A stretch of DNA of 64,000 bases from Paludibacterium sp. B53371 (GTDB taxonomy: Bacteria > Pseudomonadota > Gammaproteobacteria > Burkholderiales > Chromobacteriaceae): NCBI RefSeq assembly GCF_018802765.1, contig NZ_CP069163.1:124001-188000 (forward strand), given 5' to 3'. The position numbers were made by a program, and so were the translations under genes. Below are positions 1 through 64,000 of the stretch, in pieces. The first letter of the stretch is position 1; every line of letters begins with the position of its first letter. The notes under the pieces are model-generated. The model saw only the letters and a program-made list of their open reading frames with translations. It did not search any database and had not been told where the DNA came from.

Positions 1-18
1 CAGTACAACCAGAACTGA
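1..18 (+). CDS. possible 3' end of an upstream gene
   Basis: Read in frame 1, the first bases encode Gln-Tyr-Asn-Gln-Asn followed by TGA at 16-18. A clean terminator follows at 42-71, which fits a gene ending here. Too little is present to name the product, and it could be chance. Confidence 0.3.
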   Translation, partial: QYNQN

Positions 19-40
19 TCTGCGTTGCCATGATGGCCTG

Positions 41-75
41 AGGGCCCCGCTTCCGTCTGGAGGCGGGGCCCTGTT
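41..75 (+). terminator. rho-independent terminator
   Basis: A perfect 9-bp GC stem is formed by GGGCCCCGC (42-50) and GCGGGGCCC (63-71), with a 12-base loop and a short T-containing tail. It probably ends the transcript entering from the left edge and insulates the secretion locus. Confidence 0.6.
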
Positions 76-380
76 GCATGAGACGGCCGTTTGTGGGCGG
101 CTTCTTGCCCGGTGCTGGCTGGCCACTCGGCCAGTTCCTGCGGCGCTGCACGTTGGCTGTGCCGTTTTGACGGGCAGGCTGCCTGTAACAAAGCCCTGTT
201 GTTGTCTAACTCATCGATTCACTCGCCAGGATCTGTCCTTTCAGTCATTTCCATGCTGAATGTCGATCATTTTCCTTTATTCGTGTCTTTCCATCTATAT
301 GTCCTTTATACGTGTTGGCACGCTATGCCAATGACGTTATTTATGTCTGACAATTCGACATTAAACAATCCGGAGCGGCC
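76..380. other. gene-free leader of the two-partner secretion locus
   Basis: No convincing gene was seen. Bases 76-235 are GC-rich without recognisable signals. Bases 236-370 are clearly AT-richer than the surroundings and hold the presumed promoter and the palindrome at 315-331. Short open frames here lack family resemblance and a ribosome binding site. Confidence 0.5.
315..331. promoter_or_regulatory. palindromic operator candidate before tpsB
   Basis: TTGGCA-CGCTA-TGCCAA is a perfect 6-bp inverted repeat with a 5-bp spacer. It lies about 50 bp upstream of the transporter start in an AT-rich region, where a dimeric transcription factor would be expected to bind. It resembles the -24 half of a sigma-54 promoter, but the second half is 2 bp too close for a -24/-12 pair. 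The regulator is unknown. Confidence 0.4.
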
Positions 381-2030
381 ATGCTGGCAAATAGGGTTCG
401 TACTCGTCGCTGGGTAAGCGGCGTGTGTCTGGCGTGCTGGCATGCACTGTTGTTGGCCGAACCGTCAGAGGCGCCAGGGACGGATGGCCGTTTTTTCCTG
501 CAGGACAACAGCGAACATCTGCGCGGTGAGTTCGATGCGCTTCGCCAGCGCCAGTTACTGCGCGACGAGGACATTCGTTGCGCTCCGGCCGAGCCGGACG
601 CTCATGGCAATGCGTGTTTGCCGGTGCGGGCACTGCGGGTGACCGGGGTCACCCTGCTCGGTGCAGAGGATCTGGCGCTGGTGCGCGAGCAAGGGGCCGG
701 TTGCATGTATGGCATGCGCTTGCAGCGGATTTTGCAGCGGCTGATGGCCTTGTATGTCGAGCGCGGTTATGTGGCTGCCCGGGTGGTGCCGCAGCTGTCT
801 GCCGATGGCGTCATGACGCTGCAGGTGCTGGAAGGGCATGTGGAGGAGATCGAGGGGGATGAGCAGGCCGCGGCCTGGCTGTTTCCCGCCATGAGCGGCA
901 AGCCGTTGAATATCCGTGATCTGGAGCAGGGACTGGATCAGGCCAATCGCCTGCAATCGGCGGCGCTGCGCGCCGAGATTGTGCCCGGGCGACAGGTGGG
1001 CGGTTCGACGGTGCGGTTGCGTGGCCAGGTGGCGCCGGCATGGCATGGCCGGATTGCGCTGGATAACTGGGGTTATGACGCGACCGGGCGCCAGGTGGCG
1101 GGGCTGACCCTGGCGCGCGACAACCTCAGTGGCCGGTATGACTATCTGAGTCTGGCGCTGGAGCACAGTCTGGCCGCGGGACGTTTCAGCCGGCGGCACT
1201 CGCTGTTTTATTCGCTGCCGCACGGCTACTGGAGTTACAGCCTGTTTGCCGGCCAGTCGGCCTATCTGAATCCGCAACGCCTGCGCTACGGCACGGTGGC
1301 GCTGACCGGGGAATCGTCACAGCTTGGTCTGCGGCTGGACCGGGTGCTGTGGCGCGACCAGCAACGGATCTGGAGTACGCATGGCCAGGTGAGTCACAAA
1401 CGGGTGGCCAATTATTTTCTCGGCAGTTTGCAGCAGGTGAGCAGCCCGACGCTGTCGGTGCTGTCGCTGGGGGTGGACAGGCTGAGTCTGCTGGCATTTG
1501 GTTCGCTGACGCTGGAGTTGTCGCTCGACAGTGGCCAGGGCTGGTTCGGGGCTGACGACGGCGTGCCCGGCGGGCCGAGTACCCGCTTTGACAAATGGAG
1601 ACTGAGTACGACCCTGCGCCATCTCACGCCATTGCCGGGATGGCAGTGGGAGAGCCGTTTGCAGGGGCAGTACAGCGGGCGGCGTCTGCCGGCGGTGGAG
1701 CAGCTGGAGCTGGCGGATAACAGCATGGTGCGCGGGTTTCGTCACAACTCGCTGGCCAGCGAACGCGGCTGGGTCTGGCGCAACACCCTGCACGGACAGT
1801 TCCGGCGCGGCGATTGGCAGTGGCTCCCCCGGCTGGGGCTCGATCTGGGCGGTGTCTGGCAGACCCGGGACGATGGTGGCGATCAGCGGATGGCGGGCTG
1901 GGGGCTTGGCATGACACTGCGCTACGGCGACTGGTCACTGGATGGCGAGTACAGCCGGCCGCTCTGGCAGCCGGATTATTTTGTCGGCGAGTCGCAGCAG
2001 GTGCTTTTGCGGCTGAGCCGGCAATTTTAG
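381..2030 (+). CDS. TpsB outer-membrane transporter (ShlB/FhaC/HecB family)
   Basis: This is the Omp85-superfamily pore of a two-partner secretion system, which exports its partner exoprotein (the next gene) across the outer membrane. The 549-residue protein has a basic-hydrophobic signal peptide (about 1-26), a charged linker, two POTRA-like domains (about 75-230, including the VRALRVTGV and VLEGHVEEIEG segments) and a C-terminal beta barrel. The barrel contains the family VRGF motif near residue 449 and ends in the phenylalanine (LSRQF) typical of Bam-assembled barrels. The length suits FhaC/ShlB proteins. The chosen ATG has a GGAG-like sequence just upstream. Known: POTRA domains recognise the TPS domain of the partner. 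Inferred: it serves only the adjacent exoprotein. Confidence 0.93.
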   Translation: MLANRVRTRRWVSGVCLACWHALLLAEPSEAPGTDGRFFLQDNSEHLRGEFDALRQRQLLRDEDIRCAPAEPDAHGNACLPVRALRVTGVTLLGAEDLALVREQGAGCMYGMRLQRILQRLMALYVERGYVAARVVPQLSADGVMTLQVLEGHVEEIEGDEQAAAWLFPAMSGKPLNIRDLEQGLDQANRLQSAALRAEIVPGRQVGGSTVRLRGQVAPAWHGRIALDNWGYDATGRQVAGLTLARDNLSGRYDYLSLALEHSLAAGRFSRRHSLFYSLPHGYWSYSLFAGQSAYLNPQRLRYGTVALTGESSQLGLRLDRVLWRDQQRIWSTHGQVSHKRVANYFLGSLQQVSSPTLSVLSLGVDRLSLLAFGSLTLELSLDSGQGWFGADDGVPGGPSTRFDKWRLSTTLRHLTPLPGWQWESRLQGQYSGRRLPAVEQLELADNSMVRGFRHNSLASERGWVWRNTLHGQFRRGDWQWLPRLGLDLGGVWQTRDDGGDQRMAGWGLGMTLRYGDWSLDGEYSRPLWQPDYFVGESQQVLLRLSRQF

Positions 2031-2125
2031 GGTACCGGGGCGTATGGCACCCGCAGGCCCGATAACGACACGCGCGACACAGCGCGGCAAGACTGCAACT
2101 TCAATCGACAAAGAGGTTAACCATC

Positions 2126-5100
2126 ATGAAAGCATTCAAGCTATCGAGCCACGGGCAGATCGCCTCTGCCCTGGCGCTGTCTTTATTATGCTCCCCGCGC
2201 TTATGGGCCGAAGGGATCGAGCCGGTGGCCGGCTCAGCCACCCAGGTGCAGCAGGTCGGTGCGGTGCCGGTGGTGAATATCGCCCCGGCCAATGCCCAGG
2301 GCCTGTCTCACAATCAGTATCAGGACTACAACGTTGGTCGTGGCGGGGTGGTGCTGAACAATGCCATCGAAGCGGGACGGTCGCAGTTGGCCGGGGCGCT
2401 GCAGGGCAATGCGGCGCTGGCGGGACGGCCTGCGGCGGTGATTCTGAATGAGGTGGTCAGTCGCAATCCCTCCTTGCTGCTCGGGCAGCAGGAGGTGTTC
2501 GGCAAGGCGGCAGACCTGATCCTGGCTAATCCCAACGGGATCACCTGCCAGGGCTGCGGCTTCATCAATACGCGCCGTGCCAGCCTGCTGGTCGGGAGTC
2601 CCGGGCTGCAGGATGGTCGCTTGCAGCAACTGGTGACGGCCAGTCCGGGCAGTACGCTGAGCATCGGCAAGGAAGGCATCCAGGCCGCGCAGGCCCTGGA
2701 TCTGATCGCGCCCCGTATTGATGCCCAGGGTAGTGTGGTGGCGACCAGCGGCATTCACGCGGTGACCGGGCAGGCCGCGATGGACTATGAGCGTCGCGAG
2801 GTGAGCGCCCGTGGCACGGCGCCGGAAGGGCCGGTGCTGGACAGTGCTTTTCTGGGCGGTATGCAGGCCGGGCGCATCAGTATTGTCAGTACCGATGCCG
2901 GTGCCGGGGTCAATCTGGAAGGGGTGCTGAAAGCGCAGGAGCGGGTGCGCATCGACAGCCAGGGCGTCGTGCAGTTGACCGGCGCCGAGTTGAGTGCGCC
3001 CAAGGTGGTGATTCAGGCAGACCGTGTCAGTGCGCGGCCTGGTGTGCATCAGGATAAGCGGGAAAAGCGCGGCCACGACGAGAGCTGGTTCATCTGGCAG
3101 ACCGGCGCCAGCGATACGGTCGAGACCGTGACCGAAACCACACTGAGCCGTCCGGCGCTGAATGGTGAGTTGGTGAAAGTGCAGGCGCGGGGAGCGGTGC
3201 AGCTGGCCGCCACGGATGTGCGCGCCGAGGATATCCGCATCACGGCCGGGGAGGTGGTGCTGGATGGCGTGGCGGACCGTGATGTGACCGAACGGGATTA
3301 CTTTGCCTGGAAAAATTCCTGGCAGCGCAAGGAGCGCACGGAGCACGAGCAACTGAGTTATGAAGGCAGCCTGCTGGATGCCCAGCATGTTCTACAGCTG
3401 AATGCCGCGGGGAGGATGTCGCTGCAGGGGGCCGAGCTGAAGGCCGGCGGGCAGGTGCGTTTGCAGGCCGGCCAGACGCTGGCACTGGCCGGTCTGATTG
3501 AGCGGACGGCCAAGACCGAGCAGGGCAGCCGCTATCTCGAAGGGCCGGAGCTGGCCTCCGGGAGTTGGGATCGGCGTGATCAGCATCAGCAGTTGAAGCC
3601 GACCCAGGTCATGGCCGGTCAGTCTGTGCAGTTGCAGGCAGGCGGGGATATCTCGCTCGAGGGCAGCCGCCTGCTGGCGCAGGGCGATATCAGTTTGCGG
3701 TCCGGCGGTGATGTGGCCCTGGTGGCGCAAGTCATCAACCAGCAGGAGCAGGTACGGGACTATGGCAACCACTGGGGGGGGATTGCCGGCAGCCAACGTC
3801 ACAATGATCAGAAGGAGCAGGCACGGCATCAGCCGACGCAGGTACTGGCGCAGGGCAAGCTGATGGTGAGCGCCGAGAAGGATATCCGCATTGTCGGCAG
3901 TGAGGCCCAGGGGCAGCAGGGGGCGCAGGCGGATACACGTCAAGGCAATCTGCAAATCCAGCATGCCACGGATTTGACCAAGTCGATGGTCGATCAGCGC
4001 ACTGGCGGGGTGTTTGATATCCAGACGCACCGCAGTCTTGGCAGTCACGGGCAGGATACGGTCGCCGCGGCAGCGGTGATGTCAGAGAGCAATCTGCGTC
4101 TGGCCAGCGGCAAGGATGTGGCCGTCAGCGGCAGCCGGGTGGCGGCCACGGGCGCCCTGAATGTGACGGCGGCCGGTGATGTGGTCCTGCAGGCGGCGGA
4201 TCAGCGTACGCGGGACAAGCAGTTCGACAGCCAGCTGATGGTGAATACCGCACTGGGGCAGGATCCGGCACAGGCCGGGCGTTATCGTGCCGGTCTGGAG
4301 ATTGCCCGCCATGATCAGCGGGTGGATGCCGCCAGCCTGTCGCCGCAGGCGGCCGAGTTCAGCGGCGCCAGTGTGCAAGTGGCGGCACAGGGGGATGTGC
4401 GCCTGACCGGCAGTCGCATTGTGGCCACGGATGGTGATGTGTCGGTGCGAGGCAGCAATCTGGCGTTCGACTCTGCCCAGGGGCAGTCACGCAGCTTGCA
4501 GGTGAACAGCGAGGACAGCATGGGTGTGTCGCTGATGGCCAGCAACGAGCAGGTGCAAGTGGCCGGTCAGATGCGCAATCGGCGTGAAACCAGTGACAGC
4601 GAGCAGCAGACGCCATTGGGTAGCCAGGTCAGTGCGACGGGGGATCTGTCGCTGCAGGCGGGCAGCGGGGTATTGCGTACCCGGGGCGGGCAGTTCCAGG
4701 CCGGCGGGGCGCTCAGTGCCGAGGCCGGTCAGATCGTCAATCAGGCGGCACCGCAGTCCTCCTCCTCGCGTCAGGAGACCGTCCAGATGCAGGCAGGGCT
4801 GACACTGGACGGGCAGGCGGGCAATCTGACCAAACCGGTGCATCAGGTACTGGATCAGGTGAAGCGGGGTGATTGGGCGGGGGCGGTGGCTACGGCTCGC
4901 CAGATCGGTAATGGCCCGGAGCAGGGGCTGGACAAGCTGGCGCAGGGTGACTGGGTCGGTCTGGCCAGTTTGCTGGCCCAGGTGACCTTGCCGGGGGCCA
5001 GTCTGGAGGGCAAGGCCGGGACCAGCGAGCTGACCGTGCGCCAATCGGTGCAGGATGCCCTGGCGTCGCGCTATCAGGGGGGAAGCGTGCAGATCACCAG

Positions 5101-6451
5101 TCATGGCAGCCTGACGGATCAGGGGACGCAGTATCTGGCCACGCAGGGCAGCGCGGTGCTGGTGGCGGAGAGTCTGAGTGCTACGGCGCTGGCCACGCAG
5201 CGCGACGAGTCGCGGCAGCAGCGTGACAATCAGGGCAGTTTTCATGCCTCGACCATGACAGGTCATGATCTCAACCTGAAGCTGGGGCTTGGTGCGGGCA
5301 GTCAGTTGCAACGTTCGGAACAGGGAGGGGTGCAGGCCGGCCGGATCGAAGGGGCCAAGGGGGTGTCGTTGCAACTGGCCGGGGATGCCGCCTTGCAGGC
5401 GACCCGGCTGGATGGTGGCTCCGGTGTCCTGCAGGTCAGTGCCGGCGGGGATCTGGCCCTGACGGCTGCCAGTGCGCAATCCCGTCAGGCTCAGCGCAAT
5501 GATCATGGCGGCATCCAGGCCAGTCTGACCCTGAGCGGGGATATGGATAGTCCGCAGTTTGGCGGCGGTGGTCAGATCAATGGTGAGTGGCAGCGGCAGC
5601 AGGGGCAGCAGGGGGGCGTGCAGGGCAGTACGCTGGCGGCCGGCGGTGGGGTGGTGCTGAGCGCCGGGCAGGATCTGCGCTTGCAGGCGGCACAGCTGGG
5701 CTCGGCCGAGACGCCGCTGTCCTCGGTCAGTCTGCGGGCCGGCGGCGATCTGACGCTGGGCAGCATGAGTCGGCATCAGCAAGAAGATCAGCAGGCCGGC
5801 AAGGTCGAGCTGGGGGTCAATGCACGCGTGAGTACCGATGCCGGGGCCGAGTTTGCGCTCAAGGTTGGCCGTGATGGCAGCCGGCAGTCTGACCAGCAGG
5901 GGACGGTGATCCATGCCGACACAGTCCGCCTGGCGGCGGGCGGGCAGCTCGCGGGGCAGTCTGCCCGGGTCGAGGCGGCGCAACTGAGTGGCGAGGTGGG
6001 CGGCAATCTGGCGCTGACCAGTCAGACCCGGCAGGCGGAAGAGCAGCACTTTGCGCTGGATCTTGGGCTGTCGACGCCCGATCTCGGTGAACTGGCCTCG
6101 GGGGGCGGTGACTTGCTGCGCCTGAAGCTGTCGCAGCGTGCGCAACAAAGTTCGGCGGTGCGAGACCCGGCGGTCCTGGCGGCAAGCGCCGGGGCGGACT
6201 GGCAGGTGGGGGGGGCCGCTCAGTTGCAGGGTGCCGTCATGTCGGCTGCCGGCGTGCCGGTGTCGCTGGATGGCCGGGTGCAACGGACATCGCTGGCGGG
6301 GCAGGAGAATAGTCGTCAGCTTGGCTTGTCGCTGGCGGGGACGCCGATCGGCGTGGCGGGCACTGCGCTGACGGATGTGTTGTCGGGCAAGCTGCCCTTT
6401 GGCTGGCAACAGGAGCGCAGTCAGCGCGATCTGACGCAACCTGCACGCTGA
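2126..6451 (+). CDS. TpsA exoprotein, filamentous hemagglutinin/hemolysin-like
   Basis: A 1441-residue secreted beta-helix protein, substrate of the upstream TpsB. It has a signal peptide (about 1-28) and an N-terminal TPS secretion domain (about 30-280). That domain carries the NPNG motif near residue 135, followed by a CxxC-GFINT segment as in ShlA/HpmA hemolysins. Hemagglutinin-type repeats (ALxxxAxGDVxLxA patterns) run to about residue 1400. The C terminus ends in ordinary repeat sequence. I see no VENN pretoxin motif and no obvious C-terminal toxin, and no immunity gene follows, so a contact-dependent inhibition role is not supported. Adhesin or cytolysin is the best guess. The 95-bp gap from tpsB and the terminator after it suggest a two-gene operon. 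Confidence 0.9.
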   Translation: MKAFKLSSHGQIASALALSLLCSPRLWAEGIEPVAGSATQVQQVGAVPVVNIAPANAQGLSHNQYQDYNVGRGGVVLNNAIEAGRSQLAGALQGNAALAGRPAAVILNEVVSRNPSLLLGQQEVFGKAADLILANPNGITCQGCGFINTRRASLLVGSPGLQDGRLQQLVTASPGSTLSIGKEGIQAAQALDLIAPRIDAQGSVVATSGIHAVTGQAAMDYERREVSARGTAPEGPVLDSAFLGGMQAGRISIVSTDAGAGVNLEGVLKAQERVRIDSQGVVQLTGAELSAPKVVIQADRVSARPGVHQDKREKRGHDESWFIWQTGASDTVETVTETTLSRPALNGELVKVQARGAVQLAATDVRAEDIRITAGEVVLDGVADRDVTERDYFAWKNSWQRKERTEHEQLSYEGSLLDAQHVLQLNAAGRMSLQGAELKAGGQVRLQAGQTLALAGLIERTAKTEQGSRYLEGPELASGSWDRRDQHQQLKPTQVMAGQSVQLQAGGDISLEGSRLLAQGDISLRSGGDVALVAQVINQQEQVRDYGNHWGGIAGSQRHNDQKEQARHQPTQVLAQGKLMVSAEKDIRIVGSEAQGQQGAQADTRQGNLQIQHATDLTKSMVDQRTGGVFDIQTHRSLGSHGQDTVAAAAVMSESNLRLASGKDVAVSGSRVAATGALNVTAAGDVVLQAADQRTRDKQFDSQLMVNTALGQDPAQAGRYRAGLEIARHDQRVDAASLSPQAAEFSGASVQVAAQGDVRLTGSRIVATDGDVSVRGSNLAFDSAQGQSRSLQVNSEDSMGVSLMASNEQVQVAGQMRNRRETSDSEQQTPLGSQVSATGDLSLQAGSGVLRTRGGQFQAGGALSAEAGQIVNQAAPQSSSSRQETVQMQAGLTLDGQAGNLTKPVHQVLDQVKRGDWAGAVATARQIGNGPEQGLDKLAQGDWVGLASLLAQVTLPGASLEGKAGTSELTVRQSVQDALASRYQGGSVQITSHGSLTDQGTQYLATQGSAVLVAESLSATALATQRDESRQQRDNQGSFHASTMTGHDLNLKLGLGAGSQLQRSEQGGVQAGRIEGAKGVSLQLAGDAALQATRLDGGSGVLQVSAGGDLALTAASAQSRQAQRNDHGGIQASLTLSGDMDSPQFGGGGQINGEWQRQQGQQGGVQGSTLAAGGGVVLSAGQDLRLQAAQLGSAETPLSSVSLRAGGDLTLGSMSRHQQEDQQAGKVELGVNARVSTDAGAEFALKVGRDGSRQSDQQGTVIHADTVRLAAGGQLAGQSARVEAAQLSGEVGGNLALTSQTRQAEEQHFALDLGLSTPDLGELASGGGDLLRLKLSQRAQQSSAVRDPAVLAASAGADWQVGGAAQLQGAVMSAAGVPVSLDGRVQRTSLAGQENSRQLGLSLAGTPIGVAGTALTDVLSGKLPFGWQQERSQRDLTQPAR

Positions 6452-6455
6452 AGCG

Positions 6456-6485
6456 AAAAAACCCGGGATCTCCCGGGTTTTTTGT
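6456..6485. terminator. bidirectional rho-independent terminator
   Basis: A-run, ACCCGGGA stem, two-base loop, TCCCGGGT, then six Ts. The mirror-image A and T runs allow termination of tpsA from the left and of the convergent hydrolase gene from the right. Confidence 0.9.
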
Positions 6486-6501
6486 CGGATGCTGCGTGGC
6501 C

Positions 6502-7152
6502 TCAGCGGTAGCCGGCGTTCATCACGAAGGGGTTGCTGCGCTTTTCATCCCCCAGGGTGGTGAAGGGGCCGTGGCCGGTGATGACGGTGGTGTCGTCCGG
6601 CAGGATGAACAGTTTGTTGTGGATGGCGTCGAGCAGGTCGCGGTGGTTGCCGCGCGGAAAGTCGGTACGGCCGATCGAGCCCTGGAACAGGACATCGCCG
6701 GCGACCAGCAGGCCGGCTTCGGCGTTGTAGAACACCACGTGCCCCGGGGTGTGGCCCGGGCAGTGGATGACCTGCAGGGTCTGCTTGCCGACGGTGACGC
6801 TGTCGCCCTGGTTGAGCCAGCGTTGCGGGGTCAGGGCGGCGCTGTGCGGAAAGCCGAAGGACTGTCCCTGTTGTGGCAGTTGATCAAGCCAGAAAGCGTC
6901 ATCGGCCTGCGGGCCTTCGATGTCGACGCCCAGTTGGCGTGCCAGTTCGGCCGCTGCGCCGGCATGGTCGATGTGGCCGTGGGTCAGCAGCAGTTTCTCG
7001 ATGGTCAGGCCCTTGGCGCGGGTAAAGTCCAGAATACGCTCCAGATCCCCGCCGGCATCGACGACAGCAGCGAGCTGCGTTTCGTCGCACCACAGGATCG
7101 AGCAGTTCTGGGCGAACGGCGTGACCGGAATGACGTGATAGTGGAGAGCCAT
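6502..7152 (-). CDS. MBL-fold hydrolase, glyoxalase II-like (YcbL type)
   Basis: A 216-residue cytoplasmic metallo-beta-lactamase-fold hydrolase. Metal ligands are visible: the HxHxDH motif at residues 58-63 (THGHIDHAG), His134 in CPGHTPGH, Asp153 in AGD and His194 in TGHG. The length and lack of a C-terminal substrate-binding extension match the short YcbL-type glyoxalase II family rather than classical GloB, so hydrolysis of a glutathione or other thioester is likely but the substrate is unknown. It is convergent with tpsA and shares its terminator. Confidence 0.88.
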   Translation of the reverse strand: MALHYHVIPVTPFAQNCSILWCDETQLAAVVDAGGDLERILDFTRAKGLTIEKLLLTHGHIDHAGAAAELARQLGVDIEGPQADDAFWLDQLPQQGQSFGFPHSAALTPQRWLNQGDSVTVGKQTLQVIHCPGHTPGHVVFYNAEAGLLVAGDVLFQGSIGRTDFPRGNHRDLLDAIHNKLFILPDDTTVITGHGPFTTLGDEKRSNPFVMNAGYR

Positions 7153-7210
7153 GATGCAAAAACCGGGGTAGTCGTGGATGGATTATTGTTGCATAGCAAA
7201 AAGCTGTGGC

Positions 7211-7495
7211 CTAGTCACTGGCAGTTTCATGTCGCAAACAGAAAGATCGCTTTTCGGCAGCGCTGAGTTGCTTGAAGGCATATTCGGCTTTGAGCGCTTC
7301 GGAACGGTCGGGGAATTCGATGCTCAGCAGCAGTTTTTCCGGCGGGTGACTGCGGGTGTAGCGTGCGCCGCGACCGCTGGCATGTTGCTGGTAGCGGCGC
7401 GCGACATCGGTACTGATGCCGGTATACAGGCTGCCGCCCCGGCAAGCGATGACATACAGATACCAGGGGCGGGCAGCGACAGGCTTACAGTCCAC
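7211..7495 (-). CDS. GIY-YIG nuclease-like protein (YhbQ/UPF0213 type)
   Basis: A 94-residue single-domain protein with the GIY-YIG core: YLYVIACRGG, then SLYTGIST, the helix with ARRYQQH, ARYTRSHPP, and Glu in the KAEYAFKQLS segment. Proteins of this size in the family are stand-alone GIY-YIG domains of poorly defined cellular role, some with DNA nuclease activity. I chose GTG at 7495, which overlaps the ccsB stop by 11 bases. A TTG or other start further upstream (to 7543) would add 16 residues lying inside ccsB. Probably co-transcribed with resB-ccsB by position only. Confidence 0.75.
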   Translation of the reverse strand: MDCKPVAARPWYLYVIACRGGSLYTGISTDVARRYQQHASGRGARYTRSHPPEKLLLSIEFPDRSEALKAEYAFKQLSAAEKRSFCLRHETASD

Positions 7496-8633
7496 CGTAG
7501 GAGTGCAGGCCGGACAGGAACATGTTGACGCCGAGGAAGGCAAAGCTGGTGACGAAGATGCCGATCACCGCCCACCAGGCCAGCGGCTTGCCGCGCCAGC
7601 CCTTGACCAGGCGCACATGCAGCCAGGCGGCATAGTTGAGCCAGACGATCAGTGCCCAGGTTTCTTTCGGGTCCCACGACCAGTAGCCGCCCCAGGCATC
7701 GGCGGCCCACATGGCGCCGAGGATGGTGGCGATGGTGAAGAACAGGAAGCCGACCGCGATGGCGCGGTACATGATTTCGTCCAGTACTTCGGCCTTGGGC
7801 AGCTTGTCTTGCAGCCAGCCCTTCATCACCACCAGCTCGGCTACCCCCAGCATGGCGGCCATGGAGAAGGCGCCGTAGCCGATGAAGTTGGCCGGGACGT
7901 GGATCTTCATCCACCAGGATTGCAGGGCCGGAATCAGCGGCTGGATTTCATGGGCCTGGCGGTCGAAGGTGTACCACAGGATGAAACCGACGGCGGCACT
8001 GATCACCAGCAGCACGAAGGCACCGAGCTGGCGTACCTTGAAGCCGGCTTCGTAGTACAGATACATCAGCGCGGTGATCAGGCAGAACAGGATGAAGACT
8101 TCGTACAGGTTGGAAACCGGAATGTGGCCGATGTCGCTGCCGATCAGATAGCTTTCATACCAGCGGGTGAACATGCCGGCAAAACCCATGGCGGTGGCGG
8201 CCCAGGTCAGGCCGCTGCCGAGCGCCATGCCGGTCACTGAACGGCGCAGCAGGCCGAACCAGTAGCAGCCGGTGGCCAGGAAGAACAGCACGCACATCCA
8301 CATGATGGACGACTGGCTGGACAGCAGGTATTTGAGCCAGAAGGCACTCTGGCCGCGAGCCAGGTCGCCGTGGTACAGGTTGACGGCCAGCAGGGACAGG
8401 GCCGCCACCAGCGGGAAGAAGCGGCGCCAGGCGGTCCAGAACCAGCCGAAGGCCACCAGACCGATGCTGGCACCCGCCAGGATCAGGTGCTCGTAGTAGT
8501 CCATGTACTGACCGAAGCGGTTGTACGCCACGAAGGCGGCCGCCAGGATGAACAGGGCATAGAGCCAGTCGCCGATGCCCAGGCGCTGGTGCAGTTTGCG
8601 GGTTTCACGCTGTTGGGCGATGTCCATCTTCAC
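7485..8633 (-). CDS. ccsB: cytochrome c biogenesis protein CcsB (ResC/CcsA-type)
   Basis: A polytopic inner-membrane protein of 382 residues that, with ResB, forms the system II heme transporter/cytochrome c synthetase. The tryptophan-rich heme-handling WWD motif is visible near residues 315-325 (WGGYWSWDPKE), followed by further hydrophobic segments and LHVR. Its start lies 29 bases inside the end of resB, so the two are translationally coupled. Naming differs among species (CcsA, CcsB, ResC); function is certain, symbol less so. Confidence 0.92.
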   Translation of the reverse strand: MKMDIAQQRETRKLHQRLGIGDWLYALFILAAAFVAYNRFGQYMDYYEHLILAGASIGLVAFGWFWTAWRRFFPLVAALSLLAVNLYHGDLARGQSAFWLKYLLSSQSSIMWMCVLFFLATGCYWFGLLRRSVTGMALGSGLTWAATAMGFAGMFTRWYESYLIGSDIGHIPVSNLYEVFILFCLITALMYLYYEAGFKVRQLGAFVLLVISAAVGFILWYTFDRQAHEIQPLIPALQSWWMKIHVPANFIGYGAFSMAAMLGVAELVVMKGWLQDKLPKAEVLDEIMYRAIAVGFLFFTIATILGAMWAADAWGGYWSWDPKETWALIVWLNYAAWLHVRLVKGWRGKPLAWWAVIGIFVTSFAFLGVNMFLSGLHSYGGL

Positions 8634-10644
8634 CTCGTGCTAGCTGTTGGATGGCGTCCTGATGACGCGCGAAGTCCCGGTCGAGATCCGGGTTGGGGCG
8701 GTTGGCGCTCATGGCGAGCAGCAGGCTGTCCGGCTTGATCAGCAGCCACAGGCGCCTTTCCTGAATGTAGAACATCAGCAGGATGCCGATGACCAGCAGC
8801 AGGGAGCCCAGGTAGACCAGGGTCTTGCCCGGCGAGCGGGTCATCTGCAGGCCGGAGGCCTGAACTTGCTGGAAGCTGTCCAGTTGCAGGAATACCGGTG
8901 CGCCATAGTCCTTGAAGGCACTGATGGCCACCAGGCTGTCGAGCAGGAAGCGGTAGTGGCCGGCATCTCGCGCCATGGGTGCGACGCCGGCATGGCGGTT
9001 GGCGACGTCCATGACGTCGATGATGGCACCCTGCAGAATTTTGATATAGGTCTGCGCCACGTCGGCGCGCTTGTCAGCCGGTACGTGTTGCTCGAGGAAG
9101 GTCTGCAGTCCGTCAAAGCCGCCTTCGGCAAAGCGGGAGAGGATCCACTTGACGCTGGCTTCGAATTCCTTGCGCATGGCCGGGCTGATGGCATTGCCCT
9201 GCATGGCCTTGGCGCCGCTTTGCGCGGCAATCTCGTCATACAGGGCCGGATTCATGACGGCGGCGCGCAGGCGCATGAAGGTATCGACCGACATCTGATC
9301 ATCCAGTGGAATGCGCAGGTAGTCGAAGGGTTGCGAGACCTCACTGCGGGATGCGGCGATCAGGTAGCTGGCGCCGTCCTGCTGGATCGGTGCCATATAG
9401 GTCAGGTACTCATGGGCCTGACCCTGGCTGTCGCGGATCTTGAAGCCGATCGACGGCCCGACGTTCTTCAGCTGGCGCTCGCGCGTGACTTCGCGCGCAT
9501 CTTTCATGCGCTGGCCGAGACTGTGGTCTGTCTGGCTGCGGTTGCTCATGTCCTCGATATTGAACACGCGCAGATCGTTGAACTCCAGCCGGTAATCGCG
9601 GCCATTGGCCCGCAGCGGCTGACTGGCTTTGGACAGACCGTCGATGGTAACCGGTGCCGATTGCGGGCTGTCGAGATTCCAGGCCTTGAGTTTCAGCGGC
9701 GAGCCGCCGTCACCGAAGCTGGCCTGGTAGATGGCCACGCCGTCGACGATCAGCGGATGGTTGACCTCGACCCGGGCACGGGTGATCTTGCCGCTGGCTT
9801 TGTCGGTCACTTCGATGTCGCTGGCAAACAACTTGGGCATGCCGTTGCTGTAGTAATCGACGTTGAACTTGCGCAGGGTGACGATGAAGGGGAGCTCTTG
9901 CACCAGATAACCGGGGCCGGAGTTGATGAACACCACGTCGGCGCTCTTGTTCTCGGCAATGGTGACGTCGCCGCGGAATGACAGGTTGCCGGTGGACAGG
10001 CGGCTTTGCGCCGGAATCTGCGATTGCGGCAGGTCGCGGGTTTCTGCCACCACGCTGCCGAACAGTTCGCGCATCTTCAGCGGCAGGTTGCCATCGATCA
10101 GGCCCCCCAGGCAGATGATGATCATGGCGCCATGCGCAAAGAAGTAGCCCAGACGGCTGGCGCTGCCCTTCTTGGCCGCGATCAGTGTGCTGCCGTCTTC
10201 GCGCTCGACGGTGCGCAGCCGGAAGCCCTGGCGCTGCAGGTAACTGCTCAGGGCGGCCGTGTCGGCCTGTCCCGCCCACTGGGCGCTGAGTTTCATCGCG
10301 GCCAGCGAGCGTTCGCGGGCGCTGGTGCGATAGGAACGGATGTCTCGCAGGAAGCCCGGTGCATTGCGGATGATGCACAGGGTGGTCGAGAGCATCAGGA
10401 AAGCCAGAATGGTAATGAACCAGGCCGAGTGATAGACGTCGTACAGCCCCAGCGTGGCAAAGACCTGGAACCAGTATTGACCGAATTCGAAGGCGTAGTT
10501 GGGGTAGGGCTCGTTCTGCTTGAGGACGGTACCGATGATCGAGGCGATGGCCAGGATGGTCAGCAGGCCGATGGCAAAACGCATCGAGCTCAGGAGCTCG
10601 TACAGGGCACGCAGTGAGGTCTGGGTACGGCGGTCTGTCTTCAT
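8605..10644 (-). CDS. resB: cytochrome c biogenesis protein ResB
   Basis: A 679-residue system II cytochrome c synthetase component. Three membrane helices lie in the first 200 residues (FAIGLLTILAIASIIGTVL; AWFITILAFLMLST; FFAHGAMIIICLGGLI). A large periplasmic domain follows, then a final helix near the C terminus (LVYLGSLLLVIGILLMFYI). The ResB family signature around GTVLKQNEPYPNY and the CIIRNAPGFLRDIR segment are clear. I chose ATG 10644, which gives the usual short leader before the first helix. A TTG at 10689 has a better Shine-Dalgarno (AGGTGA) but would add 15 atypical residues. It overlaps ccsB and works with it to attach heme to apocytochromes such as the c4 encoded upstream. Confidence 0.9.
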   Translation of the reverse strand: MKTDRRTQTSLRALYELLSSMRFAIGLLTILAIASIIGTVLKQNEPYPNYAFEFGQYWFQVFATLGLYDVYHSAWFITILAFLMLSTTLCIIRNAPGFLRDIRSYRTSARERSLAAMKLSAQWAGQADTAALSSYLQRQGFRLRTVEREDGSTLIAAKKGSASRLGYFFAHGAMIIICLGGLIDGNLPLKMRELFGSVVAETRDLPQSQIPAQSRLSTGNLSFRGDVTIAENKSADVVFINSGPGYLVQELPFIVTLRKFNVDYYSNGMPKLFASDIEVTDKASGKITRARVEVNHPLIVDGVAIYQASFGDGGSPLKLKAWNLDSPQSAPVTIDGLSKASQPLRANGRDYRLEFNDLRVFNIEDMSNRSQTDHSLGQRMKDAREVTRERQLKNVGPSIGFKIRDSQGQAHEYLTYMAPIQQDGASYLIAASRSEVSQPFDYLRIPLDDQMSVDTFMRLRAAVMNPALYDEIAAQSGAKAMQGNAISPAMRKEFEASVKWILSRFAEGGFDGLQTFLEQHVPADKRADVAQTYIKILQGAIIDVMDVANRHAGVAPMARDAGHYRFLLDSLVAISAFKDYGAPVFLQLDSFQQVQASGLQMTRSPGKTLVYLGSLLLVIGILLMFYIQERRLWLLIKPDSLLLAMSANRPNPDLDRDFARHQDAIQQLARGEDGHRPTA

Positions 10645-10787
10645 AGGGGGCTGTCTGAGGGCGCACAGCGAGGTGCGCGCCGGGCACAACCGGCATCACC
10701 TGCCAGGCAGGCGATGCCAGATCGGGTTATCGGGTCCGGACAAAACTGCGTATGATGTCGGACACGGTCTGCGCGCAGAGCCTTGAA

Positions 10788-11393
10788 TCAACGCAATCCG
10801 GAAATGTATTCCGCAACGGCTTTCATCTCGGCGTCCGACAGGCGGTTTGCAATGTCGTACATCACGGCGTTCTTGCGGTCGGTACCTGCCTTGAAGTCAT
10901 TCAGCTGCTTCAGTACATAGGCCGACTGCTGGCTGCCCAGGCGCGGGAACTGGTCCGGCATGCCGGCACCGGACGGACCATGGCAGGCCATACAGGCCGG
11001 GACGCGGGTGGCCGGATTGCCGGCGCGGTACAACGTCTTGCCTGCGGCCAGCAGGCTCTTGTCGGCCGCATCGTGTTCCTTCGGCTTTTGCTGGCTGAAG
11101 TAGGCGGCGACATTGAGCATATCCTGATCGGACAGCGCGCTGGCCATGCCGAGCATGATCGGGTTCTTGCGCTGGCCGGACTTGAAGGCCTTGAGCTGGC
11201 TGACAATATACGCCGGGTGCTGACCGGCCAGGGTCGGATTGCTGGATGCTACGCTGTTGCCATCGATCCCGTGACAGGCTGCGCAGACCTGCTGTACCAA
11301 CAGCTGACCTTTGGCGGGGTCGCCCTGGGTTTGGGCCGATACGCTGCCAGCCAGTGTGGCGGCGGCCAGTGCCAACAGCACCTTTTGTCTCAT
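10788..11393 (-). CDS. cytochrome c4, diheme
   Basis: A 201-residue periplasmic electron carrier with a signal peptide (cleavage near SVSA-Q, residue 20) and two class I cytochrome domains. The heme motifs are CAACH at residues 37-41 and CMACH at 134-138, each followed by the expected methionine-containing region (e.g. SGAGMPDQFPRLGSQ). The tandem duplication is typical of c4, which passes electrons to cbb3-type oxidases. A good AAGGAG site precedes the ATG. It lies upstream of resB-ccsB on the same strand with about 140 bp between them, so the maturation genes sit next to one of their likely substrates. Confidence 0.93.
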   Translation of the reverse strand: MRQKVLLALAAATLAGSVSAQTQGDPAKGQLLVQQVCAACHGIDGNSVASSNPTLAGQHPAYIVSQLKAFKSGQRKNPIMLGMASALSDQDMLNVAAYFSQQKPKEHDAADKSLLAAGKTLYRAGNPATRVPACMACHGPSGAGMPDQFPRLGSQQSAYVLKQLNDFKAGTDRKNAVMYDIANRLSDAEMKAVAEYISGLR

Positions 11394-11484
11394 GGTCGCT
11401 CCTTGTCGTGCAATGGTTTAATAAACCTGTAATCGCGGCAATTTGAATCTGCTATTCTATACCAATTGCATTGACCCTACTACT

Positions 11485-12111
11485 ATGACGATTTTTCAGA
11501 ATGCGCGCTTCTTCACCACTGTAAACCATATGAAGGACTTGCCGGCTACGCGCGCCGAAGTGGCCTTCGTCGGACGCTCCAACGCAGGCAAGTCGAGCGC
11601 GATCAATACGCTGGCCAACCGCACCCGTCTGGCTTTCGTTTCCAAGACCCCCGGGCGTACGCAGCATATCAATTTCTTCGATCTGGGCGATGAACGTTAT
11701 CTGGTCGATTTGCCGGGCTACGGCTATGCAGAGGTGCCCGAGGCGGTGCGCCGCCACTGGGTGGAACTGCTCGGTCGTTATCTGCAGACCCGCTCCAGCC
11801 TGATCGGCCTGTTGCTGATCATGGATGCCCGTCATCCGCTCAAGGAGCTGGATCAGCACATGCTGGAGTATTTCCGCGTGACGCAGCGACCGGTGCATAT
11901 CCTGCTGTCCAAGGCGGACAAGCTCAGCCGTCAGGAGCAGAGCAAGACGCTGGCGGCGGTCAAGAGTGCACTGGCCGATTATCCCGGGGTGACGGTGCAG
12001 CTGTTCTCCAGCCTGAAGAAGACGGGTATCGACGAGGTGGAAACCGTCGTGGCAGGCTGGTTTGCAAGTTACCTCGGTGGCGAGGAACTTTGCCAGGAGG
12101 ATTCTGACTAA
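11485..12111 (+). CDS. engB: ribosome biogenesis GTP-binding protein EngB (YihA/YsxC)
   Basis: A 208-residue TrmE-Era-EngA-EngB-Septin-like GTPase needed for large-subunit assembly. G1 is GRSNAGKSS at residues 30-38. The switch I segment is KTPGRTQ, G3 is DLPG at 75-78 and G4 lies in [12 protein letters not shown] 11485 ([10 protein letters not shown]) matches the usual N terminus of the family in Neisseriales; an in-frame ATG at 11443 would add 14 non-conserved residues. It is divergent from the cytochrome c4 gene. Confidence 0.93.
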
Positions 12112-12118
12112 ACGATAT

Positions 12119-12135
12119 GGCGCCTGTCAGGCGCC
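12119..12135 (+). terminator. hairpin after engB
   Basis: GGCGCC-TGTCA-GGCGCC directly after the engB stop. There is no T run, so it is more likely a transcript-end stabiliser that works with the stronger terminator at 12189. Confidence 0.4.
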
Positions 12136-12188
12136 TCCCGCTTCACCTCCCTGAGCGGGGCCTTTGCTGATACCTGAAGGCATTTTTT

Positions 12189-12223
12189 CCCCGGCAGCTC
12201 GCGCTGTCGGGGTTTTTGTTTTT
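12189..12223 (+). terminator. rho-independent terminator of engB
   Basis: A 10-bp stem (CCCCGGCAGC with GCTGTCGGGG, one G-U pair) around a four-base loop, followed by TTTTTGTTTTT. A classic terminator on the plus strand. Confidence 0.85.
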
Positions 12224-12239
12224 GGGCTCTGCCAAAGAG

Positions 12240-12269
12240 AAGGGCGAAGCACCGAAGTGCTTCGCCCTT
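12240..12269 (-). terminator. 13-bp hairpin with UUCG loop, terminator of rlpA
   Basis: AAGGGCGAAGCAC and its perfect complement flank a four-base loop that reads TTCG on the minus strand, an exceptionally stable tetraloop. It is followed on that strand by CTCTTT. It lies 29 bases past the rlpA stop. Confidence 0.7.
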
Positions 12270-12297
12270 GTGGCTGTGTCAGTCTGTTGGTTCGCGA

Positions 12298-13164
12298 TCA
12301 GTTCATCACGATGTTTTCCACGTTCAGCGATTCGGCAGCGCTGCGCACGGCGGCGGCAGAGTCAAACGGCCCCAGACGAACCATATAGGTTCCCTTCTGG
12401 TTGACGATGCCGAGCTTCGGATCGTAGCTGGCGTCGAGCCGGTCAACCAGCTTCTTCAGCAGTGCTTCGGCATTGGACAGCTGATCGAAGGCACCCAGCT
12501 GCAGGTACTTCGGCGCGTCTTCCTGCTTGAGCGCTGCGACTTCGGCGGGCTTGGCCTGCTGGGTCGAAGCGGTCTCGGTGGCCGGCCATACCCGTTCGAT
12601 CTGAACCTTGGTACTGCCCTGGCCGACGAAGCCGAGCTTGTGGGCGGCGGCATACGACAGGTCCAGGATGCGACCACGGTGGAACGGGCCACGATCATTG
12701 ATGCGTACGACGACCGTCTTGCCGTTTTTCAGGTTGGTCACCCGAACATAGCTCGGGATCGGCAAGGTCGGGTGTGCGGCCGTCATGGCGAACATGTCGT
12801 AACGCTCGCCCGACGTGGTGCGTCGACCGTGGAACTGCTTGCCGTACCAGGACGCCGTCCCCCGTACCTTGTAGGGGGTGTTGCTGGTGTCAGGGCGGAA
12901 ACTCATGCCCATGGCAGAGTACGGCAGATTGGCTGCGCGAATCAGCGGTTCGTCTTGCGGAACCGCATTGGGAACCAGATCGAGGTTGACCGGAATGTGG
13001 TCTGCCGGACCATCATTCTGGAAATACGCCCCGTTTCTGGCCAGCGACTTCTTCGTCGGGGAAGCCGACGATTGACTGGTGGCACTTGCTGTCTTGACGG
13101 TGGAGCAGGCCACGAGCACTAGACTGACTAACACAAGCCACAGCCATCGGAATGCAGGCTTCAT
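12298..13164 (-). CDS. rlpA: RlpA-family septal lipoprotein (lytic transglycosylase)
   Basis: A 288-residue outer-membrane lipoprotein. The signal peptide ends in a lipobox with Cys20 (LVLVAC). A double-psi beta-barrel RlpA domain spans about 105-190 (GTASWYGKQFHGRRTTSGE; NLKNGKTVVVRINDRGPF; ILDLSYAAAHKLG). A C-terminal SPOR domain follows at about 215-286 (YLQLGAFDQLSNAEALL). Known: RlpA cleaves glycan strands lacking stem peptides at the division septum in Pseudomonas, and SPOR binds denuded glycan. The catalytic Asp of NDRGPF is present, so it is probably active. Confidence 0.92.
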   Translation of the reverse strand: MKPAFRWLWLVLVSLVLVACSTVKTASATSQSSASPTKKSLARNGAYFQNDGPADHIPVNLDLVPNAVPQDEPLIRAANLPYSAMGMSFRPDTSNTPYKVRGTASWYGKQFHGRRTTSGERYDMFAMTAAHPTLPIPSYVRVTNLKNGKTVVVRINDRGPFHRGRILDLSYAAAHKLGFVGQGSTKVQIERVWPATETASTQQAKPAEVAALKQEDAPKYLQLGAFDQLSNAEALLKKLVDRLDASYDPKLGIVNQKGTYMVRLGPFDSAAAVRSAAESLNVENIVMN

Positions 13165-13201
13165 ATACCTCCCTTATGCTGTTAGGCCAACGGCTGAACT
13201 G

Positions 13202-13666
13202 CTAGCTGCCTCCGAGAAAATCAATTTGCCGCCACGCCTCATAAACGGTAACGGCCACAGCATTCGACAAATTCATGCTGCGTGACTCGGGTTGCATCGG
13301 CAGACGGATCCTCCTCTCGTGCGGGAACCCGGCGAGGACATCGTCAGGCAAACCGCGAGATTCAGGTCCGAACAGGAATACATCCCCGGCTCGGTAAACA
13401 ATCTGGTCATGGCGCGTCGCGCCTTTGGTGGTGGCGGCGAAAATTCGTCGCCCCTGAAGGCTCGCCAGGCAGCTTTCCCAGTTCTCGTGCACGACCAGTT
13501 TGGCGTACTCGTGATAATCCAGGCCCGCCCGACGCAATTTGGCGTCATCTAGCGGGAAGCCCAGCGGTTTGACCAGATGCAGTTCACAGCCGGTATTGGC
13601 ACATAAACGGATCACATTGCCTGTATTAGGCGGGATTTCCGGCTGGAATAGAACTACTGTGAACAT
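13202..13666 (-). CDS. trmL: tRNA (cytidine(34)-2'-O)-methyltransferase TrmL
   Basis: A 154-residue SPOUT-fold methyltransferase that modifies the wobble base of tRNA-Leu isoacceptors. The N terminus [25 protein letters not shown] is the family signature. The SAM-binding trefoil knot is formed by the FGPESRGLP and [17 protein letters not shown] segments. ATG 13666 is chosen over a TTG 24 bases upstream because the family begins with this sequence. The next gene starts in a divergent or separate unit. Confidence 0.92.
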
Positions 13667-13706
13667 CGTTGGCAGGGTGGATTGTTCCAAAGAATCAAAA
13701 AGTTGG

Positions 13707-14429
13707 TCAAGTCTTTACGCGGATTGCCCTGCAAAGGGCCCAGACTTCGACCCGTTTTGCCCCCATTTTTTTGAGTTCCGAGGACAGTGAATCGAGGGTC
13801 GAACCGGTGGTGACCACGTCGTCGACAACGGCAACAGAGAGCCCGTCCAGTCTGGTTTCTACGCAAAATGCATGGCGGACATTCCGCCGTCTTTGCCGGT
13901 GTCTCAGACCGGTCTGCGGGAGGGTGTTGCATTTTCGCCAACACAAACCCGGTAAAAATCGGTCAGGGATTATACCAACAAGTGACCTGGCGAGTTCAAG
14001 GCTTTGGTTGAAGCCGCGTTCGGCAAGTCGTTCTTTTGACAGTGGAACCGCCATGACAAGGTCGTATTTTTTGTCAACGGGAGGCGTGCCGGCGGCCAGC
14101 AAGTTGCCCAGAATGCCCGCCAGTTCTAGCCTGCGGCCATACTTGAAGGCATGTATCAAAGCACTGATGGGGTAGCGAAAGACATAAGGAACGTGTAGGG
14201 CGTCAAAAACCGGCGGATGACGCAGGCAGCGCCCGCAAAGCCCGTTTTCAGGCAGGGGGAGCGCACAGCGCGGACAAAATGGCCTGGGAAGGACGGGTAA
14301 ATCCTGCCGACAGGGAAGGCAAAGTCCCTGGTTGGCATCGGCGCTGCCGCATAACAGGCACGATTGATTAAATATTGATCTACTGTCAATTAATGTGGTC
14401 AATATGTTTGACAATGCAGTTCGCCACAC
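13707..14429 (-). CDS. ComF-family phosphoribosyltransferase-like protein
   Basis: A 240-residue protein. Its N-terminal double zinc-finger-like region carries two paired cysteine motifs (CLLCG...CLPC; CPRC...CGRC, about residues 24-75). A phosphoribosyltransferase domain contains the PRPP loop [17 protein letters not shown] near residue 200. ComF is needed for DNA uptake in naturally competent bacteria, but the same family (GntX/YhgH) occurs in non-competent species. The GTG start at 14429 lies in an AT-rich stretch; a shorter N terminus is possible. Confidence 0.85.
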
Positions 14430-14529
14430 GCCAAGATGCTCCCGATTTCCTGTCAGCCCAGAGCCCGATGCCTGCCCGCCTCGCGGGCGGGCCAGTGCTC
14501 AGGCGCGACGCCCAGCTTAAAGTGCTCGA

Positions 14530-14549
14530 GCACTCTTATAGAAGAGTGC
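14530..14549. promoter_or_regulatory. palindrome just upstream of bioB, BioR-like core
   Basis: GCACTCTT-ATAG-AAGAGTGC is a perfect 8-bp inverted repeat that ends 23 bases before the bioB ATG. Its centre (14536-14545, TTATAGAAGA) matches 8 of 10 positions of the BioR box TTATMKATAA, as I recall it from alphaproteobacteria. It could act as an operator or, as RNA, as a hairpin near the ribosome binding site. Confidence 0.4.
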
Positions 14550-14572
14550 ACGACATCGTTCGAGGACTCCCC

Positions 14573-15577
14573 ATGCAACAAAGTACGATTCGCTTTGCCT
14601 CCCCGTCGCAACCGCATCCGCAACGCAGCAACTGGACCGTGGCCGAGGTTGAGGCGCTGTATGACTTGCCGCTGATGGAACTGGTGTTCCGTGCCGCCGA
14701 GGTCCACCGCCAGTTCTTTGATCCTTGCCGCGTGCAGCTGTCCACGCTGTTGTCGATCAAGACCGGTGGCTGTGAAGAAGACTGCGGCTATTGCCCGCAG
14801 TCGTCGCATCACGATACCCCGGTGGAAGATCAGCCGATGATGACGGTGGACGAAGTGGTGGCGGCTGCGCGTGCCGCGCGCGACAACGGTGCCAGCCGCT
14901 TCTGCATGGGGGCCGCCTGGCGTGGCCCCAAGGATGCCGACCTGGCCAAGACGCTGGAGATGGTGCGTCAGGTCAAAGCGCTGGGTCTGGAGACCTGTGC
15001 CACCTTCGGTCTGCTCAAGGATGGCCAGGCCGAACAGCTCAAGGGGGCCGGCCTCGACTACTACAACCACAATCTGGACACCGCACCGGACAAATACGCC
15101 GATATCATCCAGACTCGCGAATATAATGATCGCCTGGATACGCTGGGCAAGGTTCGCCAGGCCGGTCTGTCGGTGTGCTGTGGCGGCATTGTCGGGCTGA
15201 ACGAGACCCGGCAGGATCGCGCCGGGCTGATCGCTCAGCTGGCCAATCTGGATCCGCAGCCTGAATCGGTGCCGGTCAATCAGCTGGTCAAGGTGCATGG
15301 CACGCCGATGGAAGATGCGGCTGATCTGGACTGGACCGAGTTTGTGCGCACCATTGCCGTGGCACGTCTGACCATGCCGGGCAGCTTTGTACGCCTGTCG
15401 GCAGGGCGGCGCAGCATGCCTGAAGCGATGCAGGCCTTGTGTTTCCTGGCCGGGGCGAACTCCATTTTCTATGGCGATAAGCTGCTGACCACGGGGAACC
15501 CGGATGTGGAAGCGGATCGTCAATTGATGCAAAAACTGGATCTGCTGCCGCTTGAGCTGTCTGCTGCCGCGGAGTGA
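14573..15577 (+). CDS. bioB: biotin synthase BioB
   Basis: A 334-residue radical SAM enzyme that inserts sulfur into dethiobiotin in the last step of biotin synthesis. The [4Fe-4S] cysteines are at residues 67, 71 and 74 ([10 protein letters not shown]). The residues expected to bind the sacrificial [2Fe-2S] cluster are visible as Cys111 (FCMGAAW), Cys142 (TCATFG), Cys202 or 203 (VCCGGIVG) and the later Arg in FVRLSAGR. The ATG at 14573 has a strong GAGGA site and begins at the conserved N terminus. The frame stays open 66 codons upstream, but that part is not conserved. It is the first gene of the biotin cluster; bioA and bioD are not in the window. Confidence 0.97.
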
Positions 15578-15590
15578 CTGGCAGGCAGAC

Positions 15591-15600
15591 ATATATATAA
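15591..15600. promoter_or_regulatory. AT-rich BioR-like box between bioB and bioF
   Basis: ATATATATAA, alone in a GC-rich context, matches 9 of 10 positions of the BioR consensus TTATMKATAA, as I recall it. It lies just before the bioF ribosome binding site. Its low complexity makes chance similarity likely; the presence of a similar box before bioB is the reason to note it. Confidence 0.25.
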
Positions 15601-15613
15601 AGAGTAAATACCC

Positions 15614-16771
15614 ATGAAGGCATCTGATCTTGATGCGGCCCTGACCGCGCTGGCGCATCGGGATCAGCTGCGCCAGCGTGCCGTGCTCGGCAGCCCGCAG
15701 GGGAGCCGGGTGGTCATTGACGGTCAGCCTTATCTGTCATTTGCCAGCAATGACTACCTGGGTCTGGCCAGGCACCCGCTGTTGATCGAAGCGGTACGCC
15801 AGGCCGCGGAGGAATGGGGCGTCGGCAGCGGCGCCTCACCGCTGGTGACCGGGCATGCGCATGTTCACCAGCAGGCCGAAGCCGATCTGGCCGAGTTTGT
15901 CGGTCAACCCGCCGCGCTACTGTTTAGTGCCGGCTATGCGGCCAACCTGGCCGTGATCACCAGTCTGATCGGACGCGGGGATAGTGTCTTTGCCGATCGC
16001 CTCAATCACGCCTCTCTGAATGATGCCTGCCTGCTATCCAGGGCGAACTTTCAACGCTTTCGTCATAATGACCTGAATCATCTTGAAGCATTGTTGCAAA
16101 AAAGCCGCGCCCGCACCCGGTTGATTGCCGTTGATGCGGTGTACAGCATGGACGGTGATCAGGCCCCGCTGGCGGATTTACTGCGACTGGCCGAGCGCTA
16201 TGATGCCTGGCTGTATCTGGACGACGCCCATGGTTTTGGCGTGTTGGGAGAGGGCCGCGGCAGTCTGGCTGGCTTGCCCGCCAGCGAGCGCATCATCTAT
16301 ATGGCGACGCTGGGCAAGGCTGCCGGCGTGAGTGGCGCGTTTGTCGCGGGGAGTCAGGCGCTGATCGACTGGCTGATGAACACGGCACACAGCTATGTGT
16401 TTTCGACGGCGCATTCGCCGGTTCTGGCAGCGGCCATTCGGGCCAGCGTGAGATTGATGCGCGAGGAAAGCTGGCGGCGCGAGCGGCTGCACCGGCACAT
16501 CGGGCAGTTGCAGGCACTGAGAAATGACAATGTTATTGAATTTAAAGCTTCCCGAACGCCAATCCAGCCACTTATTATAGGCGACAATAAACAAACACTA
16601 AGCATGTCGGCCAGGTTGCGCCAGATGGGACTCTGGGTGCCGGCCATCCGCCCGCCTACTGTGCCGAAAGGCAGCGCCCGTTTGCGCATCTCCCTGTCGG
16701 CCGCCCATGAGGAGCATGAGGTGGCCAGTCTGATCGAGGGGCTGCGCAGCGCGTATGTAACGACCGGCTGA
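15614..16771 (+). CDS. bioF: 8-amino-7-oxononanoate synthase BioF
   Basis: A 385-residue PLP enzyme that condenses pimeloyl-ACP with alanine. Alpha-oxoamine synthase landmarks are visible: FASNDYLGLARHP near the N terminus, GSGASPLVTGH, the cofactor Asp/His region YLDDAHGFGVLGEGRG, and Schiff-base Lys235 in ATLGKAAGVSGA. Codons around 16518-16605 are unusually AT-rich compared with the rest of the gene. It is 36 bp after bioB and 36 bp before the GGDEF-EAL gene. Confidence 0.96.
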   Translation: MKASDLDAALTALAHRDQLRQRAVLGSPQGSRVVIDGQPYLSFASNDYLGLARHPLLIEAVRQAAEEWGVGSGASPLVTGHAHVHQQAEADLAEFVGQPAALLFSAGYAANLAVITSLIGRGDSVFADRLNHASLNDACLLSRANFQRFRHNDLNHLEALLQKSRARTRLIAVDAVYSMDGDQAPLADLLRLAERYDAWLYLDDAHGFGVLGEGRGSLAGLPASERIIYMATLGKAAGVSGAFVAGSQALIDWLMNTAHSYVFSTAHSPVLAAAIRASVRLMREESWRRERLHRHIGQLQALRNDNVIEFKASRTPIQPLIIGDNKQTLSMSARLRQMGLWVPAIRPPTVPKGSARLRISLSAAHEEHEVASLIEGLRSAYVTTG

Positions 16772-16807
16772 TGTGCTTTCTGCCAATGAAAGACAACGAT
16801 TCATCTT

Positions 16808-19633
16808 ATGAGTGGCATGGGTGACGCACTGGTAACGCCGGCGCAGACTGCCGATCAGGTGCTGAGCCTGGCCCGGTGGCTGTCCCCGGACGTCTGCCTG
16901 GCGATCTGGCATCAGGACGATCATGGCTGGCAGTGTCTGGCGACGTCGGATGACAGCGGGTCACTGCCGGTGCCGCAAGGAACGGATGCCGCCCTGATGC
17001 CGCATGCCGACCAGGGCATGTTGCCGGTCATGCATGGCCGGCAACAGCTGGGCTGTCTGGTCTGGCGCGGCATGCCGCAAGCCCAGGCCGCAACCCTGGT
17101 CAGCCTGCTTGCCCCGGCCTGGCTGGCCTGGCATCAGGCTGAGTCCGAGGCGCGCTCCCGGGTGGTGAAGGAAGCGCTGCTGGAGATCAGCCGCCTGTCC
17201 AGCGAGTGCACCGGCGTCGAGCAGTTTTTCTCCCAGGTTTACCGCTTGCTCGACCCGTTGTTTGCGGTCGGCAATCTGCACGTGGCACTGCTGGACGAGA
17301 GTGGCACGGCCCTGCGTTTCCCTTTCTATCGCAACCGCCACAGTGCCTTTGCCCCGGCCCCGGAACGATTGTTCCAGCTGGATGAGGTCCGCCAGGTCGA
17401 ACTGGCCATGCGGGTCGTGCGCACGCAAACCACCCTGTACCTTGACCAGGCTGCCGTGTATGAGGCCTTGCCGGATGAGACCGAGCCGCCGGTACTGTGG
17501 GTCGGCGAACCCCTGTTCGGTGCGGATGGCGTCGCCCGCGGTGCCGTGGTGCTGCAGCGCTATCAGGGCGAGCCGGTCTTTTCGGTGGCCGAGCAGCGTC
17601 TGTTCCAGTATACGGTTCGTGCCATGGGCAGTGCCCTGGCCCGGATGCAATACCGGGCGCAGCTGGAGCAGGAGGTCTGGCTGCGCACGCGTGAGCTGGA
17701 AGGTGCCAATGCCCGGTTGATGGCTGAAGTGGAAGAGCGTCGCCAGGCGCAGCAGGTGCAGCAGGTTCTGTTCGAGATTGCCGGGCTGGCCAATACCAGC
17801 CTGTCGCTGGCGGCATTCCTCGCCGGCGTGCATCGTCAGCTGGTTGAGCTGATGCCGGCCCACAATTTTCAGGTGGCGCTGTATGACCCCCTGAGCGACA
17901 CCATTCGTTTTCCCTACAGCGTCGATGAGCATGAGGCCGATCCGGCCCCGCACAAGCCGGGACGCGGCCTGATCGAGCAGGTGCTGCACAGCGGCCTGCC
18001 GGTGCTGGCGCGGCCGCGCCAGCAGTCGGGTGCCTTGCAGGGGCAGCTCGCTGAGGCCGAGAGCTGGCTGGGTGTGCCGCTGTATAGCGGGCACGATCTG
18101 CTCGGGGTGTTGTCGGTACGCAGCTATCAGCAGGGGGTGTTGTTCAGCTTCCGCGATCAGCAAGTACTGGCTTGCGTCGCCAACAGCATCGGCAGCGCCC
18201 TGACGCGGGTACGGGTGCTGGAAGAGTTGCAGCGGGCCTACGCCGAGCTGGAGGAGCGGGTGCGTGAGCGCACCAGTGCGCTGGATGCGGTCAATGCTCA
18301 ACTGCAATTCGACAGCATGCATGACTCCCTGACCAAGCTGCCCAATCGAAGCTTCTTTGCCAAAACGCTGCGCCGTACCTGGGAAGCCTATGTCAACGGC
18401 GTCGGCGAGCGCTTTGCCGTGTTCTTCATCGACCTGGATCGTTTCAAGCTGGTCAATGACACCCTGGGTCATCTGGCCGGCGATCATCTGCTGGCCGAAG
18501 CGGGCAGCCGCATCCGCAATTGCATGCGTCAGAACGATTTCATGGCGCGCCTGGGCGGCGATGAATTTGCTGTGCTGCTGGTCGGCATGAGCCAGATCGA
18601 AGGTTGCGAAATGATTGCGCGCCGTATGGTGGCCGAGTTCGAGCGCCCGATCATCATTGCCGGCCGAGAGGTGTTTACCACCGCCAGCCTGGGCGTGGTG
18701 CTGGCAGATCGCGAACACCACCACAGTGCCGATGACCTGTTGCGCGATGCCGACCATGCCATGTACCGCACCAAGCAGCAGGGACGGCACGGCTTTACCG
18801 TGTTCAATCATGAATTGCGTGCCGATCAGGCTGATCAATTGGCCATGGAGGCCGAGCTGCGCCGGGCCCTCGACGATGAAGACCAGCTGGTGCCCTACTA
18901 TCAGCCCTTTATCGAGGCCGACACCGGGCGTCTGGCCGGCTTCGAGGCCCTGGTACGCTGGCGCCACCCGATGCGTGGCCTGATTTCGCCCTCCAGTTTC
19001 CTGCCGATCGCCGAAGAAAGTGGCCTGATCATGCGGCTCGACCGCTACATGATCCAGGCGGCGTGCGCCCAGTGGCGCCAGTGGCTGGATGCCGGGCGCG
19101 TGGGGCCGGGCATGGCCTTGCACGTCAATTTGTCTTCCGCCAATCTGCAGGATGCCCAACTGGTCGGCTGGATTGCAGACCTGATTCGCCAGCATGATCT
19201 GCAGCCAGGCATGCTGCACCTCGAAATCACCGAAACTGCGCTGATCGATGTTCCGGACACCGCCGCCACGGTGATGCGGCAGCTGCATCAGATGGGGCTG
19301 CGGCTGGCGCTGGATGACTTCGGTACCGGCTATTCGGCGCTGTCCTACCTGCATCGCTATCGCTTCGATGTCCTGAAGATCGACCAGTCTTTCGTGTTTG
19401 ATGTCGATCGTACCGAAGAGTCTGCCGCCATTGTGCGCGCCATCCTGGCACTGGCCGAGGCGCTCGCCCTGGAGGTGGTGGCCGAGGGGGTGGAAACCGC
19501 TTCGCAACTACAGCGTCTGCGTGCCATGGGATGCAACAAGGTGCAGGGTTATCTGTTTTCTCACCCCGCCCCGGCCGGCGATGTTGACTGGCTGAGGCTG
19601 GCGGCCATCGAGCAGGAGTACGCCATTGTCTGA
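16808..19633 (+). CDS. GAF-GAF-GGDEF-EAL cyclic-di-GMP enzyme
   Basis: A 941-residue cytoplasmic bifunctional signalling protein. Order: N-terminal region, GAF-like sensor (about 115-285), coiled coil, second GAF-like sensor (about 320-470), coiled coil, GGDEF (about 505-670), EAL (about 685-935). The diguanylate cyclase site GGDEF is intact at 583-587. The inhibitory I-site RxxD is present five residues before it (RQND, 574-577). The phosphodiesterase residues look complete: EAL at 713-715, HVNLS, EITE, DDFGTGYS, KID, AEGVET and QGY. Both activities are therefore possible. No membrane segments are seen. It lies between bioF and bioH, 27 bases before the latter, so it is probably transcribed with the biotin genes. 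No known pathway link explains this. Confidence 0.93.
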   Translation: MSGMGDALVTPAQTADQVLSLARWLSPDVCLAIWHQDDHGWQCLATSDDSGSLPVPQGTDAALMPHADQGMLPVMHGRQQLGCLVWRGMPQAQAATLVSLLAPAWLAWHQAESEARSRVVKEALLEISRLSSECTGVEQFFSQVYRLLDPLFAVGNLHVALLDESGTALRFPFYRNRHSAFAPAPERLFQLDEVRQVELAMRVVRTQTTLYLDQAAVYEALPDETEPPVLWVGEPLFGADGVARGAVVLQRYQGEPVFSVAEQRLFQYTVRAMGSALARMQYRAQLEQEVWLRTRELEGANARLMAEVEERRQAQQVQQVLFEIAGLANTSLSLAAFLAGVHRQLVELMPAHNFQVALYDPLSDTIRFPYSVDEHEADPAPHKPGRGLIEQVLHSGLPVLARPRQQSGALQGQLAEAESWLGVPLYSGHDLLGVLSVRSYQQGVLFSFRDQQVLACVANSIGSALTRVRVLEELQRAYAELEERVRERTSALDAVNAQLQFDSMHDSLTKLPNRSFFAKTLRRTWEAYVNGVGERFAVFFIDLDRFKLVNDTLGHLAGDHLLAEAGSRIRNCMRQNDFMARLGGDEFAVLLVGMSQIEGCEMIARRMVAEFERPIIIAGREVFTTASLGVVLADREHHHSADDLLRDADHAMYRTKQQGRHGFTVFNHELRADQADQLAMEAELRRALDDEDQLVPYYQPFIEADTGRLAGFEALVRWRHPMRGLISPSSFLPIAEESGLIMRLDRYMIQAACAQWRQWLDAGRVGPGMALHVNLSSANLQDAQLVGWIADLIRQHDLQPGMLHLEITETALIDVPDTAATVMRQLHQMGLRLALDDFGTGYSALSYLHRYRFDVLKIDQSFVFDVDRTEESAAIVRAILALAEALALEVVAEGVETASQLQRLRAMGCNKVQGYLFSHPAPAGDVDWLRLAAIEQEYAIV

Positions 19634-19660
19634 TTTTCCCGTCGGCACACAGGGGGCGGT

Positions 19661-20425
19661 ATGACCCTGTATGTCGAAACCATCGGCCGTGGTGCCGATG
19701 TCGTCCTGTTGCATGGCTGGGGGTTGCACGGCGGGGTGTTTGCCCGCGTTGCCGAGTCTCTGGCCGAACAATATTGTGTCCATTGCGTCGACTTGCCCGG
19801 CCATGGGGCCTCCGCGCCGCTTGAGCCTTATCAGGGCGAGCAGGTCGTGGGGTTGCTGAATGCGCAGTTCCCCTGGCCGGTGCATGTGGTCGGCTGGTCG
19901 CTGGGCGGGCTGATCGGTCAATACTGGGCGCTGCAGGCTCCGCAGCAAGTGCGCAGCCTGGCGCTGGTGGCCTCCAGTCCCTGCTTCGTCAAGAAGGCAG
20001 ACTGGCCCCACGCTCAGTCTGCCGCCGCCATCGAGGCGGTGGGTGCCAGTCTGGACGCGGCGTTTGAAGTCACTCTGGAGCGTTTTCTGGCACTACAGAT
20101 GCTGGGATCGAGCAGTGCGCGCGATACGCTGAAAGCGCTGCGGGCGCAGTTATTCGCCCACGGCCGTCCGCAAGGCTTGCTGGCGGCGCTGCAACTGCTG
20201 CTGCAGGCTGACTTGCGTGGCCGCACCCGCGAGATTCAGTGCCCGGTCGGCCTGTTTTATGGCCAGCGTGATGTCCTCACGCCGCCCGCTGCCGGTGAAT
20301 GGCTGGCCAGCCAGCTGCCTTCCGCTACAATGATCACCTTTGCGCAAGCCTCTCACGCGCCGTTTCTGTCCCATGAGGCGGCGTTCCTCGCAAGCTTGAC
20401 CGAATTTCTGGATTGCCATGCATGA
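19661..20425 (+). CDS. bioH: pimeloyl-ACP methyl ester carboxylesterase BioH
   Basis: A 254-residue alpha/beta hydrolase that removes the methyl ester from pimeloyl-ACP, releasing the chain for BioF. Features: oxyanion region LLHGWGLHG, the nucleophile elbow GWSLGG with Ser80, an Asp in the FYGQRDVLTP segment, and a His in QASHAPFLS near the C terminus. It overlaps bioC by ATGA, which confirms the bioH-bioC pairing and supports BioH over a generic esterase. Confidence 0.94.
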   Translation: MTLYVETIGRGADVVLLHGWGLHGGVFARVAESLAEQYCVHCVDLPGHGASAPLEPYQGEQVVGLLNAQFPWPVHVVGWSLGGLIGQYWALQAPQQVRSLALVASSPCFVKKADWPHAQSAAAIEAVGASLDAAFEVTLERFLALQMLGSSSARDTLKALRAQLFAHGRPQGLLAALQLLLQADLRGRTREIQCPVGLFYGQRDVLTPPAAGEWLASQLPSATMITFAQASHAPFLSHEAAFLASLTEFLDCHA

Positions 20426-21315
20426 GTGAAGTTTTTTATACCGACAAGGCGCGGGTTCGCGCGGCTTTCGAGCGCGCCGCCGCCAGTTATGACTGTGCTG
20501 CGGTGTTGCAGCGCGAGGTCGCGCAGCGCATGGCCGAACGACTCGATTACATCAAGCTGCAGCCCGGCGTCATCCTCGATGCCGGCAGCGGCACGGGAAC
20601 AGGGGCCGCCGAGCTGCGCCGCCGTTATCCCGATGCCAGGGTGATCGAGCTGGATCTCGCCCATGCCATGCTGGCCGCGTCGCGCAGCCGGCAGCAGCAA
20701 CAGGCCGGGCTGATGGACCGGCTGTTTCAGCGCAACAAGCCCTGGCAGGTGTGCGCCGATATCGAGCGCTTGCCCCTGGCCGATGCCAGTGTGGACATGA
20801 TCTGGTCTAATCTGGCCATTCAGTGGGTCAATGTGCCGGACGGGGCCTTTGCCGAGTTCCGCCGCGTGCTCAAGCCGGGAGGCATGATCCTGTTTTCCAC
20901 CCTGGGACCGGATACGCTGCAGGAACTTCGACAGTCCTTTGCCGGTCTGGATGGGTTTACCCACGTCAATCAGTTCATCGACATGCACGATCTGGGCGAT
21001 GCCATGCTGGCGGGCGGTTTGTCCGAACCGGTGATGGACATGGAAAAAATCGTCATGACCTATGAGGGCGTACGCGACGTCATGCACGATCTGAAAGCCA
21101 TCGGTGCCCACAATGCGACTGCCGGACGCGGGCGCGGCCTGATGGGCAAGCAGGCATGGCGGCAGGTGGAGGCCCGTTACGAGACGCTGCGCCGCGACGG
21201 ACGCCTGCCGGCAACCTACGAGGTGGTCTATGGCCACGCCTGGCGCGGGCAGGACAAACCTTCGCGTACTTTGCCGGATGGGCGTCAGGTGATTGAATTC
21301 CAGCCCAGGCGCTGA
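20422..21315 (+). CDS. bioC: malonyl-ACP O-methyltransferase BioC
   Basis: A 297-residue SAM-dependent methyltransferase that caps malonyl-ACP so that fatty acid synthesis can build the pimeloyl chain. The SAM-binding motif is ILDAGSGTGTGAAEL, followed by the acidic ribose-binding VIELDLAHAM. WSNLAIQWV and RVLKPGGMILFSTLGPDTLQEL are characteristic of BioC. The start ATG at 20422 overlaps the bioH stop (ATGA). It is longer than E. coli BioC (251), which is common in betaproteobacteria. Confidence 0.95.
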   Translation: MSEVFYTDKARVRAAFERAAASYDCAAVLQREVAQRMAERLDYIKLQPGVILDAGSGTGTGAAELRRRYPDARVIELDLAHAMLAASRSRQQQQAGLMDRLFQRNKPWQVCADIERLPLADASVDMIWSNLAIQWVNVPDGAFAEFRRVLKPGGMILFSTLGPDTLQELRQSFAGLDGFTHVNQFIDMHDLGDAMLAGGLSEPVMDMEKIVMTYEGVRDVMHDLKAIGAHNATAGRGRGLMGKQAWRQVEARYETLRRDGRLPATYEVVYGHAWRGQDKPSRTLPDGRQVIEFQPRR

Positions 21316-21386
21316 GCGCGCGGGGGCTGGCCATGCAGTCGGGGCAACCTGGCCGCATGGCCTTTGTTTTTTATAGAGATGAGTTC

Positions 21387-22286
21387 ATGAAGATTTACAA
21401 ACAAACTGCGCTGTTGCTGCTGGCCGGCCTGCTGGCCGCCTGTGGCTCCCTGTCTCACAAACCCGAGCCGGTGGTCGCGCCCAAACCGGTTACGCCGCCG
21501 CATATCAGAATTGGTCTGGCGCTCGGGGGGGGGGCCGCCAAGGGGTTTGCCCATGTCGGGGTGATCAAGGTGCTCGAGGCCAACGGCATCGTGCCGGATA
21601 TCGTCACCGGCACCAGCGCCGGCAGCGTGGTGGGCAGTCTGTATGCTGCCGGCTATTCGCCTGCGCAGCTGCAACAGATCGCCGTGCGGCTCGATGAAAC
21701 CAATCTGGCCGACTTCACCCTGTCGACGCGTGGCTTCATCAAGGGCGAGCGCCTGCAGTCCTTCATCAATACCCAGGTGCAGAATCGTCCGATCGAAAAG
21801 CTGGCCAAACCCTTCGGCGCGGTGGCCACCGAGCTGGACACCGGCAAGCGGGTGGTCTTCCGTCTGGGCAATACCGGCCAGGCCGTTCGCGCCTCGGCCA
21901 GCATTCCCAATGTCTTCCTGCCGGTGGACATTGCCGGGCACCGCTATGTGGATGGTGGCCTGGTCAGTCCGGTGCCGGTCAGCGCCGCACATGAGATGGG
22001 GGCCGACCTGGTGATCGCTGTCGACATTTCCGCCCGTCCCAAGGCCGGTGCGGCAACCGGCTTCCTGTCCACGCTGGACCAGAGTCTGAATATCATGAGC
22101 GTGGCGGCGCTGGCCAGTGAATTGAAGCAGGCCGATGTTGTGATCCGGCCGCAGGTACAGAATATCGGCTCTGCCGCCTTTGATGCCCGTAATCAGGCGA
22201 TTCGTGCCGGTGAACTCGCTGCCCAGCAGGCGGTTGCCCAGATCAGGGCCAGGCTGCAACAGAAGCAACTGGCCATGACAAAGTAA
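21387..22286 (+). CDS. patatin-like phospholipase lipoprotein (RssA-like)
   Basis: A 299-residue lipoprotein. The signal peptide ends in LLAAC-GS, so it is probably membrane anchored. It is followed by a patatin domain with the oxyanion loop LGGGAAKG, the nucleophile elbow GTSAGS and the catalytic Asp in DGG (YVDGGLVSPVPV). The Ser-Asp dyad is intact, so lipid acyl hydrolase activity is likely; the substrate is unknown. ATG 21387 is selected because the lipoprotein signal begins there. Confidence 0.9.
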   Translation: MKIYKQTALLLLAGLLAACGSLSHKPEPVVAPKPVTPPHIRIGLALGGGAAKGFAHVGVIKVLEANGIVPDIVTGTSAGSVVGSLYAAGYSPAQLQQIAVRLDETNLADFTLSTRGFIKGERLQSFINTQVQNRPIEKLAKPFGAVATELDTGKRVVFRLGNTGQAVRASASIPNVFLPVDIAGHRYVDGGLVSPVPVSAAHEMGADLVIAVDISARPKAGAATGFLSTLDQSLNIMSVAALASELKQADVVIRPQVQNIGSAAFDARNQAIRAGELAAQQAVAQIRARLQQKQLAMTK

Positions 22287-22326
22287 TGGCATACTCAGCA
22301 AAGCACCGTTTTCCAAGGAGGAGTGC

Positions 22327-22980
22327 ATGATCAAACTGTATGGAGCGCCGCTTTCGCCGTACTACAACAAGGTGCGGATCGCCTTGCTGGAAAAGGGCGT
22401 GAAATTCGAGGAAATACTGCAACGCCCGTCGCAGGATGCCGAGGTCCTGGCGTGCAGCCCGCTGGGCAAGATTCCCTACGTCGAGATCGGGCAGTTCCAC
22501 CTGTCGGAATCGACCGCCATCATCGAGTGGCTGGAAGATGCCTATCCCACCGCCAGCCTGCTGCCTCCGACCCCCAATAGCCGGGCGCTGTCGCGGCAGC
22601 TGATGCAGTTGATCGACCTGGATCTGATCCAGGGTTGTGCACCGTTCCAGCGTCACAAGGTCTTTGGTGCGCCGCTGGATGAGCAGGCCCGCAGCGATGC
22701 GCGCGCCAAGATCATCCGGACCCTGGCGGGGATGGCGCGCATTGCGGTCTTCGCACCCTTCCTGGCGGGCGATACCTTCAGCTATGCCGACCTGTCGGCC
22801 GCGGCGGTGTTGCCCGGTGTGAAGCTGGCCAGCGACATGCTGGGTGAAGATCTGCTGCAGCATTTGCCCGGGGCGGAGACCTATCTGGCACAACTGGCCA
22901 AGCGCCAGACCGTGACCACCACCTGGGCGGCGCGCGACAAGGCGCTGGCCTACCTGCTGGAACAGGCGGCAAACAAATGA
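22327..22980 (+). CDS. glutathione S-transferase family protein
   Basis: A 217-residue cytosolic GST. The thioredoxin-like N domain starts with KLYGAPLSPYYNKVRIALLEKG, where Ser and Tyr take the catalytic position. It has the cis-Pro segment GKIPYVEIG and the glutathione-binding SESTAIIEWLEDAYP. The all-helical C domain carries GDTFSYADLSAAAVL. An AAGGAGGAG site precedes the ATG. The substrate cannot be told. It ends at a shared terminator with convergent dinB. Confidence 0.9.
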   Translation: MIKLYGAPLSPYYNKVRIALLEKGVKFEEILQRPSQDAEVLACSPLGKIPYVEIGQFHLSESTAIIEWLEDAYPTASLLPPTPNSRALSRQLMQLIDLDLIQGCAPFQRHKVFGAPLDEQARSDARAKIIRTLAGMARIAVFAPFLAGDTFSYADLSAAAVLPGVKLASDMLGEDLLQHLPGAETYLAQLAKRQTVTTTWAARDKALAYLLEQAANK

Positions 22981-22986
22981 CAGGAA

Positions 22987-23013
22987 AGCCGGGCCGCATG
23001 GCCCGGTTTGGCT
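22987..23013. terminator. terminator between gst and dinB
   Basis: CCGGGCC (22989-22995) pairs with GGCCCGG (23000-23006), followed by TTTGGCTTT on the plus strand and by CTTTCCTG on the minus strand. It separates two convergent genes. Confidence 0.7.
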
Positions 23014-24078
23014 TTAGTCGAACAAGGGCAATTGTCTGGCCGTCGGTTCGCTGGTCCCGGTATCGAGCCTGACCCCGACGCCGACCAGCCGCACCGGTTG
23101 CTGGCCGCGGGCATAGCCCATCTGCAGCAGTTGAGTGAAATGCGCGGCATCCAGCCGGCTGTCTGCCTGTTCCACGGTGGTCTGGCTGAAGTCGGTAAAC
23201 TTCAGTTTGCAGCTGATGCCGCGCCAGCTCGGATTGCCGGCACGTGCAATGCGCTCCTGCAGTTTTTGCAGCAAGACCGGCAGGGTCGCCAGGCAGGCGT
23301 CCAGATCCGGCAAGTCGGTGGCATAGGTCTCTTCGACGCTGATACTCTTGCGCACCCGGTCCACGGCCACTTCCCGCTCATCTTCGCCCCTGGCCAGCTG
23401 GAACAACCGTTCGCCGAAGCGGCCAAATGCCAGCAATAAATCTGCCCGCGGGCGAGTTCGCAGATCGGCGCAGGTTTCAATGCCCATGCGCTTCATCCGC
23501 TCCGCCGTGACCTTGCCGATGCCCGGGACTTTGCTGACCGGCAGGGCCGCCACAAAAGCATCGACCTCATCCGGCAGAATCACCTTCTGACCATCCGGCT
23601 TGTGCCAGTCGCTGGCGACCTTGGCGAGGAATTTGTTGGGGGCGATGCCGGCGGAGGCGGTGATACCGATTTCATCGCGAATGCGCTGACGGATCGCTTC
23701 CGCCATCAGGGTGGCGCTGCCGCGGCAATGGGGCTGGCCGCTGACATCCAGGTAGGCCTCATCCAGCGACAGGGGTTCGATCAGGGTCGTGTAGTCGCGA
23801 TAAATCGACATGATGCGCTGGCTGGCTTCTTTGTAGCGGGCCATGTCCGGCGGGACGATCAGCAATGACGGACACAGCATCAGGGCGCGTCGCGACGACA
23901 TGGCAGAATGGACACCAAAACGGCGCGCTTCGTAATTGCAGGTGGCGATCACCCCGCGACTGTCCGGCCGGCCACCCACCGCCAGCGGAATCCCTCGCCA
24001 GGACGGGTTGTCCCGCATTTCGATCGAGGCGTAGAAACAGTCACAGTCGATATGGATGATCTTGCGGCCGGGTGTCAT
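23014..24078 (-). CDS. dinB: DNA polymerase IV (DinB)
   Basis: A 354-residue Y-family translesion polymerase. The palm contains the metal-binding IIHIDCDCFYASIEM at the N terminus and SLDEAYLDVS with the second acidic pair. The helix-hairpin-helix segment VPGIGKVTAERMKRMGI and the C-terminal little-finger domain follow. It ends in RQLPLFD, which resembles a beta-clamp-binding motif (QLxLF). The frame is open to 24300, but conservation starts at ATG 24078. I see no LexA-type box in the upstream 200 bp. Confidence 0.95.
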   Translation of the reverse strand: MTPGRKIIHIDCDCFYASIEMRDNPSWRGIPLAVGGRPDSRGVIATCNYEARRFGVHSAMSSRRALMLCPSLLIVPPDMARYKEASQRIMSIYRDYTTLIEPLSLDEAYLDVSGQPHCRGSATLMAEAIRQRIRDEIGITASAGIAPNKFLAKVASDWHKPDGQKVILPDEVDAFVAALPVSKVPGIGKVTAERMKRMGIETCADLRTRPRADLLLAFGRFGERLFQLARGEDEREVAVDRVRKSISVEETYATDLPDLDACLATLPVLLQKLQERIARAGNPSWRGISCKLKFTDFSQTTVEQADSRLDAAHFTQLLQMGYARGQQPVRLVGVGVRLDTGTSEPTARQLPLFD

Positions 24079-24296
24079 GACATGCACAGAGGGTGGCAGG
24101 TACGGGCGAATGGAGCCGCCGATTCCCCGGGTCATCCTCCATCTTTTCCTTATTGGTGTCGACCTGGCGTGTTTGCGGGAATCGGCGCTGGGTATGCGTG
24201 CTCCGGACGCCAGTGTGCACGTCCGGGCCGAAAGGGTAAAGGACAGGGCTGGATGTTGCGCTGCATCATGTGGACTGGATGCAACGCAACAGTTGG
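24079..24296. other. intergenic region upstream of dinB
   Basis: 218 bases with no gene seen. The dinB frame continues through it without stops, but the translation has no family resemblance. It should hold the dinB promoter; no convincing -35/-10 pair was recognised. Confidence 0.4.
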
Positions 24297-24785
24297 TCAA
24301 TCCATCTTCATACCGTCGTGCATGTCACCGTGCATCTCATGCCCGGCGGCCATATCACGGACGGCCACATTCAGCTTGACCTCACCGGCACGGGCGAAAT
24401 GCAGGGTGATGGCAAAGTGCTCACCCTGCTTCAGCGGCTTTTTCAGTCCCATCAGCATGATGTGGAAGCCACCCGGCGCAAATTTGACGGTTTTGCCGGC
24501 GGCAATCTCGACACCCCCTTCGACCTCGCGCATGCGCATGACGCCATTGTCCATGCTGGTATGGTGCAGCTGGGCCTGATCGGCGACGGCCGTGCTGACC
24601 GAGATCAGTTTGTCACTGCTGGCGCCATGATTGCTGATGGTGAGGTAGGCCGCACCATTGGCGGCCTGAGCGGCCGTCGAGCGAGCCCATACGCCGTCGA
24701 TGGTCAGATCGCCTGCCTTGACCGGATGGGCCGATGCCAATTGACTGGCCAGTAGCAAAAAGACCGCAGCAAATAACTTCTTCAT
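24297..24785 (-). CDS. periplasmic copper chaperone PCu(A)C
   Basis: A 162-residue exported protein with a signal peptide (about 1-20). The H(M)x10Mx21HxM copper-binding motif is visible: HHTSMDNGVMRM and, later, GGFHIMLMGLK. PCuAC proteins deliver Cu(I) to the CuA or CuB sites of respiratory oxidases. An extra His/Met-rich tail (HEMHGDMHDGMKMD, final 14 residues) adds potential copper ligands; such tails are variable in the family. A GAGG site precedes the ATG. Divergent from marC. Confidence 0.92.
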   Translation of the reverse strand: MKKLFAAVFLLLASQLASAHPVKAGDLTIDGVWARSTAAQAANGAAYLTISNHGASSDKLISVSTAVADQAQLHHTSMDNGVMRMREVEGGVEIAAGKTVKFAPGGFHIMLMGLKKPLKQGEHFAITLHFARAGEVKLNVAVRDMAAGHEMHGDMHDGMKMD

Positions 24786-24902
24786 ATGACCTCGCGCAGA
24801 TGAATGATGACTACGTCAAATTAACATGGGCTGATTCAGAGCAAAAGCGGCAAATTGCCACACTCCCTTATGCTAATCTGCGACCTGAAACTACCTTTAG
24901 CC

Positions 24903-24932
24903 GCCGCACCGGGGCTTTTTGACCCGTGCGGC
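24903..24932. other. hairpin in the marC leader
   Basis: GCCGCAC (24903-24909) pairs with GTGCGGC (24926-24932), extended by GGG/CCC past one bulged base, with a T-rich loop. It ends 40 bases before marC. It may be a leader structure or the end of an older transcript; no T run follows the stem. Confidence 0.35.
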
Positions 24933-24972
24933 ATTAGAATGAGCCGCCTCGACCATTTCGGTTGCTAACAAC

Positions 24973-25620
24973 ATGTTCAAGACCTTTTTCCTGCAGTACC
25001 TGTTTGGTGGCCTGATCAGCCTGATCACGATTACCAACCCGCTGTCGAAAATCCCGATGTTTGTCACCCTGACGGCCGGCATGAGTGACCTGCGCCGCAA
25101 CCATCAGGCCAAGATGGCAGCGGTCTATGCAGGATCGATCATGGCAGTCAGCCTGCTGGCCGGTAACGTCATCCTGTCGGTCTTCGGCATCTCCTATGGG
25201 GCGCTGCGTATTGCCGGCGGGTTTGTCGTGGCGGTGCTGGGCTATCGCATGCTGTTCCTGTCACAGGATCCGGGGCAGGCCCCCAAGCCGAGCAATAATC
25301 GCGAAGATTACGCTTTCTTTCCGCTGGCCATGCCCGGCATCAGTGGTCCCGGGACCATTGCCGTGGTGATCGGCATCGCCACGGAGATCGCCGAAGAGCA
25401 CTCGCTGGCGACCAAGGCGCTGGCTTTCGGCATGACCTTCACCGCCATCTTTCTGACCAGCCTGGGCATGTGGTTTGTCTTGCGCTTCTCGGCCTTGCTG
25501 TCCGAAAAGATGGGGCGCAACGGCACGGAGGTCATGACACGGCTGCTGGGCTTCCTGCTGATTTGTGTCGGTGTGCAGTTCATCGGCTCGGGCATCCGCA
25601 GCTTCATGGCCGGTTCCTGA
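24973..25620 (+). CDS. MarC/UPF0056 family membrane protein
   Basis: A 215-residue integral membrane protein with about six hydrophobic segments. The family features are ITITNPLSKIPMFVTLT at the N terminus, FGISYGALRIAGGFVVAVLGYRM, and the second-half repeat FFPLAMPGISGPGTIAVVIG. The MarC family was once linked to multiple antibiotic resistance, but that role was not upheld; its function is unknown. A terminator follows at 25645. Confidence 0.9.
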   Translation: MFKTFFLQYLFGGLISLITITNPLSKIPMFVTLTAGMSDLRRNHQAKMAAVYAGSIMAVSLLAGNVILSVFGISYGALRIAGGFVVAVLGYRMLFLSQDPGQAPKPSNNREDYAFFPLAMPGISGPGTIAVVIGIATEIAEEHSLATKALAFGMTFTAIFLTSLGMWFVLRFSALLSEKMGRNGTEVMTRLLGFLLICVGVQFIGSGIRSFMAGS

Positions 25621-25644
25621 TCTGTAGTCAAACTACTTTTTTGC

Positions 25645-25688
25645 AACAGCCCGTTTGCTACTCGGCACACGGGCTGTTTGTCTTTTTA
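25645..25688 (+). terminator. rho-independent terminator of marC
   Basis: AACAGCCCGT (25645-25654) pairs perfectly with ACGGGCTGTT (25669-25678), followed by TGTCTTTTT. Confidence 0.85.
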
Positions 25689-25764
25689 TCAACGATTTGA
25701 CCATTGTCATGGTGCGGCGCACACTTGAAATGTAGTTTTATTTCAAAATCTGCCAGGGGGTGCC

Positions 25765-26421
25765 ATGACCATCAAAGCGGTACTGTTCGACCACGACGGG
25801 ACGTTGGTTGATTCGGAAATGATTCACTATCGACTGTGGTATGACGTCCTGCGCCTGCATGGTGTCGATCTGCCCTTGCCGGTCTATCAGCAACGTTATG
25901 CCGGGGTGCCGTCGGACGATAATGCCCGGGACATGGTGACGCGCTTCGAGCTGGATGTCGCTGCCGAGACGCTGTTTGCCGCCAAGGATCAGCGCACGGT
26001 CGATTATCTCGCGCAGCAGGCTTTCCCCCTGATGCCCGGTGTGCCGGAGATGCTCGATGCCTGTCGGCGTCATCGCCTCGACCTGGCGGTGGTAACCGGG
26101 GCCAACCAGCATGGCGTCGCGGCGTCGGCGCGCGAGCATGCCTGCTTCTCGCGCTTTGCCACCATGGTCAGCCGCGATGACGTGCGCTTCAGCAAACCTG
26201 AACCGGATGTCTATCTGCTGGCACTGGAAAGACTGGAATTGAAGGCCGAAGAGTGTATCGCGATCGAAGATACCGAATCCGGGGCCCGGGCAGCACACGC
26301 GGCGGGGATACGCTGCATCGCCGTTCCGACGGCTCTGTCGCAGCATCACGATTTCTCCGGCGCTGAAACGCGCTGCGGCAATATGGGCGAAGCCTGGCAC
26401 TGGATCGAACAACGGGTCTGA
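25765..26421 (+). CDS. HAD-superfamily hydrolase, subfamily IA
   Basis: A 218-residue phosphatase or phosphoglucomutase-like HAD enzyme. Motif I is FDHDGTLVDSE with nucleophile Asp9 and Asp11. Motif II lies in LAVVTGAN. Motif III/IV includes the Lys in RFSKPEPDVY and the acidic CIAIEDTESGARAAHAAGI. The helical cap between residues 20 and 80 indicates subfamily IA. Sequence resemblance to beta-phosphoglucomutase and YniC/YqaB phosphatases is general only; the substrate is unknown. An AGGGGGTG-like site precedes the ATG. Confidence 0.88.
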   Translation: MTIKAVLFDHDGTLVDSEMIHYRLWYDVLRLHGVDLPLPVYQQRYAGVPSDDNARDMVTRFELDVAAETLFAAKDQRTVDYLAQQAFPLMPGVPEMLDACRRHRLDLAVVTGANQHGVAASAREHACFSRFATMVSRDDVRFSKPEPDVYLLALERLELKAEECIAIEDTESGARAAHAAGIRCIAVPTALSQHHDFSGAETRCGNMGEAWHWIEQRV

Positions 26422-26426
26422 AAGTA

Positions 26427-26450
26427 CAGGCCATGGCGCGCCATGGCCTG
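26427..26450. terminator. 24-bp perfect palindrome between convergent genes
   Basis: CAGGCCATGGCG and its exact complement meet with no loop base left over. It lies between convergent genes, so a bidirectional transcript-end hairpin is likely, though no T run follows. A protein-binding site is an alternative. Confidence 0.45.
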
Positions 26451-26458
26451 CGTGATGA

Positions 26459-27163
26459 TCAGAAACGATAGCCGACTTTTGCATTAAACCGGGTCATTGA
26501 GGGCTTGGTGCTAAAGTCGCTTATTGTGTTCGTAATCGAGTGATTGATGTTGGCGAACTGGACATATTCCCCCTCAAACTGGAGTTCCAGGCCATCTTTC
26601 CAGTTGCGGGTCAGCCCCAGTCCGATCCCGTAGCCCTTCACTTTCTTGCTTTGTATATTATCCATCCAGGTCGGGGTGGTGCGGAACCGATATGCCGACT
26701 CAGCGTTGGCCTCGTGGTAAGCGAGTTTGCCGGATACCAGCCAGTTCTCTCCCCACTTTCGTCCGATGGTGCCATAGACTGCGGTGTGATTTTTCAGCGT
26801 GAGCGTGAGGGTTTGCGAACCGGTCAGTGGAATGTAGCTGACAATGCTTTCTCCACTGGTGCGCTTGCCAGCCTCATACTCCACGCCGATACCGGCCACC
26901 CATTTCGGCGCCATCTGCCATTGCCAGTTCATGTCGATGACCGGCAGCAGGCTGGCACGGAAATCATTGCCCGAACTCATGTTGGGGTTGCCATTACTGA
27001 TGGTGATGAACAGCTTGTAAATCTCCTCGTTGCTGACCTGATGTTGAATCCCGGCCAGGGAGGCGCCAAGGCTGATGGAAGGGCCGACAAAAGGATCTGC
27101 CTGCGCCCAGCTGCTGCAGGCCAGCAGGCTGCCGGCCAGGAGGAGGGGACTTGATTTGCGCAT
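26459..27163 (-). CDS. predicted outer-membrane beta-barrel protein
   Basis: A 234-residue protein with a signal peptide (cleavage near WAQA-DP, residue 22). Alternating polar/aromatic strands follow, and the C terminus is AKVGYRF, the aromatic end recognised by the Bam machinery. Strands such as PKWVAGIGVEYEAGKRT, HTAVYGTIGRKWG and GLELQFEGEYVQFANI fit an eight-to-ten-stranded OmpA/OmpW-like barrel. No specific family was recognised. Its codon and base composition is less GC-rich than neighbouring genes, which may reflect transfer or relaxed selection. An AGGAG site precedes the ATG. Confidence 0.75.
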   Translation of the reverse strand: MRKSSPLLLAGSLLACSSWAQADPFVGPSISLGASLAGIQHQVSNEEIYKLFITISNGNPNMSSGNDFRASLLPVIDMNWQWQMAPKWVAGIGVEYEAGKRTSGESIVSYIPLTGSQTLTLTLKNHTAVYGTIGRKWGENWLVSGKLAYHEANAESAYRFRTTPTWMDNIQSKKVKGYGIGLGLTRNWKDGLELQFEGEYVQFANINHSITNTISDFSTKPSMTRFNAKVGYRF

Positions 27164-27178
27164 ATTGGCTCCTGAAAG

Positions 27179-27204
27179 GACAAGAGCGCGTCAGCGCTCT
27201 TGTC
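27179..27204 (-). other. 11-bp perfect hairpin before the barrel-protein gene
   Basis: GACAAGAGCGC and its exact complement flank a four-base loop, ending 15 bases upstream of the barrel-protein ATG on its own strand. It lies between the stop of the upstream hydroxylase gene and this start. It may terminate the former or form a 5'UTR structure that influences the ribosome site. Confidence 0.5.
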
Positions 27205-27285
27205 GTGGGTGAAAACGGAGCCAAATTTATGGTTTCTCAGTACACCGGTCAGTCAGCCAATCTGGAAAATGCGATCAGCCAATTC

Positions 27286-28149
27286 CTATTCGTTGATTTG
27301 GGCGGCCACGATGGCCGCGGCCCGCTCCGGCGGTGCCAGCAGCATGGCCAGTTTGGCACGCCAGCCCTTGACCTGACGGATTTCGTGCAGCATGTCGCGC
27401 CATTCGCAGAAGGTAACGCGCAAGGGGTTATAGGTGTTGACGGGTTTGACCGTGCCATAGTCACAGGGCTCGTCGTCACGCTCCGCCACATAGGTGCCGA
27501 ACAACCGGTCCCAGATCACCAGCACACCGGCGTAATTCCGGTCGATGTAGAGCGGATTGCGCGCGTGATGGCAGCGATGCACCTGCGGGGTGTTGAGCAC
27601 AAACTCCAGCGGTCCCAGATCCCGGCACAGGCGGGTGTGGACAAAAAACTGATAGGCCAGATTCAGCAGCACGACCGTAATGATCGACTGTGCCGGAAAG
27701 CCGATCCAGGCCAGGGGCAGCCAGAACAGCCACATGCCGGCCACCGGATACATCAGGCTTTGGCGGAAGGCCGTGGTGAAGTTCATGCGCGTCGAGCTGT
27801 GATGGACGTTATGGGCGGCCCATAGCCAGCGTACACGGTGGCTGGCACGGTGGAACCAGTAGTAGAGAAAGTCCTGCAGCACAAACAGCGCCAGGGTACT
27901 TTGCCAGCCCGGGGTGATGACAAACAGGTGGTGCTTTTCGGCCAGCCAGGTGAACAGTGGCAGGGTCAGCAGCCAGGCGAGCTTGTCTGCCCCCTGATGC
28001 AGCAGTGCCAGCACGGCATTGCACAGTGAGTCTGCCAGGCTGAAATACTCGCTGTGGCCATGCCGGCGCCAGTAAACAAATTCGCCGGCGACAAACAGCA
28101 GAAACAGCGGCGACATCGCCAGCAGAATCAGTTCGACATCCAGATGCAT
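27286..28149 (-). CDS. sterol desaturase/fatty acid hydroxylase family protein
   Basis: A 287-residue membrane di-iron enzyme. Histidine boxes are visible: HRASH, HNVHHSS and HRCHHARN, the cluster that binds the diiron centre in the fatty acid hydroxylase superfamily. Hydrophobic segments occupy the first 150 residues. The substrate (fatty acid, carotenoid, lipid) cannot be told. ATG 28149 has a GGGGG stretch just upstream; an ATG at 28176 is in frame but has no ribosome site. Confidence 0.87.
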   Translation of the reverse strand: MHLDVELILLAMSPLFLLFVAGEFVYWRRHGHSEYFSLADSLCNAVLALLHQGADKLAWLLTLPLFTWLAEKHHLFVITPGWQSTLALFVLQDFLYYWFHRASHRVRWLWAAHNVHHSSTRMNFTTAFRQSLMYPVAGMWLFWLPLAWIGFPAQSIITVVLLNLAYQFFVHTRLCRDLGPLEFVLNTPQVHRCHHARNPLYIDRNYAGVLVIWDRLFGTYVAERDDEPCDYGTVKPVNTYNPLRVTFCEWRDMLHEIRQVKGWRAKLAMLLAPPERAAAIVAAQINE

Positions 28150-28262
28150 GGTGCCCCCGGCAGATTGAATGACCATTAGTCATGATAATAGCATCGCTGC
28201 GGCATGCGGATGAAAAATGGCATGGCACGGCCTGCCGGGTGTGGTATCGATACCAAGAAGAA

Positions 28263-28281
28263 CGGGGGCCGAGGCCCCCGT
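28263..28281 (-). terminator. terminator at the end of the mre/mrd operon
   Basis: CGGGGGCC and GGCCCCCG form a tight stem directly after the rodA stop, followed on the minus strand by TTCTTCTT. It probably ends the rod-shape operon. Confidence 0.7.
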
Positions 28282-28283
28282 GT

Positions 28284-29378
28284 TCATTTGCGCAGTTTGC
28301 CGATGCTCATCAGCATGCCGGTGCCGATGAACAGGGTGACGGTGGCGGTACCGCCATAGGAGACAAAGGGCAGGGGCACGCCGACCACCGGCAGAATACC
28401 CGAGACCATGCCCATATTGACGAAGGCGTAGAAGAAGAACGACAGGGTGATCGAGCCGGCCATCAGGCGGCCATACAGCGTCTGAGCCCGCGCGGTGATC
28501 ATCAGGCCGCGGCTGATGATCAGCAGGTAAAGGCCGACCAGGATCAGGTTGCCGATCATGCCGAACTCTTCCGAGAATACGGCAAAGATGAAGTCGGTCG
28601 TTCGCTCCGGAATGTAGTCGAGGTGCGTCTGGGTGCCGTTGAGCCAGCCCTTGCCGATCGGACCGCCGGAACCGATGGCGATCATGGACTGGATGATGTG
28701 GTAGCCGGCGCCGAGCGGGTCGCTCATCGGGTCGATCAGGGTCAGAATGCGCTTTCGCTGGTAGTCGTGCATGACGTGCCAGATGACCGGCAGGCTGGCC
28801 GAGAAGGCGATCAGTCCGCCGACGATCACGCGCCAGGACAGGCCGGCGAAAAACAGCACGAAGAAGCCGGCGGCCATGATCAGGGTGGCGGTCCCCAGGT
28901 CAGGCTGCTTGAGAATCAGGCCGACCGGCAGCAGCATCAGTAGCACCGCACCGATAAAGTGCCACCAGCGCAGATTGGCCTCGTGCTTCTGGAAGTACCA
29001 GGCGATCATCATCGGCAGGGCGATCTTCATGATTTCCGATGGCTGGATGCGGGTGAAGCCCAGTGACAGCCAGCGGGTGGAACCATTGACGGTAATGCCC
29101 TTGAAATGGACGGCGATCAGCAGCAGCAGGCCGACGAGATACAGGGGCGGTCCGAAATGCATGATCACCTGCGGTCGCGTACGCGCGATGATCCACATGA
29201 TGCACAGCGACAGCACGGTGTAGGCCAGCTTGTTGTCGATCTTGTCGAAACTCTGGTTCGAGGCAGAGTAGAGCACCAGCAGGCTCAGCATGAAAATGAG
29301 GCCGAGAAACAGCATCAGCCAGCCATCGAGCGGCTCGATCAGTTTGGCCCACAGGCGCTTAAGGATTTGCGACTTCAT
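28284..29378 (-). CDS. rodA: rod-shape peptidoglycan glycosyltransferase RodA
   Basis: A 364-residue SEDS-family polytopic membrane protein that polymerises lipid II during elongation with PBP2. SEDS signatures: GSTRWLSLGFTRIQPSE, KQPDLGTATLIMAAG, and the C-terminal LPFVSYGGTATV. About ten hydrophobic segments. ATG 29378 (MKSQILKRL) overlaps the mrdA stop by 20 bases; the TTG upstream is less likely. Compared with the second SEDS protein in the window (FtsW at 46381), its placement beside mrdA assigns it to elongation. Confidence 0.95.
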   Translation of the reverse strand: MKSQILKRLWAKLIEPLDGWLMLFLGLIFMLSLLVLYSASNQSFDKIDNKLAYTVLSLCIMWIIARTRPQVIMHFGPPLYLVGLLLLIAVHFKGITVNGSTRWLSLGFTRIQPSEIMKIALPMMIAWYFQKHEANLRWWHFIGAVLLMLLPVGLILKQPDLGTATLIMAAGFFVLFFAGLSWRVIVGGLIAFSASLPVIWHVMHDYQRKRILTLIDPMSDPLGAGYHIIQSMIAIGSGGPIGKGWLNGTQTHLDYIPERTTDFIFAVFSEEFGMIGNLILVGLYLLIISRGLMITARAQTLYGRLMAGSITLSFFFYAFVNMGMVSGILPVVGVPLPFVSYGGTATVTLFIGTGMLMSIGKLRK

Positions 29379-31335
29379 CGCTGGCAACCTTCTTGGCGGG
29401 TGGGGGCGCCTGCACGATCGGCAGGGTCGCGGTTTTCAGTTCTTCGGCAATGGCCGGGGGGACTTTGCCGGTGAGATAGAAGTCGAAAATGGCGCGGGCA
29501 ATCGGTGCCGCGGCGCCGGCACCCCAGCCGCCGTTTTCGACGATCACCGCCACGGCGATTTTCGGATGATCCACCGGTGCGAAGGCAATAAACCAGGAGT
29601 GGTCGCGGTTTTGCTCCGCAATGGCAGAGGCGTTGTACTTGGCGCCCTGCTTGATCGCCACCACCTGTGCCGTACCGGTCTTGCCGGCCATGGTATAGGT
29701 CAGGCCGGCACCAATGGAGCCTGCCGTGCCGCCCGGCTTGAGCACGCCTTCCATACCGGCCTTGATGTAATCGAAGTAGGCCTGCGGGAAGGGCAGCTGT
29801 CGCAGCGGCGAAGTATTGACATGCGTCTCGCGGCCGGTGCGCACATCGACAATCGATTCGACCAGATGCGGGCGGAACAGCTTGCCGTCATTGGCCATGG
29901 TGGCGGTGGCATTGGCCATCTGCAGCGGGGTATAGGAGTTGTAACCCTGGCCGATACCGATACTGACGACGTCGCCCGGCAGCCATTTCTGCGCTGCCGG
30001 CCCCAGTCTGGCAAAGCGGCGGGCTTTCCATTCTTTCGACGGCAGGACGCCGGCCAGCTCGCCATCCAGGTCGATGCCGGTTTTGCTGCCCAGCCCGAAC
30101 TGGCCGATCACCGGCGAAATCCGGTCGATGCCCATGTCCCAGGCCAGCTTGTAAAAGAAGGTGTCACTGGACACGGTGATGGCCTTTTGCAGGGTCACCA
30201 TGCCATGGCCGTTCTTGTCGGCATCGCGGAACTGGTGCGAGCTGCCCGGCAGCACAAACACCCCCGGTGCGCCGCGGATGTCATCCATCTTGATGATGCC
30301 GGACATCAGTGCCGCCATGGCCATGAACGGCTTGAAAGTCGAGCCGGGAGGGTAGATACCGCGCATGGCGCGATTGACCAGCGGTTTGTGCCAGTCGCCG
30401 TTCAGTGCGGCCCAGGTCTGGCTGTCGATACCGTCGATGAACAGGGCCGGATCGAAACCCGGCTTGGAGAGGAAGGCCAGCACGCCGCCGTCATTGGGAT
30501 CGATGGCGACCAGGGCGCCACGGCGGTCACCAAACAGCTTGTCGGCAATTTCCTGCAGACGGATATCCAGTGCCAGTTTGAGGGTGTTGCCGTTGACGGG
30601 CGGGGTGCGCTTGAGCGAGCGGATGGCTCGGCCACCGGAGTCGGTCTCAACCTCCTCGAAGCCGACCTGGCCATGCAGCTGATCTTCATACACCGCTTCC
30701 AGGCCGGTTTTGCCAATATACGTGGTGCCACGGTAATTGGTGGTCTTGTCTTCGTCTTCGAGCTGTTGCTTTTCTTTCAGGTTGATACGGCCGATATAGC
30801 CCAGCGCATGGCTGGTCAGTTCCTTGAACGGATAGTCGCGGAACAGGCGCGCCTTGACCTCGACCCCCTGGAAACGCCACATATTGGCGGCCAGGCGAGC
30901 GGCTTCCTCATCGGTCAGCTTGACCTTGAGCGGCAGGGTCTCGAAATCCTTGGCATCTTCCTGGAATTTGCGGAAGCGCTTCATATCACGCGGCGTGATA
31001 TCGACCAGCTGCTTGAGCTGAGCGATGGTGGCTTCCATGTCGTCGATCTTGCTGGGGGTCAGTTCCAGCGTGTAAGACGAATAGTTCTGCGCCAGGACCA
31101 CCCCGTTGCGATCCAGAATCAGTCCGCGGTTGGGCAGGATGGGCACCAGCGAGATGCGGTTGTTCTGGGCCAGGGTGGTGAAGTGCTGGTACTGCACGAC
31201 CTGCAGCCAGACAAAGCGGCCGATCAGCAGGAAAAACATCAGCAACATGAAGACGTACGCCACCACCAGGCGCAGCTGGAACTGATTCTCTTCCGAACGC
31301 AGGTTTTTCAGGCTGGTGAGTTTCTCGCGTGGCAT
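29359..31335 (-). CDS. mrdA: penicillin-binding protein 2 (MrdA), elongation transpeptidase
   Basis: A 658-residue class B PBP that cross-links peptidoglycan during cell elongation. It has a single N-terminal membrane helix (about 23-45), a pedestal domain, and the transpeptidase domain with SxxK as STFK (in PPGSTFKPF), the SxD variant SSDTFFYKLA, and KTG as AGKTGTAQ. The SSD rather than SSN form is usual for PBP2. The proline-rich C-terminal tail (QAPPPAKKVA) is variable. Two bases separate it from mreD, and it overlaps rodA. Confidence 0.95.
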   Translation of the reverse strand: MPREKLTSLKNLRSEENQFQLRLVVAYVFMLLMFFLLIGRFVWLQVVQYQHFTTLAQNNRISLVPILPNRGLILDRNGVVLAQNYSSYTLELTPSKIDDMEATIAQLKQLVDITPRDMKRFRKFQEDAKDFETLPLKVKLTDEEAARLAANMWRFQGVEVKARLFRDYPFKELTSHALGYIGRINLKEKQQLEDEDKTTNYRGTTYIGKTGLEAVYEDQLHGQVGFEEVETDSGGRAIRSLKRTPPVNGNTLKLALDIRLQEIADKLFGDRRGALVAIDPNDGGVLAFLSKPGFDPALFIDGIDSQTWAALNGDWHKPLVNRAMRGIYPPGSTFKPFMAMAALMSGIIKMDDIRGAPGVFVLPGSSHQFRDADKNGHGMVTLQKAITVSSDTFFYKLAWDMGIDRISPVIGQFGLGSKTGIDLDGELAGVLPSKEWKARRFARLGPAAQKWLPGDVVSIGIGQGYNSYTPLQMANATATMANDGKLFRPHLVESIVDVRTGRETHVNTSPLRQLPFPQAYFDYIKAGMEGVLKPGGTAGSIGAGLTYTMAGKTGTAQVVAIKQGAKYNASAIAEQNRDHSWFIAFAPVDHPKIAVAVIVENGGWGAGAAAPIARAIFDFYLTGKVPPAIAEELKTATLPIVQAPPPAKKVASDEVANP

Positions 31336-31337
31336 GG

Positions 31338-31841
31338 TCAGACTTTATGCGATCGGTAGGGCAACAGCAGCAGCTTGGTCAGCAGCGGCCAGAGGATGGC
31401 GCCGGTCAGTGGCGGGATGAAATACGACCAGCCGATAAAAGCCGAGCCGGTGGCCATGCGGGTGGCCACCATGATGAGCTGGTTGGTCAGCATCAGCGCC
31501 AGCACCGCCAGCGTCTGCTGGCCGAGGTTGAACATGATCAGCTGGCGCTGGCGCAGCAGTGCCATATAGCTGGTGATCGAATACGCCAGGGCGTGCTGGC
31601 CGAACATGCCGGTCGAGGCGACGTCGGCAATGATGCCCAGGGTAAACGCCGTGCCGACGCTGACGCGGCGCGGCTGGTTGATGACCCAGTAGAGGATCAG
31701 CAGGGCGATGAAGTCGGGCAGCCAGAGCGCCGTGCTGACCGGCAGCGGCAGCAGGTCGATCAGGATGGCAATGACAAAGCTCAGGTAGATGAAGCGCCGC
31801 CGGACCGGCTTCAACAGTTCTTTCGGTCGGTCAAACGACAT
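31338..31841 (-). CDS. mreD: rod-shape protein MreD
   Basis: A 167-residue inner-membrane protein with about five hydrophobic segments, part of the Mre elongation complex. The PEPP-free bacterial MreD pattern is seen (FVIAILIDLLPLP; PDFIALLILYWVI; GIIADVASTGMFGQHALAYSI). Identification rests strongly on its place between mreC and mrdA with gaps of 3 and 2 bases. Confidence 0.92.
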   Translation of the reverse strand: MSFDRPKELLKPVRRRFIYLSFVIAILIDLLPLPVSTALWLPDFIALLILYWVINQPRRVSVGTAFTLGIIADVASTGMFGQHALAYSITSYMALLRQRQLIMFNLGQQTLAVLALMLTNQLIMVATRMATGSAFIGWSYFIPPLTGAILWPLLTKLLLLPYRSHKV

Positions 31842-31844
31842 GGC

Positions 31845-32753
31845 TTACTCCGTGGAATCGTCGGGTTGTGCTTTGCCCTTCTTGGGCGCAGGCGTGGCCG
31901 GGTCGGCCGGTCGGGCAGGGATATTGGCCTTTTCCTGCAGGATCAGCACGTAGCGTCCCTTCTGGACGCCGGCAGTCGGCATGGTGGTCACATGAATGAA
32001 TGCACTGTCCGGGTTGCGCTCGACGCGGGTGACGAACGCCACCGGAATCCCTTCCGGGTAGAGGCCGTCGATACCGGAGGTGACCATCAGGTCGCCCGGG
32101 CGCACGTCGGCATGAATCGGCAGATAGCGGGCTTCGACACCGCCGCCGTAGCCATAGAGGATGGCACGCAGACCGGTACGCTGGATGGTGACCGGGATCA
32201 TCAGGGTCTTGTCGGTGATCAGCGTGACTTCGGCCGTCAGGGGCTGGACGCGGGTGATCTGGCCGATCAGGCCGCGATCATCGACCACCGGCTGACCGGC
32301 GTGCAGCTTCGAATCCTGGCCCTTGTCGATGATGATCTTGTAGGAGAAGGGGTCGCGGCCGGTGTAGAGGATTTCCGCCAGGCTGGCGCCGTCCGGTCGT
32401 TCGCTCTTGAGCTGGTTGAGTGCGCGCAGGGCTTCGAAGTCGTGCTCTGCCGCTTCCAGACGCTGTACGCGCGACAGCAGCACGATCTGCTGCCGGCGCA
32501 ACACTTCGTTTTCCGCCTGCAGGGTGCTTTGTGTCGTGAGAAAGTCGTCGATGCGCCGTGCGGCAACCAAGGGGAAGTTGATTGCGCGTTGCAGCGGATA
32601 GAACAGCACCGACATGCCTTGACGGGTGTATTCCATCAGCCCGTACTGGCTGTCGCCGATCAGCAGGGCAACCGACATCGCGACGCAGATGGCAAGCCGC
32701 GAGCCGGGCGAAAGTCCCTGGCGAATGAAACTGGGATTATTGGCAAAATCCAT
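31845..32753 (-). CDS. mreC: rod-shape protein MreC
   Basis: A 302-residue bitopic scaffold protein of the elongasome. It has a membrane helix (about 18-38), a coiled coil (about 65-105, LQAENEVLRRQQIVLLSRVQRLEAAE region) and a beta-rich periplasmic domain with the VVDDRGLIGQI and GDLMVTSGIDGLYPEGIPVA signatures. It ends in a Pro/Lys-rich low-complexity tail. Known: MreC binds and activates PBP2. It starts 83 bases after mreB, behind an intercistronic hairpin. Confidence 0.94.
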   Translation of the reverse strand: MDFANNPSFIRQGLSPGSRLAICVAMSVALLIGDSQYGLMEYTRQGMSVLFYPLQRAINFPLVAARRIDDFLTTQSTLQAENEVLRRQQIVLLSRVQRLEAAEHDFEALRALNQLKSERPDGASLAEILYTGRDPFSYKIIIDKGQDSKLHAGQPVVDDRGLIGQITRVQPLTAEVTLITDKTLMIPVTIQRTGLRAILYGYGGGVEARYLPIHADVRPGDLMVTSGIDGLYPEGIPVAFVTRVERNPDSAFIHVTTMPTAGVQKGRYVLILQEKANIPARPADPATPAPKKGKAQPDDSTE

Positions 32754-32793
32754 CAGACCCTGCGTTCCCCCGGTGGGGCATGACTGGTTGCAA

Positions 32794-32821
32794 CCCCGCG
32801 GCGCCCGAGGGCGCTACGGGG
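32794..32821 (-). terminator. intercistronic hairpin between mreB and mreC
   Basis: GCGCCC/GGGCGC inner stem (32801-32814) and CCCCG/CGGGG outer stem form a GC-rich structure. On the minus strand it is followed by TTGCAACC rather than a T run. It could attenuate transcription or protect mRNA ends so that MreB is made in excess over MreC and MreD. Confidence 0.5.
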
Positions 32822-32836
32822 CCTTTGGCAATGTGA

Positions 32837-34099
<1,263 letters not shown>

Positions 34100-34387
34100 A
34101 TGTCACTGACGCAGCAAGATGTCGCGCGTATCGCCAAATTGGCTCGCATCGCGGTCACCGAACAGGAAATCGAGGCCGTCGGCCAGCAATTGAATGACAT
34201 TTTCGGCCTGATCGAGCAGATGCAGGCGATCAACACCGATGACGTCGAGCCGATGTCGCACCCGCAGGATGTCGCTCTGCGCCTGCGTGCCGACGCCGTG
34301 ACCGAAGCCGATCAGCGTGCCGCCTTCATGGCCCTGGCCCCGCAGGCCGAAGCCGGGCTGTTCCTGGTACCCAAGGTCATCGAATAA
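34100..34387 (+). CDS. gatC: Asp-tRNA(Asn)/Glu-tRNA(Gln) amidotransferase subunit C
   Basis: A 95-residue small subunit that wraps between GatA and GatB and stabilises the complex. Family pattern: DVARIAKLARIAVTE at the N terminus and the MQAINTDDVEPMSHP linker, then LRADAVTE. AAAGAGG precedes the ATG. Its presence suggests that the organism makes Gln-tRNA and/or Asn-tRNA by the indirect amidation route. Confidence 0.95.
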   Translation: MSLTQQDVARIAKLARIAVTEQEIEAVGQQLNDIFGLIEQMQAINTDDVEPMSHPQDVALRLRADAVTEADQRAAFMALAPQAEAGLFLVPKVIE

Positions 34388-34462
34388 ACCCTCTCTGTAC
34401 CCGAATTCGGGCGTAGTGGCAGCCAGTGCCGCCCTGCGCCAACGGCTAATGGAATGACAACA

Positions 34463-35914
34463 ATGATCACTGCCACGCTCAAGACCCTGTCGCAGCAACT
34501 GGCGAGCGGCGCCGTTTCCAGCGAAGAGCTGGCGCGCGCCTACCTGGCGCGCATCGATGCGCTGAACCCGGCGCTGAATGCCTTCATCACCGTCGATCAC
34601 GACAAGACCCTGGCAGAAGCCCGCGCGGCCGACGCCCGTCGCGCCGCCGGCCAGGCCGGCCTGCTGACCGGTGTGCCGATGGCGCACAAGGACCTGTTCT
34701 GCCAGCAGGGCTGGAAGACCTCCTGCGGCTCGCGCATGCTGGACAATTTTGTCTCGCCTTACGATGCCCATGTGGTCGAACAGTGCAAAAAGGCCGGCCT
34801 GGTAACGCTGGGCCGCACCAATATGGATGAATTCGCCATGGGGTCCTCCAACGAGAACTCCTGGTATGGCGCCGTGAAAAACCCCTGGGACACCGCCGCC
34901 ATTCCGGGGGGCTCCTCCGGTGGTTCGGCCGTTGCCGTCGCCGCGCGCATGGTACCGGTGGCCACGGCAACCGATACCGGTGGCTCGATTCGCCAGCCGG
35001 CATCGCATTGCGGTGTGACCGGTCTCAAGCCGACCTACGGCGTGGTCAGCCGCTATGGCATGGTGGCCTTTGCTTCCTCGCTTGATCAGGGCGGCATGAT
35101 GGCACAGACGGCCGAAGACTGTGCCCTGATGCTCAATGTGATGGCCGGTTTCGACAAGCGGGACTCGACCAGCGTCGAGCGTGCTGCCGAAGACTATGCC
35201 CGTGATCTGGCCAGACCGCTGGCCGGACTCCGGGTCGGTCTGCCGCGCGAGTATTTCGCCGAAGGTCTGTCTGCGGATGTGGCGCGCGTGGTCGACGCGG
35301 CTGTGGCCGAGCTGAAGAAGCAGGGGGCGACCGTTGTCGACGTCAGCCTGCCGAACACTGCCCTGTCGATCCCGTCCTATTACGTGATTGCGCCGGCAGA
35401 GGCGTCGTCCAACCTGAGCCGATATGACGGCGTGCGCTATGGCCACCGTGCGGCAGAGTACAGCGATCTGGTCGACATGTACGAAAAGACCCGTGCCGAA
35501 GGCTTTGGCGCCGAGGTCAAGCGCCGCATCATGGTCGGCACCTATGTGTTGTCGCATGGCTACTACGACGCCTATTACCTCAAGGCGCAGAAGATCCGTC
35601 GTCTGATTGCCAATGACTTTGCCGCGGCCTTCCGCGACTGTGACGTCATTCTCGGACCGGTGGCGCCGACGGCAGCCTTCGACCTGGGCTCGATGAACAA
35701 CGACCCGGTCGAGATGTACCTGTCGGACATCTATACCCTGTCGGTCAACCTGGCCGGCCTGCCCGGCATGAGCGTGCCGGCCGGTTTCGCCGGCAATGGC
35801 CGTCCGATCGGTCTGCAGCTGATCGGCAACTATTTCGACGAGGCGCGCCTGTTGAATGTGGCTCACCAGTTCCAGCTGGCCACCGATTGGCACACCCGCG
35901 CACCGGCGCTGTAA
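34463..35914 (+). CDS. gatA: Asp-tRNA(Asn)/Glu-tRNA(Gln) amidotransferase subunit A
   Basis: A 483-residue amidase that generates ammonia from glutamine for transamidation. The amidase-signature Ser-cisSer-Lys triad is visible: Lys in [10 protein letters not shown], the [13 protein letters not shown] loop, and the nucleophile serine in [12 protein letters not shown] chose ATG 34463, which has GGA nine bases upstream; ATG 34454 is also in frame and would add three residues. Second gene of the gatCAB operon. Confidence 0.96.
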
Positions 35915-35929
35915 AGGGAAGAACAGACT

Positions 35930-37360
35930 ATGAAATGGGAAGTCGTGATCGGTCTGGAAGTGCATGTGCAACTGTCCACCGTGTCCAAAATTTTCTCCGG
36001 CGCCTCGACCGCTTTCGGTGCGGCGCCGAACACCCAGGCCTGCAATGTCGACCTCGCCTATCCCGGTGTGCTGCCGGTACTGAACGAGGCGGCCGTCGAC
36101 AAGGCCATCCGTCTCGGCCTGGCGCTGGGCTCGAAGATCAATCAGAAAAACGTCTTCGCCCGCAAGAATTACTTCTATCCGGACCTTCCCAAGGGATATC
36201 AGATCAGCCAGATGGATCTGCCGGTGGTCGAGGGCGGGCAAATTACCATTCAGCTGGGTGAAGAAGAAAAGATCATCCGCCTGACCCGCGCGCACATGGA
36301 AGAAGATGCCGGCAAGAGCCTGCACGAAGATTTCCATGGCCTGTCCGGCATCGACCTGAACCGTGCCGGTACGCCGCTGCTGGAGATCGTCTCCGAACCG
36401 GACATGCGTTCCGTGGAAGAGGCCGTCGCCTATGCCAAGTCGCTGTACACGCTGGTGACCTGGCTGGGTATCTGCGATGGCAACATGCAGGAAGGCAGCT
36501 TCCGCATGGACGTCAACGTTTCCGTGCGGCCCGAGGGGCAAAAGGAATTCGGCACCCGGCGCGAGATCAAGAACCTCAACTCCTTCCGCTTCCTCGAGCA
36601 GGCGGCTCGCTACGAGATCCAGTGGCAGATCGATACGCTGGAAGACGGCGGCAAGATCCAGCAGGCCACCGTGCTGTTCGATCCGGAGAGCGGCGAGACG
36701 CGCATGATGCGCAGCAAGGAAGATGCCCACGACTATCGCTATTTCCCCGATCCGGATTTGCTGCCGGTGTGGATCAGCGAGGCATGGATTGCCCGTGTGC
36801 GCGGCGAGATGCCGGAACTGCCGGGGCAGATGAAGGCGCGCTTTGCCAGCGAATACGGCCTCTCGGCCTACGATGCCGCCCTGCTGACCAGCAGCCTGGC
36901 TCAGGCGCAATACTTTGAGGCGGCTGTCAAGGTCGGTGGCCAGGGCAAGCTGGTGGCCAACTGGATCAATGGCGAAATCGCAGCCCGGCTGAACCGGGAT
37001 GGCCGCGACATCAGCAGTAGTCCGATCTCGGCCGAGCGTCTGGCTGGCCTGGTGGCGCGCATTGCCGACAATACCTTGTCCAGCAAGCTGGCCAAGCAGG
37101 TGTTCGATGCCATGTGGGACAGTGATCTGTCGGCAGATGCCATTATCGAGCGTGATGGCCTGAAGCAGGTCTCCGACGTCGGTGCTATCGAGAAAATGGT
37201 GGAAGAAGCCATTGCCGCCAACCCCAAGGCAGTCGAAGAATTCCGTGCCGGCAAGGAAAAGGCACTCAATGCGCTGGCGGGTCAGGTCATGAAGGCTTCG
37301 AAGGGCAAGGCCAACCCGGCTCAGGTACTTGAAATACTCAAGAATAAATTGACTGCCTGA
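35930..37360 (+). CDS. gatB: Asp-tRNA(Asn)/Glu-tRNA(Gln) amidotransferase subunit B
   Basis: A 476-residue subunit that activates the misacylated tRNA by phosphorylation and accepts ammonia from GatA. Family signatures: [14 protein letters not shown] at the N terminus, [23 protein letters not shown] and [20 protein letters not shown]. The C-terminal helical YqeY-like tail binds tRNA. AAGGGAAG precedes the ATG. A strong terminator follows. Confidence 0.96.
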
Positions 37361-37380
37361 TTGTTAATTCTTTGATTTAA

Positions 37381-37414
37381 GACGGCCGGTCTTGACCGGC
37401 CGTCTGATTTTTTT
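37381..37414 (+). terminator. rho-independent terminator of gatCAB
   Basis: GACGGCCGGTC (37381-37391) pairs perfectly with GACCGGCCGTC (37394-37404), then TGATTTTTTT. An 11-bp stem and T run, separating gatCAB from the dcw cluster. Confidence 0.92.
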
Positions 37415-37559
37415 CGGATTAATACTACAGATTGTGGTTTTTTCTCATTTCACACCCCACATTCAGTGCATTATTTAAGGTACTGATTTGTCTCGGTTTA
37501 TCACTTCATACCCTCCAGCTAAGTCTTTGTCTCATAAGGCGAATTAGCCGTTAACGATA

Positions 37560-37588
37560 TTGACCGTGGGGAACTTCTTTCTTATAGT
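37560..37588 (+). promoter_or_regulatory. sigma-70 promoter of the dcw cluster
   Basis: TTGACC (37560-37565), a 17-base spacer and TATAGT (37583-37588) form a close match to the housekeeping consensus. It lies about 70 bases ahead of mraZ. The -10 element overlaps the first MraZ-type box, which fits repression by MraZ. Confidence 0.75.
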
Positions 37589-37623
37589 GGCGAAAAGTGG
37601 GGCAAAGTGGGTTAAAGTGGAGA
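37584..37623 (+). promoter_or_regulatory. MraZ operator: four GTGG boxes at 10-bp period
   Basis: AGTGG recurs at 37586, 37596, 37606 and 37616, mostly as AAAGTGG plus three variable bases, exactly one helical turn apart. MraZ proteins are known to bind tandem TGGG or AAAGTGG-type repeats with a 10-bp period ahead of their own gene. The array covers the -10 and start site of the promoter at 37560. Autoregulation is inferred. Confidence 0.82.
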
Positions 37624-37658
37624 ATGGAAGCACTCTAAGGGAAGCGTGAGCAAATAAA

Positions 37659-38105
37659 ATGATTGGCGGTGTCAGCGTAGTCTCTCTCGATAGCAAAGGT
37701 CGTCTGGCCATTCCGGCCCGACACCGGGAGACGCTGTTGTCCGCTTTCGGCCACAAGCTGGTCGTGACGCTCGAATCTTCCGACCACCTGCTGATGTATC
37801 CGGAGCCGAACTGGCGCCCGGTTGAAGCCCGCCTGCTGGCCCTGCCCACCGGTAATCCCACCCTCAAGCGCTATCAGCGCCTGGTGCTGGGGCATGCCGA
37901 AACCCTGGAAATGGATAGCGCCGGCCGCATCCTGCTGCCGTCGCGTTTGCGTGAACTCACCGGTCTGGACAAGGAAGTGGCCCTGGTGGGCATGGGGAAC
38001 CGCTTCGAACTGTGGAATGCCCGCGAGTGGGACGACCAGACCAATGCTGCACTGGAAATCAGCCAGGATGACCTGGCGGAACACCTTGGAGATTTCACGC
38101 TGTGA
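37659..38105 (+). CDS. mraZ: transcriptional regulator MraZ
   Basis: A 148-residue AbrB-like DNA-binding protein, first gene of the division and cell wall cluster. Two SpoVT/AbrB-type repeats: [18 protein letters not shown] (N half) and [18 protein letters not shown] (C half). The tandem GTGG boxes upstream are its probable operator. It overlaps rsmH by four bases (GTGA). Confidence 0.95.
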
Positions 38106-39064
38106 CCACCGCCCCCTTCGTGCACCTGACGGTGCTCTTGAACGAAGCTGTTGCCGCACTCGCCGTTCGCCCGAACGGTGTGTACGTCGATGGCACGTTC
38201 GGGCGTGGTGGGCATAGTCGGCTGATCCTGTCGCAATTGGGCCCCCAGGGGCGCCTGATTGCCTTCGACAAAGACCCCGAAGCCGTGGCCGTCGGCCGTG
38301 CCCTGTCCGAGCAGGACCCGCGCTTCACACTGGTGCATGACGGTTTCGAGTCCCTTGCACGTTCTCTCGATCAACTGGGTATTGCCCGGGTCGACGGCAT
38401 CCTGCTCGATCTGGGGGTGTCTTCACCGCAGATCGACGATGCGCGACGCGGTTTCAGTTTCCGCTTCGATGCGCCGCTCGACATGCGTATGGATACCACG
38501 CGCGGCATGACCGCTGCCGAATGGCTGGCCACGGCTGACGAGGCGGAAATCAGGGAGGTTATCAAGACTTATGGTGAAGAGCGGTTTGCTCGCAAGATCG
38601 CAGCAGCCATTGTTGCGCAACGGGACATCGAGCCCATCACGACTACGCGTGAGCTCGCTGTGCTCGTTGGGAAAAACGTCCGTACTCGTGAGCCGGGGCA
38701 AGACCCTGCAACGCGGACTTTCCAGGCGATAAGAATTCACATCAACCACGAGCTGGACGAGCTGAACAACATTCTGCCGCAGGCGGTCTCCAGACTGGCC
38801 CTCGGCGGTCGTCTGGCCATCATCAGCTTCCATTCGCTGGAAGACCGCATCGTCAAGTTGTTCCTGCGCGATGCCAGCACGGCCGACAAGCTGCCCTCCT
38901 GGGTGCCGGTTCGTGCCAGCGATCTGGCCGAAGCACCGATGAAGCTGATCGGCAAGGCCGTGCGCGCCGGCGATGAGGAAGTCGCCGCCAACCCGCGCTC
39001 ACGCAGCGCCATCATGCGCGTGGCCGAGCGTACTGCCGGGACATGGCAAGGGGAGGGGGCATGA
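38102..39064 (+). CDS. rsmH: 16S rRNA (cytosine(1402)-N4)-methyltransferase RsmH (MraW)
   Basis: A 320-residue SAM-dependent methyltransferase acting at the ribosomal P site. Motifs: [17 protein letters not shown] (SAM loop), [15 protein letters not shown], and the late [13 protein letters not shown]. The start is GTG at 38102, overlapping the mraZ stop. It ends overlapping ftsL by ATGA. Confidence 0.95.
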
Positions 39065-39330
39065 ACAAGCTCAACGCCATCCTGCTCGCCCTGGTTGTTC
39101 TGTGTGCCTGGTCAGTGGTGACCTCGCAGCACGTCTCGCGCACGCTTTACAGTGATCTGCAGAAAGAACAGAAATCCCAGCAGCAACTGGATGTCGAATA
39201 TGGCCAGCTGATGCTGGAGCAAGGCACCTGGGGCGCGCATGCCGTGATCGAGAAAGCGGCAGAAGCCAGACTTGGCATGCATACACCTGATCCGCGTCAG
39301 GTTCAGGTCATTACGGCGGGAGCCACCTGA
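39061..39330 (+). CDS. ftsL: cell division protein FtsL
   Basis: An 89-residue bitopic protein with a short cytoplasmic tail, one membrane helix (about 5-23) and a periplasmic coiled coil ([19 protein letters not shown]). Known: it forms the FtsQLB complex that activates FtsWI. The ATG overlaps the rsmH stop (ATGA), and its own stop overlaps the ftsI ATG by one base (TGATG). Confidence 0.93.
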
Positions 39331-41072
39331 TGAAGGTCTACCAGCCCGCCAAGCGCTTCGTGCCGCCACCTCCCGCCCTGCGCATGTCGACAGGGCGTGT
39401 CCGTTTTATGCTTGCGGCCATCGGCCTGCTGTTTGCCGGCCTGATCGGGCGTGCCATTTACCTGCAGGTGGCACAGCAATCCTTCCTGGTGAATCAGGGG
39501 GATGCGCGCTTCCGCCGTTCGATGGTGCTGGAAGCCAATCGTGGTCTGATCACCGACCGCAATGGCGAACCGCTGGCCATCAGTACCCCGGTGCAGACCA
39601 TCTGGGCCAGCCCTTCCGACATGGATCCGGTGCCGCCGGCCAAGCTGCGTGAGCTGGCCCGCCTGCTGGAAATGTCGCCGGAAGAGGTGGACAGCAAGCT
39701 GTCCGACCACAAGCGCGAGTTCGTCTATCTCAAGCGTCAGATCAGCCCGGAGCTGGCTGCACAGGTGATGGCGCTGGGTATTCCCGGCATTGCCAAGCAG
39801 CAGGAGTTCCGCCGCTTCTACCCGGCCGGTGACATTTTTGCCCACATCATTGGCTTTACCGGTGTGGACGGCAAGGGTCAGGAAGGCGTCGAACTGGCAC
39901 GCGAGAAGATGCTGGCCGGCAGCAACGGCCGCCGGGTCGTGATCAAGGATCAGCGTGGTCACATCATCGAGGATGTCGGCCCGATCGAACCGCCGCGTGA
40001 TGGCCAGACCCTGATGCTGGCCGTCGACCAGCGCATCCAGTATCTGGCTTCGCGCGAAATCAAGGCCGCCGTCGAGGCCAACAAGGCCAAGGCCGGCTCG
40101 GTGGTGGTGCTGGATGCCCACAGCGGCGAATTGCTCGCGCTGGCCAACTTCCCGACCTACAACCCCAACAACCGCCAGGGCGTCACCACCGAGATGATGC
40201 GCAACCGGGCGGTGATCGATACCTTCGAGCCCGGTTCGACCATGAAGCCGCTGTCGATCTCCGTGGCGCTGGAGGAGGGCAAGGCCAGCGTCAAGACCGT
40301 GCTCGACACCCATCCCTACATGATCGGCCCGGCACGGATTCACGACGTGACCGACTCCGACCGTCTGGATATCGAAGGCATCATCAAGAAGTCCAGTAAC
40401 GTCGGCGCCAGCAAGCTGGCGCTGATGGTCAAGCCGCAGGATTTCTGGAGCTACTACGATTCGCTCGGTTTCGGCCGCTCGCCGGACACGGGCTTCCCCG
40501 GGGAGGCCGCCGGCCGTCTGCGTGACTGGAAAACCTGGCGCCCGATCGAGCAGGCCACCATGTCCTTCGGCTACGGCGTGTCGGTCAGCCTGCTGCAAAT
40601 GGCCCGTGCCTACAGCATCTTTACCAACCACGGCATGATGATGCCGGTTTCGCTGTACAAGACCGGTACACCGCTGCCGGGCAAGCAGGTTCTGGCGGCC
40701 AAAACTGCCGACGAGATGCGCGATGTCCTGATCGCCAACAGCGAACCCGGCGGTGGTGCCGTCGGTGGCCGCATCCTGGGCTACAGCATCGGCGGCAAGA
40801 GCGGTACCGCACGCAAACTGGTCGGCAACACTTATGTCGCCGACAAGCACCGTGCCCTGTTTATCGGCTTTGCCCCGGGCAAGGACCCGAAAATGATCGT
40901 GGCCGTGATGATTGATGAGCCTTCGGCCGGCAAGTACTACGGTGGCGCCGTGGCGGCACCGGTGTTTGCCAATGTGGCCGGTGGCGCCCTGCGCATCCTG
41001 AATGTGCAGCCGGATCAGCCGTACAACAACACCCTGTTGCCGGCAACCACGCCGATACCGGCGGATTTTTAA
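39330..41072 (+). CDS. ftsI: penicillin-binding protein 3 (FtsI), septal transpeptidase
   Basis: A 580-residue class B PBP for septal cross-linking. One membrane helix (about 27-48), pedestal domain, and transpeptidase with STMK (EPGSTMKPLS), SSN (KKSSNVGAS) and KSG (GGKSGTARKL). KSG in place of KTG is normal for FtsI of this group. Follows ftsL directly and works with FtsW. Confidence 0.96.
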   Translation: MKVYQPAKRFVPPPPALRMSTGRVRFMLAAIGLLFAGLIGRAIYLQVAQQSFLVNQGDARFRRSMVLEANRGLITDRNGEPLAISTPVQTIWASPSDMDPVPPAKLRELARLLEMSPEEVDSKLSDHKREFVYLKRQISPELAAQVMALGIPGIAKQQEFRRFYPAGDIFAHIIGFTGVDGKGQEGVELAREKMLAGSNGRRVVIKDQRGHIIEDVGPIEPPRDGQTLMLAVDQRIQYLASREIKAAVEANKAKAGSVVVLDAHSGELLALANFPTYNPNNRQGVTTEMMRNRAVIDTFEPGSTMKPLSISVALEEGKASVKTVLDTHPYMIGPARIHDVTDSDRLDIEGIIKKSSNVGASKLALMVKPQDFWSYYDSLGFGRSPDTGFPGEAAGRLRDWKTWRPIEQATMSFGYGVSVSLLQMARAYSIFTNHGMMMPVSLYKTGTPLPGKQVLAAKTADEMRDVLIANSEPGGGAVGGRILGYSIGGKSGTARKLVGNTYVADKHRALFIGFAPGKDPKMIVAVMIDEPSAGKYYGGAVAAPVFANVAGGALRILNVQPDQPYNNTLLPATTPIPADF

Positions 41073-41085
41073 AGAAACCAGACAA

Positions 41086-42579
41086 ATGTTCAGTCGCTTG
41101 TCACCGTTGCCGGACTGGAATCCGGCAGATCTCAACCAGTTGGGCGTCGACATCAAGCGTGTCGAGTCCGACAGTCGGCGCGTCATGCCGGGCGATGTAT
41201 TCCTCGCCTTCGGCGGTGCGTTTGCCGACGGACGCCACTTCATCCCCATGGCCATTGCCAATGGGGCGGTGGCCGTCCTGTGGGATCCCGCGGATGGCTT
41301 CGTCTGGAACCCTGCCTGGCAGGTGCCGAACCTGGCCGTGCCTGAACTGCGCCTGCGCGCCGGCATCATTGCCAGCCACGTCAGCCATGACCCGAGCCGC
41401 GCGATGCGCGTGATCGGCATTACCGGGACCAATGGCAAGACCTCGCTGTCGCACTGGCTGGCGCAGGCCTTCTCGCTGCTGGGCCAGAAAGCGGCACTGA
41501 TCGGTACGGTTGGTAACGGTATTTATGGCGAGCTGACTGAAACCACCCATACCACCCCGGATCCGGTGACCATCCAGCACAAGCTGACCGAGTATCGCCG
41601 CCAGGGGGCGCATGTGGTGACCATGGAAGTGTCCTCGCATGGTCTGGATCAGGCACGGGCCAATGGCGTGGCTTTCCATACCGCGCTGTTCACCAACCTG
41701 ACCCGCGACCATCTGGATTATCACGGCACCATGGAAGCCTACGGTGCGGCCAAGGAAAAGCTGTTCCACTGGCAAGGGCTGCAAAACGCCGTGGTCAATG
41801 TCGACGACGATTTCGGTCGCGCCATGGTGGGCCGTCTCGATCACGAGCAAGTGCGGGTGATCACCTATGGCCTGGAGCAGGGGGATGTTCGCCCGCTCAA
41901 GTTGCTGAATTCGCTCGATGGCCTGCAGATGCATGTGACCACCCCCTGGGGCGAAGTTGACATCCGCAGCGGGCTGCTGGGGCGCTTTAACGCCGCCAAC
42001 CTGCTGGCCTGCCTGGCTACCCTGTGCGCCAATGGCGTCGATCTGACCATTGCCGCCCAGGCGCTGGGCAAGATCCAGCCGGCTCGTGGCCGCATGCAGC
42101 GCATCGGCGGTGCGCACGAACCCCTGGTGGTCGTGGATTACGCCCACACCCCGGATGCGCTCGACAAGGCGCTGTCGACGCTGGCCGAGATTCGTCCGGC
42201 CGGCAGCAAGCTGTTCTGCGTGTTTGGCTGTGGCGGCGACCGCGACAACGGCAAGCGTCCGATCATGGGTGGGATTGCCGAGCGGATTGCCGACGTCGCG
42301 GTGCTGACCAGCGACAATCCGCGTACCGAAGATCCTCTGTCCATCATCAATATGGTGCTGGCCGGCATGAAGCACCCGGGCCATGTGGAAGTGGATCGCG
42401 AAGCGGCCATTCACTGGGCCGTGGCGCAGGCACGGGCTGGCGACATCATCCTGATTGCCGGCAAGGGGCACGAAGAATATCAGGATATCAACGGCGTCAA
42501 ACGGCCGTTCTCCGATTTTCGCGTCGCTGAAGATGCACTGACCGAATGGGGCAAGACACATGATGCTGACGCTCTCTGA
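41086..42579 (+). CDS. murE: UDP-MurNAc-tripeptide synthetase MurE
   Basis: A 497-residue ATP-dependent ligase adding the third stem residue. P-loop GTNGKTSLSHW, carbamylated-lysine region following EVSSHGLDQ, and SDNPRTEDP. The DNPR motif indicates meso-diaminopimelate as substrate. The conserved N terminus starts at ATG 41086, 14 bases after the ftsI stop. Overlaps murF by 20 bases. Confidence 0.95.
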   Translation: MFSRLSPLPDWNPADLNQLGVDIKRVESDSRRVMPGDVFLAFGGAFADGRHFIPMAIANGAVAVLWDPADGFVWNPAWQVPNLAVPELRLRAGIIASHVSHDPSRAMRVIGITGTNGKTSLSHWLAQAFSLLGQKAALIGTVGNGIYGELTETTHTTPDPVTIQHKLTEYRRQGAHVVTMEVSSHGLDQARANGVAFHTALFTNLTRDHLDYHGTMEAYGAAKEKLFHWQGLQNAVVNVDDDFGRAMVGRLDHEQVRVITYGLEQGDVRPLKLLNSLDGLQMHVTTPWGEVDIRSGLLGRFNAANLLACLATLCANGVDLTIAAQALGKIQPARGRMQRIGGAHEPLVVVDYAHTPDALDKALSTLAEIRPAGSKLFCVFGCGGDRDNGKRPIMGGIAERIADVAVLTSDNPRTEDPLSIINMVLAGMKHPGHVEVDREAAIHWAVAQARAGDIILIAGKGHEEYQDINGVKRPFSDFRVAEDALTEWGKTHDADAL

Positions 42580-43921
42580 AGCCGCACGCCTGGCGGGCGG
42601 CCAGCTGATCGGCGCGGATGCCGAGATCATGCGTGTGGTGACCGACAGCCGGGCCATCCAGCCGGGCGATCTGTTTGTTGCCCTCAAGGGCGAGCGCTTC
42701 GATGCGCATGATTTCGTGGCAAAAGCGCTGGAACAGGGGGCGGTGGCCGCCGTGGTTCACGAAGGGTTTGCGCTTGAGCAGGAAGGCAGCCTGATCGCCG
42801 TGGCCGATACACGGCTGGCGCTTGGTCAGCTGGCCGCCGGCTGGCGTGCCCGCTTCGACCTGCCGCTGGTGGGGGTGACCGGCTCGAACGGCAAGACCAC
42901 GGTCAAGGAAATGCTGGCCGCCATCCTGCGTGCCCACGCCGGTGCCGATGCCGTCCTGATGACCGCCGGCAATCTGAACAACGACATCGGCCTGCCGCTG
43001 ACGCTCCTGGGCATGAATGCCTCGCATCGCTATGCCGTGATCGAAATGGGCATGAACCATACCGGGGAGCTGAGCTATCTCACCGCGCTGGCTCGTCCGG
43101 ATGTCGCGCTGATCAACAATGCCCTGCGTGCCCACCTGGGCCAGTTTGACTCGGTCGAGAGCATTGCCCGGGCCAAGTCGGAAATCTTCGAGGGCCTGCC
43201 GGAACATGGCGTGGCCGTGTTCAACGCCGAAGACCCGAATGCCGAACTGTTTGCCGCAGCCGCCGGTGCGCATCGCGTGCTGCGTTTTGGCCTCAAGCAG
43301 GGCGATGTGCAGGCGCTGAATTACACCCTGGGCAGTGACGGCAGCAGCATGACGCTGCACACCCCGCTGGGCGAGATGGCCGTACGCATCCCCGCACCGG
43401 GCGAGCACAACGTACGCAACGCCCTGGCCGCCGCCACGCTGGCGCTGGCGCTGGATGTACCGCCTGCTGCCATCACGCGCGGCCTGATGGCCTTCGAAGG
43501 CGCCAAGGGGCGTCTGCAAAAGAAGACCGCCCGCAATGGGGCCAGTGTGCTGGACGACACCTATAACGCCAACCCGGATTCGATGCATGCCGGGCTGGAA
43601 GTCTTGTCGCGACTGCGTGCACCGCGCTGGTTCGTGATGGGCGACATGGGCGAACTGGGCGAGACGGCGCCGCAGTTGCATGCCGAAATTGGTCAGGCTG
43701 CCCGTCAGCTTGGCGTCGAAATGATGGTGACGCTGGGGGAACTCAGCCGCCATGCCAGCGAGGCCTATGGCGCGCCGGCAAAGCATTTTGAAGCGATCGA
43801 ACCCTTGCTGGCCTGGCTGGACGGCGCCTTGCCGCCGCAGGCGACTGTGCTGGTCAAAGGTTCGCACTTCATGAACATGGATCGTGTCGTCGACCACCTG
43901 GTCGGCCAGAAGGGGAAATGA
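42560..43921 (+). CDS. murF: UDP-MurNAc-tripeptide--D-Ala-D-Ala ligase MurF
   Basis: A 453-residue Mur ligase that attaches D-Ala-D-Ala to the stem peptide. P-loop [14 protein letters not shown], the acceptor-site [13 protein letters not shown], and the C-domain [11 protein letters not shown]. The start lies within the end of murE, implying translational coupling. Confidence 0.95.
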
Positions 43922-43922
43922 A

Positions 43923-45008
43923 GTGTTGCTCTGGTTAGCTGATTTGCTTGCGCATCATATTCGCGCATTCAGTGTCTTCAACTACGTGACCTTGCGTGCC
44001 GTGCTGGCATCGCTGACGTCGCTGGGGATCTCCTTGTGCCTGGGGCCGATGCTGATCCGCAAGCTCACCGAGCTGAAGGCTGGCCAGGCGGTACGTTCCG
44101 ATGGTCCGCAAACCCACCTGATCAAGGCCGGGACGCCGACCATGGGCGGGACGCTGATCTTGCTGTCGATCACCCTGACCGTCCTGCTGTGGGCCGACCT
44201 GCGCAACAAATATGTCTGGATTCTGCTGGCCGTGATGCTGAGCACCGGTGCCATCGGGTTTTACGATGACTGGCGCAAGGTCGTCTACCGCGACCCGAAG
44301 GGAATCTCGGCCCGCGCCAAGATGTTCTGGCAGTCGCTGATCGCCATCAGCGCCGGGGTGTTGCTGGTGAGCACCGCCAGCCTGCCGGCATCGACCGAGT
44401 TCATCGTGCCGTTCCTGAAGAACGTTATCTATCCGTTCGGCGCCATCGGTTTCTGCGTGCTGACCTATCTGGTGATTGTCGGCGCCTCCAATGCCGTCAA
44501 CCTGACCGACGGCCTGGATGGTCTGGCGGCCCTGCCGACGGTGCTGGTGGCGGCAGCGCTGGCGATTTTCGCCTACATTGCCGGCCACGCGGTGTTTTCC
44601 AAATACCTCGGCCTGCCCTTTATTCCGGGGGCCCACGAAGTGGCCGTATTCTGCGCGGCGATTTGCGGCGCCTGCCTGGGCTTTCTGTGGTTCAACGCCT
44701 ATCCGGCCCAGGTGTTCATGGGCGACGTCGGGGCGCTGGCACTGGGGGCTTCGCTGGGCACCGTGGCCGTCATCGTGCGGCAGGAAATCGTGTTTTTCAT
44801 CATGGGTGGTCTGTTCGTGATGGAAGCCTTGTCGGTGATGATCCAGGTGACATCGTTCAAGCTCACCGGCAAGCGGGTGTTCCGCATGGCACCGCTGCAT
44901 CACCACTATGAACTGAAGGGCTGGAAAGAGACGCAGGTGGTCGTGCGTTTCTGGATCATCACCATGATGCTGGTGCTGATCGGCCTGTCGACCATCAAGC
45001 TGCGCTGA
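43923..45008 (+). CDS. mraY: phospho-MurNAc-pentapeptide transferase MraY
   Basis: A 361-residue polytopic enzyme forming lipid I from UDP-MurNAc-pentapeptide and undecaprenyl phosphate. Signatures: [17 protein letters not shown], the metal-site [21 protein letters not shown] and [14 protein letters not shown]. The GTG start at 43923 aligns with the family N terminus (xLLWLADLL) and follows AGGGG at the end of murF. Confidence 0.95.
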
Positions 45009-45010
45009 GA

Positions 45011-46384
45011 ATGAAAATGAATATTGCCAACCGTCACATCATGGTCGTGGGGCTCGGAGATTCCGGGCTGGCCACCGTGCGCTGGCTTGCCGCGCACGGC
45101 GCGATCGTGTCGGTGGCCGACAGCCGTGCCACGCCGCCCAACCTGGACGTGCTGCACCGCGAACTGCCTCAGGTGACGGTGCGTGCCGGCGCCTTTGACG
45201 CACAGACCTTCGACGGCGTCGAACTGCTGGTTGTCAGCCCGGGCGTGGCATTGTCCACCCCGGCCATTGCCGCCTATCGCGCCCGGGGTGGCGAGGTGGT
45301 CGGCGATATCGAGCTGTTTGCCCGTGCCATCGCCGGCAGTGACGCGCGCGTGATTGCCATCAGTGGCTCCAACGGCAAGAGCACGGTGACCACGCTGGTG
45401 GGACATTTGTGCCGCCATGCCGGTCTGGATGCCGAAGTGGCGGGCAATATCGGCCTGCCGGTACTGGAAGCCCTGGCGCAGCGCGAGGCCAGCGGCAAGC
45501 AGCCGGATGTCTGGGTGCTGGAACTGTCCAGCTTCCAGCTGGAGACCACCACCAGCCTGCACGCCGATGCGGCCACGGTACTGAACATCTCCGAGGATCA
45601 CCTCGATCGCTACAACGATCTGCTGGATTACGCCCATGCCAAGACCGCCGTGTTCAACGGCCGCGGCGTGCAGGTACTGAATGCCGAAGACCCGCTGGTG
45701 CGCGCCATGGTGCGGCCGGGGCATGCCATCAAATGGTTCGCGCTGAATGATCGTGTTGAATACGGGCTGCAGCAGCAAGAGGGGCAGGCCTGGTTGTGCC
45801 TGGATGGCCAGCGGTCATTCGACCTGGCACAGCTCCCGCTCGAGGGACTGCACAATGCCGCCAATGCCCTGGCGGCACTGGCGCTGTGCGAAGGCATCGG
45901 CCTGGCTCGCGAGACCCTGCTGGCCGGTCTGAGCAGCTTCCGCGGCTTGTCGCATCGCGTCGAGCTGGTCAATGAATTCGACGGTATCAAGTTCATCGAC
46001 GACTCCAAGGGCACCAATGTCGGTGCCACGGTAGCGGCGCTCAACGGCATGACCCGTCCGGTGGTGCTGATTGCCGGTGGCGATGGCAAGGGCCAGGATT
46101 TCGCGCCGCTGGCGCCGGCCTGCCAGCGCATTGTGCGCAAGGTGATGCTGATCGGCCGCGATGCCGACAAGATCGCTGCGGCGCTGTCCGGCAGCGAGAT
46201 TGCCCTGCAGCACTTCGAGACGCTGCAGGATGCGACGCGTGCCGCCTGTGCGCTGGCGCAATCGGGTGATGTGGTGTTGCTGTCGCCCGCCTGTGCCAGC
46301 CTGGACATGTTCCGCAATTATGCCGAGCGCGCCCAGGTATTCATTGATACCGTGCGCGCCGTGCAGAGCGAGCGCGGGCTATGA
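45011..46384 (+). CDS. murD: UDP-MurNAc-L-Ala--D-Glu ligase MurD
   Basis: A 457-residue Mur ligase adding D-glutamate. N domain [16 protein letters not shown]-loop [25 protein letters not shown] and the C-domain [16 protein letters not shown] 45017 is an equally possible start. Two bases after mraY; its stop overlaps the ftsW ATG (ATGA). Confidence 0.95.
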
Positions 46385-47541
46385 CGGTGGCCAGCATGAA
46401 AGGACAGTATGCCGCCACCAGCGTGATCGACGAGGCACTGGCCTGGGCCATTGCCCTGTTGCTGTCGATCAGCCTGGTGATGGTGTACTCGGCCTCGATT
46501 GCTTATGCGGAAGCCGATGCGGCAACGCAGAACAAGTACTTTTATTTGATTCGCCATGTGATTTTCATGGTGATTGGTCTGTCCGGCGGCTATGTCGCGT
46601 TTCAGATTCCGACGGCCTTCTGGCAGAAATACGCCGGCAAGTTGTTTTTGATCGGCGTACTGATGCTGGTGGCGGTGCTGATCCCGGGGATCGGCAAGGT
46701 GGTCAACGGTTCGCGGCGCTGGATCTCGCTGTTCGTGATCAATCTGCAGCCGTCTGAACTGATGAAGATGGCCACGGTGATCTACACGGCAGATTACACG
46801 GTGCGAAAGTCGCACAAGTTGCACAGCCTCAAGGAAGGCTTTCTGCCGATGTTTGTCGCCATGGTGGTGGTGGCCTTCCTGCTGCTGCGCGAGCCGGACT
46901 TCGGCGCGCTGATGGTGGTCATGACGATTGCCATGGGGATTCTGTTCCTCGGCGGCATCAACATGCGCATCTTCAGCGGGCTGGCCGCGATGGCGCTGGT
47001 GGCGATCGTGCTGCTGATCATCAGCTCGCCGTATCGCCTGAAGCGGGTGCTGGGGTTCATGGACCCCTGGGATGATCCGTTCGGCAAGGGCTATCAGCTG
47101 TCGCACTCGCTGATCGCCATCGGTCGTGGTGAGTGGTTCGGTGTCGGGCTCGGCGCAAGTGTGGAAAAACTGTTTTACCTGCCGGAAGCGCACACCGACT
47201 TCATTCTGGCCGTGATTGCCGAAGAGTTCGGCTTTTTCGGCATTTGTGTATTGATTGCCCTGTATGCCTGGATCGTGCGCCGCGCGTTCCACATCGGGGT
47301 CGAGTCGCGCAAGCTGGAGCGTTACTACCAGTCGCTGGTGGCGCAGGGCATCGGCATCTGGCTCGGGATTCAGGCCTTTTTCAACATGGGCGTGAACATG
47401 GGTCTGTTGCCGACTAAGGGTCTGACGCTGCCCCTGATGTCGTTTGGTGGTTCGGCGATGTTGTTCAACCTGATTTCGATGGCGCTGTTGCTGCGCGTCG
47501 ATTACGAAAACCGGAGGATCATGCGCGGCTACAAAGGCTGA
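46381..47541 (+). CDS. ftsW: septal peptidoglycan glycosyltransferase FtsW
   Basis: A 386-residue SEDS membrane protein with about ten helices, partner of FtsI. Signatures: [31 protein letters not shown], and the C-terminal [12 protein letters not shown]. Its location between murD and murG marks it as the division paralogue rather than the elongation one (RodA, 28284). The start may be the second ATG at 46396. Confidence 0.95.
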
Positions 47542-47546
47542 GGCGC

Positions 47547-48629
47547 ATGGAAACGATGATGGCAAACAAGACCGTAATGATCATGGCGGGTGGTACCGGG
47601 GGGCATATCTTCCCGGCACTGGCCGTGGCTGACGTCCTCAAGGGGCGCGGCTGGCAGGTGATCTGGCTCGGTGCCGCGGGCGGGATGGAAACCCGTCTGG
47701 TGCCGCAGCACGGCTATGCCATCGAAACCATCCGCATCGCCGGCATGCGCAAGAACGGTCTCAAGCGCTGGCTCTCGCTGCCCTTCATGATGGCGCGAGC
47801 CCTGGCTTGTACCACCGGCGTCATCCTGCGCCACCGTCCGGATATCGCTGTCGGCTTCGGTGGTTATACCGGCTTCCCGGGTGGCCTGATGAGCCGCGTG
47901 CTGTGGAAGCCGCTGGTGATTCACGAGCAGAACTCGGTGGCCGGGCTGACCAATCGCCTGCTGTCGAAGATTGCCAGCCGCACCCTGTTTGCCTTCCCGG
48001 GTGCCTTCCCGGGAGATGACGGCCTGGTCGGCAACCCGGTACGTCCGGAGATCGCCGCCGTGGCCGAGCCGGAAAGCCGCTTTGCCGATCGCAGCGGCCC
48101 GCTGCGCGTACTGGTGGTGGGCGGCAGCCTGGGGGCCAAGGTGCTGAACGAAACCTTGCCGCAGGCGCTGGCCCTGTTGCCGCAAGCGCAGCGACCGCAG
48201 GTGGTGCATCAGGCCGGCGTCAAGCAGATCGATGCCCTGAAACAGCATTATGCCGATGCCGGCGTCGAGGCAGATTGCCGCGCCTTCATCGATGACATGG
48301 CCGGCGAGTATGCCCGCGCCGATCTGGTGATCTGCCGTGCCGGCGCTTTGACGGTAGCCGAACTGGCCGCGGCCGGTGTAGCCAGCATGCTGGTACCGTT
48401 GCCCAGCGCCGTGGATGACCACCAGACCGGCAATGCCCGCTACCTGTCCCGGGCCGGTGCAGCCCGTCTGGTGCCGCAAAAGGAACTGACGCCGGCCAGC
48501 CTGGCGGCCAGCCTGCAAACATTGACGCGTGACGAGTGCCTGGAAATGGCCCGCAACGCACGCCGTCTCGCCATCGTCGATGCCGCCACGCGCGTCGCCG
48601 ATGCCTGCGAGGCACTGACAAGAGAATGA
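47547..48629 (+). CDS. murG: UDP-GlcNAc transferase MurG (lipid II synthesis)
   Basis: A 360-residue GT-B glycosyltransferase on the inner face of the membrane. N-terminal G-loop [13 protein letters not shown], second loop [39 protein letters not shown], and the UDP-GlcNAc site [15 protein letters not shown] 47547 is taken; ATGs at 47556 and 47559 are alternatives. Confidence 0.95.
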
Positions 48630-48630
48630 A

Positions 48631-50016
48631 ATGAAACACAGAGTCAATCACATCCACTTCGTAGGCATTGGCGGTGTCGGCATGAGCGGCATCGCCGAGG
48701 TACTGCTGAACCTGGGTTATACCGTCAGCGGTTCCGACATGTCCGATAACGCCACCACCAAGCGCCTGGTCGGCCAGGGGGCGCGCGTGTATTTCGGGCA
48801 CGATGCCACGTATGTGCAGGGTGCGGATGTGGTGGTGACCTCGACGGCCGTGAAGGCCGACAACCCGGAAGTGATGGCCGCCAAGGCCCAGAACATTACG
48901 GTGATCCCACGCGCGCTGATGCTGGCCGAGCTGATGCGCTTCAAGCAGGGCATCGCCATTGCCGGTACCCACGGCAAGACCACCACCACCAGCCTGGTGT
49001 CCTCGGTACTGGCCGCTGCCGGACTGGATCCGACCTTCGTCATCGGCGGCAAGCTGACGGCGGCCGGCACCAATGCGCGTCTGGGCTCGGGCGAGTTCCT
49101 GGTGGCCGAGGCCGACGAGTCGGATGCTTCTTTCCTGTATCTGACCCCGGTGATGGCCGTCGTGACCAATATCGATGCCGACCACATGGACACCTATGGT
49201 CATGACTTCGACAAGCTGAAGCAGGCCTTCGTCGACTTCTTGCAGCGCCTGCCGTTCTACGGGTGTGCCGCGCTGTGTGTCGACGACGCCAATGTGCGCG
49301 AGATTCTGCCGCGTATCACCAAGCCGGTCACGACCTATGGTTTTGATGCCGATGCCCATATCCGCGCCGAGAACCTGGTCGCCGATGCCGGCCGCATGCG
49401 TTTCGACGTCGTGCTGAAGGACGGCCAGCGCTTCCCGGTCCTGCTCAACCTGCCGGGCCGCCACAACGTGCTCAATGCCCTGTCGGCGATTGCCATCGGT
49501 CTGGAGTGCGGTGCAGATATTCCGTCGATCCAGAAGGGCCTGGCTGACTTCGCCGGCGTCGGCCGTCGCTTCCAGCGCTACGGTGAAGTCGCCAGCAAGG
49601 ATGGCGGGCAGTTCACGCTGATCGACGACTACGGCCATCATCCGGTCGAAATGGCCGCGACGCTGGCTGCCGTCCGCGGCGCATTCCCGGACCGCCGGCT
49701 GCTGCTGGCCTTCCAGCCGCACCGTTTCAGCCGCACCCGCGACCTGTTCGAAGACTTCGTCAAGGTGCTGAACACCGTGGACGGTCTGTTGCTGGGTGAG
49801 GTGTATGCCGCGGGCGAAGCCCCGATCGTGGCCGCGGATGGCCGTGCCCTGGCGCGTGCCGTGCGGATCGGCGGCAAGGTCGAACCGATTTTCGTCGAAA
49901 GCATCGACGACATGCCGCAGGCGATTCTCGATGCTGCCCGCGACGGCGATGTGGTGATCACCATGGGGGCAGGCTCCATTGGTGCCGTGCCGGCCAAAGT
50001 GGTGGCACAAGTTTAA
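48631..50016 (+). CDS. murC: UDP-MurNAc--L-alanine ligase MurC
   Basis: A 461-residue Mur ligase starting stem-peptide assembly. [18 protein letters not shown] at the N terminus, P-loop [27 protein letters not shown], and [12 protein letters not shown] in the C domain. One base separates it from murG. Confidence 0.96.
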
Positions 50017-50057
50017 GCAAACCGGCCGCACAGGCGGCCAGCACAGGAAACAAGGCA

Positions 50058-50969
50058 ATGAAGCAGTACGGCAAAGTGGCAGTGATGATGGGCGGATCCT
50101 CCGCCGAGCGCGAGGTGTCGCTGATGAGCGGCAGTGGCGTGCTCAAGGCGCTGCAGTCGCGTCAGGTGGATGCGCACGCGTTCGATCCTTCCGAGAAGCC
50201 GCTGTCGGCGCTCAAGGAGGAAGGCTTCGATCGCGTTTTCATCATTCTGCATGGCCCGTTTGGCGAAGACGGCACGCTGCAGGGCGCGCTGGAAACCCTC
50301 GGGCTGCCGTATACCGGTTGTGGCGTCATGGCTTCGGCCATCGGGATGGACAAGTGGCGCACCAAGTTGCTGTGGCAGGCCGCCGGGCTGCCGATTCCGG
50401 CGTTCCGTCTGCTGGATGAGCAGACGGACCTGGATCAGGTGGTTGCCGAACTGGGACTGCCGCTGTTCGTCAAGCCTGCCTGTGAAGGCTCGAGCATCGG
50501 CATCAGCAAGGTGAAAAGCGCGGCGGAAATGCGTGCAGCCTACGAAGCTGCCCGCAAGTACGACAGCCTGGTGCTGGCGGAGCAGTTCATTGGTGGTGGC
50601 GAGTACACCTGCGCGATGCTGGGCGAGCGTGCGCTGCCGACCATCAAGATCGAGCCGGCGACCGAGTTTTATGACTATGACGCCAAGTATTTCCGTGATG
50701 ACACGGTGTACCGCTGTCCGTCGGGGATTCCGGCCGACACCGAGGCCCGGGTTCACGAATATGCCCTGCGTGCCTTCAAGGTACTTGGCGGGCAGGGGTG
50801 GGGCCGCATCGACTTCCTGATGGATGAGGCCGGTCAGCCTTACCTGCTGGAAGTGAATACCGCCCCGGGCATGACCAGCCACAGTCTGGTGCCGATGGCC
50901 GCCCGTCAGGCCGGCATGAGCTACGAGGATCTGTGTCTGGCGGTACTGGATACGGCGCATGTGGGATAA
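50058..50969 (+). CDS. ddlB: D-alanine--D-alanine ligase DdlB
   Basis: A 303-residue ATP-grasp ligase making D-Ala-D-Ala for Mur[21 protein letters not shown] at the N terminus, [30 protein letters not shown], and the metal-site region [15 protein letters not shown]. The short length and dcw location mark it as the DdlB type. Overlaps ftsQ by 11 bases. Confidence 0.96.
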
Positions 50970-51690
50970 CCACATCGCGTTGCGCAGGCTGGCGAATCTG
51001 CTGTTGCTGGTCTCGATCGGGATGTTGCTGTACGCAGGTGGGTTTTGGGTAACGCATGCACCGGTGTTCCCGGTGAAGAAGATCCGCATCACCGGAAAGA
51101 TGCAGCGGGTCACGCCGGAACAGCTGAAGTTCATTGCCGAGCATGAACTGACCGGTTCGTTCTTTACCCTGGACATTGATCGTACGCGTGCGGCATTCGG
51201 CAAGCTGCCCTGGGTCAGGGGCGCACAGGTGAGAAGAACCTGGCCGGATACGCTGGAGATCTCGATTGACGAGTATGCGGCGCTGTCGCGCTGGGGGGAG
51301 GACGGGCTGGTCGATGTCAATGGCACATGGTTTGACGCCGCCAGCGACCAGAATGATCTGCCGGTGTTTTACGGTCCGGCAGGCGCCCAGAAGGACATGG
51401 CGCAGATGTATCAGCGGCTGAAGCAGGACTTCGCCCTGGCAGATTTGAAGATCGTGCGGCTGGTGTTGTCTGATCGGCGCGCATGGAGTGTTGAGCTGGA
51501 TAACGGGGTACATATCGAGCTGGGACGGGGCGATGTCGAGAATCGCGCGCTCCGGTTCACGACCCACTGGAAGGGAACGCTGGCAAGGCTGCCGTACCCG
51601 ATCAGCTACGTCGATATGCGTTATCCGAATGGATTCGCTGTCCGCATGCCGGGGTATCAGGCATCGCAGGCGGCTCAAGGTAAAAAGTAA
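50959..51690 (+). CDS. ftsQ: cell division protein FtsQ
   Basis: A 243-residue bitopic protein with a short cytoplasmic N terminus, a membrane helix (about 12-30), a POTRA domain (about 45-115; [20 protein letters not shown]) and a beta domain. Core of the FtsQLB complex; it links early and late divisome proteins. The ATG overlaps the end of ddlB. Confidence 0.93.
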
Positions 51691-51706
51691 GCAGTTGGAG
51701 CGACAG

Positions 51707-52945
51707 GTGAGCAAACCGAAGGAAAGCAAGAACATGTTGGTTGGCCTCGACATCGGCACGTCGAAGATCGTGGCGATCGTCGCGGAGGTCCTGGAGGATG
51801 GCCAGCTCAACATCGTCGGCATGGGGCAGACCCCCTCGCGCGGACTCAAGCGCGGCATGGTCGTGAACATCGAGTCCACCGTGCAGGCGATCCAGCGCGC
51901 GCTGGAAGAGGCGGAGCTCATGGCTGACTGCAAGATCCATGAAGTGTTTACCGGCATTGCCGGTAGCCACATCAAGAGCGTCAACTCGCACGGCATGGTG
52001 GCGATCAAGGACCGTGAAGTGACGCAGATGGATATTGACCGCGTGATCGAAACCGCCCGTGCGGTGAGCATTCCGCCGGATCATCAGGTGCTGCACATCC
52101 TGACCCAGGAGTACAGCATCGATGGTCAGGAAGGGGTGCGCGAGCCACTGGGCATGAGCGGTGTCCGGCTGGAGGCGAAGGTGCATATCGTCACCGGCGC
52201 CGTGTCGGCAGCACAGAACGTCACCAAGTGCGTGCGGCGCTGCGGTCTGGAAGTGTCGGATCTGGTGCTGCAGCCGATGGCCTCGGCCATCGCGGTGCTG
52301 TCGGAAGACGAAAAGGATCTGGGCGTGTGCCTGATCGACATCGGCGGCGGGACTACCGATATCGCGGTTTACGCCAATGGCGCCATCCGCCATACGGCGG
52401 TGATTCCGATCGCTGGTGACCAGATCACCAACGACATCGCCATGGCACTGCGTACGCCGACCAAGGAAGCCGAGGACATCAAGATCCAGCATGGCGTGGC
52501 GCTGGTGAACCTGGCCGATCCCGGGCAGATGATCGAAGTGCCCGGCGTGGGTGAGCGCGGACCGCGCCAGATGTCGCGCGCGACGCTGGCCGAAGTGGTC
52601 GAGCCGCGAGTCGAAGAGTTGTTCCAGCTGGTGCAGCAGGAGCTGCGCCGCAGCGGTTTCGAAGACATGCTGTCTTCCGGCATCGTGCTGACCGGCGGTG
52701 CCAGCCTGATGCCGGGCATGGTCGAACTGGCCGAAGAGGTGTTCCACATGCCGGTGCGTGTCGGTGTGCCGAAGTACGTGGGCGGTCTGGCCGAGGTGGT
52801 CAAGACGCCGCGCTTCTCCACCGGTGTCGGCCTGCTGTTGTACGGCAAGGATCAGATTCAGGCCCCGTCGGGGTCGAAGGCGGCTTCAGGCGGCGTGGGC
52901 AGTGTGTTCTCGCGCATGAAGGCGTGGTTTGCAGGCAATTTCTAA
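51707..52945 (+). CDS. ftsA: cell division protein FtsA
   Basis: A 412-residue actin-like protein that tethers FtsZ to the membrane. ATP-binding signatures: VGLDIGTSKIVAIVAEV, VCLIDIGGGTTDIAVYANG and IVLTGGASLMPGM. The C-terminal amphipathic membrane helix is visible in SRMKAWFAGNF. GTG 51707 is chosen because GGAG lies six bases before it and it yields the short polar N terminus; ATG 51734 is a later option. Confidence 0.95.
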   Translation: MSKPKESKNMLVGLDIGTSKIVAIVAEVLEDGQLNIVGMGQTPSRGLKRGMVVNIESTVQAIQRALEEAELMADCKIHEVFTGIAGSHIKSVNSHGMVAIKDREVTQMDIDRVIETARAVSIPPDHQVLHILTQEYSIDGQEGVREPLGMSGVRLEAKVHIVTGAVSAAQNVTKCVRRCGLEVSDLVLQPMASAIAVLSEDEKDLGVCLIDIGGGTTDIAVYANGAIRHTAVIPIAGDQITNDIAMALRTPTKEAEDIKIQHGVALVNLADPGQMIEVPGVGERGPRQMSRATLAEVVEPRVEELFQLVQQELRRSGFEDMLSSGIVLTGGASLMPGMVELAEEVFHMPVRVGVPKYVGGLAEVVKTPRFSTGVGLLLYGKDQIQAPSGSKAASGGVGSVFSRMKAWFAGNF

Positions 52946-52999
52946 ACATTGTTCGGGCGTTGTATCAGTAACAGGCTCATCTTTAATGAGGAGAGAAAA

Positions 53000-54187
53000 A
53001 TGAGCGGAATGGTATTCGAAGTCATGCAGGATGCGGCTCAGGAAGCCGTCATCAAAGTGATCGGTGTGGGCGGCGGCGGTTGCAATGCCATCGACAACAT
53101 GATCGACGGCAAGGTACAAGGCGTGGAATTCATCTGCGCCAATACCGATGCCCAAACCCTGAAGCGCAACAAGGCGCAGATCAAGCTGCAGCTGGGCACT
53201 TGCCTGACCAAGGGCCTGGGCGCCGGTGCCAACCCGGAAATCGGCCGCAATGCGGCGCTGGAAGACCGTGAGCGCATCGCCGACACCCTGCGCGGTGCCA
53301 ATATGGTGTTCGTCACGGCCGGCATGGGTGGCGGGACCGGCACCGGTGCTGCCCCGGTGGTCGCCGAAGTGGCCAAGGAAATGGGCATCCTGACCGTCGG
53401 TGTGGTGACCCGTCCTTTCGAACACGAAGGCAAACGGACCAAGGTGGCCCAGTCCGGTATCGATGATCTGAAAAAGCATGTCGATTCGCTGATCGTGATC
53501 CCGAACGAAAAGCTGATGGAAGTGCTGGGCGATGATGTCACCATGCGCGAAGCCTTCCGCGCGGCGGATGACGTCCTCAAGGGCGCCGTGGCCGGTATCG
53601 CCGAAGTGATCACTTGCCCCGGTCTGATCAACGTCGACTTTGCCGACGTCCGCACCGTGATGTGCGAAATGGGCCTGGCCATGATGGGTTCGGCCTACGC
53701 CTCCGGTATCGACCGTGCCCGTGTGGCGGCCGAGCAGGCCGTTGCCAGCCCGCTGCTGGACAACATCACGCTGGAAGGTGCGCGTGGCGTGCTGGTCAAT
53801 ATCTCGACCGCACCGGGCTGCCTGAAGATGAGCGAATACCGCGAAATCATGTCGATCGTCCGTCAGTACGCCGACGAAAGCGCGGAGGTGAAGTTCGGTA
53901 CCGCCGAAGTGGACGATATCCCGGAAGACACCATTCGTGTCACCCTGATCGCCACCGGTCTGGGCAAGAAGCCGGCAACCCGCAATGAAGAGCGTCCGGA
54001 ATACATCAAGATCGTCAAGACCGGCACCGATGACCGTGCGGTCGAAGTGCTGAACTACGACGATTTCGATACCCCGGCGATCATGCGCAGCCGTGGCCGT
54101 CGCACGCCGAGCTCGACCGACTTCTCGAATCCGGAAGTGAGCGAATCGTTCGATATCCCGGCCTTCCTGCGCAAGCAGGCAGACTGA
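53000..54187 (+). CDS. ftsZ: cell division GTPase FtsZ
   Basis: A 395-residue tubulin homologue forming the Z ring. VIGVGGGGCNAIDNMI at the N terminus, the tubulin signature GMGGGTGTGAAPVVAE, and the T7 loop region. A variable linker follows residue 320. The C-terminal peptide DIPAFLRKQAD binds FtsA and ZipA-type partners. A strong GAGGAG site precedes ATG 53000. A weak terminator follows. Confidence 0.97.
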   Translation: MSGMVFEVMQDAAQEAVIKVIGVGGGGCNAIDNMIDGKVQGVEFICANTDAQTLKRNKAQIKLQLGTCLTKGLGAGANPEIGRNAALEDRERIADTLRGANMVFVTAGMGGGTGTGAAPVVAEVAKEMGILTVGVVTRPFEHEGKRTKVAQSGIDDLKKHVDSLIVIPNEKLMEVLGDDVTMREAFRAADDVLKGAVAGIAEVITCPGLINVDFADVRTVMCEMGLAMMGSAYASGIDRARVAAEQAVASPLLDNITLEGARGVLVNISTAPGCLKMSEYREIMSIVRQYADESAEVKFGTAEVDDIPEDTIRVTLIATGLGKKPATRNEERPEYIKIVKTGTDDRAVEVLNYDDFDTPAIMRSRGRRTPSSTDFSNPEVSESFDIPAFLRKQAD

Positions 54188-54216
54188 TCGATACGCGCTA
54201 TCGATTTGATTTTATT
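54187..54216 (+). terminator. weak terminator between ftsZ and lpxC
   Basis: ATCGATA and TATCGAT form a 7-bp stem with loop CGCGC, followed by TTGATTTTATT. The AT-rich 90 bases after it probably also hold an lpxC promoter, but no clean -35/-10 pair was recognised. Confidence 0.5.
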
Positions 54217-54283
54217 AATTAATAAAGCATAGGTCTTGGCCATGCTAAACTCAGGTCGTCCCTGATTTGGTAGAAAGCATCAA

Positions 54284-55198
54284 ATGATTCTGCAGCGCAC
54301 GCTGAAGCAAGCGATCAGCGCCACGGGTGTGGGTTTGCACTCCGGCGAACGGGTACGCCTGACCCTGTTGCCGGCCAAACCCGACTCGGGAATCACCTTC
54401 TATCGCACCGACTTGCCCGGGTCGGAAGCGGTGAAAGCCGAGCCGCTGATGGTGAACGACACGCGACTCTCCTCAACACTGGTCACGGAGACCGGTGTGC
54501 GTGTCGGCACCATCGAGCACCTCATGTCTGCTTTCGCCGGATTAGGGATCGACAACCTGGATGTCGAAGTGACGGCGGTAGAGATTCCCATCATGGATGG
54601 CTCTGCCGCCCCCTTTATCTATTTGCTGCAAACTGCTGGCATCATCGAGCAAAAGACAGCAAAACGTTTTATCCGCATCAAGCAGTCGGTTGAGGTGGTT
54701 GAGGGCGACAAATGGGTCCGCTTCGAGCCGTATGATGGCTTCAAAGTGACCCTGTCGATCCAGTTCAATCACCCGGCGTTTAATCTGGCGCCGCAGACCG
54801 TACAGATCGATTTTGCCAACCATTCCTATATCGACGAGATCAGCCGGGCCCGCACCTTCTGCTTCATGCATGAGGTCGAGTCGATGCGTAATCACGGTCT
54901 GGGGCTGGGGGGCAATCTGGAAAACGCCATCGTGATCGATGACGAATTTGTCCTCAATGAGGGCGGACTGCGTTTCCCGGATGAGTTTGTCCGTCACAAG
55001 ATCCTTGATGCCATCGGCGACCTGTACATCCTTGGTCATCCGATCATCGGTGCCTTCTCCGGCTTTAAATCCGGCCATGCCATGAATAATCAGTTGCTGC
55101 GCAAGCTGCTGGCGACGCCCGATGCCTGGGAATATGTCAGCTTCCGCGAACCGGAAGACGCGCCCTCCAGTTTCCACCGTATTCCGGACCCCGAGTGA
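54284..55198 (+). CDS. lpxC: UDP-3-O-acyl-N-acetylglucosamine deacetylase LpxC
   Basis: A 304-residue zinc enzyme for the committed step of lipid A synthesis. Signatures: the first zinc His in [25 protein letters not shown], the [13 protein letters not shown] segment with zinc His and Asp, and [10 protein letters not shown] with the catalytic His. The stop overlaps the ATG of the small downstream gene (TGATG). Confidence 0.96.
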
Positions 55199-55380
55199 TG
55201 CAGGCACTACTGCGTTTTGCCCTGTTTGCCGGCACCTTGTTCTGTGGCGTGGGGATGATCCGTCTGGCACGTCGGCCGGATGCCCTGCAGGCACAAAAGA
55301 TCGGCCGTGGCCTGCGCTATCTGACATGGCTTTGCGGCGTGCTGCTGGTGCTCTGGCTGTTGGGGTTGGCCCGGCACTAG
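55198..55380 (+). CDS. small two-helix membrane protein coupled to lpxC
   Basis: A 60-residue protein I do not recognise. Two hydrophobic segments (about 3-21 and 43-57) flank a basic, polar loop (RRPDALQAQKIGRG). Both termini would therefore lie on one side, with the basic loop predicted cytoplasmic. Its ATG shares one base with the lpxC stop (TGATG; a GTG at 55195 is also possible), so translation is probably coupled. A role in envelope or LpxC control is conceivable only from position. Confidence 0.65.
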   Translation: MQALLRFALFAGTLFCGVGMIRLARRPDALQAQKIGRGLRYLTWLCGVLLVLWLLGLARH

Positions 55381-55398
55381 GGGCGGTTTGAAAACTGA

Positions 55399-55427
55399 TT
55401 GTGAAAGCGTTGCCGCAATGATATTGT
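55399..55427 (+). promoter_or_regulatory. candidate promoter of the MFS gene
   Basis: TTGTGA, 17-base spacer, TATTGT: four of six matches at each element with optimal spacing, about 100 bases before the MFS start. Confidence 0.4.
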
Positions 55428-55476
55428 CATTGCTTCTTCCTCTGTCCTGATTGCGCTTGCCCATGTGATGCATTCC

Positions 55477-55518
55477 TGAAAAATCCAGCCATCTTTGCCC
55501 GACAGGGCTGATTTTTCA
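55477..55518 (+). other. leader hairpin before the MFS gene
   Basis: TGAAAAAT (55477-55484) pairs with ATTTTTCA (55511-55518), extended by C-G and AGCC/GGCT past one bulged base. It ends 12 bases before the MFS ATG, next to the GGGAAA ribosome site, so it could influence translation or act as an attenuator. Confidence 0.5.
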
Positions 55519-55530
55519 TGGGAAAACATC

Positions 55531-56733
55531 ATGTTCCGGATTTTTCTGCGCGCATGGCGTCACCACGCCTGGCTGCGCCGCCTATGCTTTGCGCTGATCG
55601 CCAGCTCGATCGGTAATGGTCTGACCTTCATTGTCATTTTTGCTACCCTCAGGCAATGGCATGCCCCGCCATCCGGCATGGCACTGGCCTTTGTGCTGAA
55701 TACGGCCCCCGGACTGCTCGGCAGCCGGCTCGGTGAGTCCCTGCTTGGCCGTATGTCGCCGGCCCGCATCCTGATGCTGGCCGAGGCCGGGGGACTCGCC
55801 GGCTTGTTGCTGCCCTGGCTGGCGCTCGCCCTGCAGCATCCGGGCTGGTTGTTGCTGGCCAGCCTGATGTCGGCATTGACCGGCGGTATGGCGCTGCCTG
55901 CGCTGACCACCCTGCTGAAGCAGGGGCTGGCGGCAGAGGAGACCGCCGCGGGGGCCCTGATCGACACCCTGGTGTTTGCCTGCCACGTCTTGTTTGGTAT
56001 CGGGCTGGGCGTGCTGCTCTATCCGCACTGGCCCGCCCGGAGCTTGCTGGCGCTGGATGCGCTCAGCTATCTGCTGGCCATCGCCTGGCTGAACGCCCTG
56101 CCCGTCATCACCCGCCCAGCACCGACACCATCAGGCCGCCAGCGGCATCCCACGACGCTGACCGCCGGGCAGCGCCGCAGCCTGTGGCTGCTCTCGGTGC
56201 TGACCCTGGTCGGTGCGCCTGCCATGGCCCTGTTGCCGGTACTGGGCTCACAAGGCAACCAGCAGATGTTGCCGCTGCTGTTTGCCCGCAGCCTGGGGCA
56301 ATTGTGTGGTCCCTTGCTGGTGCGGGAGCACTGGCTGTCGAAAGGTGCCAGCAACCGGTTATTGCTGCTTTGTCTGGCCGGGTTTGCCTTTTGCTATGGC
56401 CTGCTGCCCGTGGTCAGTCAGCTCCCATGGGCCTTGCTGCTGGTTTTCCTGGCGCATGTGCTCTCCAACGTGGTGTTCAGCCTGGGCTGGCATGGTTTGC
56501 TGCGACATTTCCCGCCGCAGCTGATCGGCTGGGCGAGCGCCTGCAGCTATCGACGCCAGGTGTGGACTGCGGCGTGCATGGGCATGGCTGCCGGCTGGCT
56601 GGCCGACATGCTTCGTCCTGCCATCAGCCTGTACCTGAGCAGCGCACTGGGACTGCTCATGGCGACGATTCTGCTGCTGCGACTACCCGGGCCCATGATG
56701 CAGGCCAATACAGAGCGTTCCGGCAAGGTGTAA
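55531..56733 (+). CDS. MFS-type transporter
   Basis: A 400-residue integral membrane protein with about 11-12 hydrophobic segments. The first half has SSIGNGLTFIVIF and GLLGSRLGESLLGRM, resembling loop 2-3 of major facilitator efflux proteins. No substrate signature was recognised; drug or metabolite efflux is a guess. ATG 55531 is preceded by GGGAAA and begins the first basic-hydrophobic segment. Confidence 0.75.
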   Translation: MFRIFLRAWRHHAWLRRLCFALIASSIGNGLTFIVIFATLRQWHAPPSGMALAFVLNTAPGLLGSRLGESLLGRMSPARILMLAEAGGLAGLLLPWLALALQHPGWLLLASLMSALTGGMALPALTTLLKQGLAAEETAAGALIDTLVFACHVLFGIGLGVLLYPHWPARSLLALDALSYLLAIAWLNALPVITRPAPTPSGRQRHPTTLTAGQRRSLWLLSVLTLVGAPAMALLPVLGSQGNQQMLPLLFARSLGQLCGPLLVREHWLSKGASNRLLLLCLAGFAFCYGLLPVVSQLPWALLLVFLAHVLSNVVFSLGWHGLLRHFPPQLIGWASACSYRRQVWTAACMGMAAGWLADMLRPAISLYLSSALGLLMATILLLRLPGPMMQANTERSGKV

Positions 56734-56772
56734 GCTGAAACCAACCTTCGCCCATTTTTCAAGGAGCACACA

Positions 56773-57171
56773 ATGAACCACAAGCTTGAGGTCACGACTG
56801 ACAGCAGTGAAGTATGGCAACACCTGGTGACGCCGGAAGGCGAACCGGCCGGCTTTCGCATGCGGTCGACCCTGCCTGCCGATCCGAATGGGGTCGAATT
56901 GCTGCTGGAGCATTGGGACGCCGGCATGACCGAGCCGCCGCACTCGCACCCTGGTGATGACATGACCGTGGTGGTCGCTGGCCGGATGCAGGTGCAGTAC
57001 TACTGTCGGGCCGCCGATGGCAGCCTGCAGAAGGATGGCGACCCCTTTGTACTGGAGCAGGGCGAAACCGGTTATAACCGTGCCGGGCGTATCCACGATG
57101 CCCGCTACCTGAGCGATTGCAAGCTGGCCTTCGTGCATAGCGGGCCGTTTGGTTTCAACGAAGAGAAATAA
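56773..57171 (+). CDS. cupin-domain protein of unknown function
   Basis: A 132-residue single-domain protein. The cupin motif 1 is seen as PPHSHPGDDMTVVVAGRMQV with two histidines for a metal, and the second motif region is near GRIHDARYLSDCKL. AAGGAG lies upstream. Single-domain cupins have many roles; none can be chosen here. Confidence 0.75.
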   Translation: MNHKLEVTTDSSEVWQHLVTPEGEPAGFRMRSTLPADPNGVELLLEHWDAGMTEPPHSHPGDDMTVVVAGRMQVQYYCRAADGSLQKDGDPFVLEQGETGYNRAGRIHDARYLSDCKLAFVHSGPFGFNEEK

Positions 57172-57177
57172 GCCACC

Positions 57178-57207
57178 CGCCTGCCTGCCCGTGGTGGCAG
57201 GCAGGCG
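57178..57207. terminator. 12-bp hairpin between convergent genes
   Basis: CGCCTGCCTGCC and GGCAGGCAGGCG pair perfectly around a six-base loop. It separates the cupin gene from the convergent amidase gene. There is no T run, so termination may be rho-assisted or the hairpin may protect both 3' ends. Confidence 0.55.
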
Positions 57208-57210
57208 AGC

Positions 57211-57978
57211 TCAGGCACCCTGGCTGTAACGCTGGTTCAGCGCGTAGAGAATGGCGCAGCTTTCAATGTCGAGTTCACCACGGATATCGCCGGGCCGGAA
57301 GTGCATCTGGAATGCCCGCAGCAGCGATCGCCACTGACTGTCTGATGCCGGGGCGGCATAACCGTAGCGCTTGAATGCCACCGCCAGCTCTGCCCGCGCG
57401 GGTAAGCCCGTACGCGTGAATTGTGCCGCGAACTGCTGTTTGACCGACTCCTCATACCAGGCGCCAATCCCGGCCTGGTGCAAGCGCTGCCATGGCAATT
57501 TCGGGCCGGGGTCGGATTTGCGCTCATAGGCGACATCCGCATGGCCGACCACATGCTTTGGCGAGATATCCGGATAGCGGGCCAGAATCGAAGTGGCCAA
57601 CTGCTGCAGCGCCAGGATCTGCTCTTCTTCGTAGTCGGGGAAGTCAAATACCCCGCCGCGGGCACTGGCCAGGTTCACGATCTCGATGCCGATCGCCGTG
57701 TCATTCAGATTATCCCTGCCTGCCCAATGGCTGATGCCGGCGTGCCAGGCCCGATCCTCTTCCCTGACCAGCCTGAAAATGCGCAGCGTGTCGAAGCCGG
57801 CCGCCCGGTAGCTCGCGTCTTGTCGTGCCGGAATCAGATAGTGAGCACTGACATTGCCCCGGGTCAGGGCGGTGACTGAACCGGCAAAGGGCAGAGCAGT
57901 ATAGTGGATGATCAGGAAGCGGATGCGCTGGTTGAAGCCCGATCTGGCGGGATAGCTGGTGTCGTCAATGGGGAACAT
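57211..57978 (-). CDS. N-acetylmuramoyl-L-alanine amidase (AmiD/AmpD type)
   Basis: A 255-residue amidase_2 enzyme cleaving the MurNAc-L-Ala bond. Zinc and catalytic residues: His in FLIIHYTA, Glu in IGIEIVN, His in VVGHADVAYERKSDPGPKLPW. A C-terminal peptidoglycan-binding-like helical domain covers about 185-250 and ends in LDIESCAILYALNQRY. The two-domain layout matches E. coli AmiD, but no signal peptide or lipobox is seen, so it may be cytoplasmic and recycle anhydro-muropeptides. Confidence 0.87.
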   Translation of the reverse strand: MFPIDDTSYPARSGFNQRIRFLIIHYTALPFAGSVTALTRGNVSAHYLIPARQDASYRAAGFDTLRIFRLVREEDRAWHAGISHWAGRDNLNDTAIGIEIVNLASARGGVFDFPDYEEEQILALQQLATSILARYPDISPKHVVGHADVAYERKSDPGPKLPWQRLHQAGIGAWYEESVKQQFAAQFTRTGLPARAELAVAFKRYGYAAPASDSQWRSLLRAFQMHFRPGDIRGELDIESCAILYALNQRYSQGA

Positions 57979-58084
57979 CTTGGATTCTCCGGGTAAAGTG
58001 CTGCCTCCCAGGGAGGCTGGGGCGACACTATCGCAGCCTGGGGGGACGGAGAGAAGCCAAGGCGTTCGGGCTAATTATTTTGCA

Positions 58085-58909
58085 TTAAGTAGCTGAATTT
58101 GTTGTGCCAAATACATCATTTCTGTCGGTCTGTGCCTTGCCTGAGCGTCTCGTCTGGATGCTGGCTTCGGCCGCCAGCGCGGCGCCGAGGGCCACGACGG
58201 TTTGTCTTTGCGGCGGAATCAGCACGGGCATGTCCAGTCGCTGCGTCAGGGCCTGACGCAAAGCATGACAGTGCGCCAGGCCGCCGATGAAGACCAGGGG
58301 CGACACCGGCGAGATGCGGCGCACCAGTGCGGCGGCGCGAGAGGCAACCGCATCCACGATACCGCGGGCAATTTCCTCTCGCCGGCAGCCACGGGCGATC
58401 AGGCTGACCACCTCCGACTCGGCAAAAACGGTGCAGGTGCTGTTGATGACATGCCCAGGTCCCTCTTGACCCGCCAGGGCCAATTCCCCGAACTCGTTGA
58501 GGGTGCAGCCGAGCGACATGGCCAGGACTTCGAAAAACCGTCCGGTGCCGGCTGCGCATTTATCGTTCATTTCGAACTGACCGACGTGGCCGTCCGCACC
58601 CAGTGAAATGGCCTTGGTATCCTGTCCACCGATATCCAGTACGGTGCAGCAGTCCGGAAAGCAGTGGCGGGCACCCAGCGCGGCCGCGCGTATCTCGGTA
58701 ATGACTTCGCCGCCCAGCTGGCCGGCGAACAATCGCCGGCCATAGCCGGTCGCGGCGATGGCGTCGAAATGCTGATCCTGCAGCAGCTGGCGGCAGACCG
58801 CCAGCGGCTCGAAGGTGTTTTCCATCACTCGGTGCAGTACCGGCTGGCCATCCTCCAGGATGACCAGCTTGACGGTACGTGAGCCGATATCAATGCCGGC
58901 TGTTCTCAT
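58085..58909 (-). CDS. acyl-CoA dehydratase activase-like ATPase (HgdC/BadF family)
   Basis: A 274-residue ASKHA ATPase that would donate low-potential electrons to its partner, the upstream gene. Nucleotide-binding signatures: GIDIGSRTVKLV at the N terminus and LDIGGQDTKAISL. Cys118 (NDKCAAGTGRF) and Cys159 (STCTVFAESEVVSL) are placed like the two cysteines by which each subunit of the HgdC dimer holds one bridging [4Fe-4S] cluster. It overlaps the reductase gene by ATGA, so the two act together. The C-terminal 20 residues are polar and not conserved in the family as I know it. Confidence 0.9.
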   Translation of the reverse strand: MRTAGIDIGSRTVKLVILEDGQPVLHRVMENTFEPLAVCRQLLQDQHFDAIAATGYGRRLFAGQLGGEVITEIRAAALGARHCFPDCCTVLDIGGQDTKAISLGADGHVGQFEMNDKCAAGTGRFFEVLAMSLGCTLNEFGELALAGQEGPGHVINSTCTVFAESEVVSLIARGCRREEIARGIVDAVASRAAALVRRISPVSPLVFIGGLAHCHALRQALTQRLDMPVLIPPQRQTVVALGAALAAEASIQTRRSGKAQTDRNDVFGTTNSAT

Positions 58910-60183
58910 GCACTCAACCGTTCGATGAAGGCCTCGACACGGGTACGGATCTGGCCGACATCTTCCTGGCTGTAATCCGTGTCAATGCGCAAGGTCGGGA
59001 TGGCCGATTGCTCCAGCGCCTTGATCACCGGACCGGTCTCCATCTGGTATGGCTGACAGAACTGCAAGGTATAGTGGATCACGCCATCGGACTTGCGCTC
59101 GGCGGAAACATCCCGCACAAAGTTCAGCCGCGACGGGTTGGGGGTGAACACGGCACAGTCGATCTGCAGGTAGCGGTCGACCAGATGCTGCATCATCTGT
59201 GGCAGCGTGCTGCCGCTTTCGTCCGTCAGCCAGCGCGTACTGCGCTCGCCGACACAGCCTTCTTCCGCCACGATGACTGCGCCGCTGCTTTCGACGATGG
59301 CCGGAATCTTCCAGTTCGGCACGGCCATCGGGCAGCCCGACAACACCACGCGCGGATGATCGGCCGGGAAAACCCCGACGCCCTGTTGGACCCGCTGCTC
59401 CAGTTCATCACACAGTTGATTGACCGAGTTGGTAAAGCGCACCGGGTCGTCGTAGAACGACACCTGCGAGATCAGCAGGGCATCCAGGCCAGAAATCGGT
59501 ACCGGTCGTGCCGTGCGCAAAGCCGCCAGGCGCTTGAGTGCCCGACGCTTGTTGTTGACGGTGACAATCGCGGCGGCCAGTTTGTCGGCCTGCAAGGTTT
59601 TGCCGGTCACCGCTTCGAGTTTGCGGGCAAATTGCGCATACTCGCTGAGCATCAGCTGCTTGCCCGCTGCGGATTTCACCTGCGGCAGATCGATGACATA
59701 GAGGTCGGGGATATAGTCACCCAGAATCTCATAGGCCTTTTTCTTGCCATCACAGGTATTTTCGCCAACCACCAGATCACAGGCTTCGACGTAGGGACAG
59801 ACCTTGCCCAGTTTGAAGCCGAAGGCCGATTTGATCAGTGCACAGGTATTGCGCGGCAGAATCTGATCCACCAATTCGGTCGCCCATTCGCCACCGGTAC
59901 AGAGGCCAACCGACACACCATCCAGCGCCAGGATCAGCTCTTCCGGCACGTAGGTGCAGTATGAGCCGATGATTTTGCGGCCAGCCGCCTTGGCATCCAT
60001 CAATTCCTTGATGCGCAGGCCATGGACTTCGCTCATGACGAAATCAAAATACTGCATGCCCTGAGGCCGGTTTGGCTGAGAGATGAATACATCCTGATAA
60101 ACCTGCCCCAGGTAGGACAGCAAGGCATCGTGGGCATCCAGATCCAGCCCCAGTGATTGCCACATTTCCCGGTACTCGCTCAT
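58906..60183 (-). CDS. double-cubane-cluster-type reductase (HgdB/FldB superfamily)
   Basis: A 425-residue cytoplasmic Fe-S protein. Conserved cysteine patterns match stand-alone double-cubane cluster proteins more than true 2-hydroxyacyl-CoA dehydratases: Cys76 in SYCTYVPEEL, Cys95 in GLCTGG, Cys114, Cys129/135 in CPYVEAC, Cys144 in ENTCDGKKKAYE, then Cys284 (SGCPMAVPN), Cys310 (EEGCVGERS) and Cys376 (QFCQPYQME). Known: such proteins carry an [8Fe-9S] cluster and, when energised by their ATPase, reduce difficult small substrates; the physiological substrate is unknown. No second dehydratase subunit or CoA-transferase gene lies nearby. AAGGGGAG precedes the ATG. Confidence 0.88.
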   Translation of the reverse strand: MSEYREMWQSLGLDLDAHDALLSYLGQVYQDVFISQPNRPQGMQYFDFVMSEVHGLRIKELMDAKAAGRKIIGSYCTYVPEELILALDGVSVGLCTGGEWATELVDQILPRNTCALIKSAFGFKLGKVCPYVEACDLVVGENTCDGKKKAYEILGDYIPDLYVIDLPQVKSAAGKQLMLSEYAQFARKLEAVTGKTLQADKLAAAIVTVNNKRRALKRLAALRTARPVPISGLDALLISQVSFYDDPVRFTNSVNQLCDELEQRVQQGVGVFPADHPRVVLSGCPMAVPNWKIPAIVESSGAVIVAEEGCVGERSTRWLTDESGSTLPQMMQHLVDRYLQIDCAVFTPNPSRLNFVRDVSAERKSDGVIHYTLQFCQPYQMETGPVIKALEQSAIPTLRIDTDYSQEDVGQIRTRVEAFIERLSA

Positions 60184-60550
60184 TACACTCCCCTTGATGA
60201 TGGATCAGTGAATCAACGCAAGGTCACTTCGAGCGTGCTGACACCGTGTCCTGAGCGGTCAGGGCGGGGCGATCGGGCGGAAATGGCGAGAGGGAGGGGG
60301 CTGAGCGCCCCTGTCATCCGGGTGTTCGGACGGGCAAGGTTCAAAAGCGGGTCCGACACCGTGCTGCGATATCCGCTGCTTATGCCAGAAGAGTCCCTTG
60401 ATCTAAAGATATATGTAGAGAGGATGCTACCCGGGTGCAGGGGAGTCAAACGTTTGTTTCATATGAAACGAAAACCATACCAATGGTGTGGTTAATTTGC
60501 CGAATGAGCGCAGCGGTCGCCCTGTGGCCGACCGCCGGCTGGGATGGCGA
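60184..60550. other. 367-bp gene-free leader of the reductase operon
   Basis: No plausible gene was seen. The part near the reductase is GC-rich and contains only its ribosome binding site. The part at 60395-60485 is AT-rich and contains two palindromes and a possible minus-strand promoter. A GCGGTCG/CGACCGC hairpin near 60511-60533 may end the upstream CNP1-like transcript. Confidence 0.55.
60447..60472. promoter_or_regulatory. tandem palindromes upstream of the reductase operon
   Basis: CAAACGTTTG (60447-60456) is a perfect 10-bp palindrome sharing its last base with GTTTCATATGAAAC (60456-60469), a perfect 14-bp palindrome with imperfect extension to 60472. On the minus strand they lie next to and overlap a TTGACT (60449-60444) that could be a -35 element; TAGCAT (60429-60424) follows at a short 14-base spacing, which suggests that an activator is needed. 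The regulator is not in the window. Confidence 0.5.
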
Positions 60551-61081
60551 TTAAAGCCAGGGGGCCTTTTTCAGCAGCGTCAGCGCCGTGGCGGCATCCG
60601 CCGGCGTTTGCCAGTCGACGCACAGATCTTCGGCCAGACGCAGACGCGTCATGTCATCTTCATTGACCCGGCGCCACACGGAGCGCCTGGATTCATACCA
60701 TTTCATGCCCACCGTATCACCGAAGGCATAGGGGCGGGTCTCGCGACTCCGGCAATGGATCCCTTCGTAGCTGACATTTTCCGCACCGGTCGCACTGACC
60801 ACGCGCAAGGTGAAGCGTACGACTTCATCACTGCCAACGCTGAGCGATTTGGCATCCACGTAAAAATGGTAGTCCTTCTTGAGGGGGACAAAAAAACCGA
60901 CCCAATCGGGTTTGTCCGGATAGGGCGGGACGGTGTACTCCCCCTCTTTCCAGGGGCCGGTGTCTTCAAAAGCATAGACACCATTGTTGATCGGCTTGTA
61001 GTCCCGGGTTGCCGGGTTGGCCAGTGCGCCATGGGCCAGCAGGCAGCAGGCCAGGGACGCGACAAGAAGCTTGATACGCAT
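60551..61081 (-). CDS. CNP1-like family exported protein
   Basis: A 176-residue protein with a signal peptide (about 1-22, ending ALA-NP). The mature part resembles the CNP1-like family: FVPLKKDYHFYVDAKSLSVG, VRFTLRVVSATGAENVSYEGIHC and RPYAFGDTVGMKW. The function of the family is unknown; it is common in betaproteobacteria. The frame is open far upstream, but the signal peptide fixes ATG 61081. Ten bases after the NRDE gene, so probably one operon. Confidence 0.82.
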   Translation of the reverse strand: MRIKLLVASLACCLLAHGALANPATRDYKPINNGVYAFEDTGPWKEGEYTVPPYPDKPDWVGFFVPLKKDYHFYVDAKSLSVGSDEVVRFTLRVVSATGAENVSYEGIHCRSRETRPYAFGDTVGMKWYESRRSVWRRVNEDDMTRLRLAEDLCVDWQTPADAATALTLLKKAPWL

Positions 61082-61091
61082 GAATTCTCCG

Positions 61092-61868
61092 TTAGCGGGT
61101 GCCGGCGGGCTGCGGACCCGGGCGCAGGGTATAACGTCGTCTGCCGGTTTCTTTACCGGCCAGACCAAAGCTGCGTTCAGACACGGCGATATCGCCACGG
61201 CTGCTGACGACCAGCAAGGTTGAGGCGCGCGTACCATAGTCGCGCCCGACGATAAAGATCGAAGATAGTACCCGTTCGAGGGCCGATCCGATACCGGTAT
61301 TCGGCATGCGACCGGGGGGGGCCTGCTGGGGATCTTCCAGCCAGGCAAATGCTTCTTCCTCGCGCGGCGCGGCGCGCAGACCGCGCAGGTGATCGGCCAG
61401 CCGTTCGGTCTTGAACCAGGCCGTGTCGAGCGAGGCATTCGACAGGGTGTGCAAACCCGGGGTGACCCGCGTTAACTGTCCGGTGCGACTATGAAAATGG
61501 TAAAGGTCATCGGTGCTGCCGAACAGCAGATTGAAGGGCGCGTAGTGCTGGCGGACATCAGGCAGGCGGGCGGCAAAGTCCAGCGCGGGCTCGTCGCCGA
61601 GGACGAACTGACTGACCAGTTCGCCGCGCGAGCGTTCTCCGGTGGTGGCAAAGCCTTCCCGGATATGGGTCACGGCGGCAAAGCGTCCGTTGTTGCGGAT
61701 CGCCATCCAGCTGCCGCCGGCCTGCAAGTCGCGTCCGCCAAGCACATCCGGACGATCCGGCCAGAAATCCAGCGCTTCGGTCGGTCGGGCATATTGCTCG
61801 TCCCGATTGCCCAGCAGGACCAGCTGTCCCAGGCCGGGCATTTTATAGGCGAAGGCGAGAACACACAT
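61092..61868 (-). CDS. NRDE (TANGO2-like) family protein
   Basis: A 258-residue protein beginning MCVLAFAY, followed by the defining NRDE motif at about 21-24 (LLGNRDEQYARPTEAL) and GGRDLQAGGSWMAI. N-terminal Cys2 after Met resembles Ntn-hydrolase-type exposed nucleophiles. TANGO2 homologues have been linked to heme trafficking and lipid metabolism; the bacterial role is unsettled. Transcribed with the CNP1-like gene. Confidence 0.88.
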   Translation of the reverse strand: MCVLAFAYKMPGLGQLVLLGNRDEQYARPTEALDFWPDRPDVLGGRDLQAGGSWMAIRNNGRFAAVTHIREGFATTGERSRGELVSQFVLGDEPALDFAARLPDVRQHYAPFNLLFGSTDDLYHFHSRTGQLTRVTPGLHTLSNASLDTAWFKTERLADHLRGLRAAPREEEAFAWLEDPQQAPPGRMPNTGIGSALERVLSSIFIVGRDYGTRASTLLVVSSRGDIAVSERSFGLAGKETGRRRYTLRPGPQPAGTR

Positions 61869-61992
61869 GAATAATCACCACAACTAAAGTTGGGAGTCAT
61901 ACGCACTCAGCGTACACTATTAGATCCTGCGCAAGATTATCGGCAGGCGCTAATGTTTACATTGTATCGTGAATGAACCTGGATTACCCAAG
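61869..61992. promoter_or_regulatory. divergent promoter region of the NRDE and tusA-like genes
   Basis: 124 AT-rich bases between divergent genes. It must hold promoters for both directions, but no -35/-10 pair is clear enough to mark. Confidence 0.4.
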
Positions 61993-62223
61993 ATGCAAAT
62001 TGATCGCTCTCTGGATTTGTCGGGCCTGAACTGCCCCTTGCCCATCCTGCGCGCCAAGAAGGCGCTGGCCGATATGGCCAGTGGCAGTACCCTGGAGGTG
62101 CTGGCCACCGATCCGGGCGCACCGGCGGATTTCGCCGCTTTCTGCCGCCAGACCGGCAACACCTTGCAGGTTTCCGAGACCACGGCCGAAGGCAAGTTCA
62201 GGCTGATCCTGCAACGCAAATGA
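61993..62223 (+). CDS. TusA/SirA-family sulfur carrier protein
   Basis: A 76-residue protein with the family core [19 protein letters not shown]; the cysteine in NCPLP is the persulfide carrier. TusA delivers sulfur for tRNA thiolation or other routes. Paralogues (YedF, YeeD) share the motif, so the partner is uncertain. ATG 61993 gives the usual length; a GTG at 61969 would add eight residues. The stop overlaps an ATG of the next frame (ATGA at 62220). Confidence 0.87.
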
Positions 62224-62243
62224 ACCACTCAGGAATCTCCCGC

Positions 62244-63278
62244 ATGCACACCCTGACCCTGACCCGCCCGGATGACTGGCATCTGCATGTGCGCGATGGC
62301 GCCGTGCTGGCCGATGTGCTGCGCGATACCTGTCGCCAGATGGGGCGCGCCATCATCATGCCGAACCTGCGTCCGCCGGTGACCACCGTGGACGCCGCGC
62401 GCCAGTACCGTGAGCGTATCCTGGCGGCCTGTCCGGCCGGCAGCCGCTTCGAGCCGCTGATGACGCTGTATCTGACGGAATCCACCAGCGCCGAAGAGGT
62501 GCGCCTGGCGCGCGCCAGCGGTTTCGTGCATGGCATCAAGCTGTATCCTGCCGGCGCCACCACCAACTCCGATGCCGGGGTCAGAGCGGTCGAGCATGCC
62601 ATGCCGGCGCTGGACGCCATGGCCGAGTGTGGTTTGCCGCTGCTGGTGCATGGCGAAGTGACCGATGGCGAGATCGATGTGTTCGACCGCGAGGCGGTTT
62701 TCATCGAGCGCGTCATGATGCCGCTGCTGGCCAGATTGCCGTCTCTGCGCGTGGTGTTCGAACACATTACCACCAAGGACGCTGTCGACTTTGTGACCGA
62801 AGGGGGCGACAACCTGGCTGCCACCCTGACGGCCCACCATCTGCTGATGAACCGCAATGCGCTGTTCGTCGGTGGTATCCGTCCGCATCACTATTGCCTG
62901 CCGGTGCTCAAGCGTGAAGTACACCGACAGGCCTTGCTGCGGGCGGCAACATCCGGATCGAAGAAGTTTTTTCTCGGTACCGACAGTGCTCCGCATGCGC
63001 GGGGTGCCAAGGAAAGCGCCTGTGGCTGTGCCGGCATGTATACCGCCCACGCAGCCATCGAGTTGTATGCCGAGGCCTTCGACAGCGTGAATGCGCTGGA
63101 CAGACTGGAGGCGTTTGCCAGCTTCAACGGTCCGGATTTTTATCACTTGCCGCGCAACACCGACCAGATCACGCTGGAACGGAAGCCGCAGGCGGTGCCA
63201 GCCACACTGGCGTTTGGCAGTGAGGAACTGGTCCCCTTGCGGGCAGGCGAGACGCTCTCATGGACTATGGTGCCCTGA
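62244..63278 (+). CDS. pyrC: dihydroorotase PyrC
   Basis: A 344-residue class II dihydroorotase for the third step of pyrimidine synthesis. Metal ligands and signatures: [10 protein letters not shown] at the N terminus, [17 protein letters not shown] with the carbamylated Lys, [19 protein letters not shown] and the late [16 protein letters not shown] 62244 has AGGA nine bases upstream; ATG 62220, overlapping the tusA-like stop, is an alternative. Confidence 0.95.
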
Positions 63279-63310
63279 CAGGTACCCATTCGAACAGGTG
63301 AAACACAGAG

Positions 63311-64000
63311 ATGCGCAGACATCGCAAAGCCAAAATCGTTGCAACCCTGGGGCCGGCCAGTTCTGACCGCGCTACCATCCTGGCCCTGGCCAAAGCCGGT
63401 GCCGATGTGTTCCGGCTGAACTTCAGCCACGGTACTCATGAACAACACGCAGAACGCATGGCGGTCATCCGCAGTGTCGAAGCAGAAATTGATCGTCCGA
63501 TCGGTGTCCTGCTGGATCTGCAGGGGCCGAAGCTGCGGATTGCCACCTTCGCCACCGACAGCGTGCATCTGACCGCCGGGCAGACCTTCCGCCTGGATCA
63601 GTCGCTGGAGCCCGGCAGTGTCGAGCGTGTCGGTTTGCCACATCCGGAAATCTTCGCTGCGCTCAAGCCCGGCAGCGAACTGCTGCTGGACGATGGCCGC
63701 GTCAAGCTGGAAGTGGTCAAATGCAGCCCGACCGAAGCCGAGACCGTGGTACGCACAGCCGGTGATCTGTCTGATCGCAAGGGCGTGAACGTGCCCGGTG
63801 TGGTGCTGCCGCTGTCGCCGCTGACGGTCAAGGACCGGCAGGATCTGGACTTTGGCATGACCCTTGGCGTGGACTGGGTCGCCTTGTCCTTCGTGCAGCG
63901 CCCGGAAGATATCCTTGAGCTCAAGCAGCTGATCGATGGCCGTGCCCAGGTGATTGCCAAACTGGAGAAGCCGGCCGCCATCGAGCGGCTGGACGCCATT
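63311..64000 (+). CDS. pyk: pyruvate kinase, 5' part (cut by the window edge)
   Basis: The first 230 codons are present without a stop. The sequence starts RRHRKAKIVATLGPASSDRATI and contains VFRLNFSHGTHEQH, LLDLQGPKLRI, DDGRVKLEV, KGVNVPGVVLPLSPLTVKD and VALSFVQRPEDI. These cover the A domain start and the whole B domain of pyruvate kinase (PEP plus ADP to pyruvate plus ATP). Which isozyme (PykA or PykF type) cannot be told. Confidence 0.95.
   Translation, partial: MRRHRKAKIVATLGPASSDRATILALAKAGADVFRLNFSHGTHEQHAERMAVIRSVEAEIDRPIGVLLDLQGPKLRIATFATDSVHLTAGQTFRLDQSLEPGSVERVGLPHPEIFAALKPGSELLLDDGRVKLEVVKCSPTEAETVVRTAGDLSDRKGVNVPGVVLPLSPLTVKDRQDLDFGMTLGVDWVALSFVQRPEDILELKQLIDGRAQVIAKLEKPAAIERLDAI

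Follow-up and report, generated by a model that had tools for sequence, protein, structure and literature searches.

A stand-alone double-cubane-cluster protein and activase gene pair in Paludibacterium sp. B53371, with a possible link to selenium metabolism

The gene pair and its surroundings

The analyzed DNA (the window) is a 64,000-nucleotide stretch of the Paludibacterium sp. B53371 genome, in which two overlapping genes encode a double-cubane-cluster (DCC) protein and its activase. The features of the locus are the following:

58085..58909, minus strand: activase gene, 274 aa, HgdC-type, DCCP reductase and YjiL-like ATPase (TIGR00241, PDB 7yyl chain E, 1hux)
58906..58909, minus strand: ATGA overlap of the DCC stop with the activase start (direct reading)
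58906..60183, minus strand: DCC-protein gene, 425 aa, DCCP/YjiM family, predicted [8Fe-9S] reductase (NF040772, PDB matches, cysteines, tree)
60184..60550, minus strand: upstream intergenic stretch with AAGGGGAG ahead of the ATG, presumed promoter region (direct reading)
60456..60469, no strand: perfect palindrome GTTTCATATGAAAC, putative operator, picked after the fact
55199..60550, no strand: insertion between lpxC and the CNP1-like gene, holding MFS, cupin, amidase, activase, and DCC genes (congener comparison)

The ATGA coupling of the two genes claimed in the original prediction is seen directly in the junction GCATGAGA, where the stop codon TGA of the DCC gene sits within ATGA. The end of the predicted operon at 60550 includes 367 bp of intergenic DNA upstream of the DCC gene. 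No match to the sigma-70 promoter consensus or to the terminator consensus was found upstream of or around the pair. The palindrome is a possible operator; it has a single match in the window at up to two mismatches, and one was present in 6 of 100 shuffled sequences. An FNR-type site at 60454-60467, upstream of the pair, was rejected as uninformative by itself, being two mismatches off; the window has 31 FNR-type matches at up to two mismatches versus 14.9 expected from shuffling. No Rfam match was obtained in 57900-60700 and no tRNA in the window.

The scanned neighboring genes encode an AmpD-like amidase, a cupin (below the cut-off), an MFS protein, a CNP1-like protein, TANGO2, and TusA; no CoA-transferase or amino acid pathway gene was found among them, as had been predicted. 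The TusA sulfurtransferase gene (61969-62223, plus strand; Pfam, 75.5 bits) is located ~1.8 kb from the pair. In five congener stretches it lies beside pyrC or TANGO2, so that it was there before the insertion and probably has nothing to do with the pair. At the other end of the window (381-6451, plus strand), a two-partner secretion pair comprises a transporter of the ShlB/FhaC type and a TPS-domain protein of 1441 aa that resembles filamentous haemagglutinin.

Family assignment of the two proteins

Over its full length, the 425-aa protein belongs by sequence to the known family of double-cubane-cluster proteins. It matched the Pfam HGD-D profile (PF06050) with 378.6 bits (cut-off 28.4) and the equivalog NF040772, 'double-cubane-cluster-containing anaerobic reductase', with 448.6 bits (cut-off 350) over positions 4-372 of the 372-position profile. 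The PDB entries 6eno, 7yyl, 7yzm, and 7yzq are those that we take to be the DCCP and DCCP reductase of Carboxydothermus hydrogenoformans; of these, 7yyl and 6eno match residues 3-423 of the protein with an E-value of about 1e-136. The activase scored 216.2 bits against TIGR00241 (cut-off 125.4), and its best PDB match is chain E of 7yyl (E-value 1.5e-46), a 'putative CoA-substrate-specific enzyme activase' that shares its entry with the DCCP chain; HgdC (1hux) was matched with an E-value of 1.8e-43. Judged by these profile and structure-database scores, the family matches of both ORFs are far beyond chance.

The candidate cluster cysteines are conserved in both proteins. In the activase, C118 and C159 lie within the motifs NDKCAAGTG and STCTVFAES, both common to HgdC (1hux) in the alignment, which together with the TIGR00241 match agrees with the claimed HgdC-type ATPase with two cluster cysteines; a [4Fe-4S] cluster common to the subunits of a homodimer is predicted. 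An alignment of 102 rows was used to compare the cysteines of the DCC protein; besides the window protein, DCCP, and YjiM, it covers seven loci that came from genome searches and 92 ORFs (extra ORFs included) of 80 related loci. C76, C95, C114, C144, C310, C343, and C376 are cysteines in 102/102 rows and C129 in 99/102, with the loci L157, L158, and L160 as exceptions, and all eight conserved residues, six of which would be cluster ligands, are present in 6eno. The prediction of an HgdB-superfamily protein with the double-cubane cysteine pattern is thus corroborated by both the NF040772 score and the eight conserved cysteines.

An alternative reading is that the protein is a subunit of a 2-hydroxyacyl-CoA dehydratase or a class I benzoyl-CoA reductase with its partner encoded elsewhere. 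Such enzymes have the HGD-D fold in common with the DCC protein, and the HadC and BzdN models match it weakly; however, the scores for HadC (112.8 bits, cut-off 700), BzdN (78.6, cut-off 453.8), and BcrC (60.8, cut-off 421.15) are all below their cut-offs. Moreover, the genome, searched as one contig of 3.63 Mb and 99.72% complete, has one match to PF06050 and one to PF01869 (BcrAD/BadFG), both in this pair. This single PF06050 gene is in line with the predicted lack of a second dehydratase subunit, and a distant second-subunit gene, which the original prediction had named as evidence against itself, was looked for in the genome without a second HGD-D gene being found. The DCC protein also has C76 and C310, which HadC and MbdN lack in the alignments.

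The placement in a tree, proposed along with the prediction, likewise puts the DCC protein away from the 2-hydroxyacyl-CoA dehydratase subunits and together with DCCP and YjiM. In the maximum-likelihood tree, built from a selection of 47 of the collected rows and midpoint-rooted for drawing only, the window protein groups with the protein of locus L032 (support 100/99) inside a clade of DCCP, YjiM, and other DCC proteins. This clade is split with 100/100 support from HadC, BzdN, and MbdN, as well as from sequences in the order and phylum samples that resemble dehydratases or reductases, with deep placements being unsure because long branches were flagged, among them those of YjiM, HadC, and BzdN. 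Based on the single PF06050 gene, the sub-cut-off subunit models, and the tree, we rejected the subunit reading, which we regard as extremely improbable. The assignment as a stand-alone double-cubane reductase with its activase is supported by the profiles, the PDB matches, the cysteines, and the lone pair in the genome. On the dehydratase/benzoyl-CoA reductase side of the tree, the loci L164 and L165 (genomes G301 and G386) form a long branch; their HGD-D proteins (204 and 200 bits) are under the NF040772 cut-off, adjoin a weaker second match, and have an activase nearby.

Distribution and acquisition of the pair

This genome alone gave an NF040772 match, both among 61 genomes of the family and among six of the genus, which suggests an acquisition private to it rather than a lineage-wide trait. 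The comparison of relatives proposed in the original prediction thus had an unexpected outcome. In the order sample, 20 of 399 genomes matched the profile at E ≤ 0.001, three of them above the cut-off (this genome, G238, and G223), while nine of the 398 genomes of the phylum sample matched, again with three above the cut-off (this genome, G674, and G537). The proteins of G238, G223, and G537 are 31-34% identical to the window protein and belong to another DCC branch. Among the best 80 of 374 GTDB loci, the nearest relative is L032, from an Acidobacteriota metagenome-assembled genome (MAG; 74% identity), followed by Spirochaetota and Deltaproteobacteria with 63-67% identity for most top entries, where the GTDB locus listing may omit records from the window's own or near genomes. 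The L032 genes form a stand-alone pair too, with an identical ATGA overlap. Of the 70 related loci that extend 900 nt or more past the DCC gene, 64 have an activase downstream on the same strand, at a distance of up to 350 nt in 61.

The site of the pair is occupied differently in the congeners. In G041 and G039 (L123 and L124), 0.74 and 0.76 kb, respectively, separate the matched ends of lpxC and TANGO2, and the five intervening genes (MFS, cupin, amidase, activase, and DCC) are missing, and G043 (L122) has about 2.6 kb at that site; none of the five genes has a match in L120-L124 at an E-value of 1e-8, with the site itself being unreadable in G040 and G042 (L120 and L121) because their contigs end shortly after CNP1. 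The GC3 values of the pair (0.72 and 0.74) give no transfer signal compared with the ten neighboring genes (0.71-0.83). From these data we infer that the pair was acquired horizontally, though not very recently. Carriage by plasmids was considered and rejected: megablast gave no match among plasmids, and the 27 plasmid records matched in the protein search, 14 of them from Escherichia or Klebsiella, all have <60% identity.

The same observations bear on the possibility that the pair is a cassette of recent arrival, now idle or in decay in the host. Its restriction to this genome in the family sample, the congeners that do without it, and the lack of a sigma-70 promoter consensus upstream would fit such a cassette. 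However, both frames are intact, the conserved cysteines and the ATGA overlap are retained, and the GC3 of both genes falls inside the range of the neighbors, and we thus consider an idle cassette improbable.

Selenium genes near related loci and the function of the pair

The gene neighborhoods were compared by grouping 843 ORFs from these 80 loci (the best 80 of 374) into clusters, which yielded recurring neighbors with antisense artefacts among them. Five neighbor clusters were named by NCBIfam, with all representatives above the cut-off, as seleno_YedE, YedF, SelB, SelD, and a selenium-associated LysR. At fixed score thresholds and in flanks of up to 8 kb, at least one of these five genes was found in 32 of the best 80 of 374 related loci (YedE in 13, YedF in 14, SelB in 11, SelD in 10, and LysR in 7), and in 10 of the 29 loci flanked by 6 kb or more on each side. 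In contrast, they were found in none of the 60 control stretches (778 kb, compared with 990 kb for the loci), which were placed without regard to content in 33 genomes carrying these loci and many of which are contig ends. Among stretches of at least 12 kb, selenium genes occurred in 19 of 46 loci versus 0 of 40 controls (Fisher p 8e-7), or in 18 of 46 versus 0 of 40 when LysR was left out (p 2e-6), with both p-values being optimistic because the loci are related by descent. The Bacteroidales genome G887 has selA, selB, a cysteine-desulfurase-family gene, yedF, selD, DCC, and activase genes in this order on one strand, and G674, from the host's phylum and class, has a desulfurase-family gene, a YjiM-type DCC gene, its activase, and yedF together. 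None of the five selenium genes had a match at an E-value of 1e-3 in the window and the 19-kb stretch L125, or in L032 and two of the three Bacteroidales loci (L162 and L163).

Several related loci are organized in other ways. L063 has two DCC-type genes (ORFs near 6590 and 8001), of which one is closely related to the window protein and the other groups with those of YjiM and G674; YedF and a LysR of the selenium type are encoded close by. A separate NF040772 branch (L157:8038-9315, L158:7548-8939, and L160:8501-9784) is above the cut-off with 31-34% identity to the window protein and lacks C129; its DCC genes have activase and DsbD-type membrane protein genes beside them, L158 and L160 are flanked by TonB-dependent receptors (Pfam), and a ferredoxin-type membrane protein is encoded in L160 as well. 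This branch may represent a different double-cubane system handling an imported substrate, and with such TonB and DsbD-like neighbors a single function need not hold for the wider family. The Bacteroidales loci L166:3168-4397 and L167:7396-8625 (G1020 and G911) encode DCC-like proteins that are very divergent (23-25% identity), with no activase match at an E-value of 1e-6 in the fetched stretch and no SelD above the cut-off in the genomes.

The host itself encodes SelD (G000:C1:1194857-1195786, 430 bits) and, adjoining it, the selenouridine synthase MnmH/SelU (1193874-1194785, 366 bits), both above their cut-offs and about 1 Mb from the pair. No SelA match was obtained in any of the six genus genomes, including the host, which therefore probably uses selenium only in tRNA. 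Four of the five congeners have SelD and SelU but no DCC pair, and the pair is thus optional for that trait. SelD was above the cut-off in 51 of the 54 DCC-bearing genomes searched, including the host and the genome of L032 (G812), the exceptions being G537, G830, and G836, where many of the 54 are incomplete MAGs. In Bacteroidales, 3 of 3 DCC-bearing genomes have SelD versus 112 of 247 overall (chance about 0.09). This co-occurrence is weakly consistent with a selenium role; as proof of one we rejected it as too weak, since four of five DCC-lacking congeners also have SelD. The anaerobic ribonucleotide reductase NrdD is present in all six genus genomes, including the host, which makes anaerobic growth plausible and weakens the contrast originally drawn between the pair and an aerobic life. 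The aerobic respiratory genes cited there were checked in part, and one cytochrome c domain protein was found in the window (10788-11393).

The function proposed below combines these data with published work on the DCCP family, from which the cluster, the ATP coupling, and the small-molecule reduction were carried over to this pair. The activase dimer would bind ATP and hold one [4Fe-4S] cluster, and ATP hydrolysis would inject single electrons at very low potential into the DCC homodimer, whose [8Fe-9S] double-cubane clusters would collect them. By analogy with the DCCP family, such ATP-gated electron injection presumably holds here. The homodimer would then act on a small substrate, reducing it without the help of a second subunit or the need for a CoA ester. 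We have high confidence in the DCCP:DCCP-reductase class, this type of mechanism, and the acquisition taken jointly. The 'uncharacterized anaerobic reduction' of the original prediction is possible, and not without clues, as the related loci point to selenium metabolism. The natural substrate could be a selenium compound, the reduction or reductive cleavage of which would deliver selenide to SelD and, in this host, serve tRNA selenouridine; the chemistry might be a reduction of selenite-derived or zero-valent selenium or a cleavage of carbon-selenium bonds. A selenium-linked role of this copy, suggested by the neighbors of relatives at 61-66% identity, is a tentative proposal that we hold with rather low confidence. 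The more general model would make DCCP/YjiM pairs a dedicated ATP-driven reductive step of bacterial selenium supply, from an oxidized or carbon-bound source to selenide, with the host having its smallest, stand-alone form that feeds SelD for tRNA selenouridine only; we consider this generalization somewhat unlikely.

The pair could instead encode a low-potential reductase of broad range with no tie to selenium, serving the detoxification or scavenging of small molecules (azide, hydrazine, or acetylene-like compounds), and stand-alone pairs would then spread as self-contained cassettes. According to the portion of PMC11971306 available, DCCP can reduce acetylene, hydrazine, and azide, the relevance of which is unclear; the window pair and L032 both stand alone, and the four congeners with SelD and SelU manage without the pair. 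The selenium neighborhoods, found in several phyla and in 32 of the best 80 of 374 related loci against 0 of 60 controls, argue against this reading, to which we assign somewhat less than an even chance.

The biological function of archetypal DCCPs is stated as unknown in the accessible text of PMC11971306, and the Calderihabitans DCCP genes, according to the available sections of PMC7306483, are down-regulated under CO and form one transcription unit with a LysR-like gene. A link between DCC proteins and selenium was not first made here, as it is provisionally in print (PMC10418091; Table 1 of PMC5322559, both available in part). In that table, a '2-hydroxyglutaryl-CoA dehydratase subunit' and a 'CoA-substrate-specific enzyme activase' are STRING partners of YedE, YedF, LysR, and DUF3343 in Slackia, and these two are not proposed as candidates in the available portion of the article (Lin et al., 2015; PMC5322559). 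We recognized no experimental test of the link in the literature searched, which was available in part and did not extend to the primary DCCP papers. The present analysis adds the context of the pair, with its private acquisition in this lineage and the controlled selenium-neighborhood signal in relatives, and the control makes the provisional link directly testable. The host offers a simple test bed for the selenium-linked reading, with one DCC pair, SelD beside SelU, no selenocysteine synthase, and congeners that have SelD and SelU but no pair.

Among known systems, the window protein is matched over its full length by DCCP with its reductase (6eno, 7yyl, 7yzm, and 7yzq; 46.9% identity), which has the same conserved cysteines and the same type of activase partner. 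Unlike the DCCP of C. hydrogenoformans, named as the DCCP organism in the available text of PMC7306483, the window pair belongs to a proteobacterium and lies within an insertion. The E. coli genes yjiM and yjiL (b4335 and b4334) have the same gene order, family, and conserved cysteines, but YjiM is shorter (383 aa, 35.7% identity) and on a different branch, and its gene does not overlap yjiL. BzdN (PDB 8s02), which is reported to carry a double-cubane [8Fe-9S] cluster in the accessible part of PMC11971306, keeps the equivalents of C76, C114, C144, C310, and C376 by our reading of the alignment; in contrast to the DCC protein, which it matches with 71.6 bits only, it is half of the BzdNO heterodimer acting on a CoA ester and falls on a separate branch. 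The 2-hydroxyisocaproyl-CoA dehydratase subunit HadC (PDB 3o3m) shares the HGD-D fold but requires a second subunit and lacks the C76 and C310 of the DCC protein, while HgdC (1hux) is the same type of ATPase activator as the window activase. The DCC pairs in selenium operons (for instance L054, and L161 in G887) are the same gene pair at 61-66% identity; they adjoin selB, selD, yedE, or yedF, whereas the window copy does not.
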